A stretch of 64,000 nucleotides of DNA from an uncultured Acidobacteriota bacterium (lineage in GTDB: Bacteria; Acidobacteriota; Vicinamibacteria; Fen-336), in NCBI GenBank assembly GCA_902826455.1, contig CADEEV010000015.1, positions 1 to 64,000 of the forward strand, written 5' to 3'. Made by a program: the position numbers and the translations under genes. The notes under the pieces were generated by a model that worked only from the letters and a program-made list of their open reading frames with translations, searched no databases and was not told the origin of the DNA. Each line of letters begins with the position of its first letter. Position 1 is the first letter of the stretch. Shown piece by piece: positions 1 through 64,000 of this stretch.

Positions 1-57
1 AGGGCGCCGGAACAGCCTATGCGATTGCCAGATGGGACGATCCGCGAGCTGACCTAG
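1..57 (+). CDS. possible 3' end of an upstream gene (partial)
   Basis: The first reading frame is open from the window edge for 18 codons to a TAG at 55-57 and ends ...LPDGTIRELT, which reads like a natural protein C-terminus. It is too short to assign to a family. It could be a chance open stretch, because the region is lower in GC than the rest of the window. Confidence 0.25.
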   Translation, partial: RAPEQPMRLPDGTIRELT

Positions 58-389
58 ATCTGGAGCTTTGGCAGGGCGGCTTCGTTAGACAGCTAGCAGC
101 GGGCATCTCACCTGCGGCCAGATGTTCGGTCGTATCCGCGCCCGTAGTTCAGGGGCTTCACGTCGTAAGAGCTTGCCATTCTGAGAGGTCACAAGTCCCT
201 TTTGGTGACATTGCCGATCGCGATGCCGCCACAGACTTCACTCTTACGATTTTTACGCCCTAATCGCGATCGAGGAGCAAACAAAGCGAGGCTACTCGAC
301 CTCCATCGCCGCCTCGTCGGACGGTCCCACGCCCCACGGGTCCCTGTACACGTCGTCGACGCTACAGATGCCTGTGGCAGAAAGCGTCG
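58..389. other. lower-GC intergenic stretch, no convincing gene
   Basis: No reading frame here has the codon character of the neighbouring genes. Base composition is visibly more AT-rich than the region after position 750. The only recognisable object is a tRNA-Gly-like stretch at about 138-210, described separately. This may be the edge of an inserted segment that also holds the small Cys-rich gene at 390-641. Confidence 0.4.
138..210 (+). other. tRNA-Gly(GCC)-like remnant
   Basis: The bases at 138-152 resemble the 5' acceptor strand and D-arm start of a bacterial tRNA. Positions 171-190 resemble the anticodon arm of tRNA-Gly, with GCC in the loop TTGCCAT at 173-179. The D-loop is too long, the anticodon stem does not pair well, and no 3' acceptor strand or CCA follows. 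It cannot be a working tRNA. It is either a decayed copy or coincidence. Confidence 0.2.
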
Positions 390-641
390 TCACTTTGACG
401 ACGATCTTTGTCCTGCCGACGTTGTCAATTGGGGTGCAGCTCCAACTGCGGAGCGTGCAGCGACGATACACGCATCAGTGACTAGGTCACATCGGTGTTT
501 GCAGGCGCGTTCCTCACACATCGAACAATCGCCTCTTCGTTCGCAGGGAGAGTTGCAGCCCGGCTCACCCGGCATGCATTCCTGGGCAACGAGTCCACAC
601 GTCGGCAACAAGAGAAGTGTCAGCAAGGTCAGGCGAAGCAT
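390..641 (-). CDS. small secreted cysteine-rich protein
   Basis: An 83-residue protein beginning MLRLTLLTLLLL, a clear signal-peptide core, with a likely cleavage near GLVA-QE. The mature part carries eight cysteines within about 40 residues in a spaced pattern (C-x6-C-x3-C-x5-C-x2-C-x4-C-x3-C-x6-C), typical of a disulfide-stabilised exported peptide. The tail is Ser/Ala/Gln-rich. An upstream in-frame ATG at 672-674 would add 11 residues before the hydrophobic core, so the ATG at 639-641 is preferred. I do not recognise the family. Base composition is poorer in GC than the adjacent GNAT gene, suggesting a different origin. It may be a lipoprotein if the Cys in LPTC is modified, but the lipobox is poor. 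Confidence 0.5.
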   Translation of the reverse strand: MLRLTLLTLLLLPTCGLVAQECMPGEPGCNSPCERRGDCSMCEERACKHRCDLVTDACIVAARSAVGAAPQLTTSAGQRSSSK

Positions 642-730
642 GCTTACTCCGTGGTCGAATAGCCGTACTTTCATTGCGCAGATACTGTCAGCGTCTGGAC
701 AGCAATATCCCCTCGCGTGACTACGAATCC

Positions 731-750
731 AGGCGCGCCCTCGCGCGCCT
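731..750 (-). terminator. GC hairpin at the 3' end of the GNAT gene
   Basis: AGGCGCG at 731-737 pairs with CGCGCCT at 744-750 around a six-base loop. The hairpin overlaps the GNAT stop codon (TAG, 749-751). There is no T-run, so it is at best a weak or factor-assisted transcription end. Confidence 0.3.
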
Positions 751-1234
751 AGAGCGTGAGCTCGTGGCGCTCGGGGGTGATCACGGCGCCCCAGTCGTCC
801 TGGGGCGGGCCCTGCTGGGTGCGAACGAAGCCGTAGCTGCGGTAGAGATGCGAGGACGCGTCGAGGCCGCTGACCGTGAGCAGGTAGCAGCGGCGGTAGC
901 CGGCCGCGCGCGCGAAGCCGAGCGCCGTGTCCATCAGCTTGCAGCCGAGACCCTGCCCGCGCAGCACGGGATCCAGGAGGAACCAGCGCAGCTGCACCTC
1001 CCCGTCGGGCCGACCGAGCATCGCGATCGAGCCGACGACGCGGCCGGCATCCTCGACGACCCACAGCGCGTCTCGGCCGGCCTGGAAGTCGGCCATGGCC
1101 TCGCCGAAGGTCTTCGCGACGTAGCCCTCGTAGGTGTGGTCGTAGCCGTACTCGTTCGCGTAGAGGAGGCCGTGGAGGGCGATCAGCGCGCCGATGTCGC
1201 CCGGGCGCGGACCGTCGCGGATCACCGCGGCCAC
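749..1234 (-). CDS. GNAT family N-acetyltransferase
   Basis: A 161-residue single-domain acetyltransferase expected to transfer an acetyl group from acetyl-CoA to an amine. The acetyl-CoA motif A is visible around residues 80-105 (RWFLLDPVLRGQGLG), where the R-G-Q-G-L-G loop binds the pyrophosphate. It is followed by the helix and the motif B strand ending in LYRSYGF. Translation starts at GTG (1232-1234), only four bases after the stop of the upstream CNNM-type gene, so the two are probably co-transcribed. The substrate cannot be told from sequence. Confidence 0.85.
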   Translation of the reverse strand: MAAVIRDGPRPGDIGALIALHGLLYANEYGYDHTYEGYVAKTFGEAMADFQAGRDALWVVEDAGRVVGSIAMLGRPDGEVQLRWFLLDPVLRGQGLGCKLMDTALGFARAAGYRRCYLLTVSGLDASSHLYRSYGFVRTQQGPPQDDWGAVITPERHELTL

Positions 1235-1238
1235 GGGG

Positions 1239-2549
1239 CTACGCCTTGAGCGCCACCGGCAGGCGCTCGACCCGCACCTTGCTGATGCGGTTGCGCTCGA
1301 CGTCCACGACCGTGAGCCGGTAGTCGCCCAGCGGTACGACCTCCCCGCCCTTCGGCACCGAGCCCAGCTTGTCGAGCATGAAGCCCGCGACGGTCTGGAA
1401 CTCCTCGGACTCCGGGATCGGGATCTGGTGGGAGTCGCGCAGCTCGGCGGCCGACACCGTGCCCTCGACGACCAGGGAGCCGTCGCGCTGCTTCTCGACC
1501 GGACGCTCCTCCCAGTCGTACTCGTCCTGGATCTCGCCCACGATCTCCTCGATCAGGTCCTCGAGGGTCACGAGGCCCGTGGCCGAGCCGTGCTCGTCCA
1601 CGACCAGCGCCATGTGGGTACGGCGCTTCTGCAGCTCCTTCAGGAGATCGCCGACGCGCTTGGTCTCGGGCACGAAGTGCACCGGGTGCAGGACCTTCCG
1701 CAGCACCACGGGCTGGCGGCGCTCGAGCAGCCGCAGCACGTCCTTGATGTAAACGAGGCCGATCACGTTGTCGACCGAGCCCTCGAACACCGGGATGCGG
1801 GAGAAGCCGCTCTCGACGATCAGCCGGCCCACCTCCTCGGGCGGGGTGGCGGCGTCGAGGGCGAACACCTTGGGCCGCGGCACCATCACCTTGCGCACCG
1901 GCGTCTCGGAGAACTCGAACACGCTGTGGATCAGGTCCACCTTGTTGTCGTCGAGGACGCCCTGCTCGCGCCCTTCCTTCACCATGTGCTTGATCTCTTC
2001 CTCGGAGACGAACTCGCGCTCGCGGAAGTCGCGGATGCCGAAGAGGCGCAGGATCAGGCGGGTGGAGCCGGTGAGCAGTGCGATGCCCCAGCGCGAGGCC
2101 TGGGCCAAGAGCTGGAGCGGCCAGGCGACCATGAGGGCCACGGTCTCGGGGTAGCGCAGCGCCAGGGCCTTGGGCACCAGCTCGCCCAGGATCAGCTCCA
2201 CGTACACGATGCCGGCGCCGACCAGGAACGTCGCCTCGAGGGCCGGCGGCAGGATGCTGTCGAGGCCCGTGTTCGCGAGGGCGGGCTCCAGGTGGCGGCT
2301 CGCGATGTAGCCGCCGAGCACCCCGGCCAGGGTGCCCATCACGGTCACGCCGATCTGGGCCGTGGCCAGGAAACGGTCGGTGTTGTCCTGCAGGTCCTTG
2401 ACGCGGCGGGCGGCCCGGCTGCCGCCGTTGATCAGGGCCTCGATGCGGCTCCGGCGGGCGGAAAGGACGGCGATCTCGCTCCCGGAGAAGAACCCGTTCC
2501 CCAGCAGGCAGAAGAAGATAGCGGCGACCAGCAGTCCGACTTCGGTCAT
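1239..2549 (-). CDS. CNNM/CorC-type hemolysin-family membrane protein
   Basis: A 436-residue protein with the three-part layout of the YfjD/TlyC/CNNM family. The N-terminal DUF21 transmembrane domain covers about residues 1-190, including the typical GNGFFSGSE start and the LILGELVPK segment. A pair of CBS domains follows at about 210-330 ([37 protein letters not shown]). A CorC_HlyC C-terminal domain covers about 345-430. Family members act in divalent cation (Mg2+/Co2+) efflux or homeostasis, and the haemolysin name is historical. A TAAAAT box lies 12 bases before the ATG, and no Shine-Dalgarno sequence is evident. Confidence 0.88.
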
Positions 2550-2561
2550 AGATAAGCGGCT

Positions 2562-2567
2562 ATTTTA
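2562..2567 (-). promoter_or_regulatory. -10 box for the CNNM-type gene
   Basis: TAAAAT on the minus strand, 12 bases upstream of the ATG at 2549, predicts a 5' leader of only about six bases. It fits the TANNNT pattern recurring in this window. No good -35 element is seen. Confidence 0.4.
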
Positions 2568-2581
2568 CACGGGACGCGCGC

Positions 2582-2610
2582 TTGTCTCGCTAGACGCACT
2601 CTGATAGCTT
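2582..2610 (+). promoter_or_regulatory. possible promoter of the 2-oxoacid dehydrogenase operon
   Basis: TTGTCT (2582-2587), a 17-base spacer and TAGCTT (2605-2610) lie in the divergent gap before lpdA. The hexamers match the sigma-70 consensus only partly. This would give a leader of about 40 bases that contains the AGGAGG at 2648-2653. Confidence 0.25.
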
Positions 2611-2659
2611 CGACGTTCCGCGACGGACACGTGATCGCGCACAGATCAGGAGGCGTGCT

Positions 2660-4078
2660 TTGGCGAGCAGCGAGACCTTCGACCTCACCGTCATCGGGAG
2701 CGGACCGGGCGGCTACGTGGCCGCGATCCGGGCCTCCCAGATGGGGCTCAAGACCGCCGTCGTCGAGCGAGACCCGATCGGCACGGGCGGCACCTGCCTC
2801 CTCCGCGGCTGCATCCCCACGAAGGCGCTGCTCCACACCGCCGACCTGTGGGAGGAGATGAAGCACGGCAAGGACTACGGCATCCTGGCCGACAACCTGC
2901 GCCTCGACTTCGCGGCGGTCCAGTCCCGCAAGAACCGTATCGTCACACGCCTCAGCAAGGGCATCGAGAGCTACCTCTTCAAGAAGAACAAGATCACGCT
3001 GTTCAAGGGCCACGGCCGCATCGAGGGCCGCAGCGTCGTCGTGAAGGGCGCCGAGGGCGAGACGAAGGTCGACTCCAAGAACATCATGCTCGCCACGGGC
3101 TCGAAGCCCCGCAGCCTCCCCGGCATCGTGCCCGACGGCAAGGCGATCCTGACCTCGGACGACATCCTGCAGATCGCGGAAGTCCCGAAGAGCATGATCG
3201 TGATCGGCGCCGGCGCCGTGGGCATGGAGTTCGCCTCGATCTTCGCGCGCTTCGGCACCCAGGTGACGGTGATCGAGCTGCTCCCGCGCGTGCTGCCCCT
3301 CGAGGACGAGGAGATCTCGGCCGAGGCCGGCAAGCTCCTGGGCAAGTTCATGACGATCCACACGGGGGCCCGCACCGAGGCCGCCCTCAAGACCTCCGCC
3401 GGCGTCGAGGTCGCGTTCCGCACCGCGAGCGGCGAGGCCAAGAGCGTCACCGCCGACATCCTGCTCGTGGCCGTGGGCCGCGGGCCGGTCACCGACGGGC
3501 TGGGCCTCGAGAACACCCGCGTCCAGCTCGAGCGCGGCTACATCCGCGTGAACCAGAAGATGGAGACCGCCGAGGCCGGCGTCTTCGCGATCGGCGACGT
3601 CGTGACGGTCGACGGCAAGCCCCACGCCCAGCTCGCCCACGTGGCCTCGGCCGAGGGCATCGGCGTCGCCGAGCGCCTGGCCGGGCACCACGTCGATCCC
3701 GTCAACTACGACCAGGTGCCTTCGGCCACGTACTGCTGGCCCGAGGTCGCCGGCGTCGGCCTGACCGAGGCCGAGGCCAAGAAGCGCGGCTACGACGTGA
3801 AGATCGGGCGCTTCCCGTTCCCCAACATCGCGAAGCCCCGCATCATCGGCCAGGACTTCGGCCTCGTGAAGATCGTCGCGGAGGCGAAGTACGACGAGGT
3901 CCTGGGCGTCCACATCGTGGGCCCCCACGCGACCGACCTGATCTCCGAGGCGTGCCTCGGCCTGCGTCTCGAGACCACCGTCGAGGAGATCGCCCGCACG
4001 ATCCATCCCCACCCGACGCTGCCCGAGGCGATGATGCAGGCCGCCGAAGCCGTCTACGGCCACGCCATCGACGCCTAG
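2660..4078 (+). CDS. lpdA: dihydrolipoyl dehydrogenase (E3)
   Basis: A 472-residue FAD-dependent disulfide oxidoreductase that reoxidises dihydrolipoamide with NAD+. The FAD-binding GSGPGG motif is at residues 13-18. The redox-active pair is Cys46/Cys51 (CLLRGCIPTK). The NAD-binding motif VIGAGAVGMEFASIF lies in the middle, the second FAD contact AIGDV follows, and the His-Pro dimer-interface motif HPHPTLPEA is near the C-terminus. The start is TTG at 2660-2662, supported by a strong AGGAGG at 2648-2653 six bases upstream. It is the first gene of the E3-E1alpha-E1beta-E2 operon. Confidence 0.95.
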   Translation: MASSETFDLTVIGSGPGGYVAAIRASQMGLKTAVVERDPIGTGGTCLLRGCIPTKALLHTADLWEEMKHGKDYGILADNLRLDFAAVQSRKNRIVTRLSKGIESYLFKKNKITLFKGHGRIEGRSVVVKGAEGETKVDSKNIMLATGSKPRSLPGIVPDGKAILTSDDILQIAEVPKSMIVIGAGAVGMEFASIFARFGTQVTVIELLPRVLPLEDEEISAEAGKLLGKFMTIHTGARTEAALKTSAGVEVAFRTASGEAKSVTADILLVAVGRGPVTDGLGLENTRVQLERGYIRVNQKMETAEAGVFAIGDVVTVDGKPHAQLAHVASAEGIGVAERLAGHHVDPVNYDQVPSATYCWPEVAGVGLTEAEAKKRGYDVKIGRFPFPNIAKPRIIGQDFGLVKIVAEAKYDEVLGVHIVGPHATDLISEACLGLRLETTVEEIARTIHPHPTLPEAMMQAAEAVYGHAIDA

Positions 4079-4085
4079 ACCTTCG

Positions 4086-5135
4086 ATGGCCAGGCCACCG
4101 GCGGCTCAGCTCTCGCGGCCCCAGCTCGTGGAGCTGTTCCACTTCATGAAGCTCAACCGCATGGTGGAAGAGCGCCTCACGAACCTGTACCGCCAGAACA
4201 AGGTGGTGGGCGGCCTCTACCGGAGCCTGGGCCAGGAGGCCTCGTCGGTGGGCGCCGCCTACGCCCTCGAGCGCGGCGACATCTTCACGCCCCTGATCCG
4301 CAACCTCGGCGCGATCTTCGTGCGCGGCGGCAAGCCCCGCGACGTGCTCTGCCAGTACATGGCCCGCCAGGACGGGCCCACCCGGGGCCGCGACCTCAAC
4401 GTCCACTTCGGCTGGCTGCGCGAGGACGGCAGCAACATCGCCGTGATCTCGATGCTCGGCGACATGGTGTCGATCCTGGCCGGCGCCGTGATCGCGGAAC
4501 GCATGAAGGGCAAGACGACGGTCGCCCTCACCTGGATCGGGGACGGCGGGACGTCGACGGGCGCCTTCCACGAAGGCTTCAACCTCGCCTGCGTGCAGAA
4601 GGCGCCGCTCGTGGTGGTGGTCGAGAACAACCAGTACGCGTACTCGACGCCGACCCGGATGCAGACCGCCAACACGCGCTTCGTGGACCGCGCCCAGGCC
4701 TACGGCTGCTTCGGCGAGCGGATCGACGGCAACGACGTCGTGGCGGTCTACGAGGCCACGCGCGTCGCGATCGAGCGGGCCCGCAACGGCGAGGGCCCGA
4801 CGCTGATCGAGGCCGAGACCATGCGCATGCGCGGCCACGCCGAGCACGACGACATGAAGTACGTGCCGGAGGCGCTCGTCGCGGAATGGCAGAAGAAGGA
4901 TCCGATCGCGCGCTTCGAGACCCACCTGCTCGAGAAGAACCTGGCGGCCCAGTCGGACCTCGACGCGATCGTCGCGATGATCGAGCGCCAGCTCGACGCA
5001 GACGTCGCCTTCGCCGAGGCAAGCCCGTTCCCCGCGGCCGACACCGGCCTCGACGGGGTCTACGGCGACGTGGCGGTGAAGTCCCCGGTGCCGCCGATCG
5101 TCAGCGCCTGGGACGCCGCGAAGGGACGCGGCTGA
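4086..5135 (+). CDS. 2-oxoacid dehydrogenase E1 component, alpha subunit
   Basis: A 349-residue thiamine-diphosphate enzyme subunit that, with E1beta, decarboxylates a 2-oxoacid and passes the acyl group to lipoyl-E2. The ThDP motif begins with GDG at 152-154 and ends with NN at 181-182 (WIGDGGTSTGAFHEGF ... ENNQYA). A phosphorylation-loop-like region MRGHAEHDDMKY follows. It starts seven bases after lpdA and overlaps E1beta in a TGATG junction. Whether the substrate is pyruvate, branched-chain 2-oxoacids or acetoin cannot be settled from sequence. The gene order and separate alpha/beta subunits fit any of them. Confidence 0.9.
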   Translation: MARPPAAQLSRPQLVELFHFMKLNRMVEERLTNLYRQNKVVGGLYRSLGQEASSVGAAYALERGDIFTPLIRNLGAIFVRGGKPRDVLCQYMARQDGPTRGRDLNVHFGWLREDGSNIAVISMLGDMVSILAGAVIAERMKGKTTVALTWIGDGGTSTGAFHEGFNLACVQKAPLVVVVENNQYAYSTPTRMQTANTRFVDRAQAYGCFGERIDGNDVVAVYEATRVAIERARNGEGPTLIEAETMRMRGHAEHDDMKYVPEALVAEWQKKDPIARFETHLLEKNLAAQSDLDAIVAMIERQLDADVAFAEASPFPAADTGLDGVYGDVAVKSPVPPIVSAWDAAKGRG

Positions 5136-6109
5136 TGCCCGTCGTCACCTATCTCGAAGCGATCCGCCTCGCGATGCTCGAGGAGATGCAGAAGGACGAG
5201 CGCGTGTTCGTCATCGGCGAGGACGTCGGCACCTACGGCGGCGCGTTCCGCGTCACCGCGGGCTTCCTCGACGCCTTCGGCCCGAAGCGCGTCATCGACA
5301 CGCCGATCAGCGAGTCCGCGATCCTGGGCGCTTCGATCGGCGCCGCCCTCATGGGCATGCGGCCGATCGCGGAGATGCAGTTCATCGACTTCATCGCCTG
5401 CGGCTTCGACATGCTCGTGAACTACGCCGCGAAGAGCCGCTATCGCTGGGGCGCCGGCGTGCCCATGGTGGTGCGCGGGCCGTGCGGCGGCGGCGTCCAC
5501 GGCGGCCCGTTCCACAGCCAGAACCCCGAGGCGTACTTCATGAACGTCCCGGGCCTCAAGATCGTGGCGCCCGGGACCGCCCTCGACGCGAAGGGCCTGA
5601 TGACCGCGGCCATCCGCGATCCCGATCCCGTGATCTTCCTCGAGCACAAGTTCCTCTACCGCCGCATCAAGGAAGACGTCCCCGAGGGCGAGGTCGTGAC
5701 GCCGATCGGCAAGGCCCGCGTCGCCCGGGAGGGCAAGGACCTGTCGATCGTCACGTACGCGGCCATGCTCCACGTCGCCCTCGACGCGGCGGAGGCGGCG
5801 GCGAAGGACGGCATCAGCGTGGAGGTCCTCGACCTGCGGACGCTGCTGCCCTACGACGAGGAAGCGGTCCTCGCGACCGCGGCCAGGACCGGCAAGGTGA
5901 TCGTGCTCCACGAGGCGACGCGCACGGGCGGCCCCGGCGGCGAGATCGCCGCCACCATCGCCGAGCGCGTCTTCGAGCACCTCGACGCGCCGGTCGTGCG
6001 CCTGGCGCCCCCCGACACGCCGGTGCCGTACGCGCCGACGCTGGAGGAGGCATTCCTGCCGAACGCCGCGAGCGTCGGCAAGGCGATCCGGGCGCTGTAT
6101 GATTACTGA
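5135..6109 (+). CDS. 2-oxoacid dehydrogenase E1 component, beta subunit
   Basis: A 324-residue transketolase-like subunit. The N-terminal pyrimidine-binding half has the conserved GEDVG (about residues 28-32) and FGPKRVIDTPISE segments. The C-terminal transketolase domain includes VLDLRTLLPYDEEA and the VVLHEATRTGGPGGEIAA region typical of E1beta. The ATG overlaps the E1alpha stop by one base (TGATG at 5133-5137), indicating coupled translation of the two E1 subunits in equal amounts. Confidence 0.92.
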   Translation: MPVVTYLEAIRLAMLEEMQKDERVFVIGEDVGTYGGAFRVTAGFLDAFGPKRVIDTPISESAILGASIGAALMGMRPIAEMQFIDFIACGFDMLVNYAAKSRYRWGAGVPMVVRGPCGGGVHGGPFHSQNPEAYFMNVPGLKIVAPGTALDAKGLMTAAIRDPDPVIFLEHKFLYRRIKEDVPEGEVVTPIGKARVAREGKDLSIVTYAAMLHVALDAAEAAAKDGISVEVLDLRTLLPYDEEAVLATAARTGKVIVLHEATRTGGPGGEIAATIAERVFEHLDAPVVRLAPPDTPVPYAPTLEEAFLPNAASVGKAIRALYDY

Positions 6110-6139
6110 CTTGCTCAGCGCGGCTTCGGGAGGCTCTAG

Positions 6140-7528
6140 ATGACTGACGTGATCATGCCCCAGATGGGCGAGTCCATCGCCGAGGGGACCATCACCAAGT
6201 GGATGAAGAACGTCGGTGACAAGGTCCAACGCGACGAGCCCCTGTTCGAGATCTCGACCGACAAGGTCGACGCCGAGATCCCGGCTCCCGCCTCCGGCGT
6301 CCTGCAGGAGATTCGCGTGGCCGCCGGCGCCACAGTCGCGATCAACACGGTCGTCGGCGTGATCGGGGCCGAGGGCGCCGCCGTGGCCACGGCTCCGGCC
6401 GCGGCTCCGGCCCCGCCCGCTCCGGCTCCGGCCCCCGCACCGGTGGCGGTGGCTCCACCGCCCCCGCCGCCTCCCCCGGCCCCGGTCGCCGTCGCTCCTC
6501 CCCCGCCGCCGCCCGTTCCGGCCGCGGCTCCGGCTCCTGCCCCGGCGGCAGCTCCCGCGCCGGAGAAGCCGCGCGAGGAGATGACGCCCGACGAGCTGCG
6601 CCAGCAGCGCTCGTCGCCGGTGGTGCGCAAGATCGCCGCCGAGCACGACGTGGACATCGCCGCGGTGCCCGGCACGGGCATCGGCGGACGCGTGACGAAG
6701 CAGGACATCCTCGGCCACATCGAAGCGCGCGGGAACGAGCCGGCGGCCGCGCCCGCGGCCCCGGCCTCCTTCGATGCGCCGGCGCCGACGGCCGAGCCGC
6801 CCGCGACGCCCTTCGTCGCGACGCGCCAGCCCGGCGAGCGCGTCCAGGTCGTGCCGATGTCGCCGATCCGCAAGAAGACCGCCGAGCACATGGTGCTCTC
6901 GAAGCGCATCTCGGCCCACGTCTCGACCGTCTGGGAGATCGACATGAGCCGCGTCGATCACCTGCGTCAGAAGCACAAGAAGAGCTACGAGGAGCGCAGC
7001 GGGGTGAAGCTCACCTACCTGCCCTTCATCGTGAAGGCCACGATCGACGCGATCAAGGCGTTCCCGGTGCTGAACTCGAGCGTCGACGGCGACAGCGTGC
7101 TCTACAAGAAAGACATCAACCTGGGCATGGCCGTGGCCCTCGACTGGGGCCTGATCGTGCCCGTGATCCGCAACGCCGACGAAAAGAACGTCCTCGGCCT
7201 GGCGAAGGCCGTGAACGACCTCGCCGAGCGCGCCCGCGGCAAGAAGCTCAAGGTCGACGAGGTCCAAGGCGGGACGTTCACGATCACGAACCCCGGCGTG
7301 TTCGGCAGCCTCTTCGGCACGCCGATCATCAACCAGCCCCAGGTCGCGATCCTGGGCGTCGGGACGATCGAGAAGCGGCCCATCGTGCGCGACGACGCCA
7401 TCGCGATCCGCACCATGGCCTACTTCTGCCTGACCTTCGACCACCGCATCGTCGACGGCAGCGACGCCGACCGCTTCATGGCCCACCTGAAGAAGGGCCT
7501 GCAAGAATTCGACGAGACGGCCCTCTAA
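6140..7528 (+). CDS. dihydrolipoamide acyltransferase (E2)
   Basis: A 462-residue E2 core protein. A single lipoyl domain covers residues 1-76, with the lipoylated Lys42 in the ISTDKVDAE loop. A long Ala/Pro-rich flexible linker runs from about 80 to 155. A peripheral-subunit-binding domain at about 160-200 (VVRKIAAEHDVDIAAVPGTG) docks E1/E3. The catalytic CoA-acyltransferase domain runs from about 225 to the end, with the signature DHRIVDG at 434-440 (His435 catalytic). GGGAGG at 6128-6133 is the ribosome site. The linker's repeated GCTCCGGCC-type codons are compositional, not a DNA repeat element. Confidence 0.94.
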   Translation: MTDVIMPQMGESIAEGTITKWMKNVGDKVQRDEPLFEISTDKVDAEIPAPASGVLQEIRVAAGATVAINTVVGVIGAEGAAVATAPAAAPAPPAPAPAPAPVAVAPPPPPPPPAPVAVAPPPPPPVPAAAPAPAPAAAPAPEKPREEMTPDELRQQRSSPVVRKIAAEHDVDIAAVPGTGIGGRVTKQDILGHIEARGNEPAAAPAAPASFDAPAPTAEPPATPFVATRQPGERVQVVPMSPIRKKTAEHMVLSKRISAHVSTVWEIDMSRVDHLRQKHKKSYEERSGVKLTYLPFIVKATIDAIKAFPVLNSSVDGDSVLYKKDINLGMAVALDWGLIVPVIRNADEKNVLGLAKAVNDLAERARGKKLKVDEVQGGTFTITNPGVFGSLFGTPIINQPQVAILGVGTIEKRPIVRDDAIAIRTMAYFCLTFDHRIVDGSDADRFMAHLKKGLQEFDETAL

Positions 7529-7556
7529 GAACAGGCTACGAGGGATGTCGTCGGCA

Positions 7557-7600
7557 CTCCCCCTCCCCCCGCGTGGGGAGGGGATAGGGGTGGGGGGTCG
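7557..7600. repeat. dispersed C-rich/G-rich palindromic element between E2 and lipB genes
   Basis: The only notable object in the 76-base gap. CCCCTCCCC (7560-7568) pairs with GGGGAGGGG (7575-7583) around a six-base loop, followed by a second G-run to 7597. Read on the minus strand it encodes the PHPYPLPTRGEG peptide often seen in spurious database ORFs. That identifies a widespread intergenic repeat of GC-rich bacteria. It may also act as a transcript-processing or attenuation hairpin separating the dehydrogenase operon from lipB. Confidence 0.6.
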
Positions 7601-7604
7601 ATGA

Positions 7605-8285
7605 ATGATGGGCCCACTCCCCGCACTCATGGCTGATAGGCCGACGAGTTCGCGTCCCCTCGCCGTGGAGCGGCTCGGCCGGATCTCGTACGCCCGCGGC
7701 CTCGAGATCCAGGCCGGCCTCGCGGCCGAGCGCCAGGCCGGGCGCGGTGTCGACACGCTCCTGCTCCTCGAGCACGACCCGGTCTTCACGCTCGGCCGCA
7801 ACGCCCGCGCCGAGAACGTCCTGTTCCCCGAAGAGACGCTGCGGGCCCGCGGCTTCGAGATCTTCGAGACCGGCCGCGGCGGCGACGTCACCTACCACGG
7901 CCCCGGCCAGATCGTCGGCTATCCGATCCTCGACCTCGCCCCCGAGCGCAAGGACGTCCATCGCTACGTGCGCGACCTGGAGGACGTGATGCTCCGGACG
8001 CTCGCCGACTACGGGATCGTCGGCCGCCGCATCGAGAAGCTGTCGGGCGCCTGGGTCGGCGACGCGAAGATCGGCGCCATCGGCGTGCGCCTCGCGCGCT
8101 GGGTCACCTCCCACGGCTTCGCCTTCAACGTCGCGACGGATCTCGCTCCGTTCTCGATGATCGTCCCTTGCGGCATCGCGGACCGCGGCGTCACGAGCCT
8201 CGAGCGCCTTCTCGGGCGTGCCGTTCCCCTGGCCGAGGTCATGGACCGGCTCGAGACGCACTTCGCCGCGGTGTTCGCGCGATGA
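7605..8285 (+). CDS. lipB: lipoyl(octanoyl) transferase LipB
   Basis: A 226-residue enzyme that moves octanoyl groups from octanoyl-ACP to the lipoyl-domain lysine of E2 and GcvH proteins. Family signatures are present: LLLEHDPVFTLGR, the RGGDVTYHGPGQ substrate loop, the Lys of GDAKIGAIGVR, and the nucleophilic Cys in IVPCGI. Two in-frame ATGs (7605 and 7629) precede the conserved core, so the exact start is uncertain. The position directly after the E2 gene, its substrate, makes biological sense. The stop overlaps the next start in ATGA. Confidence 0.93.
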   Translation: MMGPLPALMADRPTSSRPLAVERLGRISYARGLEIQAGLAAERQAGRGVDTLLLLEHDPVFTLGRNARAENVLFPEETLRARGFEIFETGRGGDVTYHGPGQIVGYPILDLAPERKDVHRYVRDLEDVMLRTLADYGIVGRRIEKLSGAWVGDAKIGAIGVRLARWVTSHGFAFNVATDLAPFSMIVPCGIADRGVTSLERLLGRAVPLAEVMDRLETHFAAVFAR

Positions 8286-9316
8286 GCGCCGCCCGCCGCG
8301 AGGAACTGACCGCCGAGGGCCTGGTCGTCGACATCGGTCCGTCCCAGGGACTGCCGCGCGTCGTGGTCCAGCTCGCGGTCGCCGCCCTCTGGGTGTGGAT
8401 CGGCCGCGGCGTCTGGGAGACCCGGGCGAACGTCGTGATGGGCGGCGACATCCCCTTCTGGCTCGAGCCGGCCGCCGCGCGCGGGCTGTCGCGGCCACTG
8501 CTCTACACGCTGCTCGTCCTCGCCGCCTACGGTGCGATCTCGAGCGTGGTGCAGGCCATCGGCTGGCTGATCCGTCACGACCGGATCGTGCTCGGGGCCG
8601 CCGGCTGGTCCGTGAGCCGTCGCATCGGCCGAGGCCGCCCGGAGGTGCCCTGGTCCGAGACCGGCGCCCCGAGCGTACGGGCTATCGGCGGCGCGCTCGT
8701 CGCCCCGCTGGCGGACGGCACCGCGGTAACGGTCACGACTCTGGGCGCCGCCGACGACCGCGCCTGGCTCTCGCAGGAGATGGCCCAGCGCGCCCGCAGC
8801 ACCGCGGACGGCATCCCGGGCCCGGGACTGTCGCGAGTGGTCGGCACCCACCGCATCGGCCGCGAGAACGACGGCACCCTGCTGATCCACCAGACCCTGG
8901 CCGGCCGTTTCGGCTGCCTCGCGATGGTCGGCGCGCTGGGCGTCGGCTTCCTGGTGTACTCGCTGATGAACGGCTTCATGCTGGTTCCGATCGTCTTCGG
9001 GACCTTCGCGCTGGCGAGCGTCCGCTACCTGGTCAAGGGCGCCGGCCGCCGCATCGACCTGCGGGTCCGGCACGGACAGATCACGCGCACCGGCGCCGAA
9101 ACGCCGTACGTGAAGGGCCATCTGCTCGTCACCACCACGGGCACGTCGATCCACGAGATCCAGCTCGAGGTCCCGAGCAAGAATCAGCGCGAGGATCCCG
9201 AGAGGTTCACGCTCCTCAACTTCTCGGGCACGGGCGCGCTCGAGGACGCGCGCCAGATCGCGCGCTGGATCGCGAAGGAGTCAGGCCTGACGCTCGACGA
9301 GAGTGGCCGCGGCTAG
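8282..9316 (+). CDS. membrane protein of unknown function
   Basis: A 344-residue protein with four hydrophobic segments in two pairs: about 27-45 and 73-95, then about 208-230 and 232-250. Between and after them are soluble beta-rich parts reminiscent of PH-like membrane-protein domains (for example PEVPWSETGAPSVRAIGG). I do not recognise a family. ATG at 8282 overlaps the lipB stop, so it is translationally coupled to lipB. It ends convergently on the GAF gene, and both stop codons share the palindrome CTAG at 9313-9316. Confidence 0.6.
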   Translation: MSAARREELTAEGLVVDIGPSQGLPRVVVQLAVAALWVWIGRGVWETRANVVMGGDIPFWLEPAAARGLSRPLLYTLLVLAAYGAISSVVQAIGWLIRHDRIVLGAAGWSVSRRIGRGRPEVPWSETGAPSVRAIGGALVAPLADGTAVTVTTLGAADDRAWLSQEMAQRARSTADGIPGPGLSRVVGTHRIGRENDGTLLIHQTLAGRFGCLAMVGALGVGFLVYSLMNGFMLVPIVFGTFALASVRYLVKGAGRRIDLRVRHGQITRTGAETPYVKGHLLVTTTGTSIHEIQLEVPSKNQREDPERFTLLNFSGTGALEDARQIARWIAKESGLTLDESGRG

Positions 9317-10329
9317 CCGTCCCGCCGCGCGCTGAACAGCCGCGCGTTCCGGAACGCGACCATCAGGAACTCAGCGAGGATCTCGCCGGCCACCACGTCC
9401 TCGAGGTCGAAGGCCGCGGGCTCGGGGCTCTGGAAGTCGAGGGCGCCCACGGCCTCCCCGTTCTCGAGGAGCGGGATCACCATCTCGGAGCGCGTGCCGT
9501 CCACGTCGGCGTGGTAGTCGCGGTCCTTGTCGACGTCGGGCACGACCTGGGGCGCCTTGCGCCGGAGCGCGCGGCCGATGATGCCGCCGGGCGGTCCCTG
9601 GGCGCGGCCCGCACTGTGACGCGCGAGGCCGCTGCGGCTCGCGAAGCGCCCGATCAGGACGCCCTCGTCGTCGAGCACCACCACAGCCACGAAGGTGTGG
9701 CCCATGCGCGCCTGCACCAGGCGCGCCGTCTCCTCCATCAGCTTCTCCGGCTCCATGACCCCGGCGATGCGATGGATCACGGTGCTGAGCAGCGCGATCT
9801 GCTCGGCGCGATGCTGGCTGCGGCGCTCCGAGCGCCGCAGGCTCTCGTTGACGCGCGCCAGCTCCTGGGCCCGCTCGCCGGCCCGCGCCGCCTGGTCCTG
9901 GGCCTCGGCGAGGCGCCGGGCCGACTCCTCCTCCTGCGCCACGAGCAGGGCCTCGAGGCGGCGGTCGCCGAGCTCGTCCAGGGCCAGGAGCGCTTCGGCC
10001 AGCGCCTCGCGCGACGGGCACACCGCGAGCAGGATCGGCAGGCAGCAGCGGTCGAAGCTGCGGATGGCCTGGGCGGCGAAGCGGCCGCTGCCCCCGGCCA
10101 GGGCCACCGCGGCGGCGTTGCCCGACTCGCGCGACATCAGGGCCTCGGCGTCGCCGCGCTCGAGGTGCTCGAACAACTGGGCCAGGCTGTGCTCGCACAG
10201 CCGTCGCGCCTCCGCCTCCCGGCCCGGGGCCTCCGCGGCGACCGCCGCCGACCAGGCCTCGAGGAGCGCGCCGCGCTGCGGCGCCAGCAGCACGAAGACC
10301 TTCTGGAGCGCGTCTCCGGAGCGGCTCAC
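9313..10329 (-). CDS. GAF domain protein with central coiled coil
   Basis: A 338-residue protein. The N-terminal third is a helical region rich in Ala, Glu and Leu. A coiled coil runs over about 140-190 (EEESARRLAEAQDQAARAG). The C-terminal half is a GAF sensor domain with IALLSTVIHRIAGVMEPEKL, VVVLDDEGVLIGRF, a KDRDYHADVDGTRSEM segment and a LENGEAVGALDFQS strand. No output domain is present, so it may signal through a partner. GTG start at 10327-10329 overlaps the ubiE stop (GTGA), making it the last gene of the deaminase-ubiA-ubiE operon. Confidence 0.7.
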   Translation of the reverse strand: MSRSGDALQKVFVLLAPQRGALLEAWSAAVAAEAPGREAEARRLCEHSLAQLFEHLERGDAEALMSRESGNAAAVALAGGSGRFAAQAIRSFDRCCLPILLAVCPSREALAEALLALDELGDRRLEALLVAQEEESARRLAEAQDQAARAGERAQELARVNESLRRSERRSQHRAEQIALLSTVIHRIAGVMEPEKLMEETARLVQARMGHTFVAVVVLDDEGVLIGRFASRSGLARHSAGRAQGPPGGIIGRALRRKAPQVVPDVDKDRDYHADVDGTRSEMVIPLLENGEAVGALDFQSPEPAAFDLEDVVAGEILAEFLMVAFRNARLFSARRDG

Positions 10330-11075
10330 GCGGCCTTCTCGGACGCGTGGAGATAGGCGATCCCGCCCGTGAGCGACGTCTGGCTCACGTTCGTGAAGCC
10401 GCAGCGCCGCAGCCGGCCGGCCAGGGCCTCGGGCGTGTCGAAGCGCGCCACCGACGCCGGCAGGTAGGCATAGGCCTCGCGGTTGCCGCTGACCAGGCCT
10501 CCCAGCACGGGCAGCACCCGGCCGAAGTAGAACCGGTACAGCCTTCCCAGCAGGCCGCGCGGCGTCTGGAACTCGAGGATCACGAAGCGGCCCCCGGGAC
10601 GCAGCACCCGCGCGACCTCGCGCAGCGCCGCGTCGATGTCGCCGACGTTGCGGATGCCGAAGGCGACGACGGCGCCGTCGACGCTCGCGCTGACGAGCGG
10701 CAGGCGCTCCGCGTCGCCCGCGGCGAGCGCCGCCCGCGCAGCCCCGCCGCTGCGCGCGAGCTTCGCGACCCCGTGGCGCAGCATCCCGCTCGACAGGTCG
10801 ACGCCGACGCCGCGCGCGGCCGGGCTGCGGCCGAGCCACTCGATCAGCAGGTCGGCGGTGCCGGTGCACAGGTCGAGGACCCGCGCCTGGCCGCCGAGGC
10901 CGAGCGCGTCGATGCAGCGCCGGCGCCAGCGCACGTCGATGCCGGCCGACAGCACGCGGTTCAGCAGGTCGTAGCGCGGGGCGATGCGATCGAACATGGA
11001 CCGCACCGCGGCCTTCTCGGGGGCGCCGGGCGTCGGGGCGATCGGGGCAGCCACCAGGGAGGCCTCGGCGTTCAC
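10326..11075 (-). CDS. ubiE: UbiE/MenG-type demethylmenaquinone methyltransferase
   Basis: A 249-residue SAM-dependent methyltransferase catalysing the final C-methylation of demethylmenaquinone. Visible family motifs are MFDRIAPRYDLLNRVLSAG near the N-terminus, the SAM loop VLDLCTGTADLL, GVDLSSGML, the FGIRNVGD segment and VLRPGGRFVILEF, followed by YRFYFGRVLPVLGG. Start chosen at GTG 11073-11075, eight bases after the UbiA stop. The N-terminal 25 residues are not conserved in the family. Given the futalosine genes elsewhere in the window, menaquinone rather than ubiquinone is the likely product. Confidence 0.92.
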   Translation of the reverse strand: MNAEASLVAAPIAPTPGAPEKAAVRSMFDRIAPRYDLLNRVLSAGIDVRWRRRCIDALGLGGQARVLDLCTGTADLLIEWLGRSPAARGVGVDLSSGMLRHGVAKLARSGGAARAALAAGDAERLPLVSASVDGAVVAFGIRNVGDIDAALREVARVLRPGGRFVILEFQTPRGLLGRLYRFYFGRVLPVLGGLVSGNREAYAYLPASVARFDTPEALAGRLRRCGFTNVSQTSLTGGIAYLHASEKAA

Positions 11076-11083
11076 GCGGCGGA

Positions 11084-11950
11084 TTATAGCGTCAGCCAGC
11101 GGGCGGCCGCGGTCGTGAGGAAGTAGCCCACGCTGATCCAGCCGTTGACGGTGAAGAACGCCGCGTCGATGCGCGAGAGGTCGTCGGCGCGCACCAGGGA
11201 GTGCTCGTAGGCGAGCAGCGCCGCGACGCCCACGACGCCCACGAGGTAGACCGGGTGGAGCGGCGTCAGCACGTAGACGAGGGCCAGCAAGGCGACCGCC
11301 GCGACGTGGACCCCGCGCGCCATGCGCAGGGCCCGCGTCACTCCCCAGGCGGCCGGGATCGAGTGCAGGCCCTCGCGACGGTCGAAGTCGGCGTCCTGGC
11401 AGGAGTAGATCGTGTCGAAGCCGGCCACCCACGCGAGCACGGCCGAGCCCAGCACGATCGGAACGGCGTCGAACTGGCCGCGGATCGCGACCCACGCCCC
11501 GACCGGAGCGATCGCGAGCGCGATGCCGAGCACGAAGTGCGACAGGGCCGTGAAGCGCTTCGTGAACGAATAGCCGCACACGATCAGCAGCGCCACGGGC
11601 GAGAGCGCCAGGCACAGCGGGTTGAGCTGCGCCGCCGCCACGACCAGCAGCCCGGCGGAGGCCAGGACGAAGAGCCACACCTCGCCGCGCGAGAGCAGCC
11701 CCCTCGGCAGCTCGCGGCCGGCGGTCCGCGGGTTGCGGGCGTCGATCGCCTGGTCGGCCAGCCGGTTGAAGCCCATGGCCGCGCTGCGCGCACCGGCCAT
11801 GGCGACGAGGATCCACAGCAGCTTCATGGGCTGGAGCGTGCGGTCCGAGGCGAGCACCGCCGAGGCCAGCGCGAACGGCAGCGCGAAGATGGTGTGGGAG
11901 AACTTGATCATCCGGCCGTAGGTCCGGACGCGCTCGACAGGGCTCGTCAC
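11084..11950 (-). CDS. ubiA: UbiA-family prenyltransferase (menaquinone type)
   Basis: A 288-residue integral membrane prenyltransferase with about eight or nine transmembrane helices. Both Mg-diphosphate-binding Asp motifs are present: NRLADQAIDARNPRTAGRE (about 65-85) and YSCQDADFDRREG (about 185-197). Such enzymes attach a polyprenyl chain to an aromatic acid. In futalosine-pathway organisms a UbiA homologue with a UbiD-type decarboxylase replaces MenA, which fits here. GTG start (11948-11950) overlaps the stop of the upstream amidohydrolase gene. Confidence 0.9.
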   Translation of the reverse strand: MTSPVERVRTYGRMIKFSHTIFALPFALASAVLASDRTLQPMKLLWILVAMAGARSAAMGFNRLADQAIDARNPRTAGRELPRGLLSRGEVWLFVLASAGLLVVAAAQLNPLCLALSPVALLIVCGYSFTKRFTALSHFVLGIALAIAPVGAWVAIRGQFDAVPIVLGSAVLAWVAGFDTIYSCQDADFDRREGLHSIPAAWGVTRALRMARGVHVAAVALLALVYVLTPLHPVYLVGVVGVAALLAYEHSLVRADDLSRIDAAFFTVNGWISVGYFLTTAAARWLTL

Positions 11951-13131
11951 GCGTCCACCCGGCGCACGCGCGCCTCGCCCGAGGTGAGGAACGCCTCGGG
12001 CGACGTGAGGGACGCGTCGGCCGGTGCGAAGGCGAGCGCCGCGCGCCGGCCCGGCTCGAGGGTGCCGAGCTGCGGACGGCCGAGGGCGCGCGCCCCGCCG
12101 GCCGTGGCCATGTGCACGATGAACGCCGGCTCGAGCCGCGGCAGCTCGCGCTGCAGCGCCGCCATCTCCTCGGCCAGGTCGAGGGACGGCGAGCTCGCGA
12201 GGCTGTCGGTGCCGAGGGCGAGCCTGACACCGGCGGCGCGCAGCTCCTCCACCGGCGGCAGGCCGACGCCGATCGTGCGGTTGCTGCGAGGGCATACGGC
12301 AACGGCGGTTCCCGATTGCGCCAGGCGCCGGCGATCGGCCGCGTCCACGTGAACGCAGTGGGCCGCGAGCAGTCCCGGCGCCAGGACGCCGAGGCTGTCG
12401 ACGTAGGCCACGGGACTCTGCCTCGGCGGGGTCCAGGCCACGGTTCCGACGCGGCTGCCCAGGAACGCGCCCCAGTCGCCGTCGCCGTCGATCAGGAACG
12501 CGCTCTCGTCCGGGGACTCGGCGAGGTGCAGGGCGCCGAGGCGCTCGGCCACGAGCCGCCGGAACAGCGGCGCCGACACCGAGTGCGGCGCGTGGGCGGC
12601 GAGGCGAACCTCGACGTTGGCCGGAAGGGACGGCCGGAGCGCGGCCACGCGGTCGCGCGCGGCGTCGGCGATCGCATCGGCGCGGGCCGGATCCCAGCCG
12701 ATCTGCTCGTAGAAGACGATCGCGTCCACCGAAGACCGGCCGAGCGCCGGCAGGTGCGCCAGGGCGTTCGAGACGTCGCCGATGGCCACGGTCCCGGTGC
12801 CGGCGAGGCCTTCGATGGCGGCCGTGGCCGCGGCGTCGAGGGATTCGGGAGCGGCCGCGGCGCGCGCCGCGACCAGGGCCGTGACCCAGGCCGAGAAGCC
12901 GCTGCCCGGGGGAATCGCCCCGGCCAGGCCCGAGAGCTCGAGGTGGCAGTGGGCGTTCACGAGGCCCGGAAGGAGGACTCCGGCCCCGAGGTCCTGCACC
13001 TCTCCGGCCGGCTCCCCCGGCTCTCCCGGCGCCCCGACCCAGGCGATCCGGCCGCCGTCGACCGCGACGCGGCCGTTGCGGAGGGGGGGCCGGGCCACCG
13101 GCACCACCCACGCCGCGCTCAATAGCCTCAC
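11947..13131 (-). CDS. amidohydrolase, probable aminodeoxyfutalosine deaminase
   Basis: A 394-residue metal-dependent hydrolase of the chlorohydrolase/cytosine-deaminase-like group. Metal ligands are visible in NAHCHLEL (about 65-72), in a middle His segment (LAAHAPHSVSAPLF), in LLAAHCVHVD and in the catalytic Asp of LALGTDSLASSPSLD. In the futalosine route a deaminase of this kind converts aminodeoxyfutalosine to futalosine. Clustering with ubiA and ubiE supports that role but does not prove it. GTG 13129-13131 is preferred as start, and a minus-strand TATTAT lies six bases upstream. Upstream open frame is a shadow of the divergent gene. Confidence 0.78.
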   Translation of the reverse strand: MRLLSAAWVVPVARPPLRNGRVAVDGGRIAWVGAPGEPGEPAGEVQDLGAGVLLPGLVNAHCHLELSGLAGAIPPGSGFSAWVTALVAARAAAAPESLDAAATAAIEGLAGTGTVAIGDVSNALAHLPALGRSSVDAIVFYEQIGWDPARADAIADAARDRVAALRPSLPANVEVRLAAHAPHSVSAPLFRRLVAERLGALHLAESPDESAFLIDGDGDWGAFLGSRVGTVAWTPPRQSPVAYVDSLGVLAPGLLAAHCVHVDAADRRRLAQSGTAVAVCPRSNRTIGVGLPPVEELRAAGVRLALGTDSLASSPSLDLAEEMAALQRELPRLEPAFIVHMATAGGARALGRPQLGTLEPGRRAALAFAPADASLTSPEAFLTSGEARVRRVDA

Positions 13132-13137
13132 GCGCGC

Positions 13138-13147
13138 ATAATAGAAT
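13138..13147. promoter_or_regulatory. overlapping divergent -10 boxes
   Basis: Minus-strand TATTAT (13143-13138) lies six bases from the GTG of the amidohydrolase. Plus-strand TAGAAT (13142-13147) lies eight bases from the ATG of the GT-C-like gene. The two boxes overlap by two bases in a 24-base divergent gap, so both transcripts should start at or just before their start codons, and the polymerases would compete for the site. Confidence 0.55.
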
Positions 13148-13155
13148 GCCCGCGC

Positions 13156-14832
13156 ATGAAACGCGCGCCGCTCCTGCTCGCTGTGCTCCTCGCGAGCGTC
13201 CAGGCGCTCCTCCTCGTCCGGACGGCCTGGGACAAGTCCGACACGATCGACGAGCCCGTCTACATGTCGGCCGCGGTGCACCAGTGGACGCGGGTCTTCG
13301 GCGGCGACCGCGACGGCGCGTTCGAGCGCAACTGCGAGTCGCCCGCCCTGCCCAAGTGGGGCTTCGGTCTCGGCCTGCGCATGGCGGACCCGCCGCTGTT
13401 CGAGGCCTGGGTCAACCGCACGACCGGCAAGGAGCCGGACGTGCTGGCCCCGCCCATCCCCCGCATCCGCCGCGTGCTGCTCGCCGCGCGCCTCGCCACG
13501 ATCGCGATCGTCGTGCTCGCCGGCCTCGCCTTGTGGGCCGCGGCCCGGCGCTACGGCGAGGACGCGGCCCTCGTCACCCAGGCGCTGTGGTGCTTCTCCC
13601 CCACCGTCCTGGCCCAGGGCAGCCTCGCGACCCTGGACGGCTGGTCGGCGGCGCTCTGCGCGCTGGCGCTGTGGGCCGGCTTCCGCGCCTGGGACAAGCC
13701 CGGCGTCGGCAGCGCCGCCCTGCTGGGCGCCCTCGTAGCGGCCGCGGCGGCCTGCAAGGTCACGGCGCTCGGCCTCGCGCCGGTGGCGCTCGCCGTGATC
13801 GTCGCCGCGCGGTGGAAGGGCGGCACGCGCTCGCCCACGGTGCCGGCGCTGAGCTCGGTCGCCGCCTTCTCGGGCGCGTTCTTCCTCGCCCTCTGGGCCG
13901 TGTACGGCTTCAGCCTCGGCACCATCCAGACCAACAACCTGTGCGGCCAGAACGGCGGCCTCGGCTTCCACGACCGCATCGGCCCCGTGCCCTTCCCCGC
14001 GTGGATCGAAGGCCTGCTGCTGCAGGGCCTGCACGGCGAAGGCGGCCACCTCAGCTACCTGTTCGGCAAGGTCGGCTCCGACGGCTGGTGGTGGTTCTAC
14101 CTCGCGTGTCTGGCGCTGAAGACGACGCTCGGCGCCCAGGGCGCCGGCCTCCTCGCCGTGGCCGCGACGCTGCGCCGCCCGCCGGCCCGCCGCGACTGGC
14201 TGGGCGACGCGGCGATCCTCGCCTTCCCCGCTCTCCTGCTGCTCGTGATGAGCGTCGGCAAGACCCAGAACGGCATCCGCTACGTCGCGCCGCTGTTCCC
14301 GTTCGCGATGCTCTGGCTCGGCCGCGCCCTGCCGCGCATCAAGGACGCCTTCGGCGCCGGCGGCCGCATCGCCGTTTTCGTTCTCGTGGCGATCGGCGCC
14401 GTCGAGTCCGTGGCCGTCCATCCCGACCACCTCATGTTCTTCAACGTGTGGGCGGGTGGCCCGGACAACGGCCCGCGCTACCTGATCCACGGCGACGACT
14501 GGGGCCAGGACCAGCGCAACCTCGCCCAGTACATGAAGGGCCAGCGCCCCTGGACGCTGTACTACACGGTCTACAACGGCGACCCCGGCCGCTGGGGCCT
14601 CGACTGGCGCACGCCCCCGTGCACGCCGACGCCGGGTTACTACGCGCTGCAGGCCATCGAGGTGCATCGGCCCAAGCGGATCAACGCCGGCTGCCTCGAC
14701 TGGCTCACGGTCGAGCCGCCAGACGCGCGCATCGGCCACTCGATCTACTTCTACCAGGTGACGAAGGCCCGCATCGAACGGCTCGTGGCGGAGCGCGACA
14801 CGATCGCGCCGTTCTGGAAGAGCAAGCGCTAG
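13156..14832 (+). CDS. GT-C-fold (PMT/ArnT-like) membrane glycosyltransferase
   Basis: A 558-residue polytopic membrane protein with roughly 10-12 hydrophobic helices. The first extracytoplasmic loop contains DTIDEPVYMSA, with the acidic pair typical of lipid-linked-sugar glycosyltransferases of the PMT/ArnT/RgtA type. Later parts include WWWFYLACLALK, the GKTQNGIRYVAPLFPFAML segment and a soluble C-terminal region (NAGCLDWLTVEPPD). Expected to transfer a sugar from a polyprenyl-phosphate donor on the periplasmic side; acceptor unknown. No Shine-Dalgarno; a TAGAAT box lies eight bases before the ATG. Confidence 0.72.
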   Translation: MKRAPLLLAVLLASVQALLLVRTAWDKSDTIDEPVYMSAAVHQWTRVFGGDRDGAFERNCESPALPKWGFGLGLRMADPPLFEAWVNRTTGKEPDVLAPPIPRIRRVLLAARLATIAIVVLAGLALWAAARRYGEDAALVTQALWCFSPTVLAQGSLATLDGWSAALCALALWAGFRAWDKPGVGSAALLGALVAAAAACKVTALGLAPVALAVIVAARWKGGTRSPTVPALSSVAAFSGAFFLALWAVYGFSLGTIQTNNLCGQNGGLGFHDRIGPVPFPAWIEGLLLQGLHGEGGHLSYLFGKVGSDGWWWFYLACLALKTTLGAQGAGLLAVAATLRRPPARRDWLGDAAILAFPALLLLVMSVGKTQNGIRYVAPLFPFAMLWLGRALPRIKDAFGAGGRIAVFVLVAIGAVESVAVHPDHLMFFNVWAGGPDNGPRYLIHGDDWGQDQRNLAQYMKGQRPWTLYYTVYNGDPGRWGLDWRTPPCTPTPGYYALQAIEVHRPKRINAGCLDWLTVEPPDARIGHSIYFYQVTKARIERLVAERDTIAPFWKSKR

Positions 14833-15549
14833 TTGGACCCGGCCCGCCCATCCCGCGCTCTCCTCAGCCTCGGCGCCCTCGTGGCGGGTCTGTACGTCGC
14901 GGCCCAACTCACACAGGAGTTCCTGTTCCGCTTCGTCCTGCCCGCCACACCTGACGCCGCCGCGGAGATCGCCGCGCGACTCCTCGTGCCCAACCGCGTG
15001 CGCCAGGGCCTCGTCCTGGCGAGCCTGTTCCTGGCGCCCCTCGCCTATGCCGCCCTCGCGGCAGCCCGGTTCGCGCGCGCACCGGCGGCCTCCGTCATCG
15101 GGCTGATGTTCGGCATGCTCTTCTCCGCGTTCGAGTGCGCGTATCGCTCGATCGAGCTGTTCGCCCTCGGCCGTTGGGCCGCCGAGTTCGTCACGGTCAC
15201 CGATTCGGCTCGGCGGGCTGCGCTCGCCGAGCGCTTCGATCTCTGGGATGGAGCCGTCGCGGCGCTGTACCTGCCGCTCCTCGCGGCTCACGCGCTCGCT
15301 TCCGCGGCGTTCGCCGTCGCCCTCGTCGGGGGCGCTCCGCGCCCGGGCCCGTGGGACCGTGCCCTGGCGATAGCGTTCGGCACCAACGCCGTGCGCGCCG
15401 TGCTGCGCATGCTGCAGATGCATGGCGGCGTCGCCGCGCTCGCGCCCCTCAATGGGGCGCTCTATCTGCCGGTGACGCTCTTCACGTACGGCGCGCTGGC
15501 AGCCTGGCTCGCGCGGGCGGCGATGTCCGCCCGAAGGGAGGCTTTGTGA
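14833..15549 (+). CDS. polytopic membrane protein of unknown function
   Basis: A 238-residue protein with six or so hydrophobic segments and no motif I recognise. It starts at TTG (14833-14835), directly abutting the TAG of the preceding glycosyltransferase (TAGTTG), suggesting termination-reinitiation. The N-terminal segment (LLSLGALVAGLYVAAQL) is the first helix, and an internal loop carries the acidic DSARRAALAERFDLWDG. Its stop overlaps the GTG of the DUF1801 gene. Possibly accessory to the glycosyltransferase. Confidence 0.6.
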   Translation: MDPARPSRALLSLGALVAGLYVAAQLTQEFLFRFVLPATPDAAAEIAARLLVPNRVRQGLVLASLFLAPLAYAALAAARFARAPAASVIGLMFGMLFSAFECAYRSIELFALGRWAAEFVTVTDSARRAALAERFDLWDGAVAALYLPLLAAHALASAAFAVALVGGAPRPGPWDRALAIAFGTNAVRAVLRMLQMHGGVAALAPLNGALYLPVTLFTYGALAAWLARAAMSARREAL

Positions 15550-15962
15550 GCGAGAACAAGACCAAGCCTACCGGCGCCAGCGTCGCGAGCTACATCGCCT
15601 CGAGAGCCGACGCGCAGCAGCGCGCCGACTGCCGGGCGCTGATGGCTCTGCTCAAGAAGGTCACCCGGGCTTCGCCAAGGATGTGGGGCCCCAGCATCGT
15701 CGGGTATGGCTCCTTCCAGTACACCTATGACAGCGGACGCAGCGGCGAGTCGCCCTTGGCGGCCTTTGCCATTCGCGGCCGAGAGCTGGTCGTCTACGTG
15801 TCCGTCGAAGGCCGAGCGCAGAAAGCGCTGCTGGCCAAGTTGGGTAAGCACAAGAAGGGCAAGGTCTGCCTTTACTTCAAGCAGCTTGCCGATCTCGACC
15901 GGTCGGTTCTCGAGAAGCTCGTGGTCGGTTCGATCGCGGAGACACGGCAGCGCTATCCATAG
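15546..15962 (+). CDS. DUF1801 (YdhG-like) domain protein
   Basis: A 138-residue soluble protein matching the DUF1801 fold: the N-terminal helical part (SVASYIASRADAQQRADCRALMALLKKVT), the MWGPSIVGYGSFQYTY core and the conserved KGKVCLYFKQLADLDRSVLEKL end. The molecular role of the family is not established. GTG start (15546-15548) overlaps the stop of the membrane-protein gene. It is the first member of the run of short accessory genes that continues to 25.7 kb. Confidence 0.82.
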   Translation: MSENKTKPTGASVASYIASRADAQQRADCRALMALLKKVTRASPRMWGPSIVGYGSFQYTYDSGRSGESPLAAFAIRGRELVVYVSVEGRAQKALLAKLGKHKKGKVCLYFKQLADLDRSVLEKLVVGSIAETRQRYP

Positions 15963-16085
15963 GGACGACGGCCCTTATTCTCCGCTCGCGCCTCCACATG
16001 GAAGGGCAAGTGGAGGTCGTTCCGGGAGGAAGCCGACTGCCCCTACTGAGTTCGAACGACTGCGAAGGAGTTGAGGTCGAGTGAT

Positions 16086-16418
16086 ATGACCCTTGACGAA
16101 CTGCTCCCCAAGGTTTTCGTCGTCGTCTTCGCGCTCATCGTCCTGAACCTCATCGCGCAAGTTCTGAGGAAGGGGCTCAGGGGAGCGATGTTCGGGGCGC
16201 GAGTCGCATCCACTACTGGAGAGGTCGATCTAGGCCGGAAGGCTCTGATGCGAACGTGCCTGAGGGTCCACCCCCTGGAGCAAGGAGACGCCGCCGCACC
16301 TCTCGTTGGCCTCGAGATCACGAGCACGAGCGTTGCGGCCTTCAACATCCGCGGCATTCCGCTGACCCGGGAGCAGGCAGCGCACCTCGGAGCGCTCCTC
16401 GTACGCGCCAGCGAGTGA
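16086..16418 (+). CDS. small single-pass membrane protein, unknown
   Basis: A 110-residue protein with one N-terminal transmembrane helix (about residues 9-27) and a soluble C-terminal part of about 75 residues (LGRKALMRTCLRVHPL ... LTREQAAHLGALLVRASE). Not recognised. The ATG at 16086 is preferred to an in-frame TTG at 16071. The 120-base gap before it contains no other gene or clear signal. Codon usage is less GC-extreme than the core genes. Confidence 0.5.
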   Translation: MTLDELLPKVFVVVFALIVLNLIAQVLRKGLRGAMFGARVASTTGEVDLGRKALMRTCLRVHPLEQGDAAAPLVGLEITSTSVAAFNIRGIPLTREQAAHLGALLVRASE

Positions 16419-16444
16419 CCGGAAAGAGGCGCAGGTGACACGGG

Positions 16445-16837
16445 ATGGTCACTGAAGACCAGCACCGCCGCTTCGCGGCTTGGGCCGACCACGCGTGCTC
16501 CAGAGACATCCCCTCCGAGGCTCGTGCCTTCTGCTTCAACCTGGCCGAAACGTCGGATGCCTTCGTCGTCGAGCTCATCGGCTCTCCCATCTTCGACCGC
16601 ATGGACCGCGATTGGGCGTGTGAAGAGGTATTCCGGGCTCGCGACCCCGAGTTCGAGCTGCTGTACGCCGAAGTCGGGAAGCAGTGGGAGCCGGTCCTGC
16701 AGATGGCCGTCACGATGGTCCGGCGCCATCTCGAGGACCGAAGCAACGCTGGGGGTCGGCTTCGTGAAGCGGAGGCCGTCGCCGTTGGCTTCGTGGACGG
16801 TGAGCTCGAGATCGTGTGGCCCGAGGGAGCCGCATGA
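16445..16837 (+). CDS. hypothetical protein (immunity-like small protein)
   Basis: A 130-residue acidic, soluble protein without signal peptide or recognisable motif. Composition and size, with many Trp, Phe and Glu residues, resemble orphan immunity proteins found in arrays, but I cannot name a family. It is followed by a GAGGGAG ribosome site and an ATGA overlap with the next gene, so the two are co-translated. Confidence 0.5.
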   Translation: MVTEDQHRRFAAWADHACSRDIPSEARAFCFNLAETSDAFVVELIGSPIFDRMDRDWACEEVFRARDPEFELLYAEVGKQWEPVLQMAVTMVRRHLEDRSNAGGRLREAEAVAVGFVDGELEIVWPEGAA

Positions 16838-17253
16838 CGCCCCTAACGGCCGTTCGCATCGCCGCGCCAGCGTGGGCGAAGGCGCCGGACGCAGTGCTCA
16901 ATAGCGTGCGCTTGTCCGAATACCGGGCGGTCCAAGAGCATCGCGCCGCGCTTCTCCGGGCCGTTCACGACGAGGTGCAGCGTTACTTCGATGACACCGA
17001 TCTGGTTTTCGAGAGCGAGTCGTTCCCGAGTCGCGGACGGCTGACCGGCGAGTACTATCTTGGCGAGGAGTCGTACGAGATGCACGTGGGTCCCGTATGG
17101 ATCCAGATCGGTGTCGCGTGCCACTGCTTGGAGCGCGCGAATGGCTCTGGGCGCCCGGAGCAGGACTATCTCGGTTTGAACGTGTGGGTGCGCTGTGACC
17201 CCCAGGCCTGGTCTTTCGAGGTCTTCAGGAACACCGACTCGTCGTCGATCTAG
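16834..17253 (+). CDS. hypothetical protein
   Basis: A 139-residue soluble protein with an N-terminal helical region and a beta-rich second half (GEYYLGEESYEMHVGPVWIQ, LGLNVWVRCDPQAWSFEVF). Not recognised. Start is the ATG overlapping the upstream stop, backed by GAGGGA at 16823-16828; an in-frame GTG at 16816 is less likely. Part of the short-gene array. Confidence 0.5.
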   Translation: MTPLTAVRIAAPAWAKAPDAVLNSVRLSEYRAVQEHRAALLRAVHDEVQRYFDDTDLVFESESFPSRGRLTGEYYLGEESYEMHVGPVWIQIGVACHCLERANGSGRPEQDYLGLNVWVRCDPQAWSFEVFRNTDSSSI

Positions 17254-17271
17254 AAGAGTGCTCACGCGGGA

Positions 17272-17622
17272 GTGAGTGTGACCAGGACGGATGCTCATCT
17301 GCTTCGACAGGAGCTCCAGGAGTTGACCGGCCTCCTGCGGCAGGACCCCAACTGGGAAGATCTTCGCGCCGCGCTTCAGTCGCAGAGTCTCACGCCTCAG
17401 GACGTTCTCCTCATTTCGTTCGATGAGGACGAGACAGGCGGCGAGCACGGAGCGTTCCTCCGTGTCCGCGATCGCGCCCTCTTCGAGTATCAGCGGTCGA
17501 CGGCCTCAGCGGCGCCAGCCGTGTTCTCGCTGTTGCGACAACTTCAACCAGGTGTAGCCACCGGCGAGTATCCGCAGCTTGTCGAGGCACTCCGAATGCT
17601 CGAGGACGGCGTCATCCAATGA
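17272..17622 (+). CDS. hypothetical protein
   Basis: A 116-residue soluble protein with a helical N-terminus (LLRQELQELTGLLRQDPNWE), a central strand LLISFDEDETGGEHG and a helical end. Not recognised. Two GTG codons (17272 and 17278) could start it. Its stop overlaps the ATG of the DinB gene (ATGA), which speaks for a genuine translated gene. Confidence 0.48.
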   Translation: MSVTRTDAHLLRQELQELTGLLRQDPNWEDLRAALQSQSLTPQDVLLISFDEDETGGEHGAFLRVRDRALFEYQRSTASAAPAVFSLLRQLQPGVATGEYPQLVEALRMLEDGVIQ

Positions 17623-18098
17623 CCGCTTCAGGTGCCATGGAGCTTCTCGCGGATCAGATCCGCCGAGCCTATTGGGGCGAGTCCTGGCACGGGCCCTCGG
17701 TGCGCGAAGTGCTCGCGGACGTCTCGGCGGAAGACGCGGCCGCTCATCCGATCGCCGGCGCTCACAGCATCTGGGAGATCGTCCTTCACATCACCGGGGG
17801 ATACCGGTTGGTTCTCACCCGAGTGCGTGGGCAACTTGCGCAGCTCTCGGAGGCCGACGAGTGGCCTCCAGTGCCGGAGGCCAGCGAAGAGACCTGGCGC
17901 GAAAGCCTGCTCACCCTGGACCAACTGAATCGGGAACTCCAGAGTGCTGTGCGGGCCTTCCGCGCCGAGCGCCTTTCTCAGCCGATGGGCTCCGAGTACA
18001 CGGCCTACACCCAGTTCAGTGGCGCGCCTCAGCACGACCTGTACCATGCGGGCCAGATCGTCATGCTCAAGAAGGCCTTGTCGGCGCCTCGGGCATGA
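17619..18098 (+). CDS. DinB family protein
   Basis: A 159-residue four-helix-bundle protein of the DinB/YfiT type. Metal-binding histidines are visible as the single His of SIWEIVLHITGGY in helix 2 and the HxxxH pair in QHDLYHAGQIVMLKK near the C-terminus. Family members bind divalent metal, and some are thiol-dependent transferases; the substrate here is unknown. Start and stop both overlap neighbours (ATGA junctions), indicating one translation unit with the genes on each side. Confidence 0.82.
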   Translation: MTASGAMELLADQIRRAYWGESWHGPSVREVLADVSAEDAAAHPIAGAHSIWEIVLHITGGYRLVLTRVRGQLAQLSEADEWPPVPEASEETWRESLLTLDQLNRELQSAVRAFRAERLSQPMGSEYTAYTQFSGAPQHDLYHAGQIVMLKKALSAPRA

Positions 18099-18308
18099 GC
18101 GACCGCGCGTGCTACTGGGGCACACACCTCGACGAGCGCAGCCGCCAGTCCACGTCGGGCCGCGCGGTTCTCCAGCCGCGGTTCTCAGTGCAACGGCTGG
18201 CTCCCGATGCAGGTGGTCCCGAGCGAGGTGCTCGCCGCGATCGTGGCGCTCCAGGCCGGCACGGGCATCTACCTCTCGCGTGAGGGTGTCCCGGTCGCGC
18301 CGTTCTGA
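18095..18308 (+). pseudogene. frameshifted small gene after dinB
   Basis: An ATG at 18095 overlapping the DinB stop opens a frame that looks coding for about 28 residues (MSDRACYWGTHLDERSRQST) and then becomes nonsense. From about 18175 the +1 frame reads as protein to a TGA at 18306 (QCNGWLPMQVVPSEVLAAIV ... LSREGVPVAPF). A single indel between about 18155 and 18185 would join them into a protein of about 70 residues. Either a real frameshift, a sequencing error or programmed slippage. Family unknown. Confidence 0.4.
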
Positions 18309-18356
18309 CCTAGTCTCCAAGACGGAGGAGCCGCCCGTTGCCTTTGAGCGCGCACG

Positions 18357-19097
18357 ATGAATAGCCGCTCGGTGCCTTCGGTGGCCGGCGTCTGCGCCGG
18401 TTGCCTGGAGTTCCATGACGACCCGGTGCCACCGGCCTGCTCCGAGTACTTCCGACCAACGTACCTGGTTCCGTACGGAAGCCGCTGGTCCTTCACGGAG
18501 GCGGTCTGCTCCGGCATCGTCGCGCACTCGGCTGTGCGCCTGATGGGCCCCTTCGAGGCCAAGAACCCAGAACGACTCGGTGAGTTCACGCACCTCGAGT
18601 CCGTTTTTCTGAGCCGCTACCCTCCGCAGGGCCTGACTTCGATGTCGATGCTGGCGTCCTTGCGATGGCTGGCCCTGGACTACTGCGAGACCCGAGACAT
18701 GGGCTTCCTTGAGGGGTTACCGAAGCTCGAGCAGCTCGAGCTGACCGAGTGCCGGCAGCTCCATGACCTTGCGGCCTTGGCCGGTCTGCTTCGGCTGCGT
18801 GTCTTGCGCATCGCCTTGTGTCCCAAGGTGTCCGATCTGGGCCCGGTTGCGGACTGTGGCTCGCTGGCCAGGCTAGACATCGAGGCTCGCCAGTTGGCCT
18901 CTCTCCGTTGGGTCTCTGGTTGCGAGCAGCTGGAGGTCTTGAATCTTGCGGTCGGCAGGGTCGATGATGCGGATCCAATGCCGTTGCTGGCGCTCCCGCG
19001 GCTAAGGCGCATCGGGATGCGGAAGTCCGTCGCCAAGAAGCTGCGGCTGGCCCAGCACTTCTCGAACCGCAGCGTCGAGATCAGGGAGCTTCCGTGA
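18357..19097 (+). CDS. leucine-rich-repeat protein
   Basis: A 246-residue cytoplasmic protein. The N-terminal 70 residues are Cys- and Pro-containing without a known fold. From about residue 78 onward, five or six irregular leucine-rich repeats are visible (LESVFLSRYPPQGL, LRWLALDYCET, LEQLELTECRQL, LRVLRIALCPKVSDL, LEVLNLAVGRVDDADP). Such repeats mediate protein binding. In arrays of small accessory genes, LRR proteins commonly accompany immunity-type genes. Its stop overlaps the GTG of the DUF2199 gene. Confidence 0.7.
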   Translation: MNSRSVPSVAGVCAGCLEFHDDPVPPACSEYFRPTYLVPYGSRWSFTEAVCSGIVAHSAVRLMGPFEAKNPERLGEFTHLESVFLSRYPPQGLTSMSMLASLRWLALDYCETRDMGFLEGLPKLEQLELTECRQLHDLAALAGLLRLRVLRIALCPKVSDLGPVADCGSLARLDIEARQLASLRWVSGCEQLEVLNLAVGRVDDADPMPLLALPRLRRIGMRKSVAKKLRLAQHFSNRSVEIRELP

Positions 19098-19624
19098 GGA
19101 CGCCGGTCTCGTTCCACTGCTCTTGTTGCGGCAAGGACCACGTGGGGATGCCCACGTTCGGGTTCGCCTATCCCATCCAGTACATGGACGTGCCTGAGGC
19201 CGAGCGGGCCCAACGCGTCTTCCTGACTTCCGATACATGCGTCATCGACGACGAGCACTTCTTCGTTCGGGGTTGCCTCGAGATCCCCGTCCTCGGCTCT
19301 TCGGAGCCCTTCGTGTGGGGCGTATGGGTCTCGCTGAGCGAGGAACACTTCTTCCACTTCCAGGAGCTCCTCGGAGTCGAAGAGAGGGCTCAGCATGGTC
19401 CCTTCTTTGGTTGGCTGTGCTCCCCGCCCCGCCCGTACCCGGACAGCCTCAACCTGAAGACGCAGGTTCACCTTCGGAATCACGGCGATCGACCGCGGGT
19501 CGAACTGGAACCCACCGAACATCCGCTGGCGTTGGAGCAACGAAACGGAATCACCGTCGAACGACTCGCCGAGATCTATGAGCTCATGGCTCACGGGAAG
19601 CGGCGAGCGCGAGATCCCCGATGA
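19094..19624 (+). CDS. DUF2199 domain protein
   Basis: A 176-residue protein matching DUF2199 from end to end: an N-terminal Cys cluster and GxxH (CSCCGKDHVGMP), LTSDTCVIDDEHFFVRG, IPVLGSSEPFVWGVWVSLS, the FFGWLCSPPRPYP turn and the final DRPRVELEPTEHPLALEQR. DUF2199 proteins are often encoded near polymorphic-toxin immunity genes, though direct functional evidence is thin. GTG start overlaps the LRR stop and the stop overlaps the following ATG, so it sits inside a coupled translation unit. Confidence 0.85.
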   Translation: MRTPVSFHCSCCGKDHVGMPTFGFAYPIQYMDVPEAERAQRVFLTSDTCVIDDEHFFVRGCLEIPVLGSSEPFVWGVWVSLSEEHFFHFQELLGVEERAQHGPFFGWLCSPPRPYPDSLNLKTQVHLRNHGDRPRVELEPTEHPLALEQRNGITVERLAEIYELMAHGKRRARDPR

Positions 19625-20046
19625 GGACTTTCAGGGAGCTTGAGCCCGGCGACCTTCGCGAAGCGGTCGCGGAGTGGTCCGAGCTGCTGGCGAAGGGCCG
19701 GTTCGCCGAGGCGCTCGAGATGTTTCCTCCGGCCGAACGTGATCCCATGTCTGCCGAAGAGCTCGAAGAGTGGCTCAGCAACTACGGCGACGACCGCCCG
19801 AAGCGCAATGGACGCCGTTGGCGCGTCACAACCCTGCTCGATCGTCCCGACGCCCGCGAGATCATCCAGAGGATCAGCGTCGAGCTGGGGGTTCCGCAGT
19901 CATGGGACGCAGAGACGTATCTCGGATTCGTGGAGTATGCCGACGTTCCGCTGAACGGCGAGAGGAGCGACTTGACCGCGCGCTTCGCGATCAAGCGAGT
20001 ACCTGGGGGCGTGACGCTCGAGTTCCGCGACGTCTTCGTCATGTAG
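19621..20046 (+). CDS. hypothetical protein
   Basis: A 141-residue soluble protein: helical N-terminal half (LREAVAEWSELLAKGRFAEALEMF) and beta-rich second half ending in LTARFAIKRVPGGVTLEFRDV. The layout resembles small NTF2-like or immunity proteins, but no motif is decisive. Start overlaps the DUF2199 stop (ATGA). Confidence 0.5.
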   Translation: MRTFRELEPGDLREAVAEWSELLAKGRFAEALEMFPPAERDPMSAEELEEWLSNYGDDRPKRNGRRWRVTTLLDRPDAREIIQRISVELGVPQSWDAETYLGFVEYADVPLNGERSDLTARFAIKRVPGGVTLEFRDVFVM

Positions 20047-20059
20047 GGTTGGAGGACGC

Positions 20060-20416
20060 ATGCCGATCGTTGAGCGATCGTTTCGAGAGGCCATCGACGC
20101 TGCCGTCGACGGGAATCACGGGTTCTTCGTGACCCTGGAGGCCGTCAGCGACAAGGAGAAATGGGTCCAGCTCACGTGGGACTGCATCAACGCGGCCTAT
20201 CCACACGAGGAGGATCCGTCGACGTTCCTGGAGCGCCGCGGCATCTCGCTTCCGGATCTCGTCGAAGTCTCCGCTTGGGAAGCGGGCCAATACGTCACCT
20301 TCGACCACGGCGCCGATCCCCTCGGCCCGCTCGTGCAATTCGTGGAGCGATACTTCAAGGACGTTCTCGGGGTGGTACCGGACGAGCGCAGCCTTGCGGT
20401 GTCGCGGGGCCAATGA
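20060..20416 (+). CDS. hypothetical protein (small, immunity- or chaperone-like)
   Basis: A 118-residue acidic protein with a beta strand near the N-terminus (GFFVTLEAVSDKEKWVQLTW), a helical NAAYPHEEDPSTFLERRG segment and a C-terminal amphipathic helix. The W-x-QLTW and YP pattern resembles TY-Chap-type domains found with secretion or toxin systems, but the match is too loose to call. GGTTGGAGGA at 20047-20056 supplies a ribosome site. Confidence 0.45.
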   Translation: MPIVERSFREAIDAAVDGNHGFFVTLEAVSDKEKWVQLTWDCINAAYPHEEDPSTFLERRGISLPDLVEVSAWEAGQYVTFDHGADPLGPLVQFVERYFKDVLGVVPDERSLAVSRGQ

Positions 20417-20435
20417 CGTCACAAGGAGCCTAGGA

Positions 20436-20891
20436 ATGAGTCGACCGATCCTTGCCGCGACCGTGGTGACAGCAGTCTCGTTGGCACCGCCCTGCTTCGC
20501 TCAGAGTGCGACGCCAGAGGGCGTGGCCGACCAGTTCGCGAAGGCCTGGAGTAATCACGACAAGGCTGCGTTCGCCAGGCTGTTCACCGAAGACGCGCGC
20601 TTCATGCCCACCTACGACGTGGTGTTCGAAGGCCACGCGAACGTCGTCGCTGGCATCTATGAGGCGCACGAAGGCTGGGCTCGCGAGACGACGCTTACGA
20701 CCAGCAAGGTAGGGGTCCAGCAGCTACGGCCTGACACTGCCGTCGTGCACTTCAACGTGGCGGTGAACGGACCCGCGGGCATCGACCGCCCGCCCCTCGG
20801 AAGAAGCCTGCTCCTGGTCGCCGTCAAGCAGCAGGACGGCTGGAAGGTCGCTACGGGTCAGCTCACGAAGCCCAACTGTCCGCCCCAGTGA
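20436..20891 (+). CDS. exported NTF2-like (SgcJ/DUF4440-type) protein
   Basis: A 151-residue protein with a signal peptide (about residues 1-22, cleavage after CFA-Q) and a SnoaL/NTF2-like cone fold: ADQFAKAWSNHDKAAFARLFTEDARFMP, then strands ending in LLLVAVKQQDGWKVATGQ. Family members bind small hydrophobic ligands or act as isomerases; the role here is unknown. AAGGAG at 20423-20428 sits well spaced before the ATG. Confidence 0.75.
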   Translation: MSRPILAATVVTAVSLAPPCFAQSATPEGVADQFAKAWSNHDKAAFARLFTEDARFMPTYDVVFEGHANVVAGIYEAHEGWARETTLTTSKVGVQQLRPDTAVVHFNVAVNGPAGIDRPPLGRSLLLVAVKQQDGWKVATGQLTKPNCPPQ

Positions 20892-20902
20892 GGGGCTGGG
20901 CG

Positions 20903-21256
20903 ATGGATCACGAGATCACGATTCGGACGGACACCGCGACCCTGGCCGTGTTCGATCCGGAAGTGCTCGCCGGCCGCCTCGACGACGACGCCGACTGGTG
21001 GTGCACCGGCTCCCCTGCGCCCGAGGAGGTGCGCCGCGGCGACTTCGCTCTCTTTGGACTCGGTGGCGACGGCGTCTTCACGGTCCGTGTCACGGACGGC
21101 GGGCTCCTTCCGGCAGGGCGCGCCTACGCGTCGGATCATTTCGCCCTCGGCGTCGTGGTGAGATCCGCCTCCCTGTTCGTCGGTCCCGCAGAATTCGTCC
21201 CCGCCGAGGAGTTCCAGGTCGTCCTCGTGGCAAAGCGAACCGCCGGTGAAGAGTGA
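20903..21256 (+). CDS. hypothetical protein
   Basis: A 117-residue beta-rich acidic protein, not recognised. The ATG at 20903, preceded by AGGGGC, is preferred; an in-frame GTG at 20888 would overlap the upstream stop (GTGA) and add five residues. WWCTGSPAPEEVRRGDFALF and the following strands suggest a compact beta-sandwich. Another member of the short-gene array. Confidence 0.5.
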   Translation: MDHEITIRTDTATLAVFDPEVLAGRLDDDADWWCTGSPAPEEVRRGDFALFGLGGDGVFTVRVTDGGLLPAGRAYASDHFALGVVVRSASLFVGPAEFVPAEEFQVVLVAKRTAGEE

Positions 21257-21341
21257 AGGACGACAGTGAGACTGAGTCCTCCCCTTTGGCACGCCGCCTG
21301 CAAGATTGGTCCGCGGCCAATGGGCTCGGGAGGACCATCCA

Positions 21342-21917
21342 ATGAGGAAACTGATCCTGCGCATGGAGATCACGGTCGATGGCGTCGCCGCGGGTGAGAA
21401 CAACGGACCGATCGAAGGCGTCGACCACGGCGACGAGGGCTCGTGGAAGGACATCTTCGCGACGCTCCAGACCGTGGACGCCCTGTTGATCGGAGGCGGC
21501 GCGCACCGCGAGTACCTCGACTACTGGAAGGACGCGCTGATGAACCCCGCCACCAAGCCCAACGAGCGCAGGTTCGCCGAGATCGCGGCCCGGACGCCGC
21601 ACTTCGTGGTCTCTCGCACCTTGCGCGCCGTGGAGTGGCCGAACGCCAGCGTGCTCGCCGGCGGCGTCGAGGGCATCGCGGGCCTCAAGCGCGAGGGCGG
21701 CCGCGATATCCTCATGTGGGGCGGGCCGACGGTCGCCGCGGCGACCATCGAGGCCGACCTCGTGGACGAGTACCACTTCGTCACGCACCCGGTCATCGCC
21801 GGACGCGGCAAGAAGCTCTTTGCGAAGGTCGGCGCCACGCATCGTGTGCGCCACATGAGCACGGAGACCCTTCCGTCGGGCGCAGTCCTGGTCAAGCACG
21901 CGCGAGAGGGCAGATAG
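21342..21917 (+). CDS. dihydrofolate-reductase-like (RibD C-terminal) protein
   Basis: A 191-residue RibD_C/DHFR-fold oxidoreductase. Typical segments are the N-terminal LILRMEITVDGVAAG, the VDALLIGGGAHREYLDYW loop, the NADPH-site ILMWGGPTVAAATIEADLVDE and YHFVTHPVIAGRGKKLF. Substrate unknown; close relatives are annotated as deaminase-reductases. GGGAGGA at 21328-21334 gives the ribosome site. The 85 bases before the gene hold nothing recognisable. Confidence 0.85.
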   Translation: MRKLILRMEITVDGVAAGENNGPIEGVDHGDEGSWKDIFATLQTVDALLIGGGAHREYLDYWKDALMNPATKPNERRFAEIAARTPHFVVSRTLRAVEWPNASVLAGGVEGIAGLKREGGRDILMWGGPTVAAATIEADLVDEYHFVTHPVIAGRGKKLFAKVGATHRVRHMSTETLPSGAVLVKHAREGR

Positions 21918-21927
21918 GAGTTCGACG

Positions 21928-22332
21928 ATGGCGAGGGTCACGGGAATCGGCGGCGTCTTCTTCAAGAGCACGGGCGACAGCACGGCCCTGGCCAACTGGT
22001 ATCGAGACCACCTGGGCCTGCAGCTCGAGGATTTCGGGGGGGCCATCCTCAAATGGCCCGACGACAAGGCCGACGATCAGGGCCTGACCGTGTGGAGCGT
22101 CGCGAAGAGGGACTCGAAGTGGTTCAGCCCGAGCGCGTCGTCCTTCATGATCAACTACCGGGTCGACGACCTCGGCGCGCTGCTCGAGCAACTGCGTGCG
22201 GCGGGCGTGACGGTGGTCCAGGGCCCCGAGTCGCACGAGAACGGCAAGTTCGCGTGGATCATGGATCCCGACGGAAACAAGGTCGAGCTCTGGGAGCCGA
22301 TGGCCTGGGACGAGAAGAACAAGGGCGCCTGA
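21928..22332 (+). CDS. VOC (glyoxalase/bleomycin-resistance) family protein
   Basis: A 134-residue vicinal-oxygen-chelate protein with the two beta-alpha-beta-beta-beta modules: GVFFKSTGDSTALANWYRDHLGL at the start and FAWIMDPDGNKVELWEP near the end, where the Glu is a metal ligand. Could be a glyoxalase, dioxygenase or resistance protein; sequence alone does not choose. Ten bases after the DHFR-like gene, probably the same transcript. Confidence 0.85.
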   Translation: MARVTGIGGVFFKSTGDSTALANWYRDHLGLQLEDFGGAILKWPDDKADDQGLTVWSVAKRDSKWFSPSASSFMINYRVDDLGALLEQLRAAGVTVVQGPESHENGKFAWIMDPDGNKVELWEPMAWDEKNKGA

Positions 22333-22343
22333 GGCAGGGCGCC

Positions 22344-23183
22344 GTGCACACCCACCGGCCCACCCGCCCGGCGTGGCGGCGATTGGCCATCCGGATCCGC
22401 GACGCGGCGTATCGGGTTGCAACGGCAGTGGAGCGCCTGACGAAGCGCGGCGACGAACTCGTTCCGCCCGCTCACCTGCGCATGTACTACTACCGCACCT
22501 TCGATCGCCAGGCCTTCGAGCGCGCGTCGCAAGGCGCCAGGACGGAGCTCGTCGATCGCGGCCTGCAGCCCGAGCATCGCCTGCTCGACATCGGCTCGGG
22601 CATCGGCAATCTCGCGCTCGGCCTGACCGGCTATCTGCGCGGCGGCTACGACGGCCTCGAGATCCACCCCGAGGCCCTGGCCTGGTGCCGGGACGCGATC
22701 ACGCCGCGTCATCCCCAATTCCGCTTCCACCACGCGGACGTCTTCAGCAGCGCCTACAACCCGAGCGGGCGGGTCGCCGCGGCGGAGTACCGATTCCCCT
22801 TCGAAGACAGCCGTTTCGACTTCGTCTTCCTGGGCTCGGTGTTCACCCACATGCTGCCCGACGAGGTCGCTCAGTACGTGCGCGAGATCGCGAGGGTCCT
22901 GGCGCCGGGCGGCACGTGCATCGCGGGCTACTACCTTCTCAACGGACCGAGTCGATCGGCGCTCGACGCCGGGACCAGTTCCCTGGCGTTCCCGGTGGAG
23001 CACTCGGCCGGGCGCTGCCGCCTGCAGAACGCCGCGGTGCCGGAAGCCGCCGTGGCTCTCGACGAGGACTTCGTCCGGAAGATCCACACCGATGCCGGCC
23101 TCGAGATTCGCGAGATCCGGCCCGGCCGCTGGCCCACCGGCGTCCCCAACCACCAGGACCTCGTGGTGGCCGCGAAGGCGTAG
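22344..23183 (+). CDS. class I SAM-dependent methyltransferase
   Basis: A 279-residue methyltransferase. The SAM-binding motif is LLDIGSGIGNLALGL (about residues 77-91), followed by the acidic YDGLEIHPEALAW, a motif corresponding to FDFVFLGSVFTHML, and VLAPGGTCIAGYYLL after motif III. GTG at 22344 after GAGGCAGGG is the best start, with an N-terminal Arg-rich helix of about 45 residues before the fold. Substrate unknown. Confidence 0.83.
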   Translation: MHTHRPTRPAWRRLAIRIRDAAYRVATAVERLTKRGDELVPPAHLRMYYYRTFDRQAFERASQGARTELVDRGLQPEHRLLDIGSGIGNLALGLTGYLRGGYDGLEIHPEALAWCRDAITPRHPQFRFHHADVFSSAYNPSGRVAAAEYRFPFEDSRFDFVFLGSVFTHMLPDEVAQYVREIARVLAPGGTCIAGYYLLNGPSRSALDAGTSSLAFPVEHSAGRCRLQNAAVPEAAVALDEDFVRKIHTDAGLEIREIRPGRWPTGVPNHQDLVVAAKA

Positions 23184-23191
23184 AGCGCGAG

Positions 23192-23647
23192 CTACCGGAC
23201 CCGGCGAAGGCCGGTCGCGCTGCGCGTGCCGTCGGGCGCGATGTACCAGGTGTTGAGGACTCCCCCGTCGACCTTCCACTCGAGGTTCACTTCGGAGCCC
23301 ACCTGGCTCGCGTCGAAGGAGTACGCCACCCGGCACTTCCAGACCAGCGTGCTCTTCGCGTCCTGACAGCTGCACTCGGCGCCGACACCTTCACGTTCGG
23401 TCTCGCCCTTGGCGTTGACGAACGTCGTGAGCCAGAGCGAATGGTACTTGTCGCCATCCCGGGCGATGACCGTGCGGCCGCCTCCGACGAAGTCCCACGC
23501 GCCCACCGAAGCCGCGCACGTCCCCACGCTGAGTTCGCCGGCCTGGATCGGCATTGCCGAGGCCACCGTCATCACCAACGCCACGCCGAGCAAGCTGCGC
23601 ACGAGGGACCTCCCGGGATTCTGTCCGCGTCCGAGTGGGTGCATCAT
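23192..23647 (-). CDS. small exported protein, unknown
   Basis: A 151-residue protein with a signal peptide (LLGVALVMTVASAMPIQAG) after a short Arg-containing start, and a mature beta-rich domain with four Cys, including ECSCQ and WKCRV, probably disulfide-linked. It ends NTWYIAPDGTRSATGLRRVR. Not recognised. It is a minus-strand gene inside the plus-strand array, divergent from the gene at 23658 with only ten bases between starts. A second ATG follows directly at 23642-23644. Confidence 0.6.
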   Translation of the reverse strand: MMHPLGRGQNPGRSLVRSLLGVALVMTVASAMPIQAGELSVGTCAASVGAWDFVGGGRTVIARDGDKYHSLWLTTFVNAKGETEREGVGAECSCQDAKSTLVWKCRVAYSFDASQVGSEVNLEWKVDGGVLNTWYIAPDGTRSATGLRRVR

Positions 23648-23657
23648 AGACTTCCAA

Positions 23658-24017
23658 ATGCAACAGCGGACCAAGCTGATCGTGGCCAGCCTCCTCGCCT
23701 TCGCCCTGGGAGCCACAGGTGGTGGGGTGCTCAGCTGGCAGGTGGCCGGTTGGGTCTGGTATCGGATCTCCATCCCCTTGGTCGTGGCGACGGGCGCACA
23801 AGCCCTCTCCGTCGTGACCTTGCTCGACAAAAAGGACGAGGCGAGCCTCCGGCAGGTCATGGAGCTGGAGATCGACAACACGCTCTCGACCCTGCGCACG
23901 ATCGAGGCGACGCGGCCTTTTGCTCCCGACGATCCAATGGGGGGAACGTACGAGAGACTGAAGGAGTACAGGCGACTGCATCCGGGGCCGGGCGTCAGCC
24001 AAATGCCAAGCCGTTGA
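23658..24017 (+). CDS. small membrane-anchored protein, unknown
   Basis: A 119-residue protein with an N-terminal transmembrane helix (about 8-30) and a soluble helical tail (LRQVMELEIDNTLSTLRTIEA). Not recognised. The tail contains two Pro-rich turns. Divergent partner of the exported-protein gene and one base from the next plus-strand gene. Confidence 0.5.
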   Translation: MQQRTKLIVASLLAFALGATGGGVLSWQVAGWVWYRISIPLVVATGAQALSVVTLLDKKDEASLRQVMELEIDNTLSTLRTIEATRPFAPDDPMGGTYERLKEYRRLHPGPGVSQMPSR

Positions 24018-24018
24018 G

Positions 24019-24528
24019 ATGCCCGACGCGGTGGCCCCTCGAGCAATGACGTCGCGTCGAGAGGGAATCTATGCCTTCGCCGGTGCGCTGAGCGGGGCAT
24101 TGTGGTGGGATCTGGCGCTTCTCCTGGACCTCGCGAACGGTGCTGGCCAGTGGACGATGCCGACCCACAAGCCATTGGAGCTCACGGCCTTTCTGTTCTG
24201 TGGCGTCTTGACCGGCTTGGCCGTGTCGTACCTGTTTCGAGGGTCGTTCCGCAGAGCGCAGCCTCCATCCGAACTGGCACTCCCCCTCATGACCCTTCCG
24301 GTCGCCATCTTTCTGTTCGGGGTATTGGTGTGGCTGGCTCGGCTCGCCCTTGGCTACCGGTTCTACGAAGGGCAACCCGCGACGCGCGACCTCGAGCTCA
24401 TCCTGACGACCTACTTCTTCGTCGCCTTCGTCTCCGTCGCGCTACCGGTGCTGTACGTCATCGCGCTGCTGAATCAGGGCGTGATGCATCTCATCCTGGT
24501 GAGCGGCACCGAGCGGCGCAATCCATGA
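24019..24528 (+). CDS. four-helix membrane protein, unknown
   Basis: A 169-residue protein with about four transmembrane segments (GIYAFAGALSGALWWDLALL, the AFLFCGVLTGLAVSYLF stretch, a TLPVAIFLFGVLVWLARLAL stretch and a final FVAFVSVALPVLYVIALL). No family recognised. Its stop overlaps the ATG of the YdeI-like gene. Confidence 0.55.
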   Translation: MPDAVAPRAMTSRREGIYAFAGALSGALWWDLALLLDLANGAGQWTMPTHKPLELTAFLFCGVLTGLAVSYLFRGSFRRAQPPSELALPLMTLPVAIFLFGVLVWLARLALGYRFYEGQPATRDLELILTTYFFVAFVSVALPVLYVIALLNQGVMHLILVSGTERRNP

Positions 24529-25109
24529 GCGCGCCTAGCTCCAAGGTCGACGCGTTCGTCAGCCGCGCCAAGGCGTGGCGGGGCGAGATCCAGAAGCTGC
24601 GATCGATCCTCCTCGAGTGCGGGCTCGACGAAGACCTGAAGTGGGGAAAGCCGTGCTTCCTGTTCGAGGGGCACAACGTGGCGATCATCCAACCCTTCAA
24701 GGAGCACTGCGCGCTCATGTTCTTCAAGGGCGCCTTGCTGCGAGACACACATGGACGACTCCGCAGCCAAGGGCAGAACACGCAGTCCGCGATGCGCCTG
24801 GAGTTCACCAGTGAGGCGCAGGTCACCAAGGCCATCGTGAAGTCCTATGCGAACCAGGCCATCGCCGTGGAGAAGGCCGGGCTCACGGTCGACTTCAAGG
24901 CGAAGCGGGAGCTCGAGCTTCCCGAGGAGCTGACCGAGGCCCTGCGGAGGGACCGCAAGCTCGCGAAGGCCTTCCGTGCCCTGACCCCGGGCCGGCAACG
25001 GGGCTATGTCCTCCACGTCACCGGCGCCAAGCAATCAGCGACTCGAGCCGCCCGGATCGAGAGGTGCGCGCCCAGGATTCTCGCGGGCCTGGGCCTCCAT
25101 GACGAGTGA
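24525..25109 (+). CDS. YdeI/OmpD-associated (DUF1801 plus YdeI C-terminal) protein
   Basis: A 194-residue two-part protein. Residues 1-115 form a DUF1801 domain (LRSILLECGLDEDLKWGKPCFLFEGHNV, ALMFFKGALL). Residues about 125-194 match the YdeI/OmpD-associated C-terminal domain (ALRRDRKLAKAFRALTPGRQ, GYVLHVTGAKQSATRAARIE). YdeI homologues were linked to peptide or bacteriocin protection in enterobacteria; the mechanism is uncertain. Second DUF1801-containing gene in the array. ATGA overlap with the upstream membrane-protein gene. Confidence 0.87.
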   Translation: MSAPSSKVDAFVSRAKAWRGEIQKLRSILLECGLDEDLKWGKPCFLFEGHNVAIIQPFKEHCALMFFKGALLRDTHGRLRSQGQNTQSAMRLEFTSEAQVTKAIVKSYANQAIAVEKAGLTVDFKAKRELELPEELTEALRRDRKLAKAFRALTPGRQRGYVLHVTGAKQSATRAARIERCAPRILAGLGLHDE

Positions 25110-25128
25110 CGTTTTGGGACCACGGAAC

Positions 25129-25656
25129 ATGGAGCGCATCACCATCACCTACCGGCCGACGCAGGCGGACCTGATCCATGCCGCTCGAGCCTGGGAAGGC
25201 GAGCACTGGAAGCTGGCCCGCTACGTCGTGGCCGGACTCCTCGCGGCGTGTGGCGTGTTCGCTCTCACGCTCGGCCGGTGGTGGGGCGGCGTCTTCCTCG
25301 TGTTCGCGTTGGCGGAAGCGTTCAACCTCCTGCCGGCCGCCGTGATCCGAGCGATCCTGGAGTTTCGCATGAACCCCAAGTTCCGCGGCGAGTATCGCCT
25401 GACGCTGACTCCGGACGCCCTGCACTTCCAGACCTCGACGATCGACTCCACGCTGAAGTGGACGCTCTACTCGCGCGTCATCGAGACGCGGAAAGCCTTC
25501 GTCCTCGTCTACGGGACGGGCCTGTACACGGTCATCCCGAAACGCGCCCTGACCCCCGAGCAGACAGGGCCGGTTCGTGAGCTTCTCGAGCGCGTGCTAC
25601 TCGAGCGACATGCTGGCGACCAGCAGCTTCCCGTCGAGCCGCGGCGACCAGCGTAG
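25129..25656 (+). CDS. YcxB-like membrane protein
   Basis: A 175-residue protein starting ITITYRPTQADLIHA, followed by two transmembrane helices (about 35-75) and a C-terminal YcxB-like domain (EYRLTLTPDALHFQTSTID, LKWTLYSRVIETRKAFVLVYG). An alternative ATG at 25099 would add ten residues. The last roughly 60 bases overlap tail-to-tail with the convergent binding-protein gene, and the C-terminal 20 residues look like read-on beyond the natural domain end (LLERVLLER), so an ancestral stop may have been lost. Confidence 0.7.
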   Translation: MERITITYRPTQADLIHAARAWEGEHWKLARYVVAGLLAACGVFALTLGRWWGGVFLVFALAEAFNLLPAAVIRAILEFRMNPKFRGEYRLTLTPDALHFQTSTIDSTLKWTLYSRVIETRKAFVLVYGTGLYTVIPKRALTPEQTGPVRELLERVLLERHAGDQQLPVEPRRPA

Positions 25657-27081
25657 CCGCCGCGACACCGCGTACTGGTCGGCCTGCCGGTAGAGCGGAA
25701 CGATCGGCACGTCCTCCGCGAGCACGCTCATCACCTCGCGCAGCCGCGCGAGGCGGCGCTGGTCGTCCCCGATGCCGTCGCTGTCGTCGAGAAGGCGATC
25801 GAGGACCGCGTTGGAGTAGCCGGGATTGCAGCCGCCCCACTCGACGCCGCGGCTGTGCAGGCAGTCGCGCAGGAAGCTCGAGGCCTCGCCGGTCTCGAGG
25901 CGCCAGCCGAGGAGGTAGAACGGCACCCGGCCCGCCTCGAGCTCGGCCATCAGCACCGGCCACGTCGGCACTTCCATGCGCGCCCGGATCCCGACGCGCG
26001 CCAGCATCCCGCCCAGCGACGCGCGCACGGCGTCGGTCGAGGATCCCGGGCTCAGGGTCAGGGTCAGGTCGAGGCCGTTGGGATGGCCAGCGTCGGCGAG
26101 CAGACGGCGCGCCGCCTCGGGGTCGAAGCGGGCTCCGGGAAGGTCGGTCACGTGGCCGAACACGCCGGATGGCACGATCTGGTCGAGGGGCTCCGCACGG
26201 CCACCGAGGTCGGCCACCAGACGCGGGCGGTCGATCGCGAGGGAGATGGCACGGCGCACGCGGGGATCGGCGAGGGCGCCGCCCGTCGCCGGGCGCGAGT
26301 CGAACCAGAGGTAGTAGCTCGCGAGGCCGGCCCGCGAGGCGACACGAAAGCCGTCCGTCTTCTCGACCTCCGGGACGCGCGCCTCGGGCACCCAGCGCAG
26401 CAGGTCGACCGAGCGCTCGCGCAGCGCGCTCATGCGGTTGGCCGTCTCGGGGATCGACACGAAGCGCGCCTGGTCGATCGGCGCGCGGCCGCCCCAGTAG
26501 TCGTCGAAGGCGACCAGGGCCAGGGGCTCCCCCGGCTTCCACGAGCCGATGCGGTACGGGCCGGTGCCGATGCCGGGCTCCGGTGCGATGAGGACGTAGG
26601 CCAGGCGATTGAGCAGGAGTGGGTCGGGGTTCGCGGTCTCGATGCGCAGCGTGTCGCCGCCCACGACGGCGATCGACGCGATCGTGGAGAGCCGGCCGCG
26701 CAGGCGCGAGCCGACGCCGGTCCGGGCGCGCTCGAGGCCGGCGGCCGCGAGCTCGGCCGTCAGGGGCCGGCCGTCGTGGCAGCGCACGCCGGGCCGCAGG
26801 CGGAACAGCCACGTGGTCTCGTCGGGCGAGCTCCACTCCGCGGCGAGGGCCGGCACCACGCGCATCTCCGCGTCGAAGGTCACGAGCCCTTCGTAGACGT
26901 TGGAGAGCGTCGACTGCGTCAGGGCCTCGGCCACGAGGACGGGATCGAGGCCGGCGACCTCGCCCTCCTGGGCGATCGTCACGCGTCTCGGTTCCAGGCG
27001 CCGGCATCCGACGGCGTGGACGGCGAGGAGGCCGAACGCGGCGAGGCCCCGGGCGAAGCGGCCGGGAGGACGCCGGATCAG
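25597..27081 (-). CDS. orphan peptide/nickel-type ABC substrate-binding lipoprotein
   Basis: A 494-residue SBP_bac_5 (cluster C) solute-binding protein. The N-terminus is Arg-rich, then a hydrophobic core and a lipobox-like AVGC. The domain has ALTQSTLSNVYEGLVTFD, IGTGPYRIGSWKPGEPL, the DPRVRRAISLAIDRPRL signature and AEDVPIVPLYRQ. No ATG, GTG or TTG is in frame before the signal sequence. CTG at 27079-27081 overlaps the mqnC TGA (CTGA), mirroring the ATGA/GTGA overlaps elsewhere, so it is taken as start. No permease or ATPase genes are nearby. Placement at the end of the mqn operon is unusual. Confidence 0.8.
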   Translation of the reverse strand: MIRRPPGRFARGLAAFGLLAVHAVGCRRLEPRRVTIAQEGEVAGLDPVLVAEALTQSTLSNVYEGLVTFDAEMRVVPALAAEWSSPDETTWLFRLRPGVRCHDGRPLTAELAAAGLERARTGVGSRLRGRLSTIASIAVVGGDTLRIETANPDPLLLNRLAYVLIAPEPGIGTGPYRIGSWKPGEPLALVAFDDYWGGRAPIDQARFVSIPETANRMSALRERSVDLLRWVPEARVPEVEKTDGFRVASRAGLASYYLWFDSRPATGGALADPRVRRAISLAIDRPRLVADLGGRAEPLDQIVPSGVFGHVTDLPGARFDPEAARRLLADAGHPNGLDLTLTLSPGSSTDAVRASLGGMLARVGIRARMEVPTWPVLMAELEAGRVPFYLLGWRLETGEASSFLRDCLHSRGVEWGGCNPGYSNAVLDRLLDDSDGIGDDQRRLARLREVMSVLAEDVPIVPLYRQADQYAVSRRLRWSPRLDGKLLVASMSLE

Positions 27082-28214
27082 CCGGCGAGAGACGTGGCGG
27101 CTGCGGCGTGCGACGGAAGCGTGGGTGTTTCGTGTGTCCAGCAGAATGGATCGCCGACGATTTCGTAATGCATCGTCCGCCGTTTGGGGACGAAGCCGGC
27201 GTCCTGAATGTTCCGCGCAATCTCCGCTTCCGTGAGCCGGAAGTGCGCGCCTGCGGCCGAAACCACGTTCTCCTCGATCATCAGGCTGCCGAAGTCGTTG
27301 GCCCCGAAGCGCAGGGAGATCTGCCCGATCTTCCCGCCCTGGGTCACCCACGAGGCCTGGACGCTCGGGAAGTTGTCGAGCATCAGCCGGGCCACGGCCA
27401 GCGTGCGGAGGTACTGGAACGAGGTCAGCTCGTCCCCCGCCATCGCCGTGTTCTCGGGCTGGAAGGTCCATGCGATGAAGGCCGTGAAGCCGTGGGTCCG
27501 GTCCTGCAGGTCGCGCAGGTGGAGCAGGTGCTCGACCCGCTCCTCGACCGTCTCCACATGACCGAACATCATCGTCGCGGTGGTTTTCATTCCCAGGGCG
27601 TGGGCGGTCTCCATGACCTCGAGCCAGTCGGCGGTCGAGCCCTTCCAGGCCCCGATCGCGTTGCGCACGCGGTCGGAGAGGATCTCGGCGCCGCCGCCGG
27701 GGATCGAGTCGAGGCCGGCCGCCTGCAGGCGCTCGAGGCTCTGGCGCGTCGTGAGGCTCGAGACCTTGTTGATGTGCTTCACCTCGGCCGGCGACAGGCC
27801 GTGGATCCAGAGCTGCGGGTAGGTCGCCTTCATCCAGCGGAACAGCTCTTCGTAGTACTCGATGCCGAGGTCGGGATGCAGGCCGCCCTGGAGCAGGATC
27901 TGGTTGCCGCCGAGGGCGAGCGTCTCCTCGATCTTCTGCGCGAGCTGCGGCTTCGTGAGCAGGTAGCCCTCCTTCGAGGGCAGGTCGCGATAGAAGGCGC
28001 AGAACGCGCACTGGGCGGTGCACACGTTCGTGTAGTTGATGTTGCGGTCGATGATGTACGTCACGACGCCTTCGGGATGCAGGCGCTCGCGCACCGCGTC
28101 GGCCAGGGCGCCCAGCTCGAGCAGCTCGCCGTCCCTGGCGAGGGCGACGCCCTCTTCGCGGGACAGCCGCTCCCCGGCCAGCACCTTGCGTCGTGTCGTG
28201 TCAGCGATCGCCAT
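27078..28214 (-). CDS. mqnC: cyclic dehypoxanthine futalosine synthase MqnC
   Basis: A 378-residue radical-SAM enzyme of the futalosine menaquinone pathway. It cyclises dehypoxanthine futalosine. The [4Fe-4S] triad is CTAQCAFC (about residues 65-72), preceded by IDRNINYTNVC. Further conserved parts are ILLQGGLHPDLGIEYYEE, LSPAEVKHINKVS, DSIPGGGAEILSDRVR and TFQPENTAM. It overlaps the end of mqnA by 14 bases. It is homologous to MqnE but has the MqnC-type motifs. Confidence 0.95.
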   Translation of the reverse strand: MAIADTTRRKVLAGERLSREEGVALARDGELLELGALADAVRERLHPEGVVTYIIDRNINYTNVCTAQCAFCAFYRDLPSKEGYLLTKPQLAQKIEETLALGGNQILLQGGLHPDLGIEYYEELFRWMKATYPQLWIHGLSPAEVKHINKVSSLTTRQSLERLQAAGLDSIPGGGAEILSDRVRNAIGAWKGSTADWLEVMETAHALGMKTTATMMFGHVETVEERVEHLLHLRDLQDRTHGFTAFIAWTFQPENTAMAGDELTSFQYLRTLAVARLMLDNFPSVQASWVTQGGKIGQISLRFGANDFGSLMIEENVVSAAGAHFRLTEAEIARNIQDAGFVPKRRTMHYEIVGDPFCWTHETPTLPSHAAAATSLAG

Positions 28215-28986
28215 AGAACCTCAGCTCCGGCACCCGCCCGATCAGCCCGAGAGCGTGGGCGCGCCGGTAGAACTCGTCGAGACCCGCCTGCTCCTCCGGA
28301 CCGAGTCCGAAGGCGATGTTGTCGCGCAGGTAGCTCTCGTTCTCGCGGGCGCGTCCGGGACCCTGGGCATTATAGGACGCGGCGATCTGCGATATCTCAG
28401 AGCGGCCCCGGGCGAGCGCTGCCTGGAGCCGCGTGACGTCGTCGACGCTCACGGCGCCGGGCCGGCCCGCCCAGAACGCGAACACGAAGGGCCTGCCGGT
28501 GAGGGCCACCCAGGCTTCGCCCAGGTCGACGCGGGTGAGGCCTTCGGGGGCCGCGTAGAGCGCGGGATCGCCGATGACGAGGGCGGCGTCGGCCGCCTCC
28601 ATCATCTCGGGAAGGCGCGGGCCCATGGCGACGAACTCCGGATCGCGACCGAGGCGCTCGCGCAGCACGATCTTCGACAGGCTGACGCTGGTGCGGCTCG
28701 AGGTGTCGAGGGCCACGCGCCGGATGTCCTCGAAGCGGCCGCGGTGGAACAGCACCACGGATCGCACGGCGCCGCGACTGCCGATCGCGATGCCCGGCAC
28801 GATCGCGTAGTCCCCCGCCGCGTACTCGATCGACGGGATCATGCCGAGGTCCACCTCGCCCGCGTGGAGCATCTGGGCCACGCGCGACGGCACGTCGCGC
28901 GTGATCTCGAAGCGAGGATCCTCGACGAGGCCCCGGATGATCGGCTCGACGTTGAGGTACGAGACGACCCCGAGTCGGAGCGTCAC
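28201..28986 (-). CDS. mqnA: chorismate dehydratase MqnA
   Basis: A 261-residue periplasmic-binding-protein-fold enzyme converting chorismate to 3-enolpyruvylbenzoate. Family features: RLGVVSYLNVEPI at the start, DLGMIPSIEYAAG, the DTSSRTSVSLSKIVL segment, ALVIGDPAL and DLGEAWVALTGRPFVFAFWAG. GTG start (28984-28986) overlaps the mqnE stop, and the C-terminal end overlaps mqnC, so the three mqn genes form one tightly coupled unit. Confidence 0.95.
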   Translation of the reverse strand: MTLRLGVVSYLNVEPIIRGLVEDPRFEITRDVPSRVAQMLHAGEVDLGMIPSIEYAAGDYAIVPGIAIGSRGAVRSVVLFHRGRFEDIRRVALDTSSRTSVSLSKIVLRERLGRDPEFVAMGPRLPEMMEAADAALVIGDPALYAAPEGLTRVDLGEAWVALTGRPFVFAFWAGRPGAVSVDDVTRLQAALARGRSEISQIAASYNAQGPGRARENESYLRDNIAFGLGPEEQAGLDEFYRRAHALGLIGRVPELRFYGDR

Positions 28987-30089
28987 CACTCCTTGACGAC
29001 GTTGAAGACCGTGTCGCGCTCGATCGGGCGACGACCGGCCTCGCGCACCAGGCGCACCAGCTCGTGGACGGTCATCGACTGGGCGGTCGGCGCGCCCGCG
29101 TCGTGGGCGATCTTCTCCTCGGTCACGGTGCCGTCGATGTCGTCGGCTCCGAAGGAGAGCCCGACCTGCGCGAGGCGCGGGCCGATCATGATCCAGTAGG
29201 ACTTGATGTGCGGGAAGTTGTGGAGCATCAGGCGGCCCACGGCGATCGCCTTCAGGTCCTCGAAGCCCGTGGTCTCGGGCAGCTTCATGGCCGGCGCTTC
29301 CCAGGGCTGGAAGGCGAGCGGGATGTAGGTGACGAAGCCGCCGGTCTCGTCCTGCAGCTCGCGCAGCTTCACGAGGTGGTCGACGCGGTCCTCGACGCTC
29401 TCGACGTGGCCGTAGAGCATGGTCGCGTTGGTGGGGATGCCCTGGCGGTGCGCCTCGCGCATCACCGCGAGCCACTGGGGGCCGTCGGCCTTGCCCTGGA
29501 TGATCTTGTCGCGCGTCTCCTTCGCGAAGATCTCGGCGCCGCCGCCGGGCATGGAGTCGAGCCCGGCCTCCTTGAGCTCGGCCAGCACCTTCTCGACGCT
29601 CATCCGGTACAGGCGGTGGAAGAAGAAGATCTCGACGGCCGTGAAGGCCTTCAGGTGGATGTCGGGGCGGATGCGCTTGATGCCCCGCACCATGTCGAGG
29701 AAGTAGGACCAGGGCAGCGTCGGGTGGAGCCCGCCGACGATGTGGACCTCGCGCACCGTCTTCGGCAGGGCCTCGACGTTCGCGAAGATCTCGGGCAGCC
29801 CCATCGTGTAGCCGCGCGCTTCGTTCGGCTTCGCGGCGAACGCGCAGAAGTCGCAGGTCGCGACGCACACGTTCGTGTGGTTGATGTGGGTGTTCCACAC
29901 GAAGTAGGCCGCGTCGCCGTGGCGCTGCTCGCGCACGTGGTTCGCGAGCTGGCCGAGGCCGATGAGGTCGTGGGTCTTGTAGAGCGCGACGCCGTCCTCG
30001 AAGGACAAGCGCTTGCCGGTCAGGACTTTGTCGCGAATCGGCTCGAGGGTCCGGTCGCGCAGCGGGGTCTCGATGAGAGCAGTGGCCAT
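28983..30089 (-). CDS. mqnE: aminofutalosine synthase MqnE
   Basis: A 368-residue radical-SAM enzyme joining 3-enolpyruvylbenzoate to adenosine. The cluster motif is CVATCDFC, preceded by NTHINHTNVC. VHIVGGLHPTLPWSYF, DSMPGGGAEIFAKETRD, ATMLYGHVESVEDRV and PLAFQPWEAPAM are family signatures. The start MATALIETPLRD matches the usual family N-terminus; an ATG at 30111-30113 would add eight residues and reach into the UbiD-gene promoter region. No ribosome site is evident. First gene of mqnE-mqnA-mqnC-SBP. Confidence 0.94.
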   Translation of the reverse strand: MATALIETPLRDRTLEPIRDKVLTGKRLSFEDGVALYKTHDLIGLGQLANHVREQRHGDAAYFVWNTHINHTNVCVATCDFCAFAAKPNEARGYTMGLPEIFANVEALPKTVREVHIVGGLHPTLPWSYFLDMVRGIKRIRPDIHLKAFTAVEIFFFHRLYRMSVEKVLAELKEAGLDSMPGGGAEIFAKETRDKIIQGKADGPQWLAVMREAHRQGIPTNATMLYGHVESVEDRVDHLVKLRELQDETGGFVTYIPLAFQPWEAPAMKLPETTGFEDLKAIAVGRLMLHNFPHIKSYWIMIGPRLAQVGLSFGADDIDGTVTEEKIAHDAGAPTAQSMTVHELVRLVREAGRRPIERDTVFNVVKEW

Positions 30090-30138
30090 AGGAATAGACG
30101 AGGAGCGTACCATCCGAAAAGTGCCGTGGGCAAACGGT

Positions 30139-30144
30139 TAGAAT
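30139..30144 (+). promoter_or_regulatory. -10 box for the UbiD-family gene
   Basis: TAGAAT ten bases before the ATG at 30155, with no ribosome site between. It favours the MSFPDLR start over the ATG at 30143, which overlaps the box itself. Confidence 0.5.
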
Positions 30145-30154
30145 GCCGCGGCCC

Positions 30155-31963
30155 ATGAGCTTTCCCGACCTGCGCGCGTTCCTCGACCGGCTCCGGCGCG
30201 ACGGAGACCTGGCCGTCGTGGACGCGCCGGTGTCGGCGAACCTCGAGGCGTCCGAGATCCATCGTCGCGTCGTGGCCGCCGGCGGGCCGGCGCTGCTCTT
30301 CACGCGCGTCCAAGGAGCCGACTTCCCGCTCGTCACGAACCTCTTCGGCACCGCGCGGCGCGCGGAGCTCGCGTTCGGCGAGCGGCCAGGCCGCCTGATC
30401 AAGCGCCTCGTCGGCCTGGCCGAGACGCTGCTGCCGCCCACGGCCGGGAAGCTCTGGGGCGCCCGGGACGTGGCCGGCGAGCTCCTGCGCGTCGGGTTGT
30501 CCTCCCGCAGCCGCGGGCCGGTGACCGAGGTCGTCACGACCGACGTCCGGCTCGACCGCCTGCCGGCCCTCACGACCTGGCCCGAGGACGGCGGCCCGTT
30601 CGTGACCCTGCCGCTCGTCTACACCGAGCCGCCCGACGGCCGCGGCGCCCCCAACCTCGGCATGTACCGGCTGCACGTCCACGACGCCCGCACCACCGGC
30701 ATGCACTGGCAGATCGGCAAGGGCGGCGGCTTCCACCATGCCGTGGCCGAGGCCCGCAACGAGCCGCTGCCGGTCACCGTGTTCCTGGGCGGGCCGCCGG
30801 CGCTGATCCTCGCGGCGATCGCTCCGCTGCCCGAGAACCTGCCCGAGCTGATGCTCGCATCGCTGATCGCGGGCGAGCGCATCGCGCGCTGCCCGGGTCC
30901 GGGCGCCCACCCGCTCGTGGCCAGCGCCGAGTTCGCGCTGATCGGCCGCGTCCCGCCCAAGGTCCGGCGCCCCGAAGGCCCGTTCGGCGATCACTACGGC
31001 TACTACTCCCTCCGTCACGACTACCCGGTGTTCGAGATCTCGCACCTTGCCCACCGGCGCGACGCGATCTACCCGGCGACGGTCGTGGGAAAGCCGCGCC
31101 AGGAGGACTTCTTCATCGGCGACCTGTTGCAGGAGCTGCTGTCGCCGCTGTTCCCGCTCGTGATGCCGGGCGTGCGCCAGCTCTGGTCCTACGGCGAGAC
31201 CGGCTACCACTCCCTGGCGGCCGCCGTCGTGCGCGAGCGCTACCGGCGCGAGGCCCTGGCGAGCGCCTTCCGCATCCTGGGCGAAGGCCAGCTCTCGCTC
31301 ACCAAGTTCCTGCTGGTCACGGATCGCCCGGTGGATCTCAAGGACTTCCGGGCGACCCTCGAGCACGTGCTGGCCCGGACGCGCCCCGAGACCGACCTCT
31401 ACGTGCTCTCGAACACCTCGATGGACACGCTCGACTACACGGGCCCCAAGGTGAACGAGGGCTCGAAGGGCGTCTGGCTCGGCCTTGGCGACACGGTGCG
31501 CGAGCTGCCCCGCGAGTTCCGGGGGACGCCGCCGCCCGAGGTCCGGGACGTCCGGGTGTTCTGCGGGGGCTGCCTGGTCGTGGGCGGGCCGCCGTTCGGC
31601 GACGATCCCGGCGCCGCGGAGCGACTGGCCGCCCATCCGGCCTTCGCGGGCTGGCCGCTCCTCGTCCTGACCGACGAGCCGGCCCGGGCGGCCCGCAGCC
31701 CGATGAACTTCCTGTGGACCACGTTCACGCGCTTCGAGCCGGCCCGGGACATCCACGCCGCGGCCCGCCGCATCGACCGCAACCACCTGGCCTTCGAGGC
31801 GCCGATCCTGATCGACGCGCGCCTCAAGCCGGGCTTCCCGGGCGAGCTCACCTGTCGCGAGGACGTGGCCCGGCAGGTGGGCCGGCGCTGGACGGAGTAC
31901 TTCCCGACGGGCCGCGTCGAGATGGGCGACTCCGAGGCGGCCCATCTCGACAAACCCCAATAA
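30155..31963 (+). CDS. UbiD-family prenylated-FMN decarboxylase (menaquinone pathway candidate)
   Basis: A 602-residue UbiD/MqnL-type reversible decarboxylase. The N-terminus MSFPDLRAFLDRL is typical. Conserved parts include PLVYTEPPDGRGAPNLGMYR, GMHWQIGKGG, ASAEFALIGRVPP, RRPEGPFGDHYGYYS and the HLDYT-like end of the active-site domain. It needs prenyl-FMN from a UbiX partner, which is not in the window. It lies divergent from mqnE and, with the UbiA-like gene at 11.1 kb, would complete the late futalosine route (naphthoate prenylation and decarboxylation). Confidence 0.9.
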   Translation: MSFPDLRAFLDRLRRDGDLAVVDAPVSANLEASEIHRRVVAAGGPALLFTRVQGADFPLVTNLFGTARRAELAFGERPGRLIKRLVGLAETLLPPTAGKLWGARDVAGELLRVGLSSRSRGPVTEVVTTDVRLDRLPALTTWPEDGGPFVTLPLVYTEPPDGRGAPNLGMYRLHVHDARTTGMHWQIGKGGGFHHAVAEARNEPLPVTVFLGGPPALILAAIAPLPENLPELMLASLIAGERIARCPGPGAHPLVASAEFALIGRVPPKVRRPEGPFGDHYGYYSLRHDYPVFEISHLAHRRDAIYPATVVGKPRQEDFFIGDLLQELLSPLFPLVMPGVRQLWSYGETGYHSLAAAVVRERYRREALASAFRILGEGQLSLTKFLLVTDRPVDLKDFRATLEHVLARTRPETDLYVLSNTSMDTLDYTGPKVNEGSKGVWLGLGDTVRELPREFRGTPPPEVRDVRVFCGGCLVVGGPPFGDDPGAAERLAAHPAFAGWPLLVLTDEPARAARSPMNFLWTTFTRFEPARDIHAAARRIDRNHLAFEAPILIDARLKPGFPGELTCREDVARQVGRRWTEYFPTGRVEMGDSEAAHLDKPQ

Positions 31964-31967
31964 ATGC

Positions 31968-31995
31968 TTGACGTTGCGAGCGTCGTCCGTATACT
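31968..31995 (+). promoter_or_regulatory. sigma-70-type promoter of the M23 peptidase gene
   Basis: TTGACG (31968-31973), a 16-base spacer and TATACT (31990-31995) form the best promoter in the window. The predicted transcription start falls within a few bases of the TTG start codon at 32007, so the mRNA would be leaderless or nearly so. Confidence 0.65.
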
Positions 31996-32006
31996 AGGCG
32001 ACTAGC

Positions 32007-33263
32007 TTGAAGCACCTGATCTGCGCCCTGGGCGCCCTTCTCATGCTGCTGCTCCCCACGCGCTTCGCCCACTGGGCGGAGGACGTGCCGCAGCGCGTGG
32101 CCGTGGCCGCCGCGGCCGAGCCCCTGAAGATCCTCAAGGGCACGATCGGCCGGAACGAGACGCTGGCCCGGGCCCTCGACGGCACCCTGAAGCGCACCGA
32201 CATCCACCACCTGGTGGAGTCCGCGCGGCCGGTCTACGACCTCGCCCGGCTCTCGGTCGGCCATCCCTTCGGCATCGCGATCGCCCCCGACGGGCTGCTG
32301 CGCACGTTCACGTACGGCATCGACGAGCTGCGCACGCTCCGGGTCACGCGGCAGGGCGACGCCCTCGAGGCCCAGGTCCTGACCCGCAGCTACGAGACCA
32401 AGGTCACGACGCTGTCGGGAACGATCACGTCGAGCCTGTTCGGCGCCGTCACCGACGCGGGCGAAGAGGACCAGCTCGCCCTCGACCTGGCCGACATCTT
32501 CGCCTGGGACGTGGACTTCAACACCGAGCTGCAGCGCGGGGACACCTTCCGGGTGGCGGTGCCGAAGCTCTCGGTGGACGGCCGCTTCATCAAGTACGGC
32601 CCGATCGTGTCGGCGGAGTTCGTGCGCGGCGGCCGCACCCTGCGCGCGGTGCGCTTCGAGCGCGCGGCGGGCGACGCCGGCTACTACAACCCCGAGGGCA
32701 CCCCGCTGCGCAAGGCGTTCCTGCGCTCGCCGCTGCGCTTCACGCGCATCAGCTCGGGCTTCACGGCGCGCCGCCTGCACCCGGTACTGCACACCGTGCG
32801 GGCCCACTTCGGCATCGACTTCGCGGCGCCCACGGGCACGCCGGTGAGCGCCTCGGGCGACGGGCTCGTGACGTCGGCGGGCTGGGCGGGCGGCTACGGC
32901 AAGAGCGTGCGGATCCGCCACGCGAACGGCTTCGAGACCCTCTACGGCCACCTCTCGCGCATCGACGTCCGGGCCGGCCAGCGGGTGAGCCAAGGTACGC
33001 GGATCGGCGCCGTGGGACAGACCGGCCTCGCCACGGGCCCGCACCTCGACTACCGGATGGTCCAGAACGGCACCTTCGTGAACCCGTTCCGGGCCCAGAC
33101 GCCGCCCGCCGAGCCCATCGACGCCGACGAGCGGCCGGCCTTCGAGGCCGCGACCTCGCAGGCCCTGGGGCTGCTCGACGGCCAGGCGCCCCGGCCGACG
33201 CAGCTCGCGGGCACGACGCTCCTGTCGGCTCCCGCCCTCTACACCCTTCCCCAGCGCCCCTGA
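32007..33263 (+). CDS. M23 family metallopeptidase
   Basis: A 418-residue exported or membrane-anchored LytM-type peptidase acting on peptidoglycan cross-links. An N-terminal hydrophobic signal (LICALGALLMLLLP) is followed by an OapA/LysM-like region (about 40-230) and the M23 domain (about 265-370). Metal ligands are seen in RAHFGIDFAAPTGTP (His and Asp) and GPHLDYRM; the catalytic His is in LYGHLSRI. The start is TTG at 32007 just after a strong promoter. The C-terminal tail is Ala/Pro-rich. Confidence 0.88.
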   Translation: MKHLICALGALLMLLLPTRFAHWAEDVPQRVAVAAAAEPLKILKGTIGRNETLARALDGTLKRTDIHHLVESARPVYDLARLSVGHPFGIAIAPDGLLRTFTYGIDELRTLRVTRQGDALEAQVLTRSYETKVTTLSGTITSSLFGAVTDAGEEDQLALDLADIFAWDVDFNTELQRGDTFRVAVPKLSVDGRFIKYGPIVSAEFVRGGRTLRAVRFERAAGDAGYYNPEGTPLRKAFLRSPLRFTRISSGFTARRLHPVLHTVRAHFGIDFAAPTGTPVSASGDGLVTSAGWAGGYGKSVRIRHANGFETLYGHLSRIDVRAGQRVSQGTRIGAVGQTGLATGPHLDYRMVQNGTFVNPFRAQTPPAEPIDADERPAFEAATSQALGLLDGQAPRPTQLAGTTLLSAPALYTLPQRP

Positions 33264-33273
33264 GGATCGCTCC

Positions 33274-34344
33274 ATGATCACGGGAAAGAACGTCCTCTAC
33301 CTCCTTCTCGTGTTCGTGCCCGTGAGCGCCTGGCTGGCCCACAGCCACGCCTCCGCCACCTGGGTCTTCGTGACCGCCTGCCTCGCGATCCTGCCCCTGG
33401 CGGGACTCATGGGCGAGGCCACGGAGCACCTGACCCACCACACCGGGCCCGGCGTCGGCGGCCTGCTGAACGCGTCGTTCGGCAACGCGGCCGAGCTGAT
33501 CATCGCGTTCATCGCCCTGCGCGCCGGCGAGACCGAGATCGTGAAGGCGTCGCTCACCGGCTCGATCATCGGCAACATCCTCATGGTGCTGGGTCTCGCC
33601 ATGTTCCTGGGCGGCCTCAAGCACAAGGAGCTGAAGTTCAGCCGGATCGCGGCCGAGAGCGGCAGCAGCATCATGGTGCTGGCGGTGGTGGCCCTCGTCA
33701 TCCCCGCGATCTACGCCCAGGTCACGCACCACGCGCAGCCCGAGCACATCGAGTCCCTGAGCCTCGACATCTCCTACGTGCTGCTCTTCACCTACGGCGC
33801 GAGCCTCGTGTTCTCCCTCAAGAGCCACAAGCACCTGTTCGCGTCGGCGAGCGCCGGCGACCCCGAGGAGGTCGACCACGGCCCGGTGTGGTCGACGGGC
33901 AAGAGCCTGCTGGTGTTGTTCGTGGCGGCCGGACTCGTGGGCTGGGTCAGCGAGTTCCTGGTGCACGCCGTGGGCGAGGCGGGCGAGGCCCTGGGGCTGC
34001 GCAAGGTGTTCATGGGCGTCGTGGTGGTGGCGATCGTCGGCAACGCCGCCGAGCACTCGACCGCGATCCTCGTGGCGATGAAGGGCAAGATGGACCTGGC
34101 CCTGGGCATCGCCATGGGCTCGTCCATGCAGATCGCGCTCTTCGTGGCGCCGGTGCTGGTGATCGCCGGCCACATGATGGGCAAGCCCCTCGGCCTGGAG
34201 TTCACGACCCTGGAGGTCGTGGCCGTGATGCTCTCGGTGGGCGCCGTGTCGCTGCTGATCCACGACGGCCGGACCAACTGGTTCGAGGGCCTGCAGCTCC
34301 TGGCGATCTACACGATCCTCGCCATGGCGTTCTTTTTCGTCTAG
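33274..34344 (+). CDS. calcium/proton exchanger (CAX/ChaA family)
   Basis: A 356-residue cation antiporter with eleven or so helices in two inverted halves. Each half carries the ion-binding GNAAE motif: LLNASFGNAAELIIAFIAL (about 68-86) and VVAIVGNAAEHSTAILVAM (about 250-268). An acidic, His-containing loop separates the halves (SAGDPEEVDHGPV). Expected to exchange cytoplasmic Ca2+ for protons at the inner membrane. Ten bases after the M23 gene. Confidence 0.93.
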   Translation: MITGKNVLYLLLVFVPVSAWLAHSHASATWVFVTACLAILPLAGLMGEATEHLTHHTGPGVGGLLNASFGNAAELIIAFIALRAGETEIVKASLTGSIIGNILMVLGLAMFLGGLKHKELKFSRIAAESGSSIMVLAVVALVIPAIYAQVTHHAQPEHIESLSLDISYVLLFTYGASLVFSLKSHKHLFASASAGDPEEVDHGPVWSTGKSLLVLFVAAGLVGWVSEFLVHAVGEAGEALGLRKVFMGVVVVAIVGNAAEHSTAILVAMKGKMDLALGIAMGSSMQIALFVAPVLVIAGHMMGKPLGLEFTTLEVVAVMLSVGAVSLLIHDGRTNWFEGLQLLAIYTILAMAFFFV

Positions 34345-34362
34345 ACGGTCCCTCCCCGGGCG

Positions 34363-34368
34363 TAGAAT
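34363..34368 (+). promoter_or_regulatory. -10 box for the STN-domain gene
   Basis: TAGAAT seven bases before the ATG at 34376, within the 31-base gap after the antiporter gene. Same arrangement as at 13142 and 61176. Confidence 0.45.
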
Positions 34369-34375
34369 CGAAGGC

Positions 34376-35029
34376 ATGGCGCGCACGGCGGTCTTCGCGC
34401 TCGTCCTCGTGTCCGTGCCGGGCCTGGCCTCGGCCTCCGTGGAGGTCCGCCAGCAGGGCGCCAAGGTCAGCGTGCACGCCCAGGCCGCGGCACTGCCCGA
34501 AGTGCTCGAGCGCCTGGCGAAGGCCACCGGCATGAAGGTGGTCTACGAGGGGGCTCGGCCCCAGACCCTGGTCAACGCCAGCCTCGACGACCGCACCCCG
34601 GCCGAGGCCGTGCTCACGGTGCTCGAAGGCCTGGGACTCAACTTCCTGGCGCGCATGGACGTGACCGGGAGCCGCGTCGAGCACCTGGTGATCGCCGGGG
34701 TCGCCAGCGCCTCTCCGGCTGCGACGCCGGCCGCGGCTGCGGCCCGGGCCACGCCCGTCGTGGCGGAGGAGGACGGCGAGGAGGAGGAGGAGCCGGCCGA
34801 AGAAGCGAAGCCCGAGCCCCCCAGGCCCGCCGGCATGATGCTCGGGGCGCGGCCTCGTCCGTTGCCCGGCCAGACGGAGACACCCGCCAACTCGGTTCCC
34901 GCGGTCAACCTGCCTACCTATCCGACCTCGCCGTTCGCGCCGCAGGGCCCGGCGCCGCCGACCGTCGTGCTGCCGCAGCCGCCTCCGGATCCCGTCGAGG
35001 AGCCGGAGGACGACGGCTCCCTGCAGTAG
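34376..35029 (+). CDS. exported STN-domain protein with acidic/proline-rich tail
   Basis: A 217-residue protein with a signal peptide (FALVLVSVPGLASA), then one secretin/TonB short N-terminal-like domain (about 22-105: VSVHAQAAALPEVLERLAKATGMKVVYEG, TPAEAVLTVLEGLGLNFL). The rest is low complexity: an acidic EEDGEEEEEPAEE run and a Pro-rich C-terminus. The domain also occurs in secretins, and the gene ends three bases from the end of the convergent secretion operon, so it may be an assembly partner of that machine. This is inference. Confidence 0.7.
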   Translation: MARTAVFALVLVSVPGLASASVEVRQQGAKVSVHAQAAALPEVLERLAKATGMKVVYEGARPQTLVNASLDDRTPAEAVLTVLEGLGLNFLARMDVTGSRVEHLVIAGVASASPAATPAAAAARATPVVAEEDGEEEEEPAEEAKPEPPRPAGMMLGARPRPLPGQTETPANSVPAVNLPTYPTSPFAPQGPAPPTVVLPQPPPDPVEEPEDDGSLQ

Positions 35030-35032
35030 CGC

Positions 35033-35644
35033 CTAGGGCAGGCCGGGAAGCTCGGGCGTCTCGTCGCCCGGCAGCGTCGGGGGGCGCCCGGGACCGCCCG
35101 GGCCGCCGCGCGGCACGCCCGGAAGCGTCGTCTGCTTGCCGATCACGCGTGGCTGACCCACCGCGAAGATCCACTCGTTGTAGCGCTGGCGTCCGTTGAA
35201 GAGACGCAGGCTCTTGTCGGTGTTGAGGGACGCGACCCCGATGAACCCGCCAATCGTCGGTCCCGTCGAGACGCCGGGCCCGGGCGGCCGCGTCGTGGTC
35301 GGCGTCTGGGGGCTGCCCGGCGACCGGATCGGCCCGATGCCCTCGCCCTGGCGGATGAAGCGCCACTTGCCGTCCTTCGCGAAGGGGTCCTTCCATTCCT
35401 TGCGCAGGAACTTCCCCTTGACCAGCACCTCGAGGCTGGGCGGCAGCGCGTTCGCGTTCTTCTTCTGGTAGCGCGCCACGGCGTCGGCGATCTGGCTGCC
35501 GCGGAAGATGAGCTCCTCTTCCCGGTCGTCCTTCATCACGTAGCTCCAGGAGGGCGCCGCGACGCCGAGGCCCAGGAGCAGGATCGTCACGGCGGCGATC
35601 AGGGCCGCGAGAGCGTAGCCGCGTTCGCCGCGCGACGGGGTCAC
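35033..35644 (-). CDS. pseudopilin-like protein, atypical (13th gene of secretion operon)
   Basis: A 203-residue protein with a prepilin-like N-terminus RGERGYALAALIAAVTILLLG: cleavage after Gly is possible, but position +5 is Ala instead of the conserved Glu and +1 is Tyr. The soluble part has the GspG-like sequence LIFRGSQIADAVARYQKKNANALPPSLEVLVKG split over two conserved elements, and NGRQRYNEW, shared with the other two pseudopilins. A Gly/Pro-rich tail follows. GTG start overlaps the lytic transglycosylase stop. Probably a minor pseudopilin at the tip or base of the pilus. Confidence 0.72.
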   Translation of the reverse strand: MTPSRGERGYALAALIAAVTILLLGLGVAAPSWSYVMKDDREEELIFRGSQIADAVARYQKKNANALPPSLEVLVKGKFLRKEWKDPFAKDGKWRFIRQGEGIGPIRSPGSPQTPTTTRPPGPGVSTGPTIGGFIGVASLNTDKSLRLFNGRQRYNEWIFAVGQPRVIGKQTTLPGVPRGGPGGPGRPPTLPGDETPELPGLP

Positions 35645-36255
35645 GACGCCTTCTTGTACCGCTTGAGGATCTTCTTCACGTAGTCGCGCGTCTCGCGATA
35701 CGGCGGCACGCCCCGGTGGCGGGCGACGGCGCCCTCGCCGGCGTTGTAGGCGGCGAGGGCCCGGTTGAGGTCGCCGTCGTAGCGGGCCACCAGCGCTCCC
35801 AGGTGGCGGGCGCCGCCGTCGAGGTTCTGGCCGGGGTCGAGAGGATCGAGCACGCCGAGGGCGTTGGCCGTCCCTGGCATGAGCTGCATCAGGCCCTGGG
35901 CGCCCTTCGGAGACACGGCGTCGGGCCGGAAGCCCGATTCCACCTGGACCACGGCCAGCACCAGGTCGGGGTCGAGGCCGTGGCGACGCGCTGCGGCGGT
36001 GGCGAGGGCGCGGAGGTCGGAAGCGCTGGCGCCCGGTGGCAGCTCCTCCAGCACCTCGTCCGGGATGACGCCCACGAGATAGCCCGCGGGTACGCCGACT
36101 TCCCCGCCGCCGCGCAGCGTCAGGCGCATCTCGTCGCCCGAGGCCTGCACGCCCTCGACCTTGAGGGTCGTGCCGTTCGCGAGCAGCGCGATCTCGGCGC
36201 GGGCGGACGGCGCCGCCGCGACGAGCACGGCGGCGCACGCGGCGAGGAGCCTCAT
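35641..36255 (-). CDS. SLT-family lytic transglycosylase
   Basis: A 204-residue exported protein: signal peptide (LLAACAAVLVAAAPSARA), a short beta-rich domain of about 50 residues, then a goose-lysozyme-like SLT domain (about 88-200). The catalytic Glu lies in LAVVQVESGFRPDAVS; AQGLMQLMPGTANALGV and ALAAYNAGEGAV complete the family signature. It cuts peptidoglycan glycan strands, a common requirement for building an envelope-spanning secretin machine. Both ends overlap neighbours (ATGA and GTGA). Confidence 0.92.
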   Translation of the reverse strand: MRLLAACAAVLVAAAPSARAEIALLANGTTLKVEGVQASGDEMRLTLRGGGEVGVPAGYLVGVIPDEVLEELPPGASASDLRALATAAARRHGLDPDLVLAVVQVESGFRPDAVSPKGAQGLMQLMPGTANALGVLDPLDPGQNLDGGARHLGALVARYDGDLNRALAAYNAGEGAVARHRGVPPYRETRDYVKKILKRYKKAS

Positions 36256-36968
36256 CAGTTGATCAGCACACTGACGCCCGGCTCGCTCGTGACGCCGTTG
36301 GTCGCGGTGGCTTCGACGGTGACGGTCTTCTGCGGGGCATTCTTCGGGTAGCTCGTCTGCAGGAAGTCGACGGCCTGGCCGTTGGAGTCGGTGAACACCG
36401 GCTGACCGCCGCTCGCCAGGGTCTCGGTCGAGGTGCTGCCGCCCGTCGACGACAGGGAGAAGAGCACGGGCACGTTGCGGATGGGATTGCCGGTCTCGTC
36501 GACCACGGTGGCCACGATGCGGCTGCGACGCTGCGGCGTGTCGACCTCGATGCGGGTCGGGTTCGCGCTCATGAAGATCCGGGCGGGCCGCCCGACGCCG
36601 ATGTCGACCGTGGTGGACTCGCTCAGGGTGCCGGAGATCGCGGTGATGTTGGCCGTGCCGGAGTTGACGTCCGAGACCAGGTTCACGCGGGCGACGCCGT
36701 CGTTCGTCTTGCCCTGGGCATCGATGCGTCCCAGGGTCGTGAAGAACTGCACCACGGTGCCGTCCACGACGGGCTGGCCCGTGCCCTCGACGAGGACCGC
36801 CGTGATCACGGCGGTGTCGCCGTTGGCGGCGATGAACTCCGGGTTGGCGAACACCTGGATGGTGGAGCCGTCGGGCGCCGTGATGATCGCCTGGTTGCAG
36901 GTGACACCCACCAGGGCCAGCAGTGTGATCCACGCCTTGCGCATCGTCATCGACCCGCTCCTCATCAT
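36255..36968 (-). CDS. Ig-like (Big_1/invasin-type) lipoprotein
   Basis: A 237-residue protein with a hydrophobic export signal ending in VGVTC, a plausible lipoprotein Cys, and two bacterial Ig-like domains: about 28-125 (GDTAVITAVLVEGTGQPVVDGTVVQF split by a turn) and about 130-237 (RRSRIVATVVDETGNPIRNVPV, QKTVTVEATATNGVTS). Such domains form rigid extracellular stalks or adhesion modules. ATG overlaps the stop of the cohesin-like ORF (ATGATGA). Start could be the first or second ATG of the pair, or an inner ATG. Confidence 0.78.
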   Translation of the reverse strand: MMRSGSMTMRKAWITLLALVGVTCNQAIITAPDGSTIQVFANPEFIAANGDTAVITAVLVEGTGQPVVDGTVVQFFTTLGRIDAQGKTNDGVARVNLVSDVNSGTANITAISGTLSESTTVDIGVGRPARIFMSANPTRIEVDTPQRRSRIVATVVDETGNPIRNVPVLFSLSSTGGSTSTETLASGGQPVFTDSNGQAVDFLQTSYPKNAPQKTVTVEATATNGVTSEPGVSVLIN

Positions 36969-37321
36969 TCCACCACCACCGCGCCGGGCGCCTGGGCCGC
37001 GACGGACTCCGAGCCCACGGGCGTCGTGAGCGTGACGCCGGCCACGTTCAACGACGCGTTGCCCGCCTTGAGCGCGCGGAAGCGGACGATCGCCACGGCG
37101 CCCGAGCCGGTCGCCGCGGTCTCGCGCGTGAAGCGCGCCGTGGCCCGCCCGGCCTCGATCTTCTGCTCCGCGTGGATGTTCTGGCCGTCGAGGGTGAGCA
37201 AGGTCCCCGGCACGATCTCGAGAGCCTCGAGGACGCTCGCGTCGTACGCGACGTCGACGTCGGCGCTCGTCACGTTGCGGGCTCCGACCAGGACCACCGA
37301 TACCGTCGCCGTCTCGCCCAC
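36965..37321 (-). CDS. cohesin-like domain, separated from the secretin by one in-frame TAG
   Basis: A 118-residue stretch with no signal peptide, matching a cohesin/dockerin-type beta-sandwich: GETATVSVVLVGARNVTSADVD, AYDASVLEALEIVPGTLL and AIVRFRALKAGNASLNV. It is in the same frame as the secretin. A single TAG (37322-37324) sits between FSPSAARV and VGETATV, exactly where related secretins run into a C-terminal cohesin domain. The next codon, GTG, could reinitiate translation. Options: nonsense mutation, sequencing error, readthrough, or split gene. Confidence 0.7.
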   Translation of the reverse strand: MGETATVSVVLVGARNVTSADVDVAYDASVLEALEIVPGTLLTLDGQNIHAEQKIEAGRATARFTRETAATGSGAVAIVRFRALKAGNASLNVAGVTLTTPVGSESVAAQAPGAVVVE

Positions 37322-39352
37322 CTACACCCTGGCCGCGCTCGGGCTGAACATCGCACGGGCCTGGCTGCGCAGGGCCGACGGCGCCGGCGGCGTCGGCCCG
37401 ATCGGGGCCGTGCCGTCCGTCAGGCCCGGCGGCACGGCCAAGGCTTCCGGCCCCGAGGGCGGTGCCGGAGTCGGCGTGGGCGTCGGGACGGGAGCCGGCG
37501 TGCTCGTGTCGAGCGGCGCCGGTACGGCCGTCGGTGCCGGGACCGGCGTCGGCGCCGCGAAGGGGACGGGCAGGCCTACGCCGGGCGCGACAGCCGCCGG
37601 AACCTCGTCGGCAAACAACGACGGCCGCGCGCTGATCACGCGCGTGTAGTCCTTGGTGCCGATGAGCAGCGGCGACAGGTCGGCCTCGGTGAGCTTCGGC
37701 GCCCTCACCAGGTGGGGCGTCAGCGAGATCAGCACCTCGAGCTCGTCCTTGTTCTTCTGGTTCGAGCGGAACAGCTTGCCCAGCAGCGGGATGCTCTGCA
37801 GGCCCATGGCTCCGCTCAGGGTCTCGGCGTCGCGGCCCTGGATGAGCCCGCCGATCAGGCTGGTCTCGCCGTCGCGTACGCGCAGGATGCCGGTCACGTT
37901 CCGGGTGAGGAACGTCGGCACGGTCAGCGGGTTTCCGTCGCTGCCCACGTTGCGGTCGTCGCCCAGCAGGCTGAACTCGGCCGCGACCTCGAGGACGATC
38001 TCGCCCGCCGCGTTGACCTTCGGCGTGATCTCGAGGTTGACGCCGACGTTGCGGTACGTGAACGAGGTGGCCGGCACGAAGGTCTGGTTGCCGCCCTGGG
38101 CGGCCGCCGTGAACGTGGTCACGGGGATCGGGACTTCCTGGCCGATCTTGAGCGCCGTCTTCTTGCCCTCGGACGCGCGCAGCTTCGGCGACGCCACGAT
38201 CCTCACGCTCGAGTCGTTCTGCAGGAAGCGCGCGAACAGCGTCGAGGGGATGCTCACCACGAAGTCCGACAGGTTGATCGACGAGAGCAGGTGGGCGCGC
38301 AGGTTCGTGAAGCCGGCCGTGGTCGTCTCCCCTTCGACGCCGGTCGGCTGGAACGAGGACTGCACCTCGTACTGGGAGAGCGCGATGCCGTACTTCTTGA
38401 GGCCGATGCGGCTCACCTCGAGGATGTTGACCTCGACCATCACCTCGCCGCGGGCCTTGTCGTTGGCGTCGATGATGCGCTGGGCCAGGGCCAGCTCGTC
38501 GGGCGTGCCGGTCACGGTGATCGCGCCGAGGCTCGGGTTGCCGGCGGCCTTCTGGATGCCGGCCAGGGTCTTGATGAGCTGCAGCGTCTCGTTCACGTCG
38601 GCGTTCTCGAGGTAGAACGTCTGCACCAGGTTCTCGTCGTAGATCTTGCGCTTGGCCGCCGACTCGGCGACGACGATGACGGTGTTCTGGTCGAGCACCT
38701 TGTAGAAGAGCCGGTTCGCGAACGTGATCTGGTTGAGCGCCTCCTCGAAGGTCACGCCCGAGAGGTCGACGCTCCAGCGCTTGTCGCGGTAGTCGGGGTC
38801 GAAGATCACGTTGACGCCGGCCAGCTTGCCGAGAGACTCGAGGATCTTCTGCAGGCCCTGGTCCGCGAACTTGAGGGTGATCGGCACCGGGCTGCGCGGC
38901 GAGAGCACCGGCACCGGAACCCGCACGGCTCCGGCGCGCGTCTTCATGGCGTCGAACTGGGCCAGGCGGTTCTTCTCCTCCTCGCGCTTGCGGATCCTGT
39001 CCCGCGTGATCTCGAGGTCGTCCGACGCGGCCTTGTTGCTCGGGTCGTAGTTGGAGGCGATCTGCAGCTCGTCGGCGGCCTTGTCGAAGTCGTGGGCGGC
39101 CAGGTGCTTCTTGGCCTCCTCGTAGTGGAAGCGGCTCGCGCGGATGCGGGCGTTCTCGAGGGCGATCTTGTACTCGATGTTGCGGGGCGCGAGGCTGTTC
39201 GCCTTCGTGAGGCCGGCCACCGCGGCGTCCCAGTCCTGGCGCTTCGCGGCACCCTGGCCCCGACGATAGGCGTTGCCGGCGGCGCAGCCGGCCCCGGTCG
39301 CGACCACCAGGGCCACGAGCGCGGCGCCCCTCCATCGTCCGACTCTGATCAT
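37322..39352 (-). CDS. gspD: secretin (GspD/PilQ family) with TPR-like N-terminus
   Basis: A 676-residue outer-membrane channel protein, probably a lipoprotein (VVATGAGC). Residues about 25-130 form TPR-like repeats (AAVAGLTKANSLAPRN, HDFDKAADELQIASNYDPSN). An STN domain at about 165-240 (LQKILESLGKLAGVNVIFD) and NolW-like modules at about 255-330 (VQTFYLENADVNETLQ) follow. The secretin barrel domain runs about 350-590, with VRIVASPKLRASEG and GLQSIPLLGKLFRSN. A Pro/Ala/Thr linker then leads to the amber codon. The ATG overlaps the PilP-like stop. Confidence 0.9.
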   Translation of the reverse strand: MIRVGRWRGAALVALVVATGAGCAAGNAYRRGQGAAKRQDWDAAVAGLTKANSLAPRNIEYKIALENARIRASRFHYEEAKKHLAAHDFDKAADELQIASNYDPSNKAASDDLEITRDRIRKREEEKNRLAQFDAMKTRAGAVRVPVPVLSPRSPVPITLKFADQGLQKILESLGKLAGVNVIFDPDYRDKRWSVDLSGVTFEEALNQITFANRLFYKVLDQNTVIVVAESAAKRKIYDENLVQTFYLENADVNETLQLIKTLAGIQKAAGNPSLGAITVTGTPDELALAQRIIDANDKARGEVMVEVNILEVSRIGLKKYGIALSQYEVQSSFQPTGVEGETTTAGFTNLRAHLLSSINLSDFVVSIPSTLFARFLQNDSSVRIVASPKLRASEGKKTALKIGQEVPIPVTTFTAAAQGGNQTFVPATSFTYRNVGVNLEITPKVNAAGEIVLEVAAEFSLLGDDRNVGSDGNPLTVPTFLTRNVTGILRVRDGETSLIGGLIQGRDAETLSGAMGLQSIPLLGKLFRSNQKNKDELEVLISLTPHLVRAPKLTEADLSPLLIGTKDYTRVISARPSLFADEVPAAVAPGVGLPVPFAAPTPVPAPTAVPAPLDTSTPAPVPTPTPTPAPPSGPEALAVPPGLTDGTAPIGPTPPAPSALRSQARAMFSPSAARV

Positions 39353-39903
39353 CAGTTCCCTCTCAGGGGCAGGCGCCGCACGGCGCCCCCGCCCACGTCC
39401 TGCACGTCCACGGATTCGAGGCCGATCTTCACGATGCGCAGCCGGTTGCCGATCACGTCCCCGGCCTTGCCCGTCAGGATCTCCTTGCGGTCGGTGAGCA
39501 GCACGGCCACCTTCAGGCCCTGCTTGTTCTCCATGGCCCCGATGAACTTTACGCTGAGCGGCGGCACCGGTGGGGGCGTCGGCTCCGTGACGACAGGCGC
39601 CATCGTCGCCGGCGGCAGCGTCACGGGCGGCGGCGCGTCCTCGGCCGTCTGCCGGCGCGCGACGGGCGCCGCGCCGTAGGCGAAGACGTCGCGGCGGCCC
39701 GCGAGCTGCGGGCCCTTGCCGGCCTTCTCGAGGCGCTCGAGGCCGATCGACGGGATCTCCCCGACGCCGAGGGCTACAGGCCGCTGCGCCTGGACGGGCG
39801 CCGGAGCGGCGAGGGCGGGCGGCGGCGTGCGCGCCCACAGCAGCCCCAGGACGAGGAGCGCCCCCACGCCGACGCCGAGCGCCTCGGGCGTGGGCTTCAC
39901 CAT
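39352..39903 (-). CDS. pilP: PilP/GspC-like inner-membrane protein
   Basis: A 183-residue protein with one N-terminal transmembrane helix (LGVGVGALLVLGLLW), a long Ala/Pro-rich periplasmic linker and a small C-terminal beta domain (LSVKFIGAMENKQGLKVAVLL, KAGDVIGNRLRIVKIGLESVDV) like the homology region of GspC/PilP. These proteins connect the inner-membrane platform with the secretin encoded next. Identity as PilP or GspC cannot be separated by sequence. Confidence 0.8.
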   Translation of the reverse strand: MVKPTPEALGVGVGALLVLGLLWARTPPPALAAPAPVQAQRPVALGVGEIPSIGLERLEKAGKGPQLAGRRDVFAYGAAPVARRQTAEDAPPPVTLPPATMAPVVTEPTPPPVPPLSVKFIGAMENKQGLKVAVLLTDRKEILTGKAGDVIGNRLRIVKIGLESVDVQDVGGGAVRRLPLRGN

Positions 39904-40292
39904 TCCGAGTACGGGGCCCCCGACAGGGACACGCCGGTCGAGGCGCTCTTGACGTCGTAGATGCCGGGCTCCTCGCCCGGGTTCTCGGGATCCACCTCGG
40001 CGGGCACGGGCACCCAGTCCACGGCGCCGGTCATGGGGTCCTTCGGCATGAGCCGCAGGTAGCCCTGCTCCACCAGGCTCTCCAGGGTCGGCGGGTAGAC
40101 GCCCTTGTCGGCCATGTACTGGTCGATCGTGTCGCGGAAGCGGAACAGGTCCTCGCGCAGCACCGCCTCCTTCGACTGCACGATCGCGGCCCGGTACTGG
40201 GGCAGGGCGACGCCGGCCAGCACCGCGACGATCGCGATGACCGTGATGAGCTCGAGGAGCGTGAAGCCCGCCTGCCGCGCGCGTCTCACCAT
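39897..40292 (-). CDS. pseudopilin (GspG type)
   Basis: A 131-residue prepilin-like protein: short basic leader MVRRARQAG, cleavage before FTLLELITV with Glu5 present, then the hydrophobic helix and a globular part with DLFRFRDTIDQYMADKGVYPPTLESLV, the helix-turn pattern of the major pseudopilin GspG. It ends GAPYSEW. Overlaps the neighbouring pseudopilin gene by seven bases. Would need a prepilin peptidase, which is not in the window. Confidence 0.88.
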   Translation of the reverse strand: MVRRARQAGFTLLELITVIAIVAVLAGVALPQYRAAIVQSKEAVLREDLFRFRDTIDQYMADKGVYPPTLESLVEQGYLRLMPKDPMTGAVDWVPVPAEVDPENPGEEPGIYDVKSASTGVSLSGAPYSEW

Positions 40293-40750
40293 TCCTTGTA
40301 CCGCGTCCCGTCCAGGGCCTTGCCCTCGCTCCGTGAATGGACGTCCCAGACGTTCTGGCCGCACCACGACGTCTCGTCCGGGTCGTCCTGGTAGCAGCGC
40401 ATGCCCCACTCGTTGGAAGCCAGCATCGGATCGAACGGGATGCGCCGCAGGAACTTGAGCTTGTGGTCGACGCGCCCCACCTGGTTGACCCCGTTCACCA
40501 GGGTCTCGAGGTCCGGAGGATAGCCCTCGCTGCCGAGCTTGACGTCGGTTCCGCCGATCTGGCCCGCGTCGACCGCGAGCTTGTACCGATCGATCGCCGT
40601 GCGGATCTCGCGCAGCGTGCGGCGCAGCTCGATCTCCTTCTGGCGCGTCCGGGTGACCTTGGCGAGCGGCAGGATCGCCGAGGCCAGCACCGCGAGAATC
40701 ATGGTCGTCGCGATCATCTCGAGGTAGGTGAAGCCGCGCTCGTTACGCAC
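40286..40750 (-). CDS. pseudopilin (GspG/H-like)
   Basis: A 154-residue prepilin-like protein with leader MRNERG, cleavage before FTYLEMIATT (Glu5 present) and a globular part with REIRTAIDRYKLAVDAG, YPPDLETLVNG and FLRRIPFDPM, as in GspG relatives. It ends GTRYKEW, nearly the same terminal motif as the following pseudopilin, so the two probably arose by duplication. Overlaps the PilO-like gene by eight bases. Confidence 0.87.
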   Translation of the reverse strand: MRNERGFTYLEMIATTMILAVLASAILPLAKVTRTRQKEIELRRTLREIRTAIDRYKLAVDAGQIGGTDVKLGSEGYPPDLETLVNGVNQVGRVDHKLKFLRRIPFDPMLASNEWGMRCYQDDPDETSWCGQNVWDVHSRSEGKALDGTRYKEW

Positions 40751-41282
40751 CGGCGGGCTCCGTTCCGGCCAGGAAGTACATGGACAGGCCGACGTCGAGG
40801 CTCGCTTCGCTGTCGCGCTCCTGGAGACCGACGGTGTCGACGACCACGAAAGCCTTGGAGCGCTCCAGGCGCCCCAGGAACCCCACGAGCTGGCCGTAGC
40901 TGCCCTTCACGGGAAGCGTGACCCGCAGCCGCACCAGCGGCGTGTTCTTGACCTCGCTGCGGGCGTAGTTCTCGGCGCCGAGGACGAGGCCTTCCGCCTC
41001 GGCGGCCGCGTGGATCTCGGTCAGCGCGGGCAGGAGCGTCGCCTGTCGCGACCGGACGACGTCGCGCAGCAGCCGGCTGGCATCGGTCTGGTTCGTCCGG
41101 ATCGTCTCGGCGCGGCGCCGGAGCGCCTGGATCTGCCCGCGCTCGCGGTTGGCCTCGGCCCGCAGCGTCTCGAGGCGCGAGGCGAGGCTGCGCTCCTGGA
41201 GCGTCCGCGGCAGCGTGAAGGCCAGGAACGCCACGAGGTTCAAGGCGACCAGGTACAGGGCCGGGCGCACGAGCCGCGTCAT
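40743..41282 (-). CDS. pilO: PilO-like platform protein
   Basis: A 179-residue bitopic inner-membrane protein: transmembrane helix at about 8-25, periplasmic coiled coil (LASRLETLRAEANRERGQIQALRR region), and a ferredoxin-like fold with the PilO signature VTLPVKGSYGQLVGFLGRLERS. It would dimerise with the PilN-like protein encoded just upstream. ATGA overlap with that gene. Confidence 0.85.
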   Translation of the reverse strand: MTRLVRPALYLVALNLVAFLAFTLPRTLQERSLASRLETLRAEANRERGQIQALRRRAETIRTNQTDASRLLRDVVRSRQATLLPALTEIHAAAEAEGLVLGAENYARSEVKNTPLVRLRVTLPVKGSYGQLVGFLGRLERSKAFVVVDTVGLQERDSEASLDVGLSMYFLAGTEPAGA

Positions 41283-41908
41283 CCCTGGTCCTCCTCTGCC
41301 TCGCCCGCAGCGTCGGAGGGCGCGACGAACGCCCCCGCGTCCGGGGCCGGCGCGTGGCTCGGCAGGTAGAGCATCGTCAGGTCGAAAGCGTACTCGCCCT
41401 CGTCCTCCGAGCCGGCGCCACGGCTGATGGGATAGACCTCGTCGAAGTCGGGCTGGTCCTCGAGGGCCTTCACGAGCTCGAAGCCCTCGTCGCTGGAGTG
41501 GGTGACGGCCTTCAGGCCCAGGCGCAGCCGGCCCTGGTCCCAGCTCGGGCTCACGGTCGTGAGCCTCACGCCCGGGGGCACCGTCGCCTCGAGGCGCGCC
41601 ATCAGCGCCGTCCACGCGAAGGAGCGGCGGTCGACCATCTCCTTCAGGACGACCCAGCGCGTGACCGCGGTCTTGTCCGGTCCTGGCAGGCGCAGCGCCA
41701 CGCCGTCCGTGCGCAGGCGCGCCACCTCCTCCTCGAGGGCGGCCGCCTCGGCGTGGCGCGCCGACGTGGCGTCCGGCAACAGCTTCCGCGCGATCCGCGC
41801 GTGCTCCGCGGTGACGAGGAGCAGCGCCACGAGGGCCGTGCCGAGCAGGGCGGCCGGCAGGCGCTCGTTGCGGAACGGCCGCTGCGCGAGGTTCGCGGGC
41901 CGCCTCAC
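41279..41908 (-). CDS. pilN: PilN-like platform protein
   Basis: A 209-residue protein. The cytoplasmic N-terminus contains NLAQRPFRNERL, the PilM-binding motif of the PilN family (NLxxxPFR). One transmembrane helix (about 18-36), a coiled coil and a periplasmic domain (MARLEATVPPGVRLTTVSPSW split by a turn) follow. An acidic C-terminal tail (GEAEEDQG). GTG start overlaps the pilM stop. Confidence 0.86.
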   Translation of the reverse strand: MRRPANLAQRPFRNERLPAALLGTALVALLLVTAEHARIARKLLPDATSARHAEAAALEEEVARLRTDGVALRLPGPDKTAVTRWVVLKEMVDRRSFAWTALMARLEATVPPGVRLTTVSPSWDQGRLRLGLKAVTHSSDEGFELVKALEDQPDFDEVYPISRGAGSEDEGEYAFDLTMLYLPSHAPAPDAGAFVAPSDAAGEAEEDQG

Positions 41909-42828
41909 GCCACCCTCCCCAGGAGGCTCGCCGCGGCCCCGGCCAGCTCCTGCCCGAGCGCGCCGGCGCCGCCGCCGGGCGTCGCGGACTCGAGGACCTC
42001 GACCGGGGCCCCGGTGGCCGAGCCCAGCAGGCGCACGACGTCGGCTGGCGGCACCGCGGCCGACCGGACCAGCACCGAGGCCAGGCTCGACCCGTCGAGG
42101 CGCTCGCGGTAGTACACGACCGTGTTCTCGACCTCGCGCAGCACCTGGGCTGGCTCCGACGCGGCGGAGCCCGTGAGCGTGCGTGCGAGCACCACGGCGC
42201 CCGCCTTCACCAGGAAGATCGACACGTAGCCCTCGTCCCAGTTCACGAGCAGCCGGTCCGCGGCCGGCCGCGACGCCTCCACGGCCTCGAGGAGCGTCAC
42301 GCCGCACAGCTCGACCAGGCCCGGCTCGAGCCCCACCGCCCGGCACTCGGCCTCGTAGGGGTCGAGGACCGCCGCGAGGCCCGCCACCGCGATCACCTGG
42401 CCCGAGGGGTCGCGCCGGAAGGCGACCCGCGCGTCCTTCACGTCGAACGGCAGGGCCTTCTTCAGCCGGAAGCGGATCAGGTCCAGGGCTTCCGCGGCGT
42501 TGCGCGCCTTCACCTCGTCCCCCGGGATCACCGCGATGCGCGCGACGGGATCGGGCAGCACGAGAGCGGCACGGGCGCCGCCCAGGACGCCGGCACGCTC
42601 GACCACGGCGCGCAGGGTGTCCCGGAAGGCCGTCGGGTTCGCGAGGTTGGGCTCGGTCATCCCCAGGTTCAGGGTGCCTTCGGGAAGCGCCAGGGACGCG
42701 GCCGCGCCGAAGCCGACGGCCTGGCCGCGCCGCACGAGGCGCACGACGCCGATGGCGCGCGGCCGGATCTCGATCGCCGCGGTGGGCGGCTCCGGATCCA
42801 GGAAGAGGCGGCGCAGGGCGTCCCTCAC
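41905..42828 (-). CDS. pilM: PilM-like actin-fold protein
   Basis: A 307-residue cytoplasmic protein of the PilM/GspL-cytoplasmic type with an actin-like (FtsA-like) fold: AAIEIRPRAIGVVRL at the start, RAALVLPDPVARIAVIPG, FRLKKALPFDVKDARV (the segment shared with PilM/GspL) and LLVNWDEGYVSIFLV. It binds the PilN N-terminal peptide and couples the ATPase to the platform. GTG start overlaps the gspE stop. Confidence 0.84.
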   Translation of the reverse strand: MRDALRRLFLDPEPPTAAIEIRPRAIGVVRLVRRGQAVGFGAAASLALPEGTLNLGMTEPNLANPTAFRDTLRAVVERAGVLGGARAALVLPDPVARIAVIPGDEVKARNAAEALDLIRFRLKKALPFDVKDARVAFRRDPSGQVIAVAGLAAVLDPYEAECRAVGLEPGLVELCGVTLLEAVEASRPAADRLLVNWDEGYVSIFLVKAGAVVLARTLTGSAASEPAQVLREVENTVVYYRERLDGSSLASVLVRSAAVPPADVVRLLGSATGAPVEVLESATPGGGAGALGQELAGAAASLLGRVA

Positions 42829-44438
42829 GCCACCTCCACGAACGTGACCTTGTTGATCTCGGTGAGCGTCGTCTTGCCGGAGAGCGCCTTCGACACCGCG
42901 GACTCGCGCAGGAAGATCATGCCCTCCTCGCGGGCGGCCTTCTTGATCTCGGCGCTCGAGCGCCGCGACAGGATCAGCTCGCGGATCGAGTCGGTCACGT
43001 CGAGCAGCTCGCAGATCGCGGTGCGGCCCTTGTAGCCCGTGCCGCCGCACTCGAGGCAGCCCGCGCCCTCGAAGAACGGGACGTCCCGGTAGGTCTTCGT
43101 GTCGAGGCCCGACTCCACGAGCAGCTTCTCGGAGGCCCGCACCTCGCGCTTGCAGTGGGCGCAGATCATGCGCACCAGGCGCTGGGCCTGCACGCAGTTC
43201 AGGGCCGAGACGAAGTTGTAGGGCTCGATCTTCATGTTGAGGAAGCGGCCCAGCACGTCGATCACGTTGTTGGCGTGGACGGTCGTGAAGACGAGGTGGC
43301 CCGTGAGCGCCGACTGGATCGCGATGTCCGCGGTCTCCGCGTCGCGGATCTCCCCCACCATGATCTTGTCGGGATCGTGGCGCAGGATCGAGCGCAGGCC
43401 CCGGGCGAAGGTGAGGCCCTTGCGCTCGTTGACCGGGATCTGGGTGATCCCCTTCAGCTGGTACTCGACCGGGTCCTCGATCGTGATGATCTTGTCCTCC
43501 TCGGTCTTGATCTCCGAGAGGGCGGCGTAGAGCGTCGTGGTCTTGCCCGAGCCGGTCGGGCCGGTGACGAGCACCATCCCGTACGGCTCGCGGATGAAGC
43601 GCCGGAAGCGAAAGAGCTCCTTGTCGTCCAGCCCGAGCACGTCGAGACGCAGCGAGGCGAACTGCTTGGACAAGCTCTCCTTGTCCAGGATGCGGATGAC
43701 GGCGTCCTCGCCATGGACCGACGGCATTATTGAGACGCGGAAGTCGATCGAACGGCCGCGTATCCGGACCCGGAATCTTCCGTCCTGGGGGATCCGCTTC
43801 TCGGCGATGTCGAGCTCGGCCATGACCTTGATGCGGCTGATCAGGGTGGAGTGGTGCTCCTTGGCGATCGGCTTCATGGCCGGCTGGAGGACGCCGTCGA
43901 TGCGGTACTTGATCACCACCTCGGTGTCGCGGGTCTCGATGTGGACGTCCGAGGCGCGTCGGTTGAGGGCGTCGAAGATCGTCGAGTCCACGAGCCGGAT
44001 GATCGGGGACTGGTCCGACTGGATCTTGTCGATCGAGAGCACTTCCTCGCCGTGCTCGTCGTCGCGCAAGAGCTGGATCTTGAAGGACTCGGAGGCCTGC
44101 TCCAGGACGCGCTGGGTGCCCTGGCCGCGCTTCAGGGCCTCCTGGATCGCCGACGGTGTGCCCACGGCGGGCTGGACCGCCGTCTTCAGCAGCAGCGACA
44201 GCGTGTCGATGACCGGGATGTCCGTGGGATCGGCCATCACCAGCACGAGGCGCTCCCCCTCACGCCGGTAGGGCAGGAAGTTGTAGCGGAACATGAGCTC
44301 CACGGGCACCGATTGCAGGATGTCGGGGTCGGGCGCGAAGGAGTTCACGTCCACGAACTCGAGGCGATGGCGCTGGGCGAGGGCCCGGGCGGCGCCGTCC
44401 TCGTCGGCGACCGTGAGGGCCGCGGCCGGGTCGACCAT
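42825..44438 (-). CDS. gspE: type II secretion / type IV pilus assembly ATPase
   Basis: A 537-residue secretion ATPase. An MshEN/GspE N-terminal domain covers about 1-130. The nucleotide-binding part has Walker A GPTGSGKTTTLY (about 295-306), the Asp box IITIEDPVEY, Walker B KIMVGEIRDAETADIAI and a His box (LVFTTVHANN). A zinc module with CAHC and CLEC precedes the C-terminal helices. It drives extension of the (pseudo)pilus. ATG overlaps the gspF stop. Confidence 0.94.
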   Translation of the reverse strand: MVDPAAALTVADEDGAARALAQRHRLEFVDVNSFAPDPDILQSVPVELMFRYNFLPYRREGERLVLVMADPTDIPVIDTLSLLLKTAVQPAVGTPSAIQEALKRGQGTQRVLEQASESFKIQLLRDDEHGEEVLSIDKIQSDQSPIIRLVDSTIFDALNRRASDVHIETRDTEVVIKYRIDGVLQPAMKPIAKEHHSTLISRIKVMAELDIAEKRIPQDGRFRVRIRGRSIDFRVSIMPSVHGEDAVIRILDKESLSKQFASLRLDVLGLDDKELFRFRRFIREPYGMVLVTGPTGSGKTTTLYAALSEIKTEEDKIITIEDPVEYQLKGITQIPVNERKGLTFARGLRSILRHDPDKIMVGEIRDAETADIAIQSALTGHLVFTTVHANNVIDVLGRFLNMKIEPYNFVSALNCVQAQRLVRMICAHCKREVRASEKLLVESGLDTKTYRDVPFFEGAGCLECGGTGYKGRTAICELLDVTDSIRELILSRRSSAEIKKAAREEGMIFLRESAVSKALSGKTTLTEINKVTFVEVA

Positions 44439-45646
44439 CAGTAGCCCTTCCCCTGGATCGCCGAGATGGCCTGGAACATCGGCAGGTAGAACGCCATCAG
44501 CATCAGGCCCACGACGATCGCGATCACCACCAGGATGATCGGCTCGAGCAGGGGCAGCACGGTCTGGATGCTGGAGTCGAGCTCCTCGTCGAGGAACTCC
44601 GCCAGGGACCCGAGCATGTCGGCGAGGGCGCCCGTCTGCTCGCCCACCTTCACCATCTCGAGGGCCAGGTTGTCGAGCATGCCCGTCGACTCGAGGGCGG
44701 TCATGAGGCTCTTGCCCTCGCGGATCTGGGGCGTCGCCTGGGCGATGCCCGCGGCCAGGGCGCGGTTGCCGATCGAGGCGGCGGCCACCTCCATCGCGTT
44801 CAGCAGCGGCAAGCCGCCCGAGAGCAGCGTCGCCAGGGTGCGCGCGAGCTGGCTCGTGGCGTACATGCGCATCAGCCGGCCGAAGTACGGCAAGCGCAGC
44901 AGCATCCGGTCCACGACGACGCCGCTGCCCTCGCGCCGCAGCCAGGCCCAGCCGAGGCCGGCCAGGACGGCGAGCGTCGTCCCGATCGCGAGGGCGTTGC
45001 CCACCAGGAACTTCGCCGTCGCCATCAGCACCCGCGTGATGAGGGGCAACTGGCCGCCGAGGCCCGAGTAGAAGTCCTCGAACTTCGGGATCACCCAGAG
45101 CAGGACGCCGGCCAGCCCGCTCATCATGACCATGATCGCGAGGGGATAGATCGACGCGCTGATGGCCTTGCGCTTCAGGGCCTGGTTGAGCCGCAGGTAC
45201 TGCACGAAGCGGCGCAGCACGGTCTCGAGGCTGCCGCTGCGCTCGCCGGCCACGAGGCTCGCCGAGAAGATCGCCGGGTACAGCTCGCCCTCCGCCTTCA
45301 CCGCGTCCGAGAGCGCCGTGCCCGACTTCACCCGCTCGCGCACCGTGAGCAGCGAGCGGCGGAACTGGGGGTTCTTCTGGCGCTCCAGCATGACGTCGAG
45401 GGACTGGTAGAGCGGCAGGCCGGCCTTCAGGAGCGCGGCGAGCTCCTGGCAGAAGATCAGGAGCGCCGATGGGTCGATGCGGGGCGTGCGGAAGGACAGA
45501 TCCCGCAGCGCCAGGCCGCGGCGGATCGTGAACAGGTAGTAGCCCTGCTGTTCGAGCTCGGCCCGGAGCGACGTCTCGTTGGGCGCTACGAAGGTCCGCT
45601 CCAGCACTTCGCCGGCGGGCGTTCCCACCTTGCAGACGTACTCCAT
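44438..45646 (-). CDS. gspF: type II secretion inner-membrane platform protein GspF
   Basis: A 402-residue polytopic protein with two GspF domains, each a helical cytoplasmic bundle plus membrane helix: first at about 65-190 (FCQELAALLKAGLPLYQSLDVM region), second at about 265-395 (LARTLATLLSGGLPLLNAMEVA). It is the rotary platform contacted by the ATPase. First gene of the 13-cistron secretion operon, preceded by a recognisable promoter. A short N-terminal domain (YVCKVGTPAGEVLERTFVAP) is as usual for the family. Confidence 0.94.
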   Translation of the reverse strand: MEYVCKVGTPAGEVLERTFVAPNETSLRAELEQQGYYLFTIRRGLALRDLSFRTPRIDPSALLIFCQELAALLKAGLPLYQSLDVMLERQKNPQFRRSLLTVRERVKSGTALSDAVKAEGELYPAIFSASLVAGERSGSLETVLRRFVQYLRLNQALKRKAISASIYPLAIMVMMSGLAGVLLWVIPKFEDFYSGLGGQLPLITRVLMATAKFLVGNALAIGTTLAVLAGLGWAWLRREGSGVVVDRMLLRLPYFGRLMRMYATSQLARTLATLLSGGLPLLNAMEVAAASIGNRALAAGIAQATPQIREGKSLMTALESTGMLDNLALEMVKVGEQTGALADMLGSLAEFLDEELDSSIQTVLPLLEPIILVVIAIVVGLMLMAFYLPMFQAISAIQGKGY

Positions 45647-45658
45647 GGCCTGCTTGCG

Positions 45659-45687
45659 AATCTACCAGCCCGACAGCTAAAGATCAA
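45659..45687 (-). promoter_or_regulatory. promoter of the secretion operon
   Basis: Minus strand: TTGATC (45687-45682), a 17-base spacer and TAGATT (45664-45659), 12 bases before the gspF ATG. Matches to sigma-70 hexamers are four of six each with ideal spacing. Predicted leader is about five bases. It lies in the 53-base gap after the PP2C gene. Confidence 0.55.
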
Positions 45688-45699
45688 TTGAACAACGAC

Positions 45700-46902
45700 T
45701 TATGTCGCTCTGGCCACCACCAGCGTGAGATCGTCCTCGGCGTCCTTGCCGGCGGCCCAGCCCTGGATCTCGCCGAGCAGCGAGTAGAGGGCGATGCGGG
45801 CCGGGTCGCGGCGGCTCGCGAGCGCGGCCGCTTTCAGCCGGTCGACGCCGAAGGGCTGGCCCTGGGCGTCCTCGCGGTCGGTCACGCCGTCGCTGTAGAG
45901 CACCACGCGATCGCCGGGCCCGAAGGCGGCCTCGGCCTCCTCGTAGCGCCCGGTCTCGATCAGGCCCAGGACCGTGCCGCCGGCCACGAGATCCTCCATC
46001 CGGCCGTCGGCCCGGACGATGAAGGGGTGGTCGTGGCCCGCGTTCACGTAGCGGATCACCCCGCGCTCGAAGTCGATCACCGAGAAGAACAGGCTCGCGA
46101 ACAGCCCCTTGGGCGTGACCTCCCAGAAGAGCCGGTTGACCCGGCTCACGAGCTCGGCCGCCGGGGCGTCGCCCGCCTGGAGCTGGGCATGCAGACAGGC
46201 CTTGAGGTTCGCGGCCAGGAGCGCGGCCGGCACGCCCTTCCCCATCACGTCGCCCAGCACCAGCGCGAGCTTGGACGGGCCGAGGGGCAGCACGTCCAGG
46301 TAGTCCCCGCCGATCTCGCGCATGGGCATGAACTCCCGGGCGAGGTCGAGCCGCGGGTGGTTGAGGGGCGTCGGCAGCAGGCTGCGCTGCAGGTTTCCGG
46401 CGAGGCGCAGCTCCTCAGCCATGCGCCGGGCCATGCCCTCGACGCGCGAGTAGAGGCCCTGGAGCTCCTCGTTCTTGCGCTGCAGCTCGGTCAGGGACGA
46501 GCGCACGCGCAGCGCGTTGCGCAGCCGCGCCAGGAGCGCCTCTTCGCCGCGCTCGGCCATCACGAAGTCGTCCACGTGGTCGATGAAGCGCGTGTCGACG
46601 TTGGTGCGGCGGCCGGTCTCGCTCAGCACCATCACCACGGGCCGGCCGGGAATGCCGTTGGGGCCGGCGGTCTCGAGGAGCCGGTTGAGGACTTCGGGGG
46701 CGAGCTCGCCGCCGAGCAGCAAGGCCTCGAGGGAGCCCGACTGCAGGCCCCGCGCCGCCTCCTCGGCCGGCGCCGGGCGCAGGTCGAGGAGCTGGCGCAG
46801 CGACGGGAACGACGTGAGGGCCGGGGACAGCCCCACGGCCACGGCCCGCGGGCGCTCCGAGACGGCCTTCTCGGGGACGCTCGGGGCCGCGCCCGGGTTC
46901 AC
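45700..46902 (-). CDS. PP2C/SpoIIE-type phosphatase with degenerate receiver domain
   Basis: A 400-residue protein. Residues about 18-145 follow the receiver fold, but the strand that should carry the phosphoacceptor reads ALLLGGEL, with Gly in place of Asp, so it is probably a phosphorylation-independent protein-binding module. A coiled coil (about 145-185, LQRKNEELQGLYSRVEGMAR) leads to the PP2C domain: EIGGDYLDV, LVLGDVMGKGVPAALLAANL, LYSDGVTDRED and AEDDLTLVV carry the metal-binding Asp residues. GTG start overlaps the response-regulator stop. Confidence 0.86.
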   Translation of the reverse strand: MNPGAAPSVPEKAVSERPRAVAVGLSPALTSFPSLRQLLDLRPAPAEEAARGLQSGSLEALLLGGELAPEVLNRLLETAGPNGIPGRPVVMVLSETGRRTNVDTRFIDHVDDFVMAERGEEALLARLRNALRVRSSLTELQRKNEELQGLYSRVEGMARRMAEELRLAGNLQRSLLPTPLNHPRLDLAREFMPMREIGGDYLDVLPLGPSKLALVLGDVMGKGVPAALLAANLKACLHAQLQAGDAPAAELVSRVNRLFWEVTPKGLFASLFFSVIDFERGVIRYVNAGHDHPFIVRADGRMEDLVAGGTVLGLIETGRYEEAEAAFGPGDRVVLYSDGVTDREDAQGQPFGVDRLKAAALASRRDPARIALYSLLGEIQGWAAGKDAEDDLTLVVARAT

Positions 46903-47585
46903 GACGGATCCACGAACTTGTAGCCGGCGCCGTGGATGGTCAGCACGTAGCGGGGCTCGGAGCCGCTGTCGCCGATCTTGGCCCGCAGCTTCGCGATGTG
47001 GGTGTCGACGGTGCGGGTCGAGGGGTAGCTCTCGTAGCCCCAGACGTCCTCGAGCAGCCGGTCGCGGGTCACGGTCTCGCCCTTGCGCTCGATCAGGTAG
47101 CGCAGCAGCTCGAACTCCCGGGGCGAGAGGTCGAGAGGGGCGCCGGCCTTGGTCGCGACGTAGGTCTCGAAGTCGAGGTCGATGTCCGAGAAGTGATAGC
47201 GGGCCAGCCGCTTCTTGGGCCCCTCGGTGCGCCGCAGGATCGCGCGGACCCGGGCCAGCACCTCGCGGATCGAGAACGGCTTCGTGACGTAGTCGTCGGC
47301 GCCCAGCTCGAGGCCGACGACCTTGTCGATCTCCTGGCCCCGCGCCGTCAGCATCAGGATCGGCATGGTGAAGCCCTCGGTGCGCAGCGTCTTGCACACC
47401 TCGAGGCCCGAGAGCTTCGGCAGCATGATGTCGAGGATCAGCAGGTCGGGCTTGTGGGCGCGCGCTCGCTCGAGGCCGGCGGCGCCGTCCGAGGCGGTCA
47501 GCACCTCGTAGCCCTCGAACTCGAAGTTGTCCTTGAGCCCCAGCACCATGTCGGGCTCGTCCTCGACGATCAGTATCTTGCTCAC
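46899..47585 (-). CDS. OmpR/PhoB-family response regulator
   Basis: A 228-residue regulator. Receiver domain 1-120 with acidic pocket EDEP (about 8-11), phosphoacceptor Asp52 in LLILDIMLPKLSG, Thr in MLTARG and the Lys of YVTKPFS. Winged-helix DNA-binding domain about 130-225 with LSPREFELLRYLIERKGE and TRTVDTHIAKLRAKIG. It lies ten bases after its cognate sensor kinase gene. The stop overlaps the PP2C gene, indicating a three-component unit. Confidence 0.94.
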   Translation of the reverse strand: MSKILIVEDEPDMVLGLKDNFEFEGYEVLTASDGAAGLERARAHKPDLLILDIMLPKLSGLEVCKTLRTEGFTMPILMLTARGQEIDKVVGLELGADDYVTKPFSIREVLARVRAILRRTEGPKKRLARYHFSDIDLDFETYVATKAGAPLDLSPREFELLRYLIERKGETVTRDRLLEDVWGYESYPSTRTVDTHIAKLRAKIGDSGSEPRYVLTIHGAGYKFVDPS

Positions 47586-47595
47586 TGCTTCGCTC

Positions 47596-49143
47596 CTACG
47601 CTCGGGGCGCCATGGGCAGGGCCAGCGTGAACGTGCTGCCCTTGCCGGGCGCGCTCTCGACCTCGACCGAACCGCCGTGGGCGTCCATGATGTGCCGCAC
47701 CAGGGCGAGCCCGAGTCCGCTGCCCTTGGTATCGTGGACCAGGCTGTTCTCCGCCCGGTAGAACTTCTCGAAGATCCGCTTCTGCTCGTTCTTCGGGATG
47801 CCGATGCCGTGGTCGATCACGTCCAGCAGGATCTTGCCGTTCTCCTCGCGCACCGCGATCCGGATCTGCTTGTCGTCCTGGCTGTACTTGATCGCATTGT
47901 TGACCAGGTTGATGAGCGCCTGCCCCACCGCTTCCTTGTCGACCTGGATCTCCGGCAGGCCCTCGGGAACGTCGAGCTCGAGGGCGAAGCCCTGTTGCTC
48001 GATCTGGAAGCGGTAGGCGTCGACCACCTCGTTCACGATGCGGCCCACGTCCGTGGGAGCGAAGCGGTACTCCTTGCGGCCGGCCTCGATGCGCGAGAAG
48101 TCGAGGATGTTGTTGATGAGCTGCGTGAGGCGCTGGCTCTCCTTGTTGATCACGCGGTAGTACTGAGTCGCCTTCTCCTGGCTCTGGACGCGGCCGAGCT
48201 CGAGGGTCTCGGCGAAGAGGCGGATCAGGGCCAGGGGCGTCTTGAGCTCGTGGCTCACGTTCGCCACGAAGTCGCTCTTGAGCCGCGACAGGTGCAGCTC
48301 GCGCTGGACGTTGCTGTAGACCATGAAGAGCCCGGCGCCCAGGATGACGTCGATGAAGCCGATGAGCGCCATCTGGCCCAGGGCGTTGCGCTTCACGTCC
48401 TCCTCGATCGAGCGGTCCTTGTAGCGCATCTCGAGCTTGAGGCCGCGGAACGAAGCCACCGTCATCAGGCGCTTCACCTCGAAGCGGCCGTCGGGCGTCG
48501 GGGCGTTCTCGTAGACGGGCTTGCCGTCGCCCTCGCTGACGCGGATCACCCAGGAGTGGCTCGGGTTCTCGAAGGCCTTCTCGAAGAACTCGCGGATCAG
48601 CGTGTGGTGGGCGTATTGGCAGGTGTACTGGAAGCGCAGCACGCCGATGCGCTCGCCGCCGGGGGCCGTGAGCGGCAGGGAGTCCTCGCCCTCGTCGGCG
48701 GACGCCGGCACGTCGGTCGCGGTCAGGGCGTCGCGCAGGATGTCCATGTCGCGCTGGCGTGTCTCGAGGACCGCCGACAGCCCGGCCACCGGCGAGGACG
48801 CCTCGAGGCGCAAGGTCGAGAACATGCCGCCGAGCCCGGCTTCCTCGAGGACCGTCTCGACGACCTCGGGGTGGCCGACCAGCAGCCGGTCGGTGCCGAC
48901 GATGCGGGCCGCGTCGAGGGCCTTGGCCTGGGCCGCCATCTCGAGGTCCTTCTCGACCCACTTGAGGTTCAGCTCGGTCTGGTTCTGCATGCTGCGCTTC
49001 AGGCTCTCGGCGTTCTTCGGCACCGAGTTGAACGTGAGCAGCGAGAGCGCGGCGGAGGGCAGGAGGACGGCGCCGACGAAGATGGAGATGAGCTTGCCCC
49101 GCGAATCCGGTGTCGCGGAAACCAGTTCCGAGGCGCTCTTCAT
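47596..49143 (-). CDS. membrane sensor histidine kinase
   Basis: A 515-residue kinase. Transmembrane helix 1 at about 18-40, a periplasmic sensor region of about 210 residues (partly helical, with QYTCQYAHH), and transmembrane helix 2 at about 255-278. No HAMP domain intervenes before the HisKA motif VANVSHELKTPLALI. The HATPase_c domain has N box INLVNNAIKYS, G1 DHGIGIP and G2 KGSGLGLALVRHIM. ATG at 49143 is preceded by TACATT eight bases upstream. Pairs with the adjacent PhoB-like regulator. Confidence 0.93.
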   Translation of the reverse strand: MKSASELVSATPDSRGKLISIFVGAVLLPSAALSLLTFNSVPKNAESLKRSMQNQTELNLKWVEKDLEMAAQAKALDAARIVGTDRLLVGHPEVVETVLEEAGLGGMFSTLRLEASSPVAGLSAVLETRQRDMDILRDALTATDVPASADEGEDSLPLTAPGGERIGVLRFQYTCQYAHHTLIREFFEKAFENPSHSWVIRVSEGDGKPVYENAPTPDGRFEVKRLMTVASFRGLKLEMRYKDRSIEEDVKRNALGQMALIGFIDVILGAGLFMVYSNVQRELHLSRLKSDFVANVSHELKTPLALIRLFAETLELGRVQSQEKATQYYRVINKESQRLTQLINNILDFSRIEAGRKEYRFAPTDVGRIVNEVVDAYRFQIEQQGFALELDVPEGLPEIQVDKEAVGQALINLVNNAIKYSQDDKQIRIAVREENGKILLDVIDHGIGIPKNEQKRIFEKFYRAENSLVHDTKGSGLGLALVRHIMDAHGGSVEVESAPGKGSTFTLALPMAPRA

Positions 49144-49151
49144 GTGGCGCG

Positions 49152-49157
49152 AATGTA
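49152..49157 (-). promoter_or_regulatory. -10 box for the sensor kinase operon
   Basis: TACATT on the minus strand, eight bases before the ATG at 49143. No ribosome site lies between. A CTGACA further upstream is 21 bases away, too far for a standard -35. Confidence 0.35.
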
Positions 49158-49211
49158 CCACCCTGGCGCGGGAAAGGTTGTCAGCCCGCTGCAACGTTCT
49201 GTCAAAGCTTG

Positions 49212-51026
49212 TTACTGGCGATAGCGCTCGAAGAGCGCCGCCGACACGTTGGCGAAGGCCACGAGCGTCTGGGCGACCGCGAGGCTCCAGGCCGCGACGG
49301 CGCCGGCCCGTCCGCGGGCCGCGAGCGCGAGGAAGCCGACCCCCGCGAAGACCGCCACGGCCACGCCGAGCGCGTACAGGTAGCGCACCTCGAGCGGCGA
49401 GACGATCGCCGGCACGGCGAGCAGCGCCGCGCCCGCGGCGTAGGCCGCGACGTCGCGCAGGGCGCCCCCGGGCTGTAGCGAGCCGCGGCGACGGGCGACC
49501 ACGATCCCGAGCACGGCCAGCACGAGGGCAGGCCAGGCGAACTCGGCCGGGATCCGCGCGAGCTGGAGGCGCAGCGCGTCGGCGGCTCCCTGGGAGCGGC
49601 CATGGCCCTGCCCGCCGCCTTCGAGAAGGCGCGGGAGCTGCGAGGCCACGAGGCCGGCGAAGCGCGCGTAGTAGGCCGCGATCAGCACCGAGCCGAGCCC
49701 GAGCGCGCCGAGCCGCGCGCGGTCGCCGCGGATCGAGCGGCCGCGTGCGACGAGCAGCGCCGCTGTCACGGCTCCCAGCACGATCAGGCACGAGAGGTGG
49801 CTGATGCCCACGAGCGCGAAGAGAACGCCTCCGAGCACGACTCCGCCACGGGCCCGGCCCATCCACCAGGCGAGGAACAGCACGGTCAGGGCCTGGCCGA
49901 ACGCGTTCGAGAGGTTCCCGTAGGAGTGGATGCCGAAGGTGCCCGGCAGGAGCTGCAGGGCGATCGCGGCGGCACAGGCGAGGCGCGCGTCGCGCGTCGC
50001 CAGCACGCCGAAGAGCGCCGCGGTGGCGGCGATACCGGCCAGCCCCGCGCCGGCGCCGACCAGCGCCACCGGGTCGAGGCCCAGCCAGACGAGCGGCGCC
50101 AGCAGCGCGTAGAACGAGACCCCGTAGGGGATCCGGAACGGGGTCTGGTGCTGCGTGACGCTGGTCGGGAACAGCTCGCCGCCGGCCGCGTCGCGCAGGC
50201 GGTTCGCGTGGAAGACCACGTCGCTCGACACCATCACCGGGGACGCGGCCGCGATGCCCTGGATCGCGCCGGCGAGGAGAAGGGCCGCGAAGGCGCCGGG
50301 GCCGGAGCCGGGCACGAAGCGCTCGAAGAATCGCGCGGCGACTGCAGCGGCCGCGGCCGCGAGCGCGATCTGCCACGCGAGCGTCGTCGCATAGGGCGAA
50401 TGGAGCTGGCCGTCCGGCCAAAGCACGAGCGCCTGGAGCAGGCTCGCGGCCATGGCGGCGAGGGCCGCGAGGGCCGGGGAGAGCCCCGAGGCGAGGCCGG
50501 CCGCGGCCACGATCAGCGCCGGCAGCAGGAACAACGCCACGGATCCGAAGGCCGGGCGTGCGCCGGGCCGGGGCACGACCCGCACGCGGTCGACGAGGGC
50601 GCCACGGCGTTCGCCGTCGTCGCCCGGAAAGCCCTCCGTCTCGAGGACGACCGCGACGACCCCGTTCGCGGGTCCGTCCGGCAGCGCATAGCGCCCCACG
50701 AAGCGGCCCGAGGGGATCTCGCCGACGGCGACGCCGTTCGCGAGGACGCGGAGCGGCGTGCGCTGCCCGCGCACCCGCACCTCGAGGCTGGCCGGACCCG
50801 GCGGCAGGCGCTCGAACCGGAAGACGCCGCGCTCGCGGGTCCAGCGCTGCGGCCCGCGTCCCGGCACGATCTCGCGATCGTGCATGCCGCTCGCGAATGC
50901 GCCCTCGGTGCCGTGGGAGGGCTGGGCGTTGGGGGCCGGGCCGAGCGCTCCGAGAGCGAGCGCCGCCGCGGCGGCCGTGAGGATCGCGACGCCGAGGGCG
51001 GACGCCCGAGGGCGCAGGCGAGGCAT
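49212..51026 (-). CDS. large polytopic membrane protein, GT-C-like
   Basis: A 604-residue protein. After the first helix (about 10-30) comes a periplasmic beta-rich domain of about 130 residues (FRFERLPPGPASLEVRVRG, RVLANGVAVGEIPSGRFVG) resembling a carbohydrate-binding sandwich. Roughly 11-13 helices follow, with a loop MVSSDVVFHANRLRDAAGGE that may hold the catalytic acid of a GT-C glycosyltransferase. No decisive motif, so the function is tentative. Divergent from smpB with 46 bases between the starts. Confidence 0.62.
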   Translation of the reverse strand: MPRLRPRASALGVAILTAAAAALALGALGPAPNAQPSHGTEGAFASGMHDREIVPGRGPQRWTRERGVFRFERLPPGPASLEVRVRGQRTPLRVLANGVAVGEIPSGRFVGRYALPDGPANGVVAVVLETEGFPGDDGERRGALVDRVRVVPRPGARPAFGSVALFLLPALIVAAAGLASGLSPALAALAAMAASLLQALVLWPDGQLHSPYATTLAWQIALAAAAAAVAARFFERFVPGSGPGAFAALLLAGAIQGIAAASPVMVSSDVVFHANRLRDAAGGELFPTSVTQHQTPFRIPYGVSFYALLAPLVWLGLDPVALVGAGAGLAGIAATAALFGVLATRDARLACAAAIALQLLPGTFGIHSYGNLSNAFGQALTVLFLAWWMGRARGGVVLGGVLFALVGISHLSCLIVLGAVTAALLVARGRSIRGDRARLGALGLGSVLIAAYYARFAGLVASQLPRLLEGGGQGHGRSQGAADALRLQLARIPAEFAWPALVLAVLGIVVARRRGSLQPGGALRDVAAYAAGAALLAVPAIVSPLEVRYLYALGVAVAVFAGVGFLALAARGRAGAVAAWSLAVAQTLVAFANVSAALFERYRQ

Positions 51027-51045
51027 GAGCGCCCGCAGTCTAAGC

Positions 51046-51051
51046 TAAGAT
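51046..51051 (+). promoter_or_regulatory. -10 box and mini-ORF before smpB
   Basis: TAAGAT ten bases before an ATG at 51062 that opens a four-codon ORF (MERS) whose TGA overlaps the GTG start of smpB (GTGA at 51073-51076). GGAG at 51064-51067 can also serve as ribosome site for smpB itself. Confidence 0.35.
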
Positions 51052-51072
51052 CGCGAGGGTCATGGAGCGCTC

Positions 51073-51546
51073 GTGAAGAAGAACGCCGCCGAGGGCGAGG
51101 CCGTCCTCGCCACGAACCGCAAGGCCTTCTTCAACTTCGAGATCCTCGAGAAGGCCGAGGCCGGCGTGAGCCTGGTCGGCAGCGAGGTGAAGTCGATCCG
51201 CGGCGGCGGACTCAACTTCCGCGACTCCTACATCGACTTCCGCGGCGGCGAGCTGTTCTGGGTGGGCGCGTTCATCGGCCCCTACAGCCACTCCAACATG
51301 CAGAACCACGCCGAGGACCGCCTGCGCCGCCTGCTCCTCCACAAGAAGGAGATCCTGAAGCTGGGCGGCAAGGTCACCGAGCGCGGCCTCACCCTCGTGC
51401 CGCTGCGGGCCTACTTCAAGAACGGCCGTGTGAAGCTCGAGATCGGCCTCGCCCGCGGCAAGAAGTCCCACGACAAGCGCGAGACGATCAAGCGCCGCGA
51501 CATCGACCGGGACACCGCCCAGGCCGTGCGCGAGCGCCGCCGCTAG
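51073..51546 (+). CDS. smpB: SsrA-binding protein SmpB
   Basis: A 157-residue tmRNA partner required for ribosome rescue by trans-translation. Core signatures: LATNRKAFFNFEILEKAEAG, GSEVKSIRGGGLNFRDSYI split over the first sheet, FIGPYSHSNMQNHAEDRLRR region, RGLTLVPLRAYFKNGRVKLE and the basic C-terminal tail with KKSHDKRETIKRRD, which enters the mRNA channel. GTG start. The tmRNA gene is not seen in the window. Confidence 0.95.
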   Translation: MKKNAAEGEAVLATNRKAFFNFEILEKAEAGVSLVGSEVKSIRGGGLNFRDSYIDFRGGELFWVGAFIGPYSHSNMQNHAEDRLRRLLLHKKEILKLGGKVTERGLTLVPLRAYFKNGRVKLEIGLARGKKSHDKRETIKRRDIDRDTAQAVRERRR

Positions 51547-51553
51547 CTCCGCG

Positions 51554-52507
51554 TCAGTCGCGGGGCCGCACCAGCTCCGCGGCCACCTTCATGGCCTCGA
51601 CCATGCTGCTGCCGTCGGCCGTGCCCTGCTCGACGATGTCGAAGCCGGTGCCGTGGTCGACCGAGGTGCGCACGAAGGGCAGGCCGATCGTCACGTTCAC
51701 CGCGTGGCCGAAGGCCGCCAGCTTCACGGGCACCAGGCCCTGGTCGTGGTAGCCGGCGATCACCGCGTCGAAATCGCCGCGCTGCGCCCGCACGAACAGC
51801 GTGTCGGCGGGATAGGGCCCGCCCACGTCGATGCCCTCCTCGCGCAGCGCCGCGACCGCCGGCGCCAGCACGTCGATCTCCTCGCGGCCGAACAGGCCCG
51901 ACTCCCCCGCGTGGGGGTTGAGGCCGCACAGGCCGATGCGTCCCCGGGCTCCGCCGAAGCGCGGCAGCTCCCGGTGCACCAGGCGCACCACGCGTCGCAC
52001 CTCGTCGCCCGTGACGGCGTCGGGCACGGAACGCAGCGAGCGATGGATCGTGAGAAGCGCGACGCGCAGCCCGCCGCCCACGAACATCATCGCGACGTCG
52101 GGCGTGCCGGCGGCGTCGGCGAGCAGCTCCGTGTGGCCGGGCCACGGATAGCCCGCGGCGTGCAGCGACTCCTTGTTGAGCGGCGCGGTGACGAGGGCCT
52201 GCACCCGGCCGGCCTTCGCATCCTCCACGGCCCGCAGCACCGCCCGCGCGGCCGCGTGACCGGCCGCGGCCGAGATCCGCGCCGGGACGATCGCGTCGTC
52301 GAGCGCGATGTCGACGACGCGGGCCCCGCACGCCTCCGGGGTCGGCAGCCCGAAGCGGCGCGCGCGCTCGAGCAGGAGCGCGAGCGGCCCATAGACGGTG
52401 ATCTCGGCGTCGGGCCGGTCGGCGGCCGCGAGCGCCCGCAGCAGCACCTCCGGTCCGATGCCCGCGGGATCGCCCGCGGTCAACGCCAGCCGCGCCTTCT
52501 CTCTCAT
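51554..52507 (-). CDS. pdxA: 4-hydroxythreonine-4-phosphate dehydrogenase PdxA
   Basis: A 317-residue NAD-dependent metal enzyme of pyridoxal-phosphate synthesis (DXP-dependent route). Visible family parts: LALTAGDPAGIGPEVLLRAL, LVTAPLNKESLHAAGY, PGHTELLAD (metal His), CGLNPHAGESGLFGREE and AGYHDQGLVPVKLAAF, with the second metal His and the active-site loop, then RTSVDHGTGFDI. ATG overlaps the stop of the upstream binding-protein gene, an unusual pairing. Confidence 0.95.
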   Translation of the reverse strand: MREKARLALTAGDPAGIGPEVLLRALAAADRPDAEITVYGPLALLLERARRFGLPTPEACGARVVDIALDDAIVPARISAAAGHAAARAVLRAVEDAKAGRVQALVTAPLNKESLHAAGYPWPGHTELLADAAGTPDVAMMFVGGGLRVALLTIHRSLRSVPDAVTGDEVRRVVRLVHRELPRFGGARGRIGLCGLNPHAGESGLFGREEIDVLAPAVAALREEGIDVGGPYPADTLFVRAQRGDFDAVIAGYHDQGLVPVKLAAFGHAVNVTIGLPFVRTSVDHGTGFDIVEQGTADGSSMVEAMKVAAELVRPRD

Positions 52508-54039
52508 CGTCGGCTCACCTCGGCCACGCGGATCCGGCGGTCGGGACGCGGGATCCAGTCGAAAGGCTGTCGCAACCCGAACACCTGGTCCTGCACGTAG
52601 AGCGGCACCCACGGCACGTCGGCCATGGCGAGGCGCACGCCCTGCTTCAGCTTGGCGAGCCGCAGCCCCGGCGACATGGTCTCTCCGGCCTCGAGGAACA
52701 CCCGGTCGACCTCGGGATTGCTGTAGCCGCCTTCGTTGTCGACGCCCCAGCCGCGCTCCGGATCGGGAGTGCGGAGCAGGAACAGGAAGATCTCCTGCAT
52801 GTCGCCGCTCAGGCTGTTCCACGACAGCATGTAGAACGACGAGTCGCCGCGATCCAGCTTGGCGAAGAGCTCGGCCTTCGGCAGCGGGTTGACGCTCACG
52901 CGCACGTTGATCTGGGCCAGGGCCGCGCCGATCTTGTAGGCTGCCGCGACGTCGCCCGGGTACGCGCCGAGGGGCGAGTCGAGGGTGACCGAGAAGCCGT
53001 CGGGGTAACCCGCCTCGAGGAGCAGGCGGCGCGCGGCGGCGAGGTCGATGTCGGGCGCCGCCAGGTCGGGATCGAAGCCGAAGACGCCGGGCGCGGCGAG
53101 CTGCGTCGCCGGCTGGCCGAACCCGAAGAGCACGTCGCGCACGAGCACGCGCGGGTCGATCGTGCGCTGGAACGCCTGGCGCACCCGCAGGTCGAGGAAC
53201 GGGTTGCGCTCGGGCGACGCGTACGGCGTGCGCTCGCGGCGCAGGTCGAAGGCCACGAAGGTCTCGCGCAGCCCCACCGCCCGGAGCACGCGCACGCCCG
53301 GCACGCTCGACAGCTGGGCGATGGCCGCGGGCGGCACGTCGGCGATCATGTCGACGCGCCCCGAGGTCAGGGCCTGGACGCGCTCCTCCTCGCCCGGAAT
53401 CGCGCGGAACGTGATGTGGCGCACGGCCGGCGCCGGCCCGCGGTAGCCCTCGAAGCGCTCGAACTCGAGGCTGCCGGTGCTCGAGTCCCGCGACGCCAGG
53501 CGGTACGGGCCCGAGCCGATCGGATCGGTGGCGAGGGGCGGGCCGTCGGGCCGCGTCCGCGCGGCCGGCACGATCGCGATCGCCGAAAGGTAGCGCAGCA
53601 GGTTCGGGAACGGCCGGCGCGTGCGGATCACCACCTCCGACGGCGTCGGCGCCTCGACGGCGGCGATCGGCTCGAGCCCGGAGCGCCATCCCGAGCGCGG
53701 GTCGTCCCGCGCCCGGCGCAGGCTCGCCACGACGTCCGCGGACGAGAGCTCGCTGCCGTCGTGGAAGCGGGCGCCCTTCACGAGCTCGAGGCGCAGCGTG
53801 AGGTCGTCGGGATTCGTCCACGAGAGCGCCAGGTCGGGCTTCAGGGCGAGACCGGCGTCGGTGCTCACCAGCGTCTCGTAGAGGTTGGAGTTCACGGCGA
53901 AGGACGCCGACTCGTTGCTCAGGTGGGGATCGAGGGACAAGGGCGCCGAGCCGAGCGCGATGCGCAGCTCGTCGCCGGGCTCGCGGGCGCAGGCGGAGGC
54001 GAGGAACAGCGCCGCGAGCAGGACGCCTCGGGCTGACAC
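52504..54039 (-). CDS. orphan peptide-type ABC substrate-binding lipoprotein
   Basis: A 511-residue SBP_bac_5 protein with short export signal ending LASAC (lipobox). Features: SLDPHLSNESASFAVNSNLYE, ADVVASLRRARD, DPIGSGPYRLASRD, FLDLRVRQAFQRTIDPRVL and DVPWVPLYVQDQVFG. GTG start (54037-54039) lies seven bases after TATCCT on the minus strand. No permease or ATPase genes nearby. Second orphan binding protein of this class in the window, again fused translationally to a cofactor-synthesis gene. Confidence 0.85.
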   Translation of the reverse strand: MSARGVLLAALFLASACAREPGDELRIALGSAPLSLDPHLSNESASFAVNSNLYETLVSTDAGLALKPDLALSWTNPDDLTLRLELVKGARFHDGSELSSADVVASLRRARDDPRSGWRSGLEPIAAVEAPTPSEVVIRTRRPFPNLLRYLSAIAIVPAARTRPDGPPLATDPIGSGPYRLASRDSSTGSLEFERFEGYRGPAPAVRHITFRAIPGEEERVQALTSGRVDMIADVPPAAIAQLSSVPGVRVLRAVGLRETFVAFDLRRERTPYASPERNPFLDLRVRQAFQRTIDPRVLVRDVLFGFGQPATQLAAPGVFGFDPDLAAPDIDLAAARRLLLEAGYPDGFSVTLDSPLGAYPGDVAAAYKIGAALAQINVRVSVNPLPKAELFAKLDRGDSSFYMLSWNSLSGDMQEIFLFLLRTPDPERGWGVDNEGGYSNPEVDRVFLEAGETMSPGLRLAKLKQGVRLAMADVPWVPLYVQDQVFGLRQPFDWIPRPDRRIRVAEVSRR

Positions 54040-54046
54040 GGTGGCA

Positions 54047-54052
54047 AGGATA
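54047..54052 (-). promoter_or_regulatory. -10 box for the binding protein-pdxA operon
   Basis: TATCCT on the minus strand, seven bases upstream of the GTG at 54039. Supports the short signal peptide as the true N-terminus and predicts a leaderless message. Confidence 0.4.
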
Positions 54053-54232
54053 GCCCGAGTGTCACCCGGGGAGTCAGCGCGGCGCTTTGTAGAAAGGCGG
54101 ACGGGGCGGCCTCGAATCGGGCCGGTTCCGGCCTCCCCGCCAGGCACGGCACTTGCTCTGTCGCGGTCAGGCGGCGCTCCGGATCGCGGTCGGCGCGCCG
54201 TAGTCGGAAGGCAAGCCGCGCGAAGAGGAATC

Positions 54233-54619
54233 ATGAAGATCCGATTGATGCTCGTCCTTTCGATGCTGACCGCCGCCGTCGTGCCGCAGGCCCTCGCCCA
54301 GGAGCACCTGGTGAACCCGGCCACAGTCGCCGACCGCCTCTCGGAGCACCAGGCGCAGCGCGACTCGGACATCGCCGCGGTCCGGCAGGTGCTCGCGACA
54401 CCCCAGGCCGCCGACGCCATGAAGACGCTCGGCGCCAACCCGGCCGAAGTGAACGCCGGCGTCGCGGCCCTGAGCTCCTCGGAGCTGCAGGACCTGGCGT
54501 CCAGGGCGCGGGCCCTCAACGTGGATCCCGTCGCCGGTCTCAGCCGCGACGTGAACACGCTGCTCGTGGTCTTCCTGATCGTGGCGATCGTGATCCTGGT
54601 GATCGCCGCCGTCGACTAG
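54233..54619 (+). CDS. PA2779-like exported protein
   Basis: A 128-residue protein with signal peptide (LVLSMLTAAVVPQALA), a helical middle part (AAVRQVLATPQAADAMKTLG, ALSSSELQDLASRARAL) and a C-terminal transmembrane helix (LLVVFLIVAIVILVIAAV). This three-part layout matches PA2779/DUF6627-type proteins, often encoded beside a PA2778 cysteine peptidase, which is absent here. GAGGAA precedes the ATG. The 180 bases upstream hold no other gene. Confidence 0.72.
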   Translation: MKIRLMLVLSMLTAAVVPQALAQEHLVNPATVADRLSEHQAQRDSDIAAVRQVLATPQAADAMKTLGANPAEVNAGVAALSSSELQDLASRARALNVDPVAGLSRDVNTLLVVFLIVAIVILVIAAVD

Positions 54620-54632
54620 CGCGGTCGGGCGC

Positions 54633-54661
54633 AGGACGCTCTCGCGCCGCGGGAGCGTCCT
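54633..54661. terminator. bidirectional hairpin terminator
   Basis: AGGACGCTC (54633-54641) pairs with GAGCGTCCT (54653-54661); inner bases extend the stem to about 12 pairs. On the plus strand it is followed by TCCTTCT. It sits between the convergent PA2779-like and kinase genes and can serve both. Confidence 0.6.
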
Positions 54662-54667
54662 TCCTTC

Positions 54668-56482
54668 TCAGGGGTTCGGCTTGAACTCCTGCCGGTACCG
54701 GTAGCGCACCCGGACCTTCACGCCGTCCTTCTGGGCCGGCTCGAACTTCCAGGACGCGATCGCGTCGATGACGGCCTGGTCGAGCAGCTCGCCCGCGGAC
54801 TCGACGACCCGCGGCTCGATCACCTCGCCCTTCTCGGTCACGATCATCTCGACGCCGACGGCGCCGTGGAGCTTCAGGCGGGCCGCGACGCGCGGGTACG
54901 CCGCGGGCGAGCCCTCGATGCGCTGCGGAACCTTGACGCCGGGCCCCATCTCGACCAGGTCGCCCTCGCCCACCCAGCCGCCGGGCCGGCCCTGCGAGGC
55001 CTCGCCCTTGGCCGCCGGCTCGAGCACGGCGTCGAGGCTCGCCTCTTCGCCGGCCGCCGCCTCGATGGCCCGGCTCCAGGGCTTGAAGCCCTCGCGCTCG
55101 ACGCGGACCGAATGGCTCCCCGGGCCGACCGGGAGGCTCGTGAGCGGCGTGTTGCCGACCAGCAAGTCGTCGATGCTCACGGCCGAGCCGACGGGCTGCG
55201 AGCTGACGCTGAGGAACGCCGCGATGGGCTGGAGCTTGAAGCGCACGGGCACGGCCTCGGCGCCGGCCACGAGCTCGAAGCCGACCTCGGCCGACTCGAA
55301 GCCGTCGCGCACGACCTTGACGGTGTGGGGGCCGGGCGTCATGTCCTGGCGGAAGACGGGCGACACGCCCACGGGCGCGCCGTCGATCAGGACGTTGGCC
55401 CCGCTGGGCTGCGTCTCGATCGCCATCGTCGCCATCGGCGGCTTGCGGGTGACGCTCGCGGCCCAGGCGGCCCCGATCAGGGCCAGGCCCAGCACCGCGG
55501 CGACGCCGAAGCCGGGGCTGAGCAACGTCCTCCCCACCGCCGACCGGCGCGCGGGGGACTCGACGAGGTCGTGGGTCTCGATCTCGGGCGGCAGCACGTT
55601 CGGGGAGGGCGCCATCGTCGCGACCATGGCCGGGAACGAGCCCGACTCGGCCGTGCGCTTGCCCGCAAGGGCGTCGACGAAGCCGCGTGCGGTGCTGAAG
55701 CGCGCCGCCGGATCCTTGGAGAGCGCGCGCCGGAAGACCTCGTCGAACCTCGCCGTCAGGGCCGCGTTCGCCTGGGACGGAGCCATCGGCTCCTCGTTGA
55801 CGACGCGGTAGATCACGCCCGTGACGCTGTCGCCGGTGAACGGCCGGTGCCCGGTGAGCATCTCGTAGGCCACGACGCCGAGGGAGAAAAGGTCCGTGCG
55901 GGGCGTCGCCTCGCCGTGGGCGATCTGCTCGGGCGCCATGTACGACGGCGAGCCCAGGAACTCGCCCTTCGCCGTGACGATCGAGGACTCGAAGTGCGCG
56001 ACGCCGAAGTCCATGATCTTCGGGCGCCCGTCCGTGAGGATCATGATGTTCGCGGGCTTCACGTCGCGGTGCACGATGCCCTTGGAGTGGGCGTGGTCGA
56101 GGGCGTCGGCCAGCGGCTCGAGGATCGGCAGCGCCTCGTCGAGGCCCAGGCTGCCGCGCTCCGCCAGGATGCGCTGGAGCGTCACGCCGGTGAGCAGCTC
56201 CATCACGAAGTAGTTCTCGCCGACGTCGTGGACGGTCACGATGTGGGGATGCGAGAGCAGCGCGGCGGCCCGCGCCTCGCGCTCGAAGCGCCGCACGTAG
56301 TCGGCGCCGCCCTCTTCGTTCACGATCTCGGGACGGGGCGTCTTCACGCAGACCTCGCGCTGCGCGAGAGGATCGAAGGCGCGATAGACGCGCCCCATGG
56401 AGCCCTCTCCGAGCCGCGCGCGCGCCTCGTAGCGACCGAACGTCTCCGTCGCCACCTCGCCCTGGATGTTCTCTTCCGTCAT
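54668..56482 (-). CDS. Ser/Thr protein kinase fused to two PEGA domains and a TonB C-terminal domain
   Basis: A 604-residue transmembrane kinase. Kinase domain about 17-275: glycine loop LGEGSMGRVYRA, Lys47, HRD at 138-140, Lys142, Asn145, DFG at 158-160, APE in YMAPEQ. A transmembrane helix at 322-342 puts the rest in the periplasm: PEGA domain 1 (about 352-418), PEGA domain 2 (about 423-487), then a TonB C-terminal-type domain (about 520-603, AAYPRVAARLKLHGAVGVEM, SWKFEPAQKDG). All catalytic residues are present. The TonB-like end normally contacts outer-membrane receptors, so this joins envelope contact with cytoplasmic phosphorylation. Confidence 0.92.
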   Translation of the reverse strand: MTEENIQGEVATETFGRYEARARLGEGSMGRVYRAFDPLAQREVCVKTPRPEIVNEEGGADYVRRFEREARAAALLSHPHIVTVHDVGENYFVMELLTGVTLQRILAERGSLGLDEALPILEPLADALDHAHSKGIVHRDVKPANIMILTDGRPKIMDFGVAHFESSIVTAKGEFLGSPSYMAPEQIAHGEATPRTDLFSLGVVAYEMLTGHRPFTGDSVTGVIYRVVNEEPMAPSQANAALTARFDEVFRRALSKDPAARFSTARGFVDALAGKRTAESGSFPAMVATMAPSPNVLPPEIETHDLVESPARRSAVGRTLLSPGFGVAAVLGLALIGAAWAASVTRKPPMATMAIETQPSGANVLIDGAPVGVSPVFRQDMTPGPHTVKVVRDGFESAEVGFELVAGAEAVPVRFKLQPIAAFLSVSSQPVGSAVSIDDLLVGNTPLTSLPVGPGSHSVRVEREGFKPWSRAIEAAAGEEASLDAVLEPAAKGEASQGRPGGWVGEGDLVEMGPGVKVPQRIEGSPAAYPRVAARLKLHGAVGVEMIVTEKGEVIEPRVVESAGELLDQAVIDAIASWKFEPAQKDGVKVRVRYRYRQEFKPNP

Positions 56483-56587
56483 CGCCCCCTGAGCAGGGTG
56501 TGAGCCCGATCACCCCTCAAGGCAAGGTACCACGCTCGACTGTTTTTTCGGGGCCGGACGGCGCGATTTTTGAACGGGTGGGAGCGG

Positions 56588-57553
56588 CTACGGCTGTTTC
56601 AAGCGATTCTCCGCCCGCTCGTCGAAGCCGGCGCCGGCGACATAGGACCCCGGCGCGACGGGGTAGCCAGCATCGTGCAGGATCCAGAGGTACCAGCTCT
56701 GCACAGCTTCGAACGGGCCCCGGGGTCCGGCTGTGACGATGGGGCCCTCGGCGATCCACTCGTAGACGTCGGCTCCGAGCGTGCACTTGATCCGATCGTT
56801 GGTGAGGACCGCACCCTTCTCGAACGGGTAGCCGGCGCGGGGTACGAGGGAGAAGAAGATCCTGCCCTTGCCGGGGATGCCCACCCAGACCAGCTCGCCC
56901 TGAACGGACACGCCGCCCTCGTCGTCTGAATACACGGGCTCTCCGTTGACGTACAACTTTGCCTCCAGGAGCTGGAGCCAGACGTCTTCGGGAACGAAGT
57001 CCTGAGGCGGCAACACCTCGCGCCCCTTTCGGCGCGGGGCGCCGAGCACCAGGCGGTCCGTGACCCGTGCGCCCGTCGCTTCGTCGGCCAGGAGATCGAT
57101 CGACAACGTTTCGCCGACCTTCAAGGGCTGCGGCTTCGGAAAGCGCTGCGCGCTCGATATGCGGCGCGGTGCCTCGCAGGCGCGGCAGTAGTCACGCCAG
57201 CCGCCCGTCTGGAAGTCCCGCGCAGCGTCGTCCGAGAGCTCGCCCAGCGTCACCACCACGCTCCCTGGCGCGGCACCGGGCTCCACTCCGACGTCGTAGC
57301 CGTAGAACAGGCCGCGCGCGGCGTCCATGAAGATACGGTGAACCCGGCGCGTCGGAACCCCACGTGTCTCGGTCGTGGCCACGAGGTCCATGTTGGCCCG
57401 TGGCACGAGGGTCGTGAACTCCAGACGAACGTGCGTTCGGTCACGTAGCGAGAAGACTTGAGTGGCCCGCGCGCGCGGCGCCGAGACCCGCTCTTCGGAG
57501 GGCGCCGCGGCAGCGAGAGTCGCCACAAACGCCAGGAGACTAAGGCCGAGCAT
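56588..57553 (-). CDS. exported protein of unknown function (DUF-like, sigma-operon)
   Basis: A 321-residue protein with signal peptide (LGLSLLAFVATLAAAAPS) and a mature region with no transmembrane helix. One CRAC pair could bind metal or form a disulfide. Strands such as VHRIFMDAARGLFYGYDVG and VWVGIPGKGRIFFSLVPRAGY suggest two beta domains. Not recognised. GGGAGG (minus strand 57564-57559) five bases before the ATG fixes the start. Third gene after the ECF sigma factor and anti-sigma-like gene, so a candidate regulon member. About 105 bases follow to the kinase gene. Confidence 0.7.
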   Translation of the reverse strand: MLGLSLLAFVATLAAAAPSEERVSAPRARATQVFSLRDRTHVRLEFTTLVPRANMDLVATTETRGVPTRRVHRIFMDAARGLFYGYDVGVEPGAAPGSVVVTLGELSDDAARDFQTGGWRDYCRACEAPRRISSAQRFPKPQPLKVGETLSIDLLADEATGARVTDRLVLGAPRRKGREVLPPQDFVPEDVWLQLLEAKLYVNGEPVYSDDEGGVSVQGELVWVGIPGKGRIFFSLVPRAGYPFEKGAVLTNDRIKCTLGADVYEWIAEGPIVTAGPRGPFEAVQSWYLWILHDAGYPVAPGSYVAGAGFDERAENRLKQP

Positions 57554-57902
57554 CGTCGCCTCCCGGACCATCGATCCTCACGTGGACGTCGTCGAGCGGT
57601 CGCAGGTTCGCGAGCCCGCCCCGATCGGTCACCTCGGAAGCGGCGCCTCCCGGAACCGATGGATCCCGTAGCCCCCGCCCAGCAAGGGCGCCGAGCAGGA
57701 GCAGGCCGATGGCGATGAGAGCGGCCAGCGGCAGAGGCAGCACGATCCGCCGGGCCGAGCTTCGCGACGCGCCCCCGAGCTCGGCCCGGTAGGAACGCCG
57801 CATTCGATCGCTCAGGCCTTCCGACGGGGCCTCCACCTTCCAACGACTCAGCAGCGCGTGCAGCTCCTTCGAACCCTTGTCGTCGTCGCCTTCTTCCGTC
57901 AT
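57540..57902 (-). CDS. membrane anti-sigma-factor-like protein
   Basis: A 120-residue protein: acidic N-terminal cytoplasmic part (TEEGDDDKGSKELHALLSRWKVEAPSE in pieces, ending SDRMRRSYRAELGG), one transmembrane helix (about 52-72, LPLPLAALIAIGLLLLGALAG) and a short periplasmic tail. ATG overlaps the sigma-factor stop and its own stop lies inside the next gene's leader region. Gene order and topology fit an anti-sigma factor, although no zinc-binding anti-sigma HxxxCxxC motif is present. Confidence 0.68.
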   Translation of the reverse strand: MTEEGDDDKGSKELHALLSRWKVEAPSEGLSDRMRRSYRAELGGASRSSARRIVLPLPLAALIAIGLLLLGALAGRGLRDPSVPGGAASEVTDRGGLANLRPLDDVHVRIDGPGGDDARP

Positions 57903-58462
57903 CGGCTTCCCTCCTCGGCTTCCGGCATCAGTGCGGCCCGCAGGCTGACTCGAGCGCGATGCAGGCGTGACTTGACCGCTCCGATCTCGATGTCGACGAT
58001 CCGCGCCACCTCGGCGAGCGACAGCTCCTCGTACTCGACGAGGACGACGACCTCGCGCTGGAGGGGCGGCAGGGCCAGGACGGCGTCCCGGATGCGCCGA
58101 GCGTCCTCGTCCTCGATCAGGACCTGCAGTGCCCGCGCTGGGCCGCCCGCGTCCGGCAAGTCGGACCACGCCTCCCGCCCACCCTGCAGCGTTCGCTTCA
58201 GCGCCTGGTTCCTGGCGGCTGCACACAGGTAGGTGCGCAACGAGGCGCGAGCGGGATCGAAGGCCTGCGGGTGGCGGAGCAGCGAGAGGAAACAGTCGTG
58301 AACGACGTCCTCGGCGGCGTCGATCGACCCGAGCATCCGGCAGGCGAAGCGGAAGAGCACGTCGCGATGCCGCTCGTAGAGGACGACGAAGGCATCCTCT
58401 TCACCCTGGGCCGCTCGTGCGAGCAAGGCTCGATCGCTCGGATCCTCGGCTGAGTCCTTCAT
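57899..58462 (-). CDS. ECF-type RNA polymerase sigma factor
   Basis: A 187-residue sigma-70 family (RpoE/ECF) factor. Region 2: FVVLYERHRDVLFRFACRML and AAEDVVHDCFLSLLRHP, with the -10 recognition helix in SLRTYLCAAARNQALKR. Region 4: LPPLQREVVVLVEYEELSLAEVARIVDIE, split at the turn, and the recognition helix GAVKSRLHRARVSLR. Co-transcribed with the anti-sigma-like and exported-protein genes. Minus-strand TAACAA lies 12 bases before the ATG, so the leader is short. Confidence 0.92.
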   Translation of the reverse strand: MKDSAEDPSDRALLARAAQGEEDAFVVLYERHRDVLFRFACRMLGSIDAAEDVVHDCFLSLLRHPQAFDPARASLRTYLCAAARNQALKRTLQGGREAWSDLPDAGGPARALQVLIEDEDARRIRDAVLALPPLQREVVVLVEYEELSLAEVARIVDIEIGAVKSRLHRARVSLRAALMPEAEEGSR

Positions 58463-58526
58463 CGGCTTCGGATGTTGTTACGCGGAGACGGCGAAAGGAT
58501 ACGGCTTGGCCCTAGCAGCGATGGAA

Positions 58527-59060
58527 CTAATCGCTGAGGCCCAGGGCCCGGCCTTTTCCGGACGGTCCCCCAGCGGAGCTGTCGGCCCCGAGTACCTCGC
58601 TGAGCTGGCTCACGAACAACCTGAGGCCGGCGAAAGCCTTCCAGGTCTGAAGCTCGCTGACAAAGCAGGCCGTCAACAAGAAGGCGACTACTCCCACATT
58701 GGCCCTCGTGTGAACGACGGCCAGAACAACGAGTCCGATCCAAACGAGGTCCAAGGGCAAGGACAGGACCGGGGCACGAATGTCGATCCGAACTGTTCGT
58801 GTGTCAGCACGCTGCGCACACGTGCCGTAGAGGCGGAAGAAGACTCGTCCCCATCCGAAGTCGATTCGAAATCCTTCGTCGTCAACCCTCCGCAGGATTG
58901 CCTTGCCTGGCACTCCGGCGAGTAGGAACTGTGCGGCAGGGTTTGCTGATCCGATCCCTTCCTGCAGTTGGGTCGCGACCTCGACGCAAGACAACGGCGT
59001 CTGCCACTCGACTGCCTGGCCGACTAGCAGTAGTCGCCACAGTGAGAGTTCCGCTGTCAT
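58527..59060 (-). CDS. hypothetical membrane protein
   Basis: A 177-residue protein with a soluble N-terminal half of about 95 residues (ATQLQEGIGSANPAAQFLLA, FRIDFGWGRVFFRLYGTC) and two adjacent transmembrane helices (about 98-115 and 118-135), then an amphipathic C-terminus. Not recognised. Less GC-rich than its neighbours, in keeping with the small accessory genes near 16-20 kb. Confidence 0.55.
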   Translation of the reverse strand: MTAELSLWRLLLVGQAVEWQTPLSCVEVATQLQEGIGSANPAAQFLLAGVPGKAILRRVDDEGFRIDFGWGRVFFRLYGTCAQRADTRTVRIDIRAPVLSLPLDLVWIGLVVLAVVHTRANVGVVAFLLTACFVSELQTWKAFAGLRLFVSQLSEVLGADSSAGGPSGKGRALGLSD

Positions 59061-59108
59061 CGAGCGACGCTCCGTCCAAGGACCAGGAGCCTCTTGCGAG
59101 ACCGGCGC

Positions 59109-59423
59109 CTAGTCGCTGTCGCCGCTCCCGTCCTCGTTCTCTTTCCACATGTACTTGATGTTGTGCTTGAGAAGGAGGATGTTCGGCGCGTCCGTGCGGT
59201 GGACCTTGAGGGCGTGCTTGTCGTACCACTCGATGACACCGCGCAGCTCCTCGCCGTCCTTGAGGAGGATGACCATGCGCGTCTTGTTCGACATCTGCTT
59301 CGAGTAGTAGAAGCTCTCGGCGCTCGTCTGCTCCGGCGGCACGGGCTTCCGCGCGCGGAACTTCGGCGACGTGGTCATGTGCTCCTTGATCTCGGAGAGA
59401 TCGGGCCGGATCAGCTTTCGCAT
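59109..59423 (-). CDS. LSm/Hfq-like RNA-binding protein
   Basis: A 104-residue protein. An N-terminal extension of about 30 residues precedes an Sm-fold core: EQTSAESFYYSKQMSNKTRM, VILLKDGEELRGVIEWYDKH (Sm1 strands) and ALKVHRTDAPNILLLKHNIKYMW, split by turns (Sm2). The core matches Hfq-like proteins of Acidobacteriota, where KH of classical Hfq YKH is retained in LLKHNIKYM. The acidic C-terminal tail (ENEDGSGDSD) resembles the regulatory tail of Hfq. Probable sRNA chaperone, hexameric by family precedent. Confidence 0.8.
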   Translation of the reverse strand: MRKLIRPDLSEIKEHMTTSPKFRARKPVPPEQTSAESFYYSKQMSNKTRMVILLKDGEELRGVIEWYDKHALKVHRTDAPNILLLKHNIKYMWKENEDGSGDSD

Positions 59424-59438
59424 GGCGCTGCTAGCGTT

Positions 59439-60530
59439 CTAGCACGCGACCGCGTCCATCAGCAAATCGAAGGCGAGCAGGGCGTTCGCGTTGCCCGCGA
59501 GGGCCCGGGAGGTCTCGGACACCGCCTCGGCGACCGCTACGGCCCGCTCCCCCAGGCGCGTGCCGCCCAGGCGGGCGAGGCGGGCGCCCTCGTCGGCGTT
59601 CAGGATGCGCGCCGGGTCAGCCCCTTGCCTCAGCGCGGCGACGTCGCGCAGCAGCGAGCGCAGGGCTTTCAGGGCGAGCGCCTTCTCGTCGTCGTCGGCG
59701 TCCTTGAGGGCGTCCGCCGTCTCCATCCGTTGCAGCACCGGCAGGCCGCCCGAGGCGGCCTCGAGCAGGGCGAGCATCGTCTCGCGCCAGCGCCCCCACT
59801 CGCCCGACTGGAACTCGAGGGCGCTGCGCAGGCTGCCGTCGGCCATGGCCGCCTGGACGTGGGCCAGGGCCGGATCGACGCCGGCCTTCTCGACGAGCTC
59901 GCGCTCGATCAGCGCGGCGCCCAGGGGCCCGAAGCGGAACTGCTGGCAGCGCGAGCGGATCGTCCGGAGCAGGCCCTGCGGCGACTGGGTGACCAGGACG
60001 AAATGGGTGTGGGCGGGTGGCTCCTCGAGGCTCTTGAGCAGCGTGTTGCCCGCCGCGTCCGTGATCGTGTGGGCCTCGTCGAGCACGTAGACGCGGCGCT
60101 GGGCCTCGAAAGGCGCCGAGCGCACGCCCTGGACGATCTCGCGCACCTGGTTCACGAGCACGCCCTGCGGCCGGAGCGTGCCGTCCTCGCGCCGCCGCCA
60201 CGGCTGCTCGACGAGGATGAGGTCGGGGTGCAGGCGGAAGTTGAAGCGGAGCGCGTCGTCTTCCTTCTTGTTGTCCTCGGTGGCCGCCTCGCGCGCCGCC
60301 GGCAGGCCGTCGAGGGCCTTGCGGGTGCGGCGGCAGAACGAGCACTCCTCGCACGGCCCGCTCCGGGGCCGCTCGCAGAGCAGGGCGCGGCCGAGGGCCA
60401 GGGCGAGGGCCTTCTTGCCGACGCCCTCGGAGCCCGCGAACAGCATCGCGTGGGGCACCCGGCCGCTGTCGAGGGCGCGGCCCAGCAGCCCGCGGATGCG
60501 CTCGTGGCCGAGGACGCTATCGAACGCCAT
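59439..60530 (-). CDS. holB: DNA polymerase III delta' subunit
   Basis: A 363-residue clamp-loader protein of the AAA+ family. P-loop-like GSEGVGKKA (about 33-41), a four-Cys zinc module (CERPRSGPCEECSFC), RRVYVLDEAHTITDAAGNTLLKSLEEPPAH in adjoining pieces (Walker B and SRC region) and RSRCQQFRFGPL. An insert of about 20 charged residues (AAREAATEDNKKEDDALRF) sits between the zinc module and Walker B. Overlaps the end of tmk by 14 bases, a common tmk-holB pairing. Confidence 0.93.
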   Translation of the reverse strand: MAFDSVLGHERIRGLLGRALDSGRVPHAMLFAGSEGVGKKALALALGRALLCERPRSGPCEECSFCRRTRKALDGLPAAREAATEDNKKEDDALRFNFRLHPDLILVEQPWRRREDGTLRPQGVLVNQVREIVQGVRSAPFEAQRRVYVLDEAHTITDAAGNTLLKSLEEPPAHTHFVLVTQSPQGLLRTIRSRCQQFRFGPLGAALIERELVEKAGVDPALAHVQAAMADGSLRSALEFQSGEWGRWRETMLALLEAASGGLPVLQRMETADALKDADDDEKALALKALRSLLRDVAALRQGADPARILNADEGARLARLGGTRLGERAVAVAEAVSETSRALAGNANALLAFDLLMDAVAC

Positions 60531-61149
60531 GGGGCCTCGCCGGCATCAGGCCGCGGCGCTCCGCCTCGGCCACGATGTGCTCGTGGATGTGGGGCGACGG
60601 CAGCGTGCCGTCGATGATCTGCCAGCGCCCGGGGTCCTCGGCGGCGAGCCGTCGGTAGCCCGCCGCCACGCGCTCGTGGAACTCGCGCACCTCGGACTCA
60701 AGCCGATCGTGGGCCCCGCGCTTGCCCACGCGCGCGAGACCGGTCTCCACCGGCACCTCGAGCAGCACGATCAGGTCGGGCGTGAGCCCGCCCGTGGCGA
60801 CCCGGCCCAGGCTGCGGATCGTCTCCGCGGGGATGCCGCGGCCGTAGCCTTGGTAGGCGAACGTGGTCTCGAGGTAGCGGTCGGAGACGACGGTCCGTCC
60901 TTCGGCGAGGGCCGGCCGCAGCAGGCTCTCCACGTGCTGCGCGCGATCGGCCAGGTACAGCAGCAGCTCGGTCGTCGAGGTCATCGCGTGGTGGCGGCGG
61001 TCGAGCAGGATGCTGCGGATCGCGACGCCCAGCGGGGTGCCTCCGGGCTCCTGGGTCAGCAACAGGCGATCGCCGTAGGCCTCCTGGAGGAGGCGCATCT
61101 GCGTGCTCTTCCCGCTGCCCTCGATGCCTTCGAGCGTGATGAACGGCAT
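60517..61149 (-). CDS. tmk: thymidylate kinase
   Basis: A 210-residue dTMP kinase: P-loop GIEGSGKST (about 8-16), DRYLETTFAYQGYGRG with the DRY motif (type II-like, with the lid Arg in RGAHDRLE), QEPGGTPLG, and LIVLLEVPVETGLAR. ATG at 61149 begins MPFITLEG, the usual family start. Minus-strand TAGAAT lies ten bases upstream and no ribosome site is present. Confidence 0.95.
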   Translation of the reverse strand: MPFITLEGIEGSGKSTQMRLLQEAYGDRLLLTQEPGGTPLGVAIRSILLDRRHHAMTSTTELLLYLADRAQHVESLLRPALAEGRTVVSDRYLETTFAYQGYGRGIPAETIRSLGRVATGGLTPDLIVLLEVPVETGLARVGKRGAHDRLESEVREFHERVAAGYRRLAAEDPGRWQIIDGTLPSPHIHEHIVAEAERRGLMPARPHGVR

Positions 61150-61159
61150 GTGGCCGGGG

Positions 61160-61181
61160 ATTCTATCAGCCGCGCTAGAAT
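61160..61181. promoter_or_regulatory. divergent -10 boxes between tmk and the YkgJ-like gene
   Basis: Minus-strand TAGAAT (61165-61160) lies ten bases from the tmk ATG. Plus-strand TAGAAT (61176-61181) lies eight bases from the ATG at 61190. Same hexamer, same geometry, opposite directions in a 40-base gap. Confidence 0.55.
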
Positions 61182-61189
61182 CCGAGGCG

Positions 61190-61708
61190 ATGCGCGACGG
61201 TGTGCTGCTGCGTGCCGTGAAGGCCGTCGCCCTCCTCACCTTCCGCGTCGACCTCGGCGTCCATCGCCTGCGCCAGCGGCTGCGCCGCGAGCACGTCTAC
61301 GTGCTGGGCGGCGACTGCCGGCGCTGCGCCCGCTGCTGCGAGGCCCCGGCCCTGCGGGCCGGCCCCTGGATCGCGCGCCTGCCGCCCGCCCGGCGGCTGT
61401 TCCTGTGGTGGCAGGAGCGCGTGAACGGCTGGTCGCTCACGGGCGAGGACAAGGCGCAGCACGTGTTCGTGTTCCGCTGCAGCCACTTCGATCCCGCGAC
61501 GCGCCTGTGCGACAGCTACGAGTCGCGCCCCGGCCCCTGCCGCGACTATCCGCGGCTCGTCCTCGAGCAGGCGCGGCCCGAGCTGCTCCCGGGCTGCGGC
61601 TACCGGCCCGTCTCGCCGCGCGCGATTCCGCTGCGCCGCGAGCTCGAGGCGCGCGGCCTGCCGCCCGAGGTGCTGGCGCGCCTCGTCAAGGAGCTGTATC
61701 TCGAGTAG
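61190..61708 (+). CDS. YkgJ-family cysteine-cluster protein
   Basis: A 172-residue protein with the Cys pattern of the YkgJ/CxxCxxCC family: GDCRRCARCCEAPAL (about 42-56), then FRCSHFDPATRLCDSYESRP and GPCRDYP, and a final GCGY. Eight to nine Cys probably bind a metal, either zinc or an Fe-S cluster. Function of the family is unresolved. Ends eight bases from the convergent DUF4388-like gene with no hairpin between. Confidence 0.82.
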   Translation: MRDGVLLRAVKAVALLTFRVDLGVHRLRQRLRREHVYVLGGDCRRCARCCEAPALRAGPWIARLPPARRLFLWWQERVNGWSLTGEDKAQHVFVFRCSHFDPATRLCDSYESRPGPCRDYPRLVLEQARPELLPGCGYRPVSPRAIPLRRELEARGLPPEVLARLVKELYLE

Positions 61709-61716
61709 GGACGGGA

Positions 61717-62796
61717 CTAGGAGAGGACGGCGCCGCGCGCGGGATGCAGGCGCGAGGCGTAGGCGCGGACGCAGCGGCTGAGCGCCGCGGCGATGAGCGC
61801 CGTGGGCTGCGCCTTGTCGGCGAACACCGCGATGCCTTCCTGGGCCTCGGCCACGATCGCCACCAGGATCGCGACGCGGGCGGTCGAGACCTCGAGGAGC
61901 TCCACCTCGTCGGCATCCTCGGTCGACACCAGGTCGCGCAGGTACATCGTCACCGACGGCACCTTCTCGGCCAGGAGACCCACGCGAATAGCCGACGTGC
62001 CCCGGCCCTTGCGGGCCAGGATCGAGCCGGTCAGCAGGTCGAAGATGAAGGCCTGGATGAGCGCGGGCACCTGGAGCGAGAGCTCCTCCAGCACCTGCGT
62101 GCGCAGGCCCGCCTCCTCGGCGGCGATCTGATCGGTCGGCGGCGGCGTGATGTCGTCGCGGCGCTCGAGGCGGCTGCGCACCGAGGTCTGCACCTCGTGC
62201 CGCGTCTTCCACACGTCGCGGGAGAACTCCGAGAGGAACAGGTGGCCGACTTCCTTCTCGATGGCGGAGTCGAGCTTCTGGCGGGCCTCGCCCTTCTCGA
62301 AGGTCAGGCCGCCCGACGTCTCCCAGTAGGTGTTCGAGACGCGGCCGCGCACGAACAGCACCATGGCCGAGCCCGCGTCGGTCTGGATCTCGAGGGTCCC
62401 GGTGTGCTCCGACTTCTCCATGCGCCGCAGGAGCTCCACGAGGTCCGACTTGCTGCCCAGGGTCTCCTTGAGCTTCTGGCGGTTCGTGATCCCCCGCAGC
62501 AGGTGCGCCATGTCGAGGGGCAGCTCGTAGACCGAGATGACGCCCTCGTCGCCGGTGACCTGGGCGCGCAGCCGGTCGAGGGCGGCCTGTCCGTGGTAGG
62601 CGACGGCCCCCTCGCGATACAGGGCGTTCACCTCGCCGCCGAGGTAGTAGAAGATCATGCCGACCGAGGTCGGGAACTTGACCTCGGCGAACCCGGTGAG
62701 GCCCACCTGCTGACAGGAACGGAAGAGATCGTCCAGGGAGATGCGCTGGGTGGCGAGGTCCCAGTGGTGCAGAAGCTTGCTGCCGGGGAATTTCAT
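61717..62796 (-). CDS. DUF4388 (PATAN)-like protein
   Basis: A 359-residue cytoplasmic protein with two repeats of a DUF4388/PATAN-like module: about 15-100 (LDDLFRSCQQVGLTGFAEVKF, IFYYLGGEVNALYREGAVAY) and about 110-200 (VELLRRMEKSEHTGTLEIQ, VLFVRGRVSNTYWE). A C-terminal helical region follows. Such domains occur in signalling and gliding-motility proteins with GTPase modules; none is present here. The nearest minus-strand TAGAAT is 29 bases upstream, inside the divergent RmlD-like gene. Confidence 0.65.
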   Translation of the reverse strand: MKFPGSKLLHHWDLATQRISLDDLFRSCQQVGLTGFAEVKFPTSVGMIFYYLGGEVNALYREGAVAYHGQAALDRLRAQVTGDEGVISVYELPLDMAHLLRGITNRQKLKETLGSKSDLVELLRRMEKSEHTGTLEIQTDAGSAMVLFVRGRVSNTYWETSGGLTFEKGEARQKLDSAIEKEVGHLFLSEFSRDVWKTRHEVQTSVRSRLERRDDITPPPTDQIAAEEAGLRTQVLEELSLQVPALIQAFIFDLLTGSILARKGRGTSAIRVGLLAEKVPSVTMYLRDLVSTEDADEVELLEVSTARVAILVAIVAEAQEGIAVFADKAQPTALIAAALSRCVRAYASRLHPARGAVLS

Positions 62797-62812
62797 TCTT
62801 GCAGGGAGTCTC

Positions 62813-63757
62813 GTGAGCCGCGCTGATTCTACGGCCGCCACGAGGCCCCCACAAGCCGAGGCGTCCCGGCGCGTGCTGCTCACCGGAGCCTCCGGCGTCC
62901 TCGGCGGCACGCTCGCGGCACGGCTCGCCGGACGCTTCGAGCTCGTCGCCGGACGGCACTCGGCCCCGACGACCCACGGCGCCGCGGTCGCCCTCGACCT
63001 TTCGTCCAGGGATTCGGTCGAGGCCGCGTTCGAGGCGGCGCGACCCGGGGCGGTCGTCCACTCCGCGGCCCTGGCCGACGTGGACTACTGCCAGCGGCAT
63101 CCCGAGGAGGCGCAGCGCGTCAACGTCGGCGGAACCGAGGCCGTGGCGGCGGCGGCGGCCCGGCGCGGCCTGCCCCTCGTGACGCTGTCGACCGACACGG
63201 TGTTCGACGGCACGCGCGCCGGCCTCGCGGAAGACGCCCTCCCGAGGCCGCTGCAGGTCTACGGACGGACGAAGCTCGCGGCCGAGCAGGCGGCGCTCGC
63301 GCTCTGTCCCGGCGCCTGCGTGCTCCGGGTCTGCCTCGTGATCGGGCGCGGCCACGGTGGCCGGGGCACGGCCACGGAAGCGATCGCCTGGGCCCTGCGG
63401 GCCGGACGACGCGTGCGGCTGTTCACGGACCAGTACCGCACCCCGATCGACGCCGACTCCGTCGCGGACGCCGTCATCCTCGCCCTCGACCGGAACGGCC
63501 ACGGCCTCTACCACCTGGGCGGCCCGGAGCGGGTCTCGCGCCACGCGCTGGGACAACGCGTCGCGAGCGTGCTCGGCCTCTCCCCCGCCGGCATCGAGCC
63601 CGCAGCCTACGCGGACGCTCCGGGCGACGGACCTCGACCGGCCGACGTGTCCCTCGACAGCGGCCGCGCCCGCGCGGAGCTCGGCTGGACGCCGCGCGGC
63701 CTCGATGCGGCGATCCTGCTGGGGCGTGCGGCGCCGGATATACTTCCGCCGCGCTGA
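62813..63757 (+). CDS. RmlD-like NAD(P)-dependent sugar-nucleotide reductase
   Basis: A 314-residue Rossmann-fold protein of the dTDP-4-dehydrorhamnose-reductase/extended SDR group. NAD(P) loop RVLLTGASGVLGGTLAARL (about 20-38), AALADVDYCQRHPEEAQRVN (typical RmlD), STDTVFDGTR, the catalytic YGRTKLAAE (Tyr-x3-Lys) and TPIDADSVADAV. GTG start at 62813 with GGGAG at 62804-62808. Could make dTDP-rhamnose or reduce another nucleotide-activated sugar; no other rml genes are near. Confidence 0.85.
   Translation: MSRADSTAATRPPQAEASRRVLLTGASGVLGGTLAARLAGRFELVAGRHSAPTTHGAAVALDLSSRDSVEAAFEAARPGAVVHSAALADVDYCQRHPEEAQRVNVGGTEAVAAAAARRGLPLVTLSTDTVFDGTRAGLAEDALPRPLQVYGRTKLAAEQAALALCPGACVLRVCLVIGRGHGGRGTATEAIAWALRAGRRVRLFTDQYRTPIDADSVADAVILALDRNGHGLYHLGGPERVSRHALGQRVASVLGLSPAGIEPAAYADAPGDGPRPADVSLDSGRARAELGWTPRGLDAAILLGRAAPDILPPR
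62826..62831 (-). promoter_or_regulatory. -10 box for the DUF4388-like gene inside the RmlD-like gene
   Basis: Minus-strand TAGAAT 29 bases upstream of the ATG at 62796, inside the first codons of the divergent gene. Predicts a leader of about 22 bases and mutual interference between the two transcripts. Confidence 0.35.
63739..63744 (+). promoter_or_regulatory. -10 box before the last ORF
   Basis: TATACT 16 bases before the ATG at 63761, within the final codons of the RmlD-like gene. Confidence 0.3.
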
Positions 63758-63760
63758 GCC

Positions 63761-64000
63761 ATGGCGACACTCGAGGATCATCTTCGCCGGGTCACGCGCA
63801 ACGCCACGACGCCTCTGCCCGAGGCGGACGTCCTGACCCTGGGCCTGGGTCTCGCGCGCGAGCTGGCGCGCGCCCACGGCGAGACGCCGCCGCGGCACCC
63901 CGACGTCGAGCCCGAGAGCATCGCGCTCGAGGGAAGCGAGCCGCGGCTGGCGGGCGGCGACGCGTCCGGGAGCGTCGCCGAGGACCTGTTCCAGCTGGGA
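63761..64000 (+). CDS. 5' part of a gene cut by the window edge
   Basis: Eighty codons are visible from ATG 63761. The stretch LARELARAHGETPPRHPDVEPESIAL resembles, in two parts, the HRD-type catalytic region of a protein-kinase fold in which the catalytic residues are replaced (H-x-D-x-K-P becomes H-P-D-V-E-P). If so it is the start of a pseudokinase-like protein. Too short to be sure. Confidence 0.45.
   Translation, partial: MATLEDHLRRVTRNATTPLPEADVLTLGLGLARELARAHGETPPRHPDVEPESIALEGSEPRLAGGDASGSVAEDLFQLG

Follow-up and report, generated by a model that had tools for sequence, protein, structure and literature searches.

A Ser/Thr kinase with PEGA repeats and a TonB-type C-terminal domain belongs to a protein family spread through Acidobacteriota

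Introduction

Bacterial receptor kinases are known mostly through PASTA-type cell-wall sensing. PASTA kinases such as PknB, PrkC and Stk1 join a cytoplasmic Hanks-type kinase, through a single helix, to repeated extracytoplasmic domains, and the PASTA repeats of PknB bind peptidoglycan. Among receptor-like kinases, outer parts built of PEGA or PASTA are already known. FecA-FecR-FecI surface signalling reports the state of TonB-dependent receptors to the cytoplasm; it relies on the receptor's own signalling domain together with an anti-sigma protein, with neither a TonB_C head nor a kinase.

The receptor signalling domain of surface signalling has been described, as has the addition of a receptor's TonB box, as a strand, to beta-3 of TonB; energised TonB also requires a histidine in its membrane helix, and TonB(H20A) is inactive (PMC11658791). 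In Myxococcus xanthus, the membrane protein GltG (PglI) unites FHA with TonB_C, and it is the candidate partner of AglR, a motor protein (PMC3169522). Anabaena SjdR was considered as an earlier example of a TonB-like protein outside transport and dropped, its paper giving it no TonB-like periplasmic domain. Here, we analyse a 604-residue kinase from an Acidobacteriota genome that is set apart among known receptor-like kinases by its TonB-type head.

Results

The kinase gene lies at 54668-56482 on the minus strand of the window, the 64,000-nucleotide stretch of DNA that was analysed. It begins with ATG, and its open reading frame has exactly these bounds. A first-pass annotation, which named no strand, had proposed a chain of kinase, single membrane helix, two PEGA domains and TonB_C, and this layout was borne out by hydropathy and by Pfam, with each domain well above its cut-off. 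Pfam places Pkinase at residues 18-264 (E 1.5e-46), PEGA in two stretches (family E 2.3e-28, 98.4 bits against a cut-off of 20.8) and TonB_C at residues 527-601 (E 1.4e-17, 64.4 bits against 24.6); the NCBIfam model tonB_Cterm concurs (47.3 bits against 27.1). The membrane helix spans residues 326-344 (55451-55507, Kyte-Doolittle 2.01). It is followed by a first PEGA domain at about residues 352-420 (55223-55429, with strands at 351-416 in the model) and a second, the best Pfam stretch, at residues 424-490 (55013-55213). A linker of residues 491-520 (54923-55012) leads to the head and averages 21% pairwise identity, against 54% in TonB_C. Its first half is poorly conserved, and its second half, which runs into TonB_C, is conserved as the motif LVEMGPGVKVPQRI (consensus LVELGPDxxPPxRI). 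A chance or mis-called fusion is ruled out, as Pkinase, PEGA and TonB_C occur in the same order in 14 of 14 aligned sequences. Scanning the locus for promoters and terminators found none.

An AlphaFold2 model built with 14 homologues (mean pLDDT 79.6) was confident for the kinase and two all-beta PEGA domains, reached a pLDDT of ~94 in the head and was of low confidence between kinase and stalk. The kinase domain, residues 16-272 (55667-56437), was delimited by Pfam, fold match and invariant residues. K47, E69, the catalytic loop H138-R139-D140 (56063-56071), N145, the D158-F159-G160 motif (56003-56011) and P184-E185 are identical in 14 of 14 aligned sequences; judged by these residues, the domain is catalytically intact. 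Whole-chain Foldseek matched PknB (TM-score 0.87 by target) and PknA. PASTA kinases are thus both the closest kinase fold and the top NCBIfam relative of the protein. It nevertheless scores 288 bits against that family's cut-off of 450, and Pfam finds no PASTA domain in it; PEGA and TonB_C stand there instead. The PknB/PknA likeness of the fold speaks for an explanation that we consider unlikely, in which the protein is a cell-wall sensor or tether whose PEGA-TonB_C part binds peptidoglycan or a periplasmic protein and whose head has nothing to do with transporters.

Because only kinases stood among the listed whole-chain Foldseek matches, we modelled the TonB_C head, residues 521-601 (54680-54922), on its own (pLDDT 86). 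The first 17 PDB matches of this model were TonB-type C-terminal domains, from both crystal and NMR structures. The top match was FoxA-bound TonB (6i97_D, E 1.5e-6, TM-score 0.86 by target), with 9dc4_T, 2gsk_B and 2grx_C among those further down; the list includes TonB of a transferrin receptor complex and BtuB-bound and FhuA-bound TonB. A PDB sequence search with the C-terminal part agreed, its best ten matches being TonB chains, led by TonB of the Pseudomonas FoxA complex. The first-pass annotation would have fallen had the domain failed to match a TonB_C profile or lacked the receptor-binding strand. The profile matches are strong in both Pfam and NCBIfam, and the strand appears in the models as a long last edge strand (residues 588-600, 54683-54721; DSSP on the models, with its position taken from the fold match). 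We infer that this edge is where a TonB box would be added. The head thus resembles TonB in sequence and fold, its predicted TonB-box-binding edge included, and the alignment also places the TonB_C hallmark, a YP dipeptide, at residues 529-530 (54893-54898). Retention of YP and of the receptor-bound TonB fold argues against a head devoted to the cell wall.

Conservation is graded along the chain. Among 11 anchored orthologs, mean pairwise identity is 61% in the kinase, 54% in TonB_C and 45% in each PEGA domain, and it drops to 21-23% in the linker, membrane helix and juxtamembrane region. The head is therefore conserved well above its flanking linkers, as expected for a domain under selection. 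Strand addition needs no particular side chains, so the sequence does not name the ligand.

The annotation had also held that the energy module ExbB/ExbD is missing, and this stands. The locus, on contig C15, has neither gene, and the two ExbB-like genes of the genome lie on C30 and C4. In addition, the S/TxxxH motif is absent from the membrane helix of all 42 anchored kinase-TonB_C proteins, the 604-residue protein included. The same genome encodes four small TonB-type proteins that do carry [S/T]xxxH, two of them beside the ExbB-like gene on C30 and one near that on C4. Lack of an energy module is thus supported by the helix itself and not by neighbours alone. Judging from its sequence, the kinase-TonB_C protein is not an energy-coupling TonB; it differs from TonB in lacking the helix motif, in having PEGA as spacer and a kinase at the N terminus, and in the want of ExbB/ExbD at its locus.

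The spacer between helix and head, be it PEGA or low-complexity linker, measures 129-234 residues in 40 of the 42 anchored proteins; the genome's own motif-bearing TonBs have 116-150 residues. This nearness in length points to a need for the head to extend through much of the periplasm. Such a constraint on reach would fit a trans-envelope contact of the head, and it is a further point against a head that serves only as a cell-wall tether.

The 604-residue protein is not a lone case: it is one of a kinase-TonB_C family spread through Acidobacteriota, from which we collected 44 proteins. Its own genome holds 14 TonB_C domains and three kinase-PEGA-TonB_C proteins, on C15 (54668-56482), C11 (L049) and C1 (L050). 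A full PEGA-PEGA-TonB_C match occurs in seven of 396 genomes of the phylum, and every one of them that was collected has a kinase. Also common are kinase-TonB_C proteins that lack PEGA, with a kinase upstream in 13 of 20 large TonB_C frames from the phylum list, a figure that is not a rate, as frames matching the head and the motif leading into it were chosen by preference. Scanning contigs with the PEGA-TonB_C alignment as one degenerate pattern gave 10 loci, too few to describe a distribution. The TonB_C matches listed for 195 genomes of the phylum to which an Opitutales genome belongs sit mostly in frames of ~220-300 residues, and none of the 12 large TonB_C frames examined there has a kinase. 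That phylum also has proteins with three to five tandem TonB_C domains (L209-L213 and L215; five Pfam stretches in L211), some with a signal-peptide-like start and with no other domain found.

We then placed 97 kinase domains in a tree. TonB_C-bearing kinases fall into several clades and are mixed with head-less Acidobacteriota kinase-PEGA proteins, which have the same kinase, helix and PEGA stalk and lack only the TonB_C head. The head has therefore been gained or lost more than once, although exact counts cannot be relied on, given the long branches and the truncation of some rows (L029, L033) at locus ends. Head-less kinase-membrane-PEGA proteins make up 31 of the 97 rows, a few of them cut by locus ends. 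Their frequency shows that the outer part can work without a TonB head, and TonB_C is used outside energy coupling in the Opitutales-genome phylum, up to five per protein; both points favour a role for the outer part at the cell wall.

Next to the clade of the 604-residue protein stands a side branch of L027, L031, L050 and L171 (moderate support, 86/77). L027 and L031, from two genomes, have spacers of only 27-28 residues. L050 (the same gene as L011) and L171, also from two genomes, are kinase-PEGA-TonB_C proteins with no membrane helix, so their TonB_C should be cytoplasmic. With a sister clade that is helix-less or short-spacered, TonB_C cannot always mean outer-membrane contact. TonB fragments can dimerise, and the presence of PEGA and TonB_C in the presumed cytoplasm of L050 and L171 would suit a TonB_C that merely dimerises the kinase and has no outside ligand. 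We regard this as very unlikely: YP is present in the 13 alignment rows with a membrane helix and gone from the two helix-less relatives, and anchored members thus appear to keep more than a dimer contact. Within the 604-residue protein's own branch, as aligned, the predicted anchor and the YP hallmark are both kept.

Other relatives join different domains to TonB_C. Five Acidobacteriota proteins have an N-terminal receiver, a membrane helix and TonB_C with no kinase: L146 (1447-3093), L147 (1547-3769), L150 (2026-3861), L156 (2395-4146) and L161 (1125-2981). In all five, Glu or Gln stands in place of the receiver's phospho-acceptor Asp. The receiver-kinase-TonB_C proteins L145, L152, L153, L155, L157, L158 and L162 have Ser or Thr at this site, and a receiver-kinase-PEGA-TonB_C protein, L048 (4390-6612), differs from the other receivers in keeping the Asp. 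Receiver-domain input as proof of inside-out signalling is weakened accordingly, the acceptor being Glu, Gln, Ser or Thr in all but L048. In L175 (contig C8 of the same genome as the 604-residue protein, 3547-5568), a pseudokinase is linked through a membrane helix to TonB_C, with HRD changed to GLV and DFG to GFG. Together with the degenerate-receiver relatives, this pseudokinase implies that the architecture can do without catalytic output.

Fusion of pseudokinase and degenerate receivers to the same helix-spacer-TonB_C module suits a further reading. In it, the head would be the effector on the envelope, perhaps an unpowered TonB occupying receptors or linking envelope machines, and the cytoplasmic kinase or pseudo-receiver would provide docking or regulation, the role that FHA may have in GltG. 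GltG, which joins FHA and TonB_C in one membrane protein (PMC3169522), is a precedent for coupling a cytoplasmic-type signalling domain to this head. It differs from the 604-residue protein in having FHA in place of the kinase and in being part of a gliding motor. Pfam finds no FHA domain in our protein, and the AgmX/PglI C-terminal domain matches it weakly (E 4.8e-5, below the NCBIfam cut-off). We judge this inside-out arrangement quite improbable, since every catalytic residue of the 604-residue kinase is conserved and a paralog of it is paired with a phosphorylation reader.

That pairing concerns the C11-type paralog (L049, L169 and L170), which in three genomes is followed by an FHA-zinc ribbon-RDD protein. 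In L049, and seemingly in L169 and L170, the cluster also has a signal peptidase after the FHA protein; the divergent neighbours, identified in L049, are the bacillithiol genes bshC, bshA and bshB1. Since phosphothreonine is what FHA domains read, this paralog probably has a phosphorylation output. An output of the same kinase-to-FHA type is plausible for the 604-residue kinase.

The genes upstream of the kinase itself were less informative. The first-pass annotation had placed the kinase downstream of an ECF sigma/anti-sigma pair. The sigma factor is sound (57899-58462, minus strand; Sigma70_r2 E 1.1e-15, Sigma70_r4_2 E 3.2e-15), and its partner (57540-57902, minus strand) is a candidate anti-sigma only, with one membrane helix (hydropathy 2.61) and no Pfam or NCBIfam match. 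Between this candidate and the kinase, on the same strand, lie the gene of a 327-residue secreted protein (56588-57571), likewise with no Pfam or NCBIfam match, and a gap of 105 bp. None of 21 related kinase loci carries any of the window neighbours tested, and the intervening secreted protein has no clear ortholog in 60 relatives. We therefore rejected the sigma-factor link as functional evidence. Elsewhere in the window, a 104-residue protein (59109-59423, minus strand) combines an N-terminal extension with a domain related to Hfq (Pfam Hfq_1, 28.6 bits, only slightly above the cut-off of 27), and a small secreted or membrane protein (54233-54619, plus strand), weakly DUF6627-like and below cut-off, is convergent with the kinase gene.

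Discussion

Our best explanation, to which we give nearly an even chance, is that the protein works as a receptor-like kinase of the envelope: its head would bind a strand that a partner exposes, likeliest a TonB box, and kinase activity would change as a result. We infer its topology, ligand, activation by binding and targets. The kinase would lie in the cytoplasm, a single helix would cross the inner membrane, the two PEGA domains would form a periplasmic stalk and TonB_C would be the head. By strand addition, the head would pair with a beta-strand offered by some envelope partner, most probably the TonB box of an outer-membrane transporter, exposed once that transporter is loaded. Binding would alter a dimer or clamped state of the stalk, the kinase would autophosphorylate, and the signal would pass to cytoplasmic targets such as FHA proteins. 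With the energy-coupling helix absent, the protein would not pull on the receptor.

TonB boxes are the leading candidate ligand. With 29 Plug-domain matches, the genome offers possible ligands for the head; no receptor was seen beside the kinase gene, nor was a physical or genetic link to any receptor found. Should the head read receptors, the protein would resemble FecA-FecR-FecI in reporting the state of TonB-dependent receptors to the cytoplasm. A broader form of the proposal, which we offer as a rather doubtful one, is that this Acidobacteriota kinase family samples the exposed TonB boxes of loaded transporters through its TonB-type heads, with occupancy read out by phosphorylation, beside energised TonB and maybe in competition with it.

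The kinase-TonB_C family is apparently undescribed so far. A search of the open literature, with subscription journals and domain-architecture databases outside its scope, returned no relevant paper joining kinase, PEGA and TonB, which is weak evidence of novelty. A phylum-wide family of kinases with TonB-type heads would give bacterial receptor kinases a new sensing surface, perhaps outer-membrane transporter occupancy, and would be a case of TonB's gripping domain put to use with no motor attached. Kinase-TonB_C proteins may give the cell a way to monitor the condition of its outer envelope.
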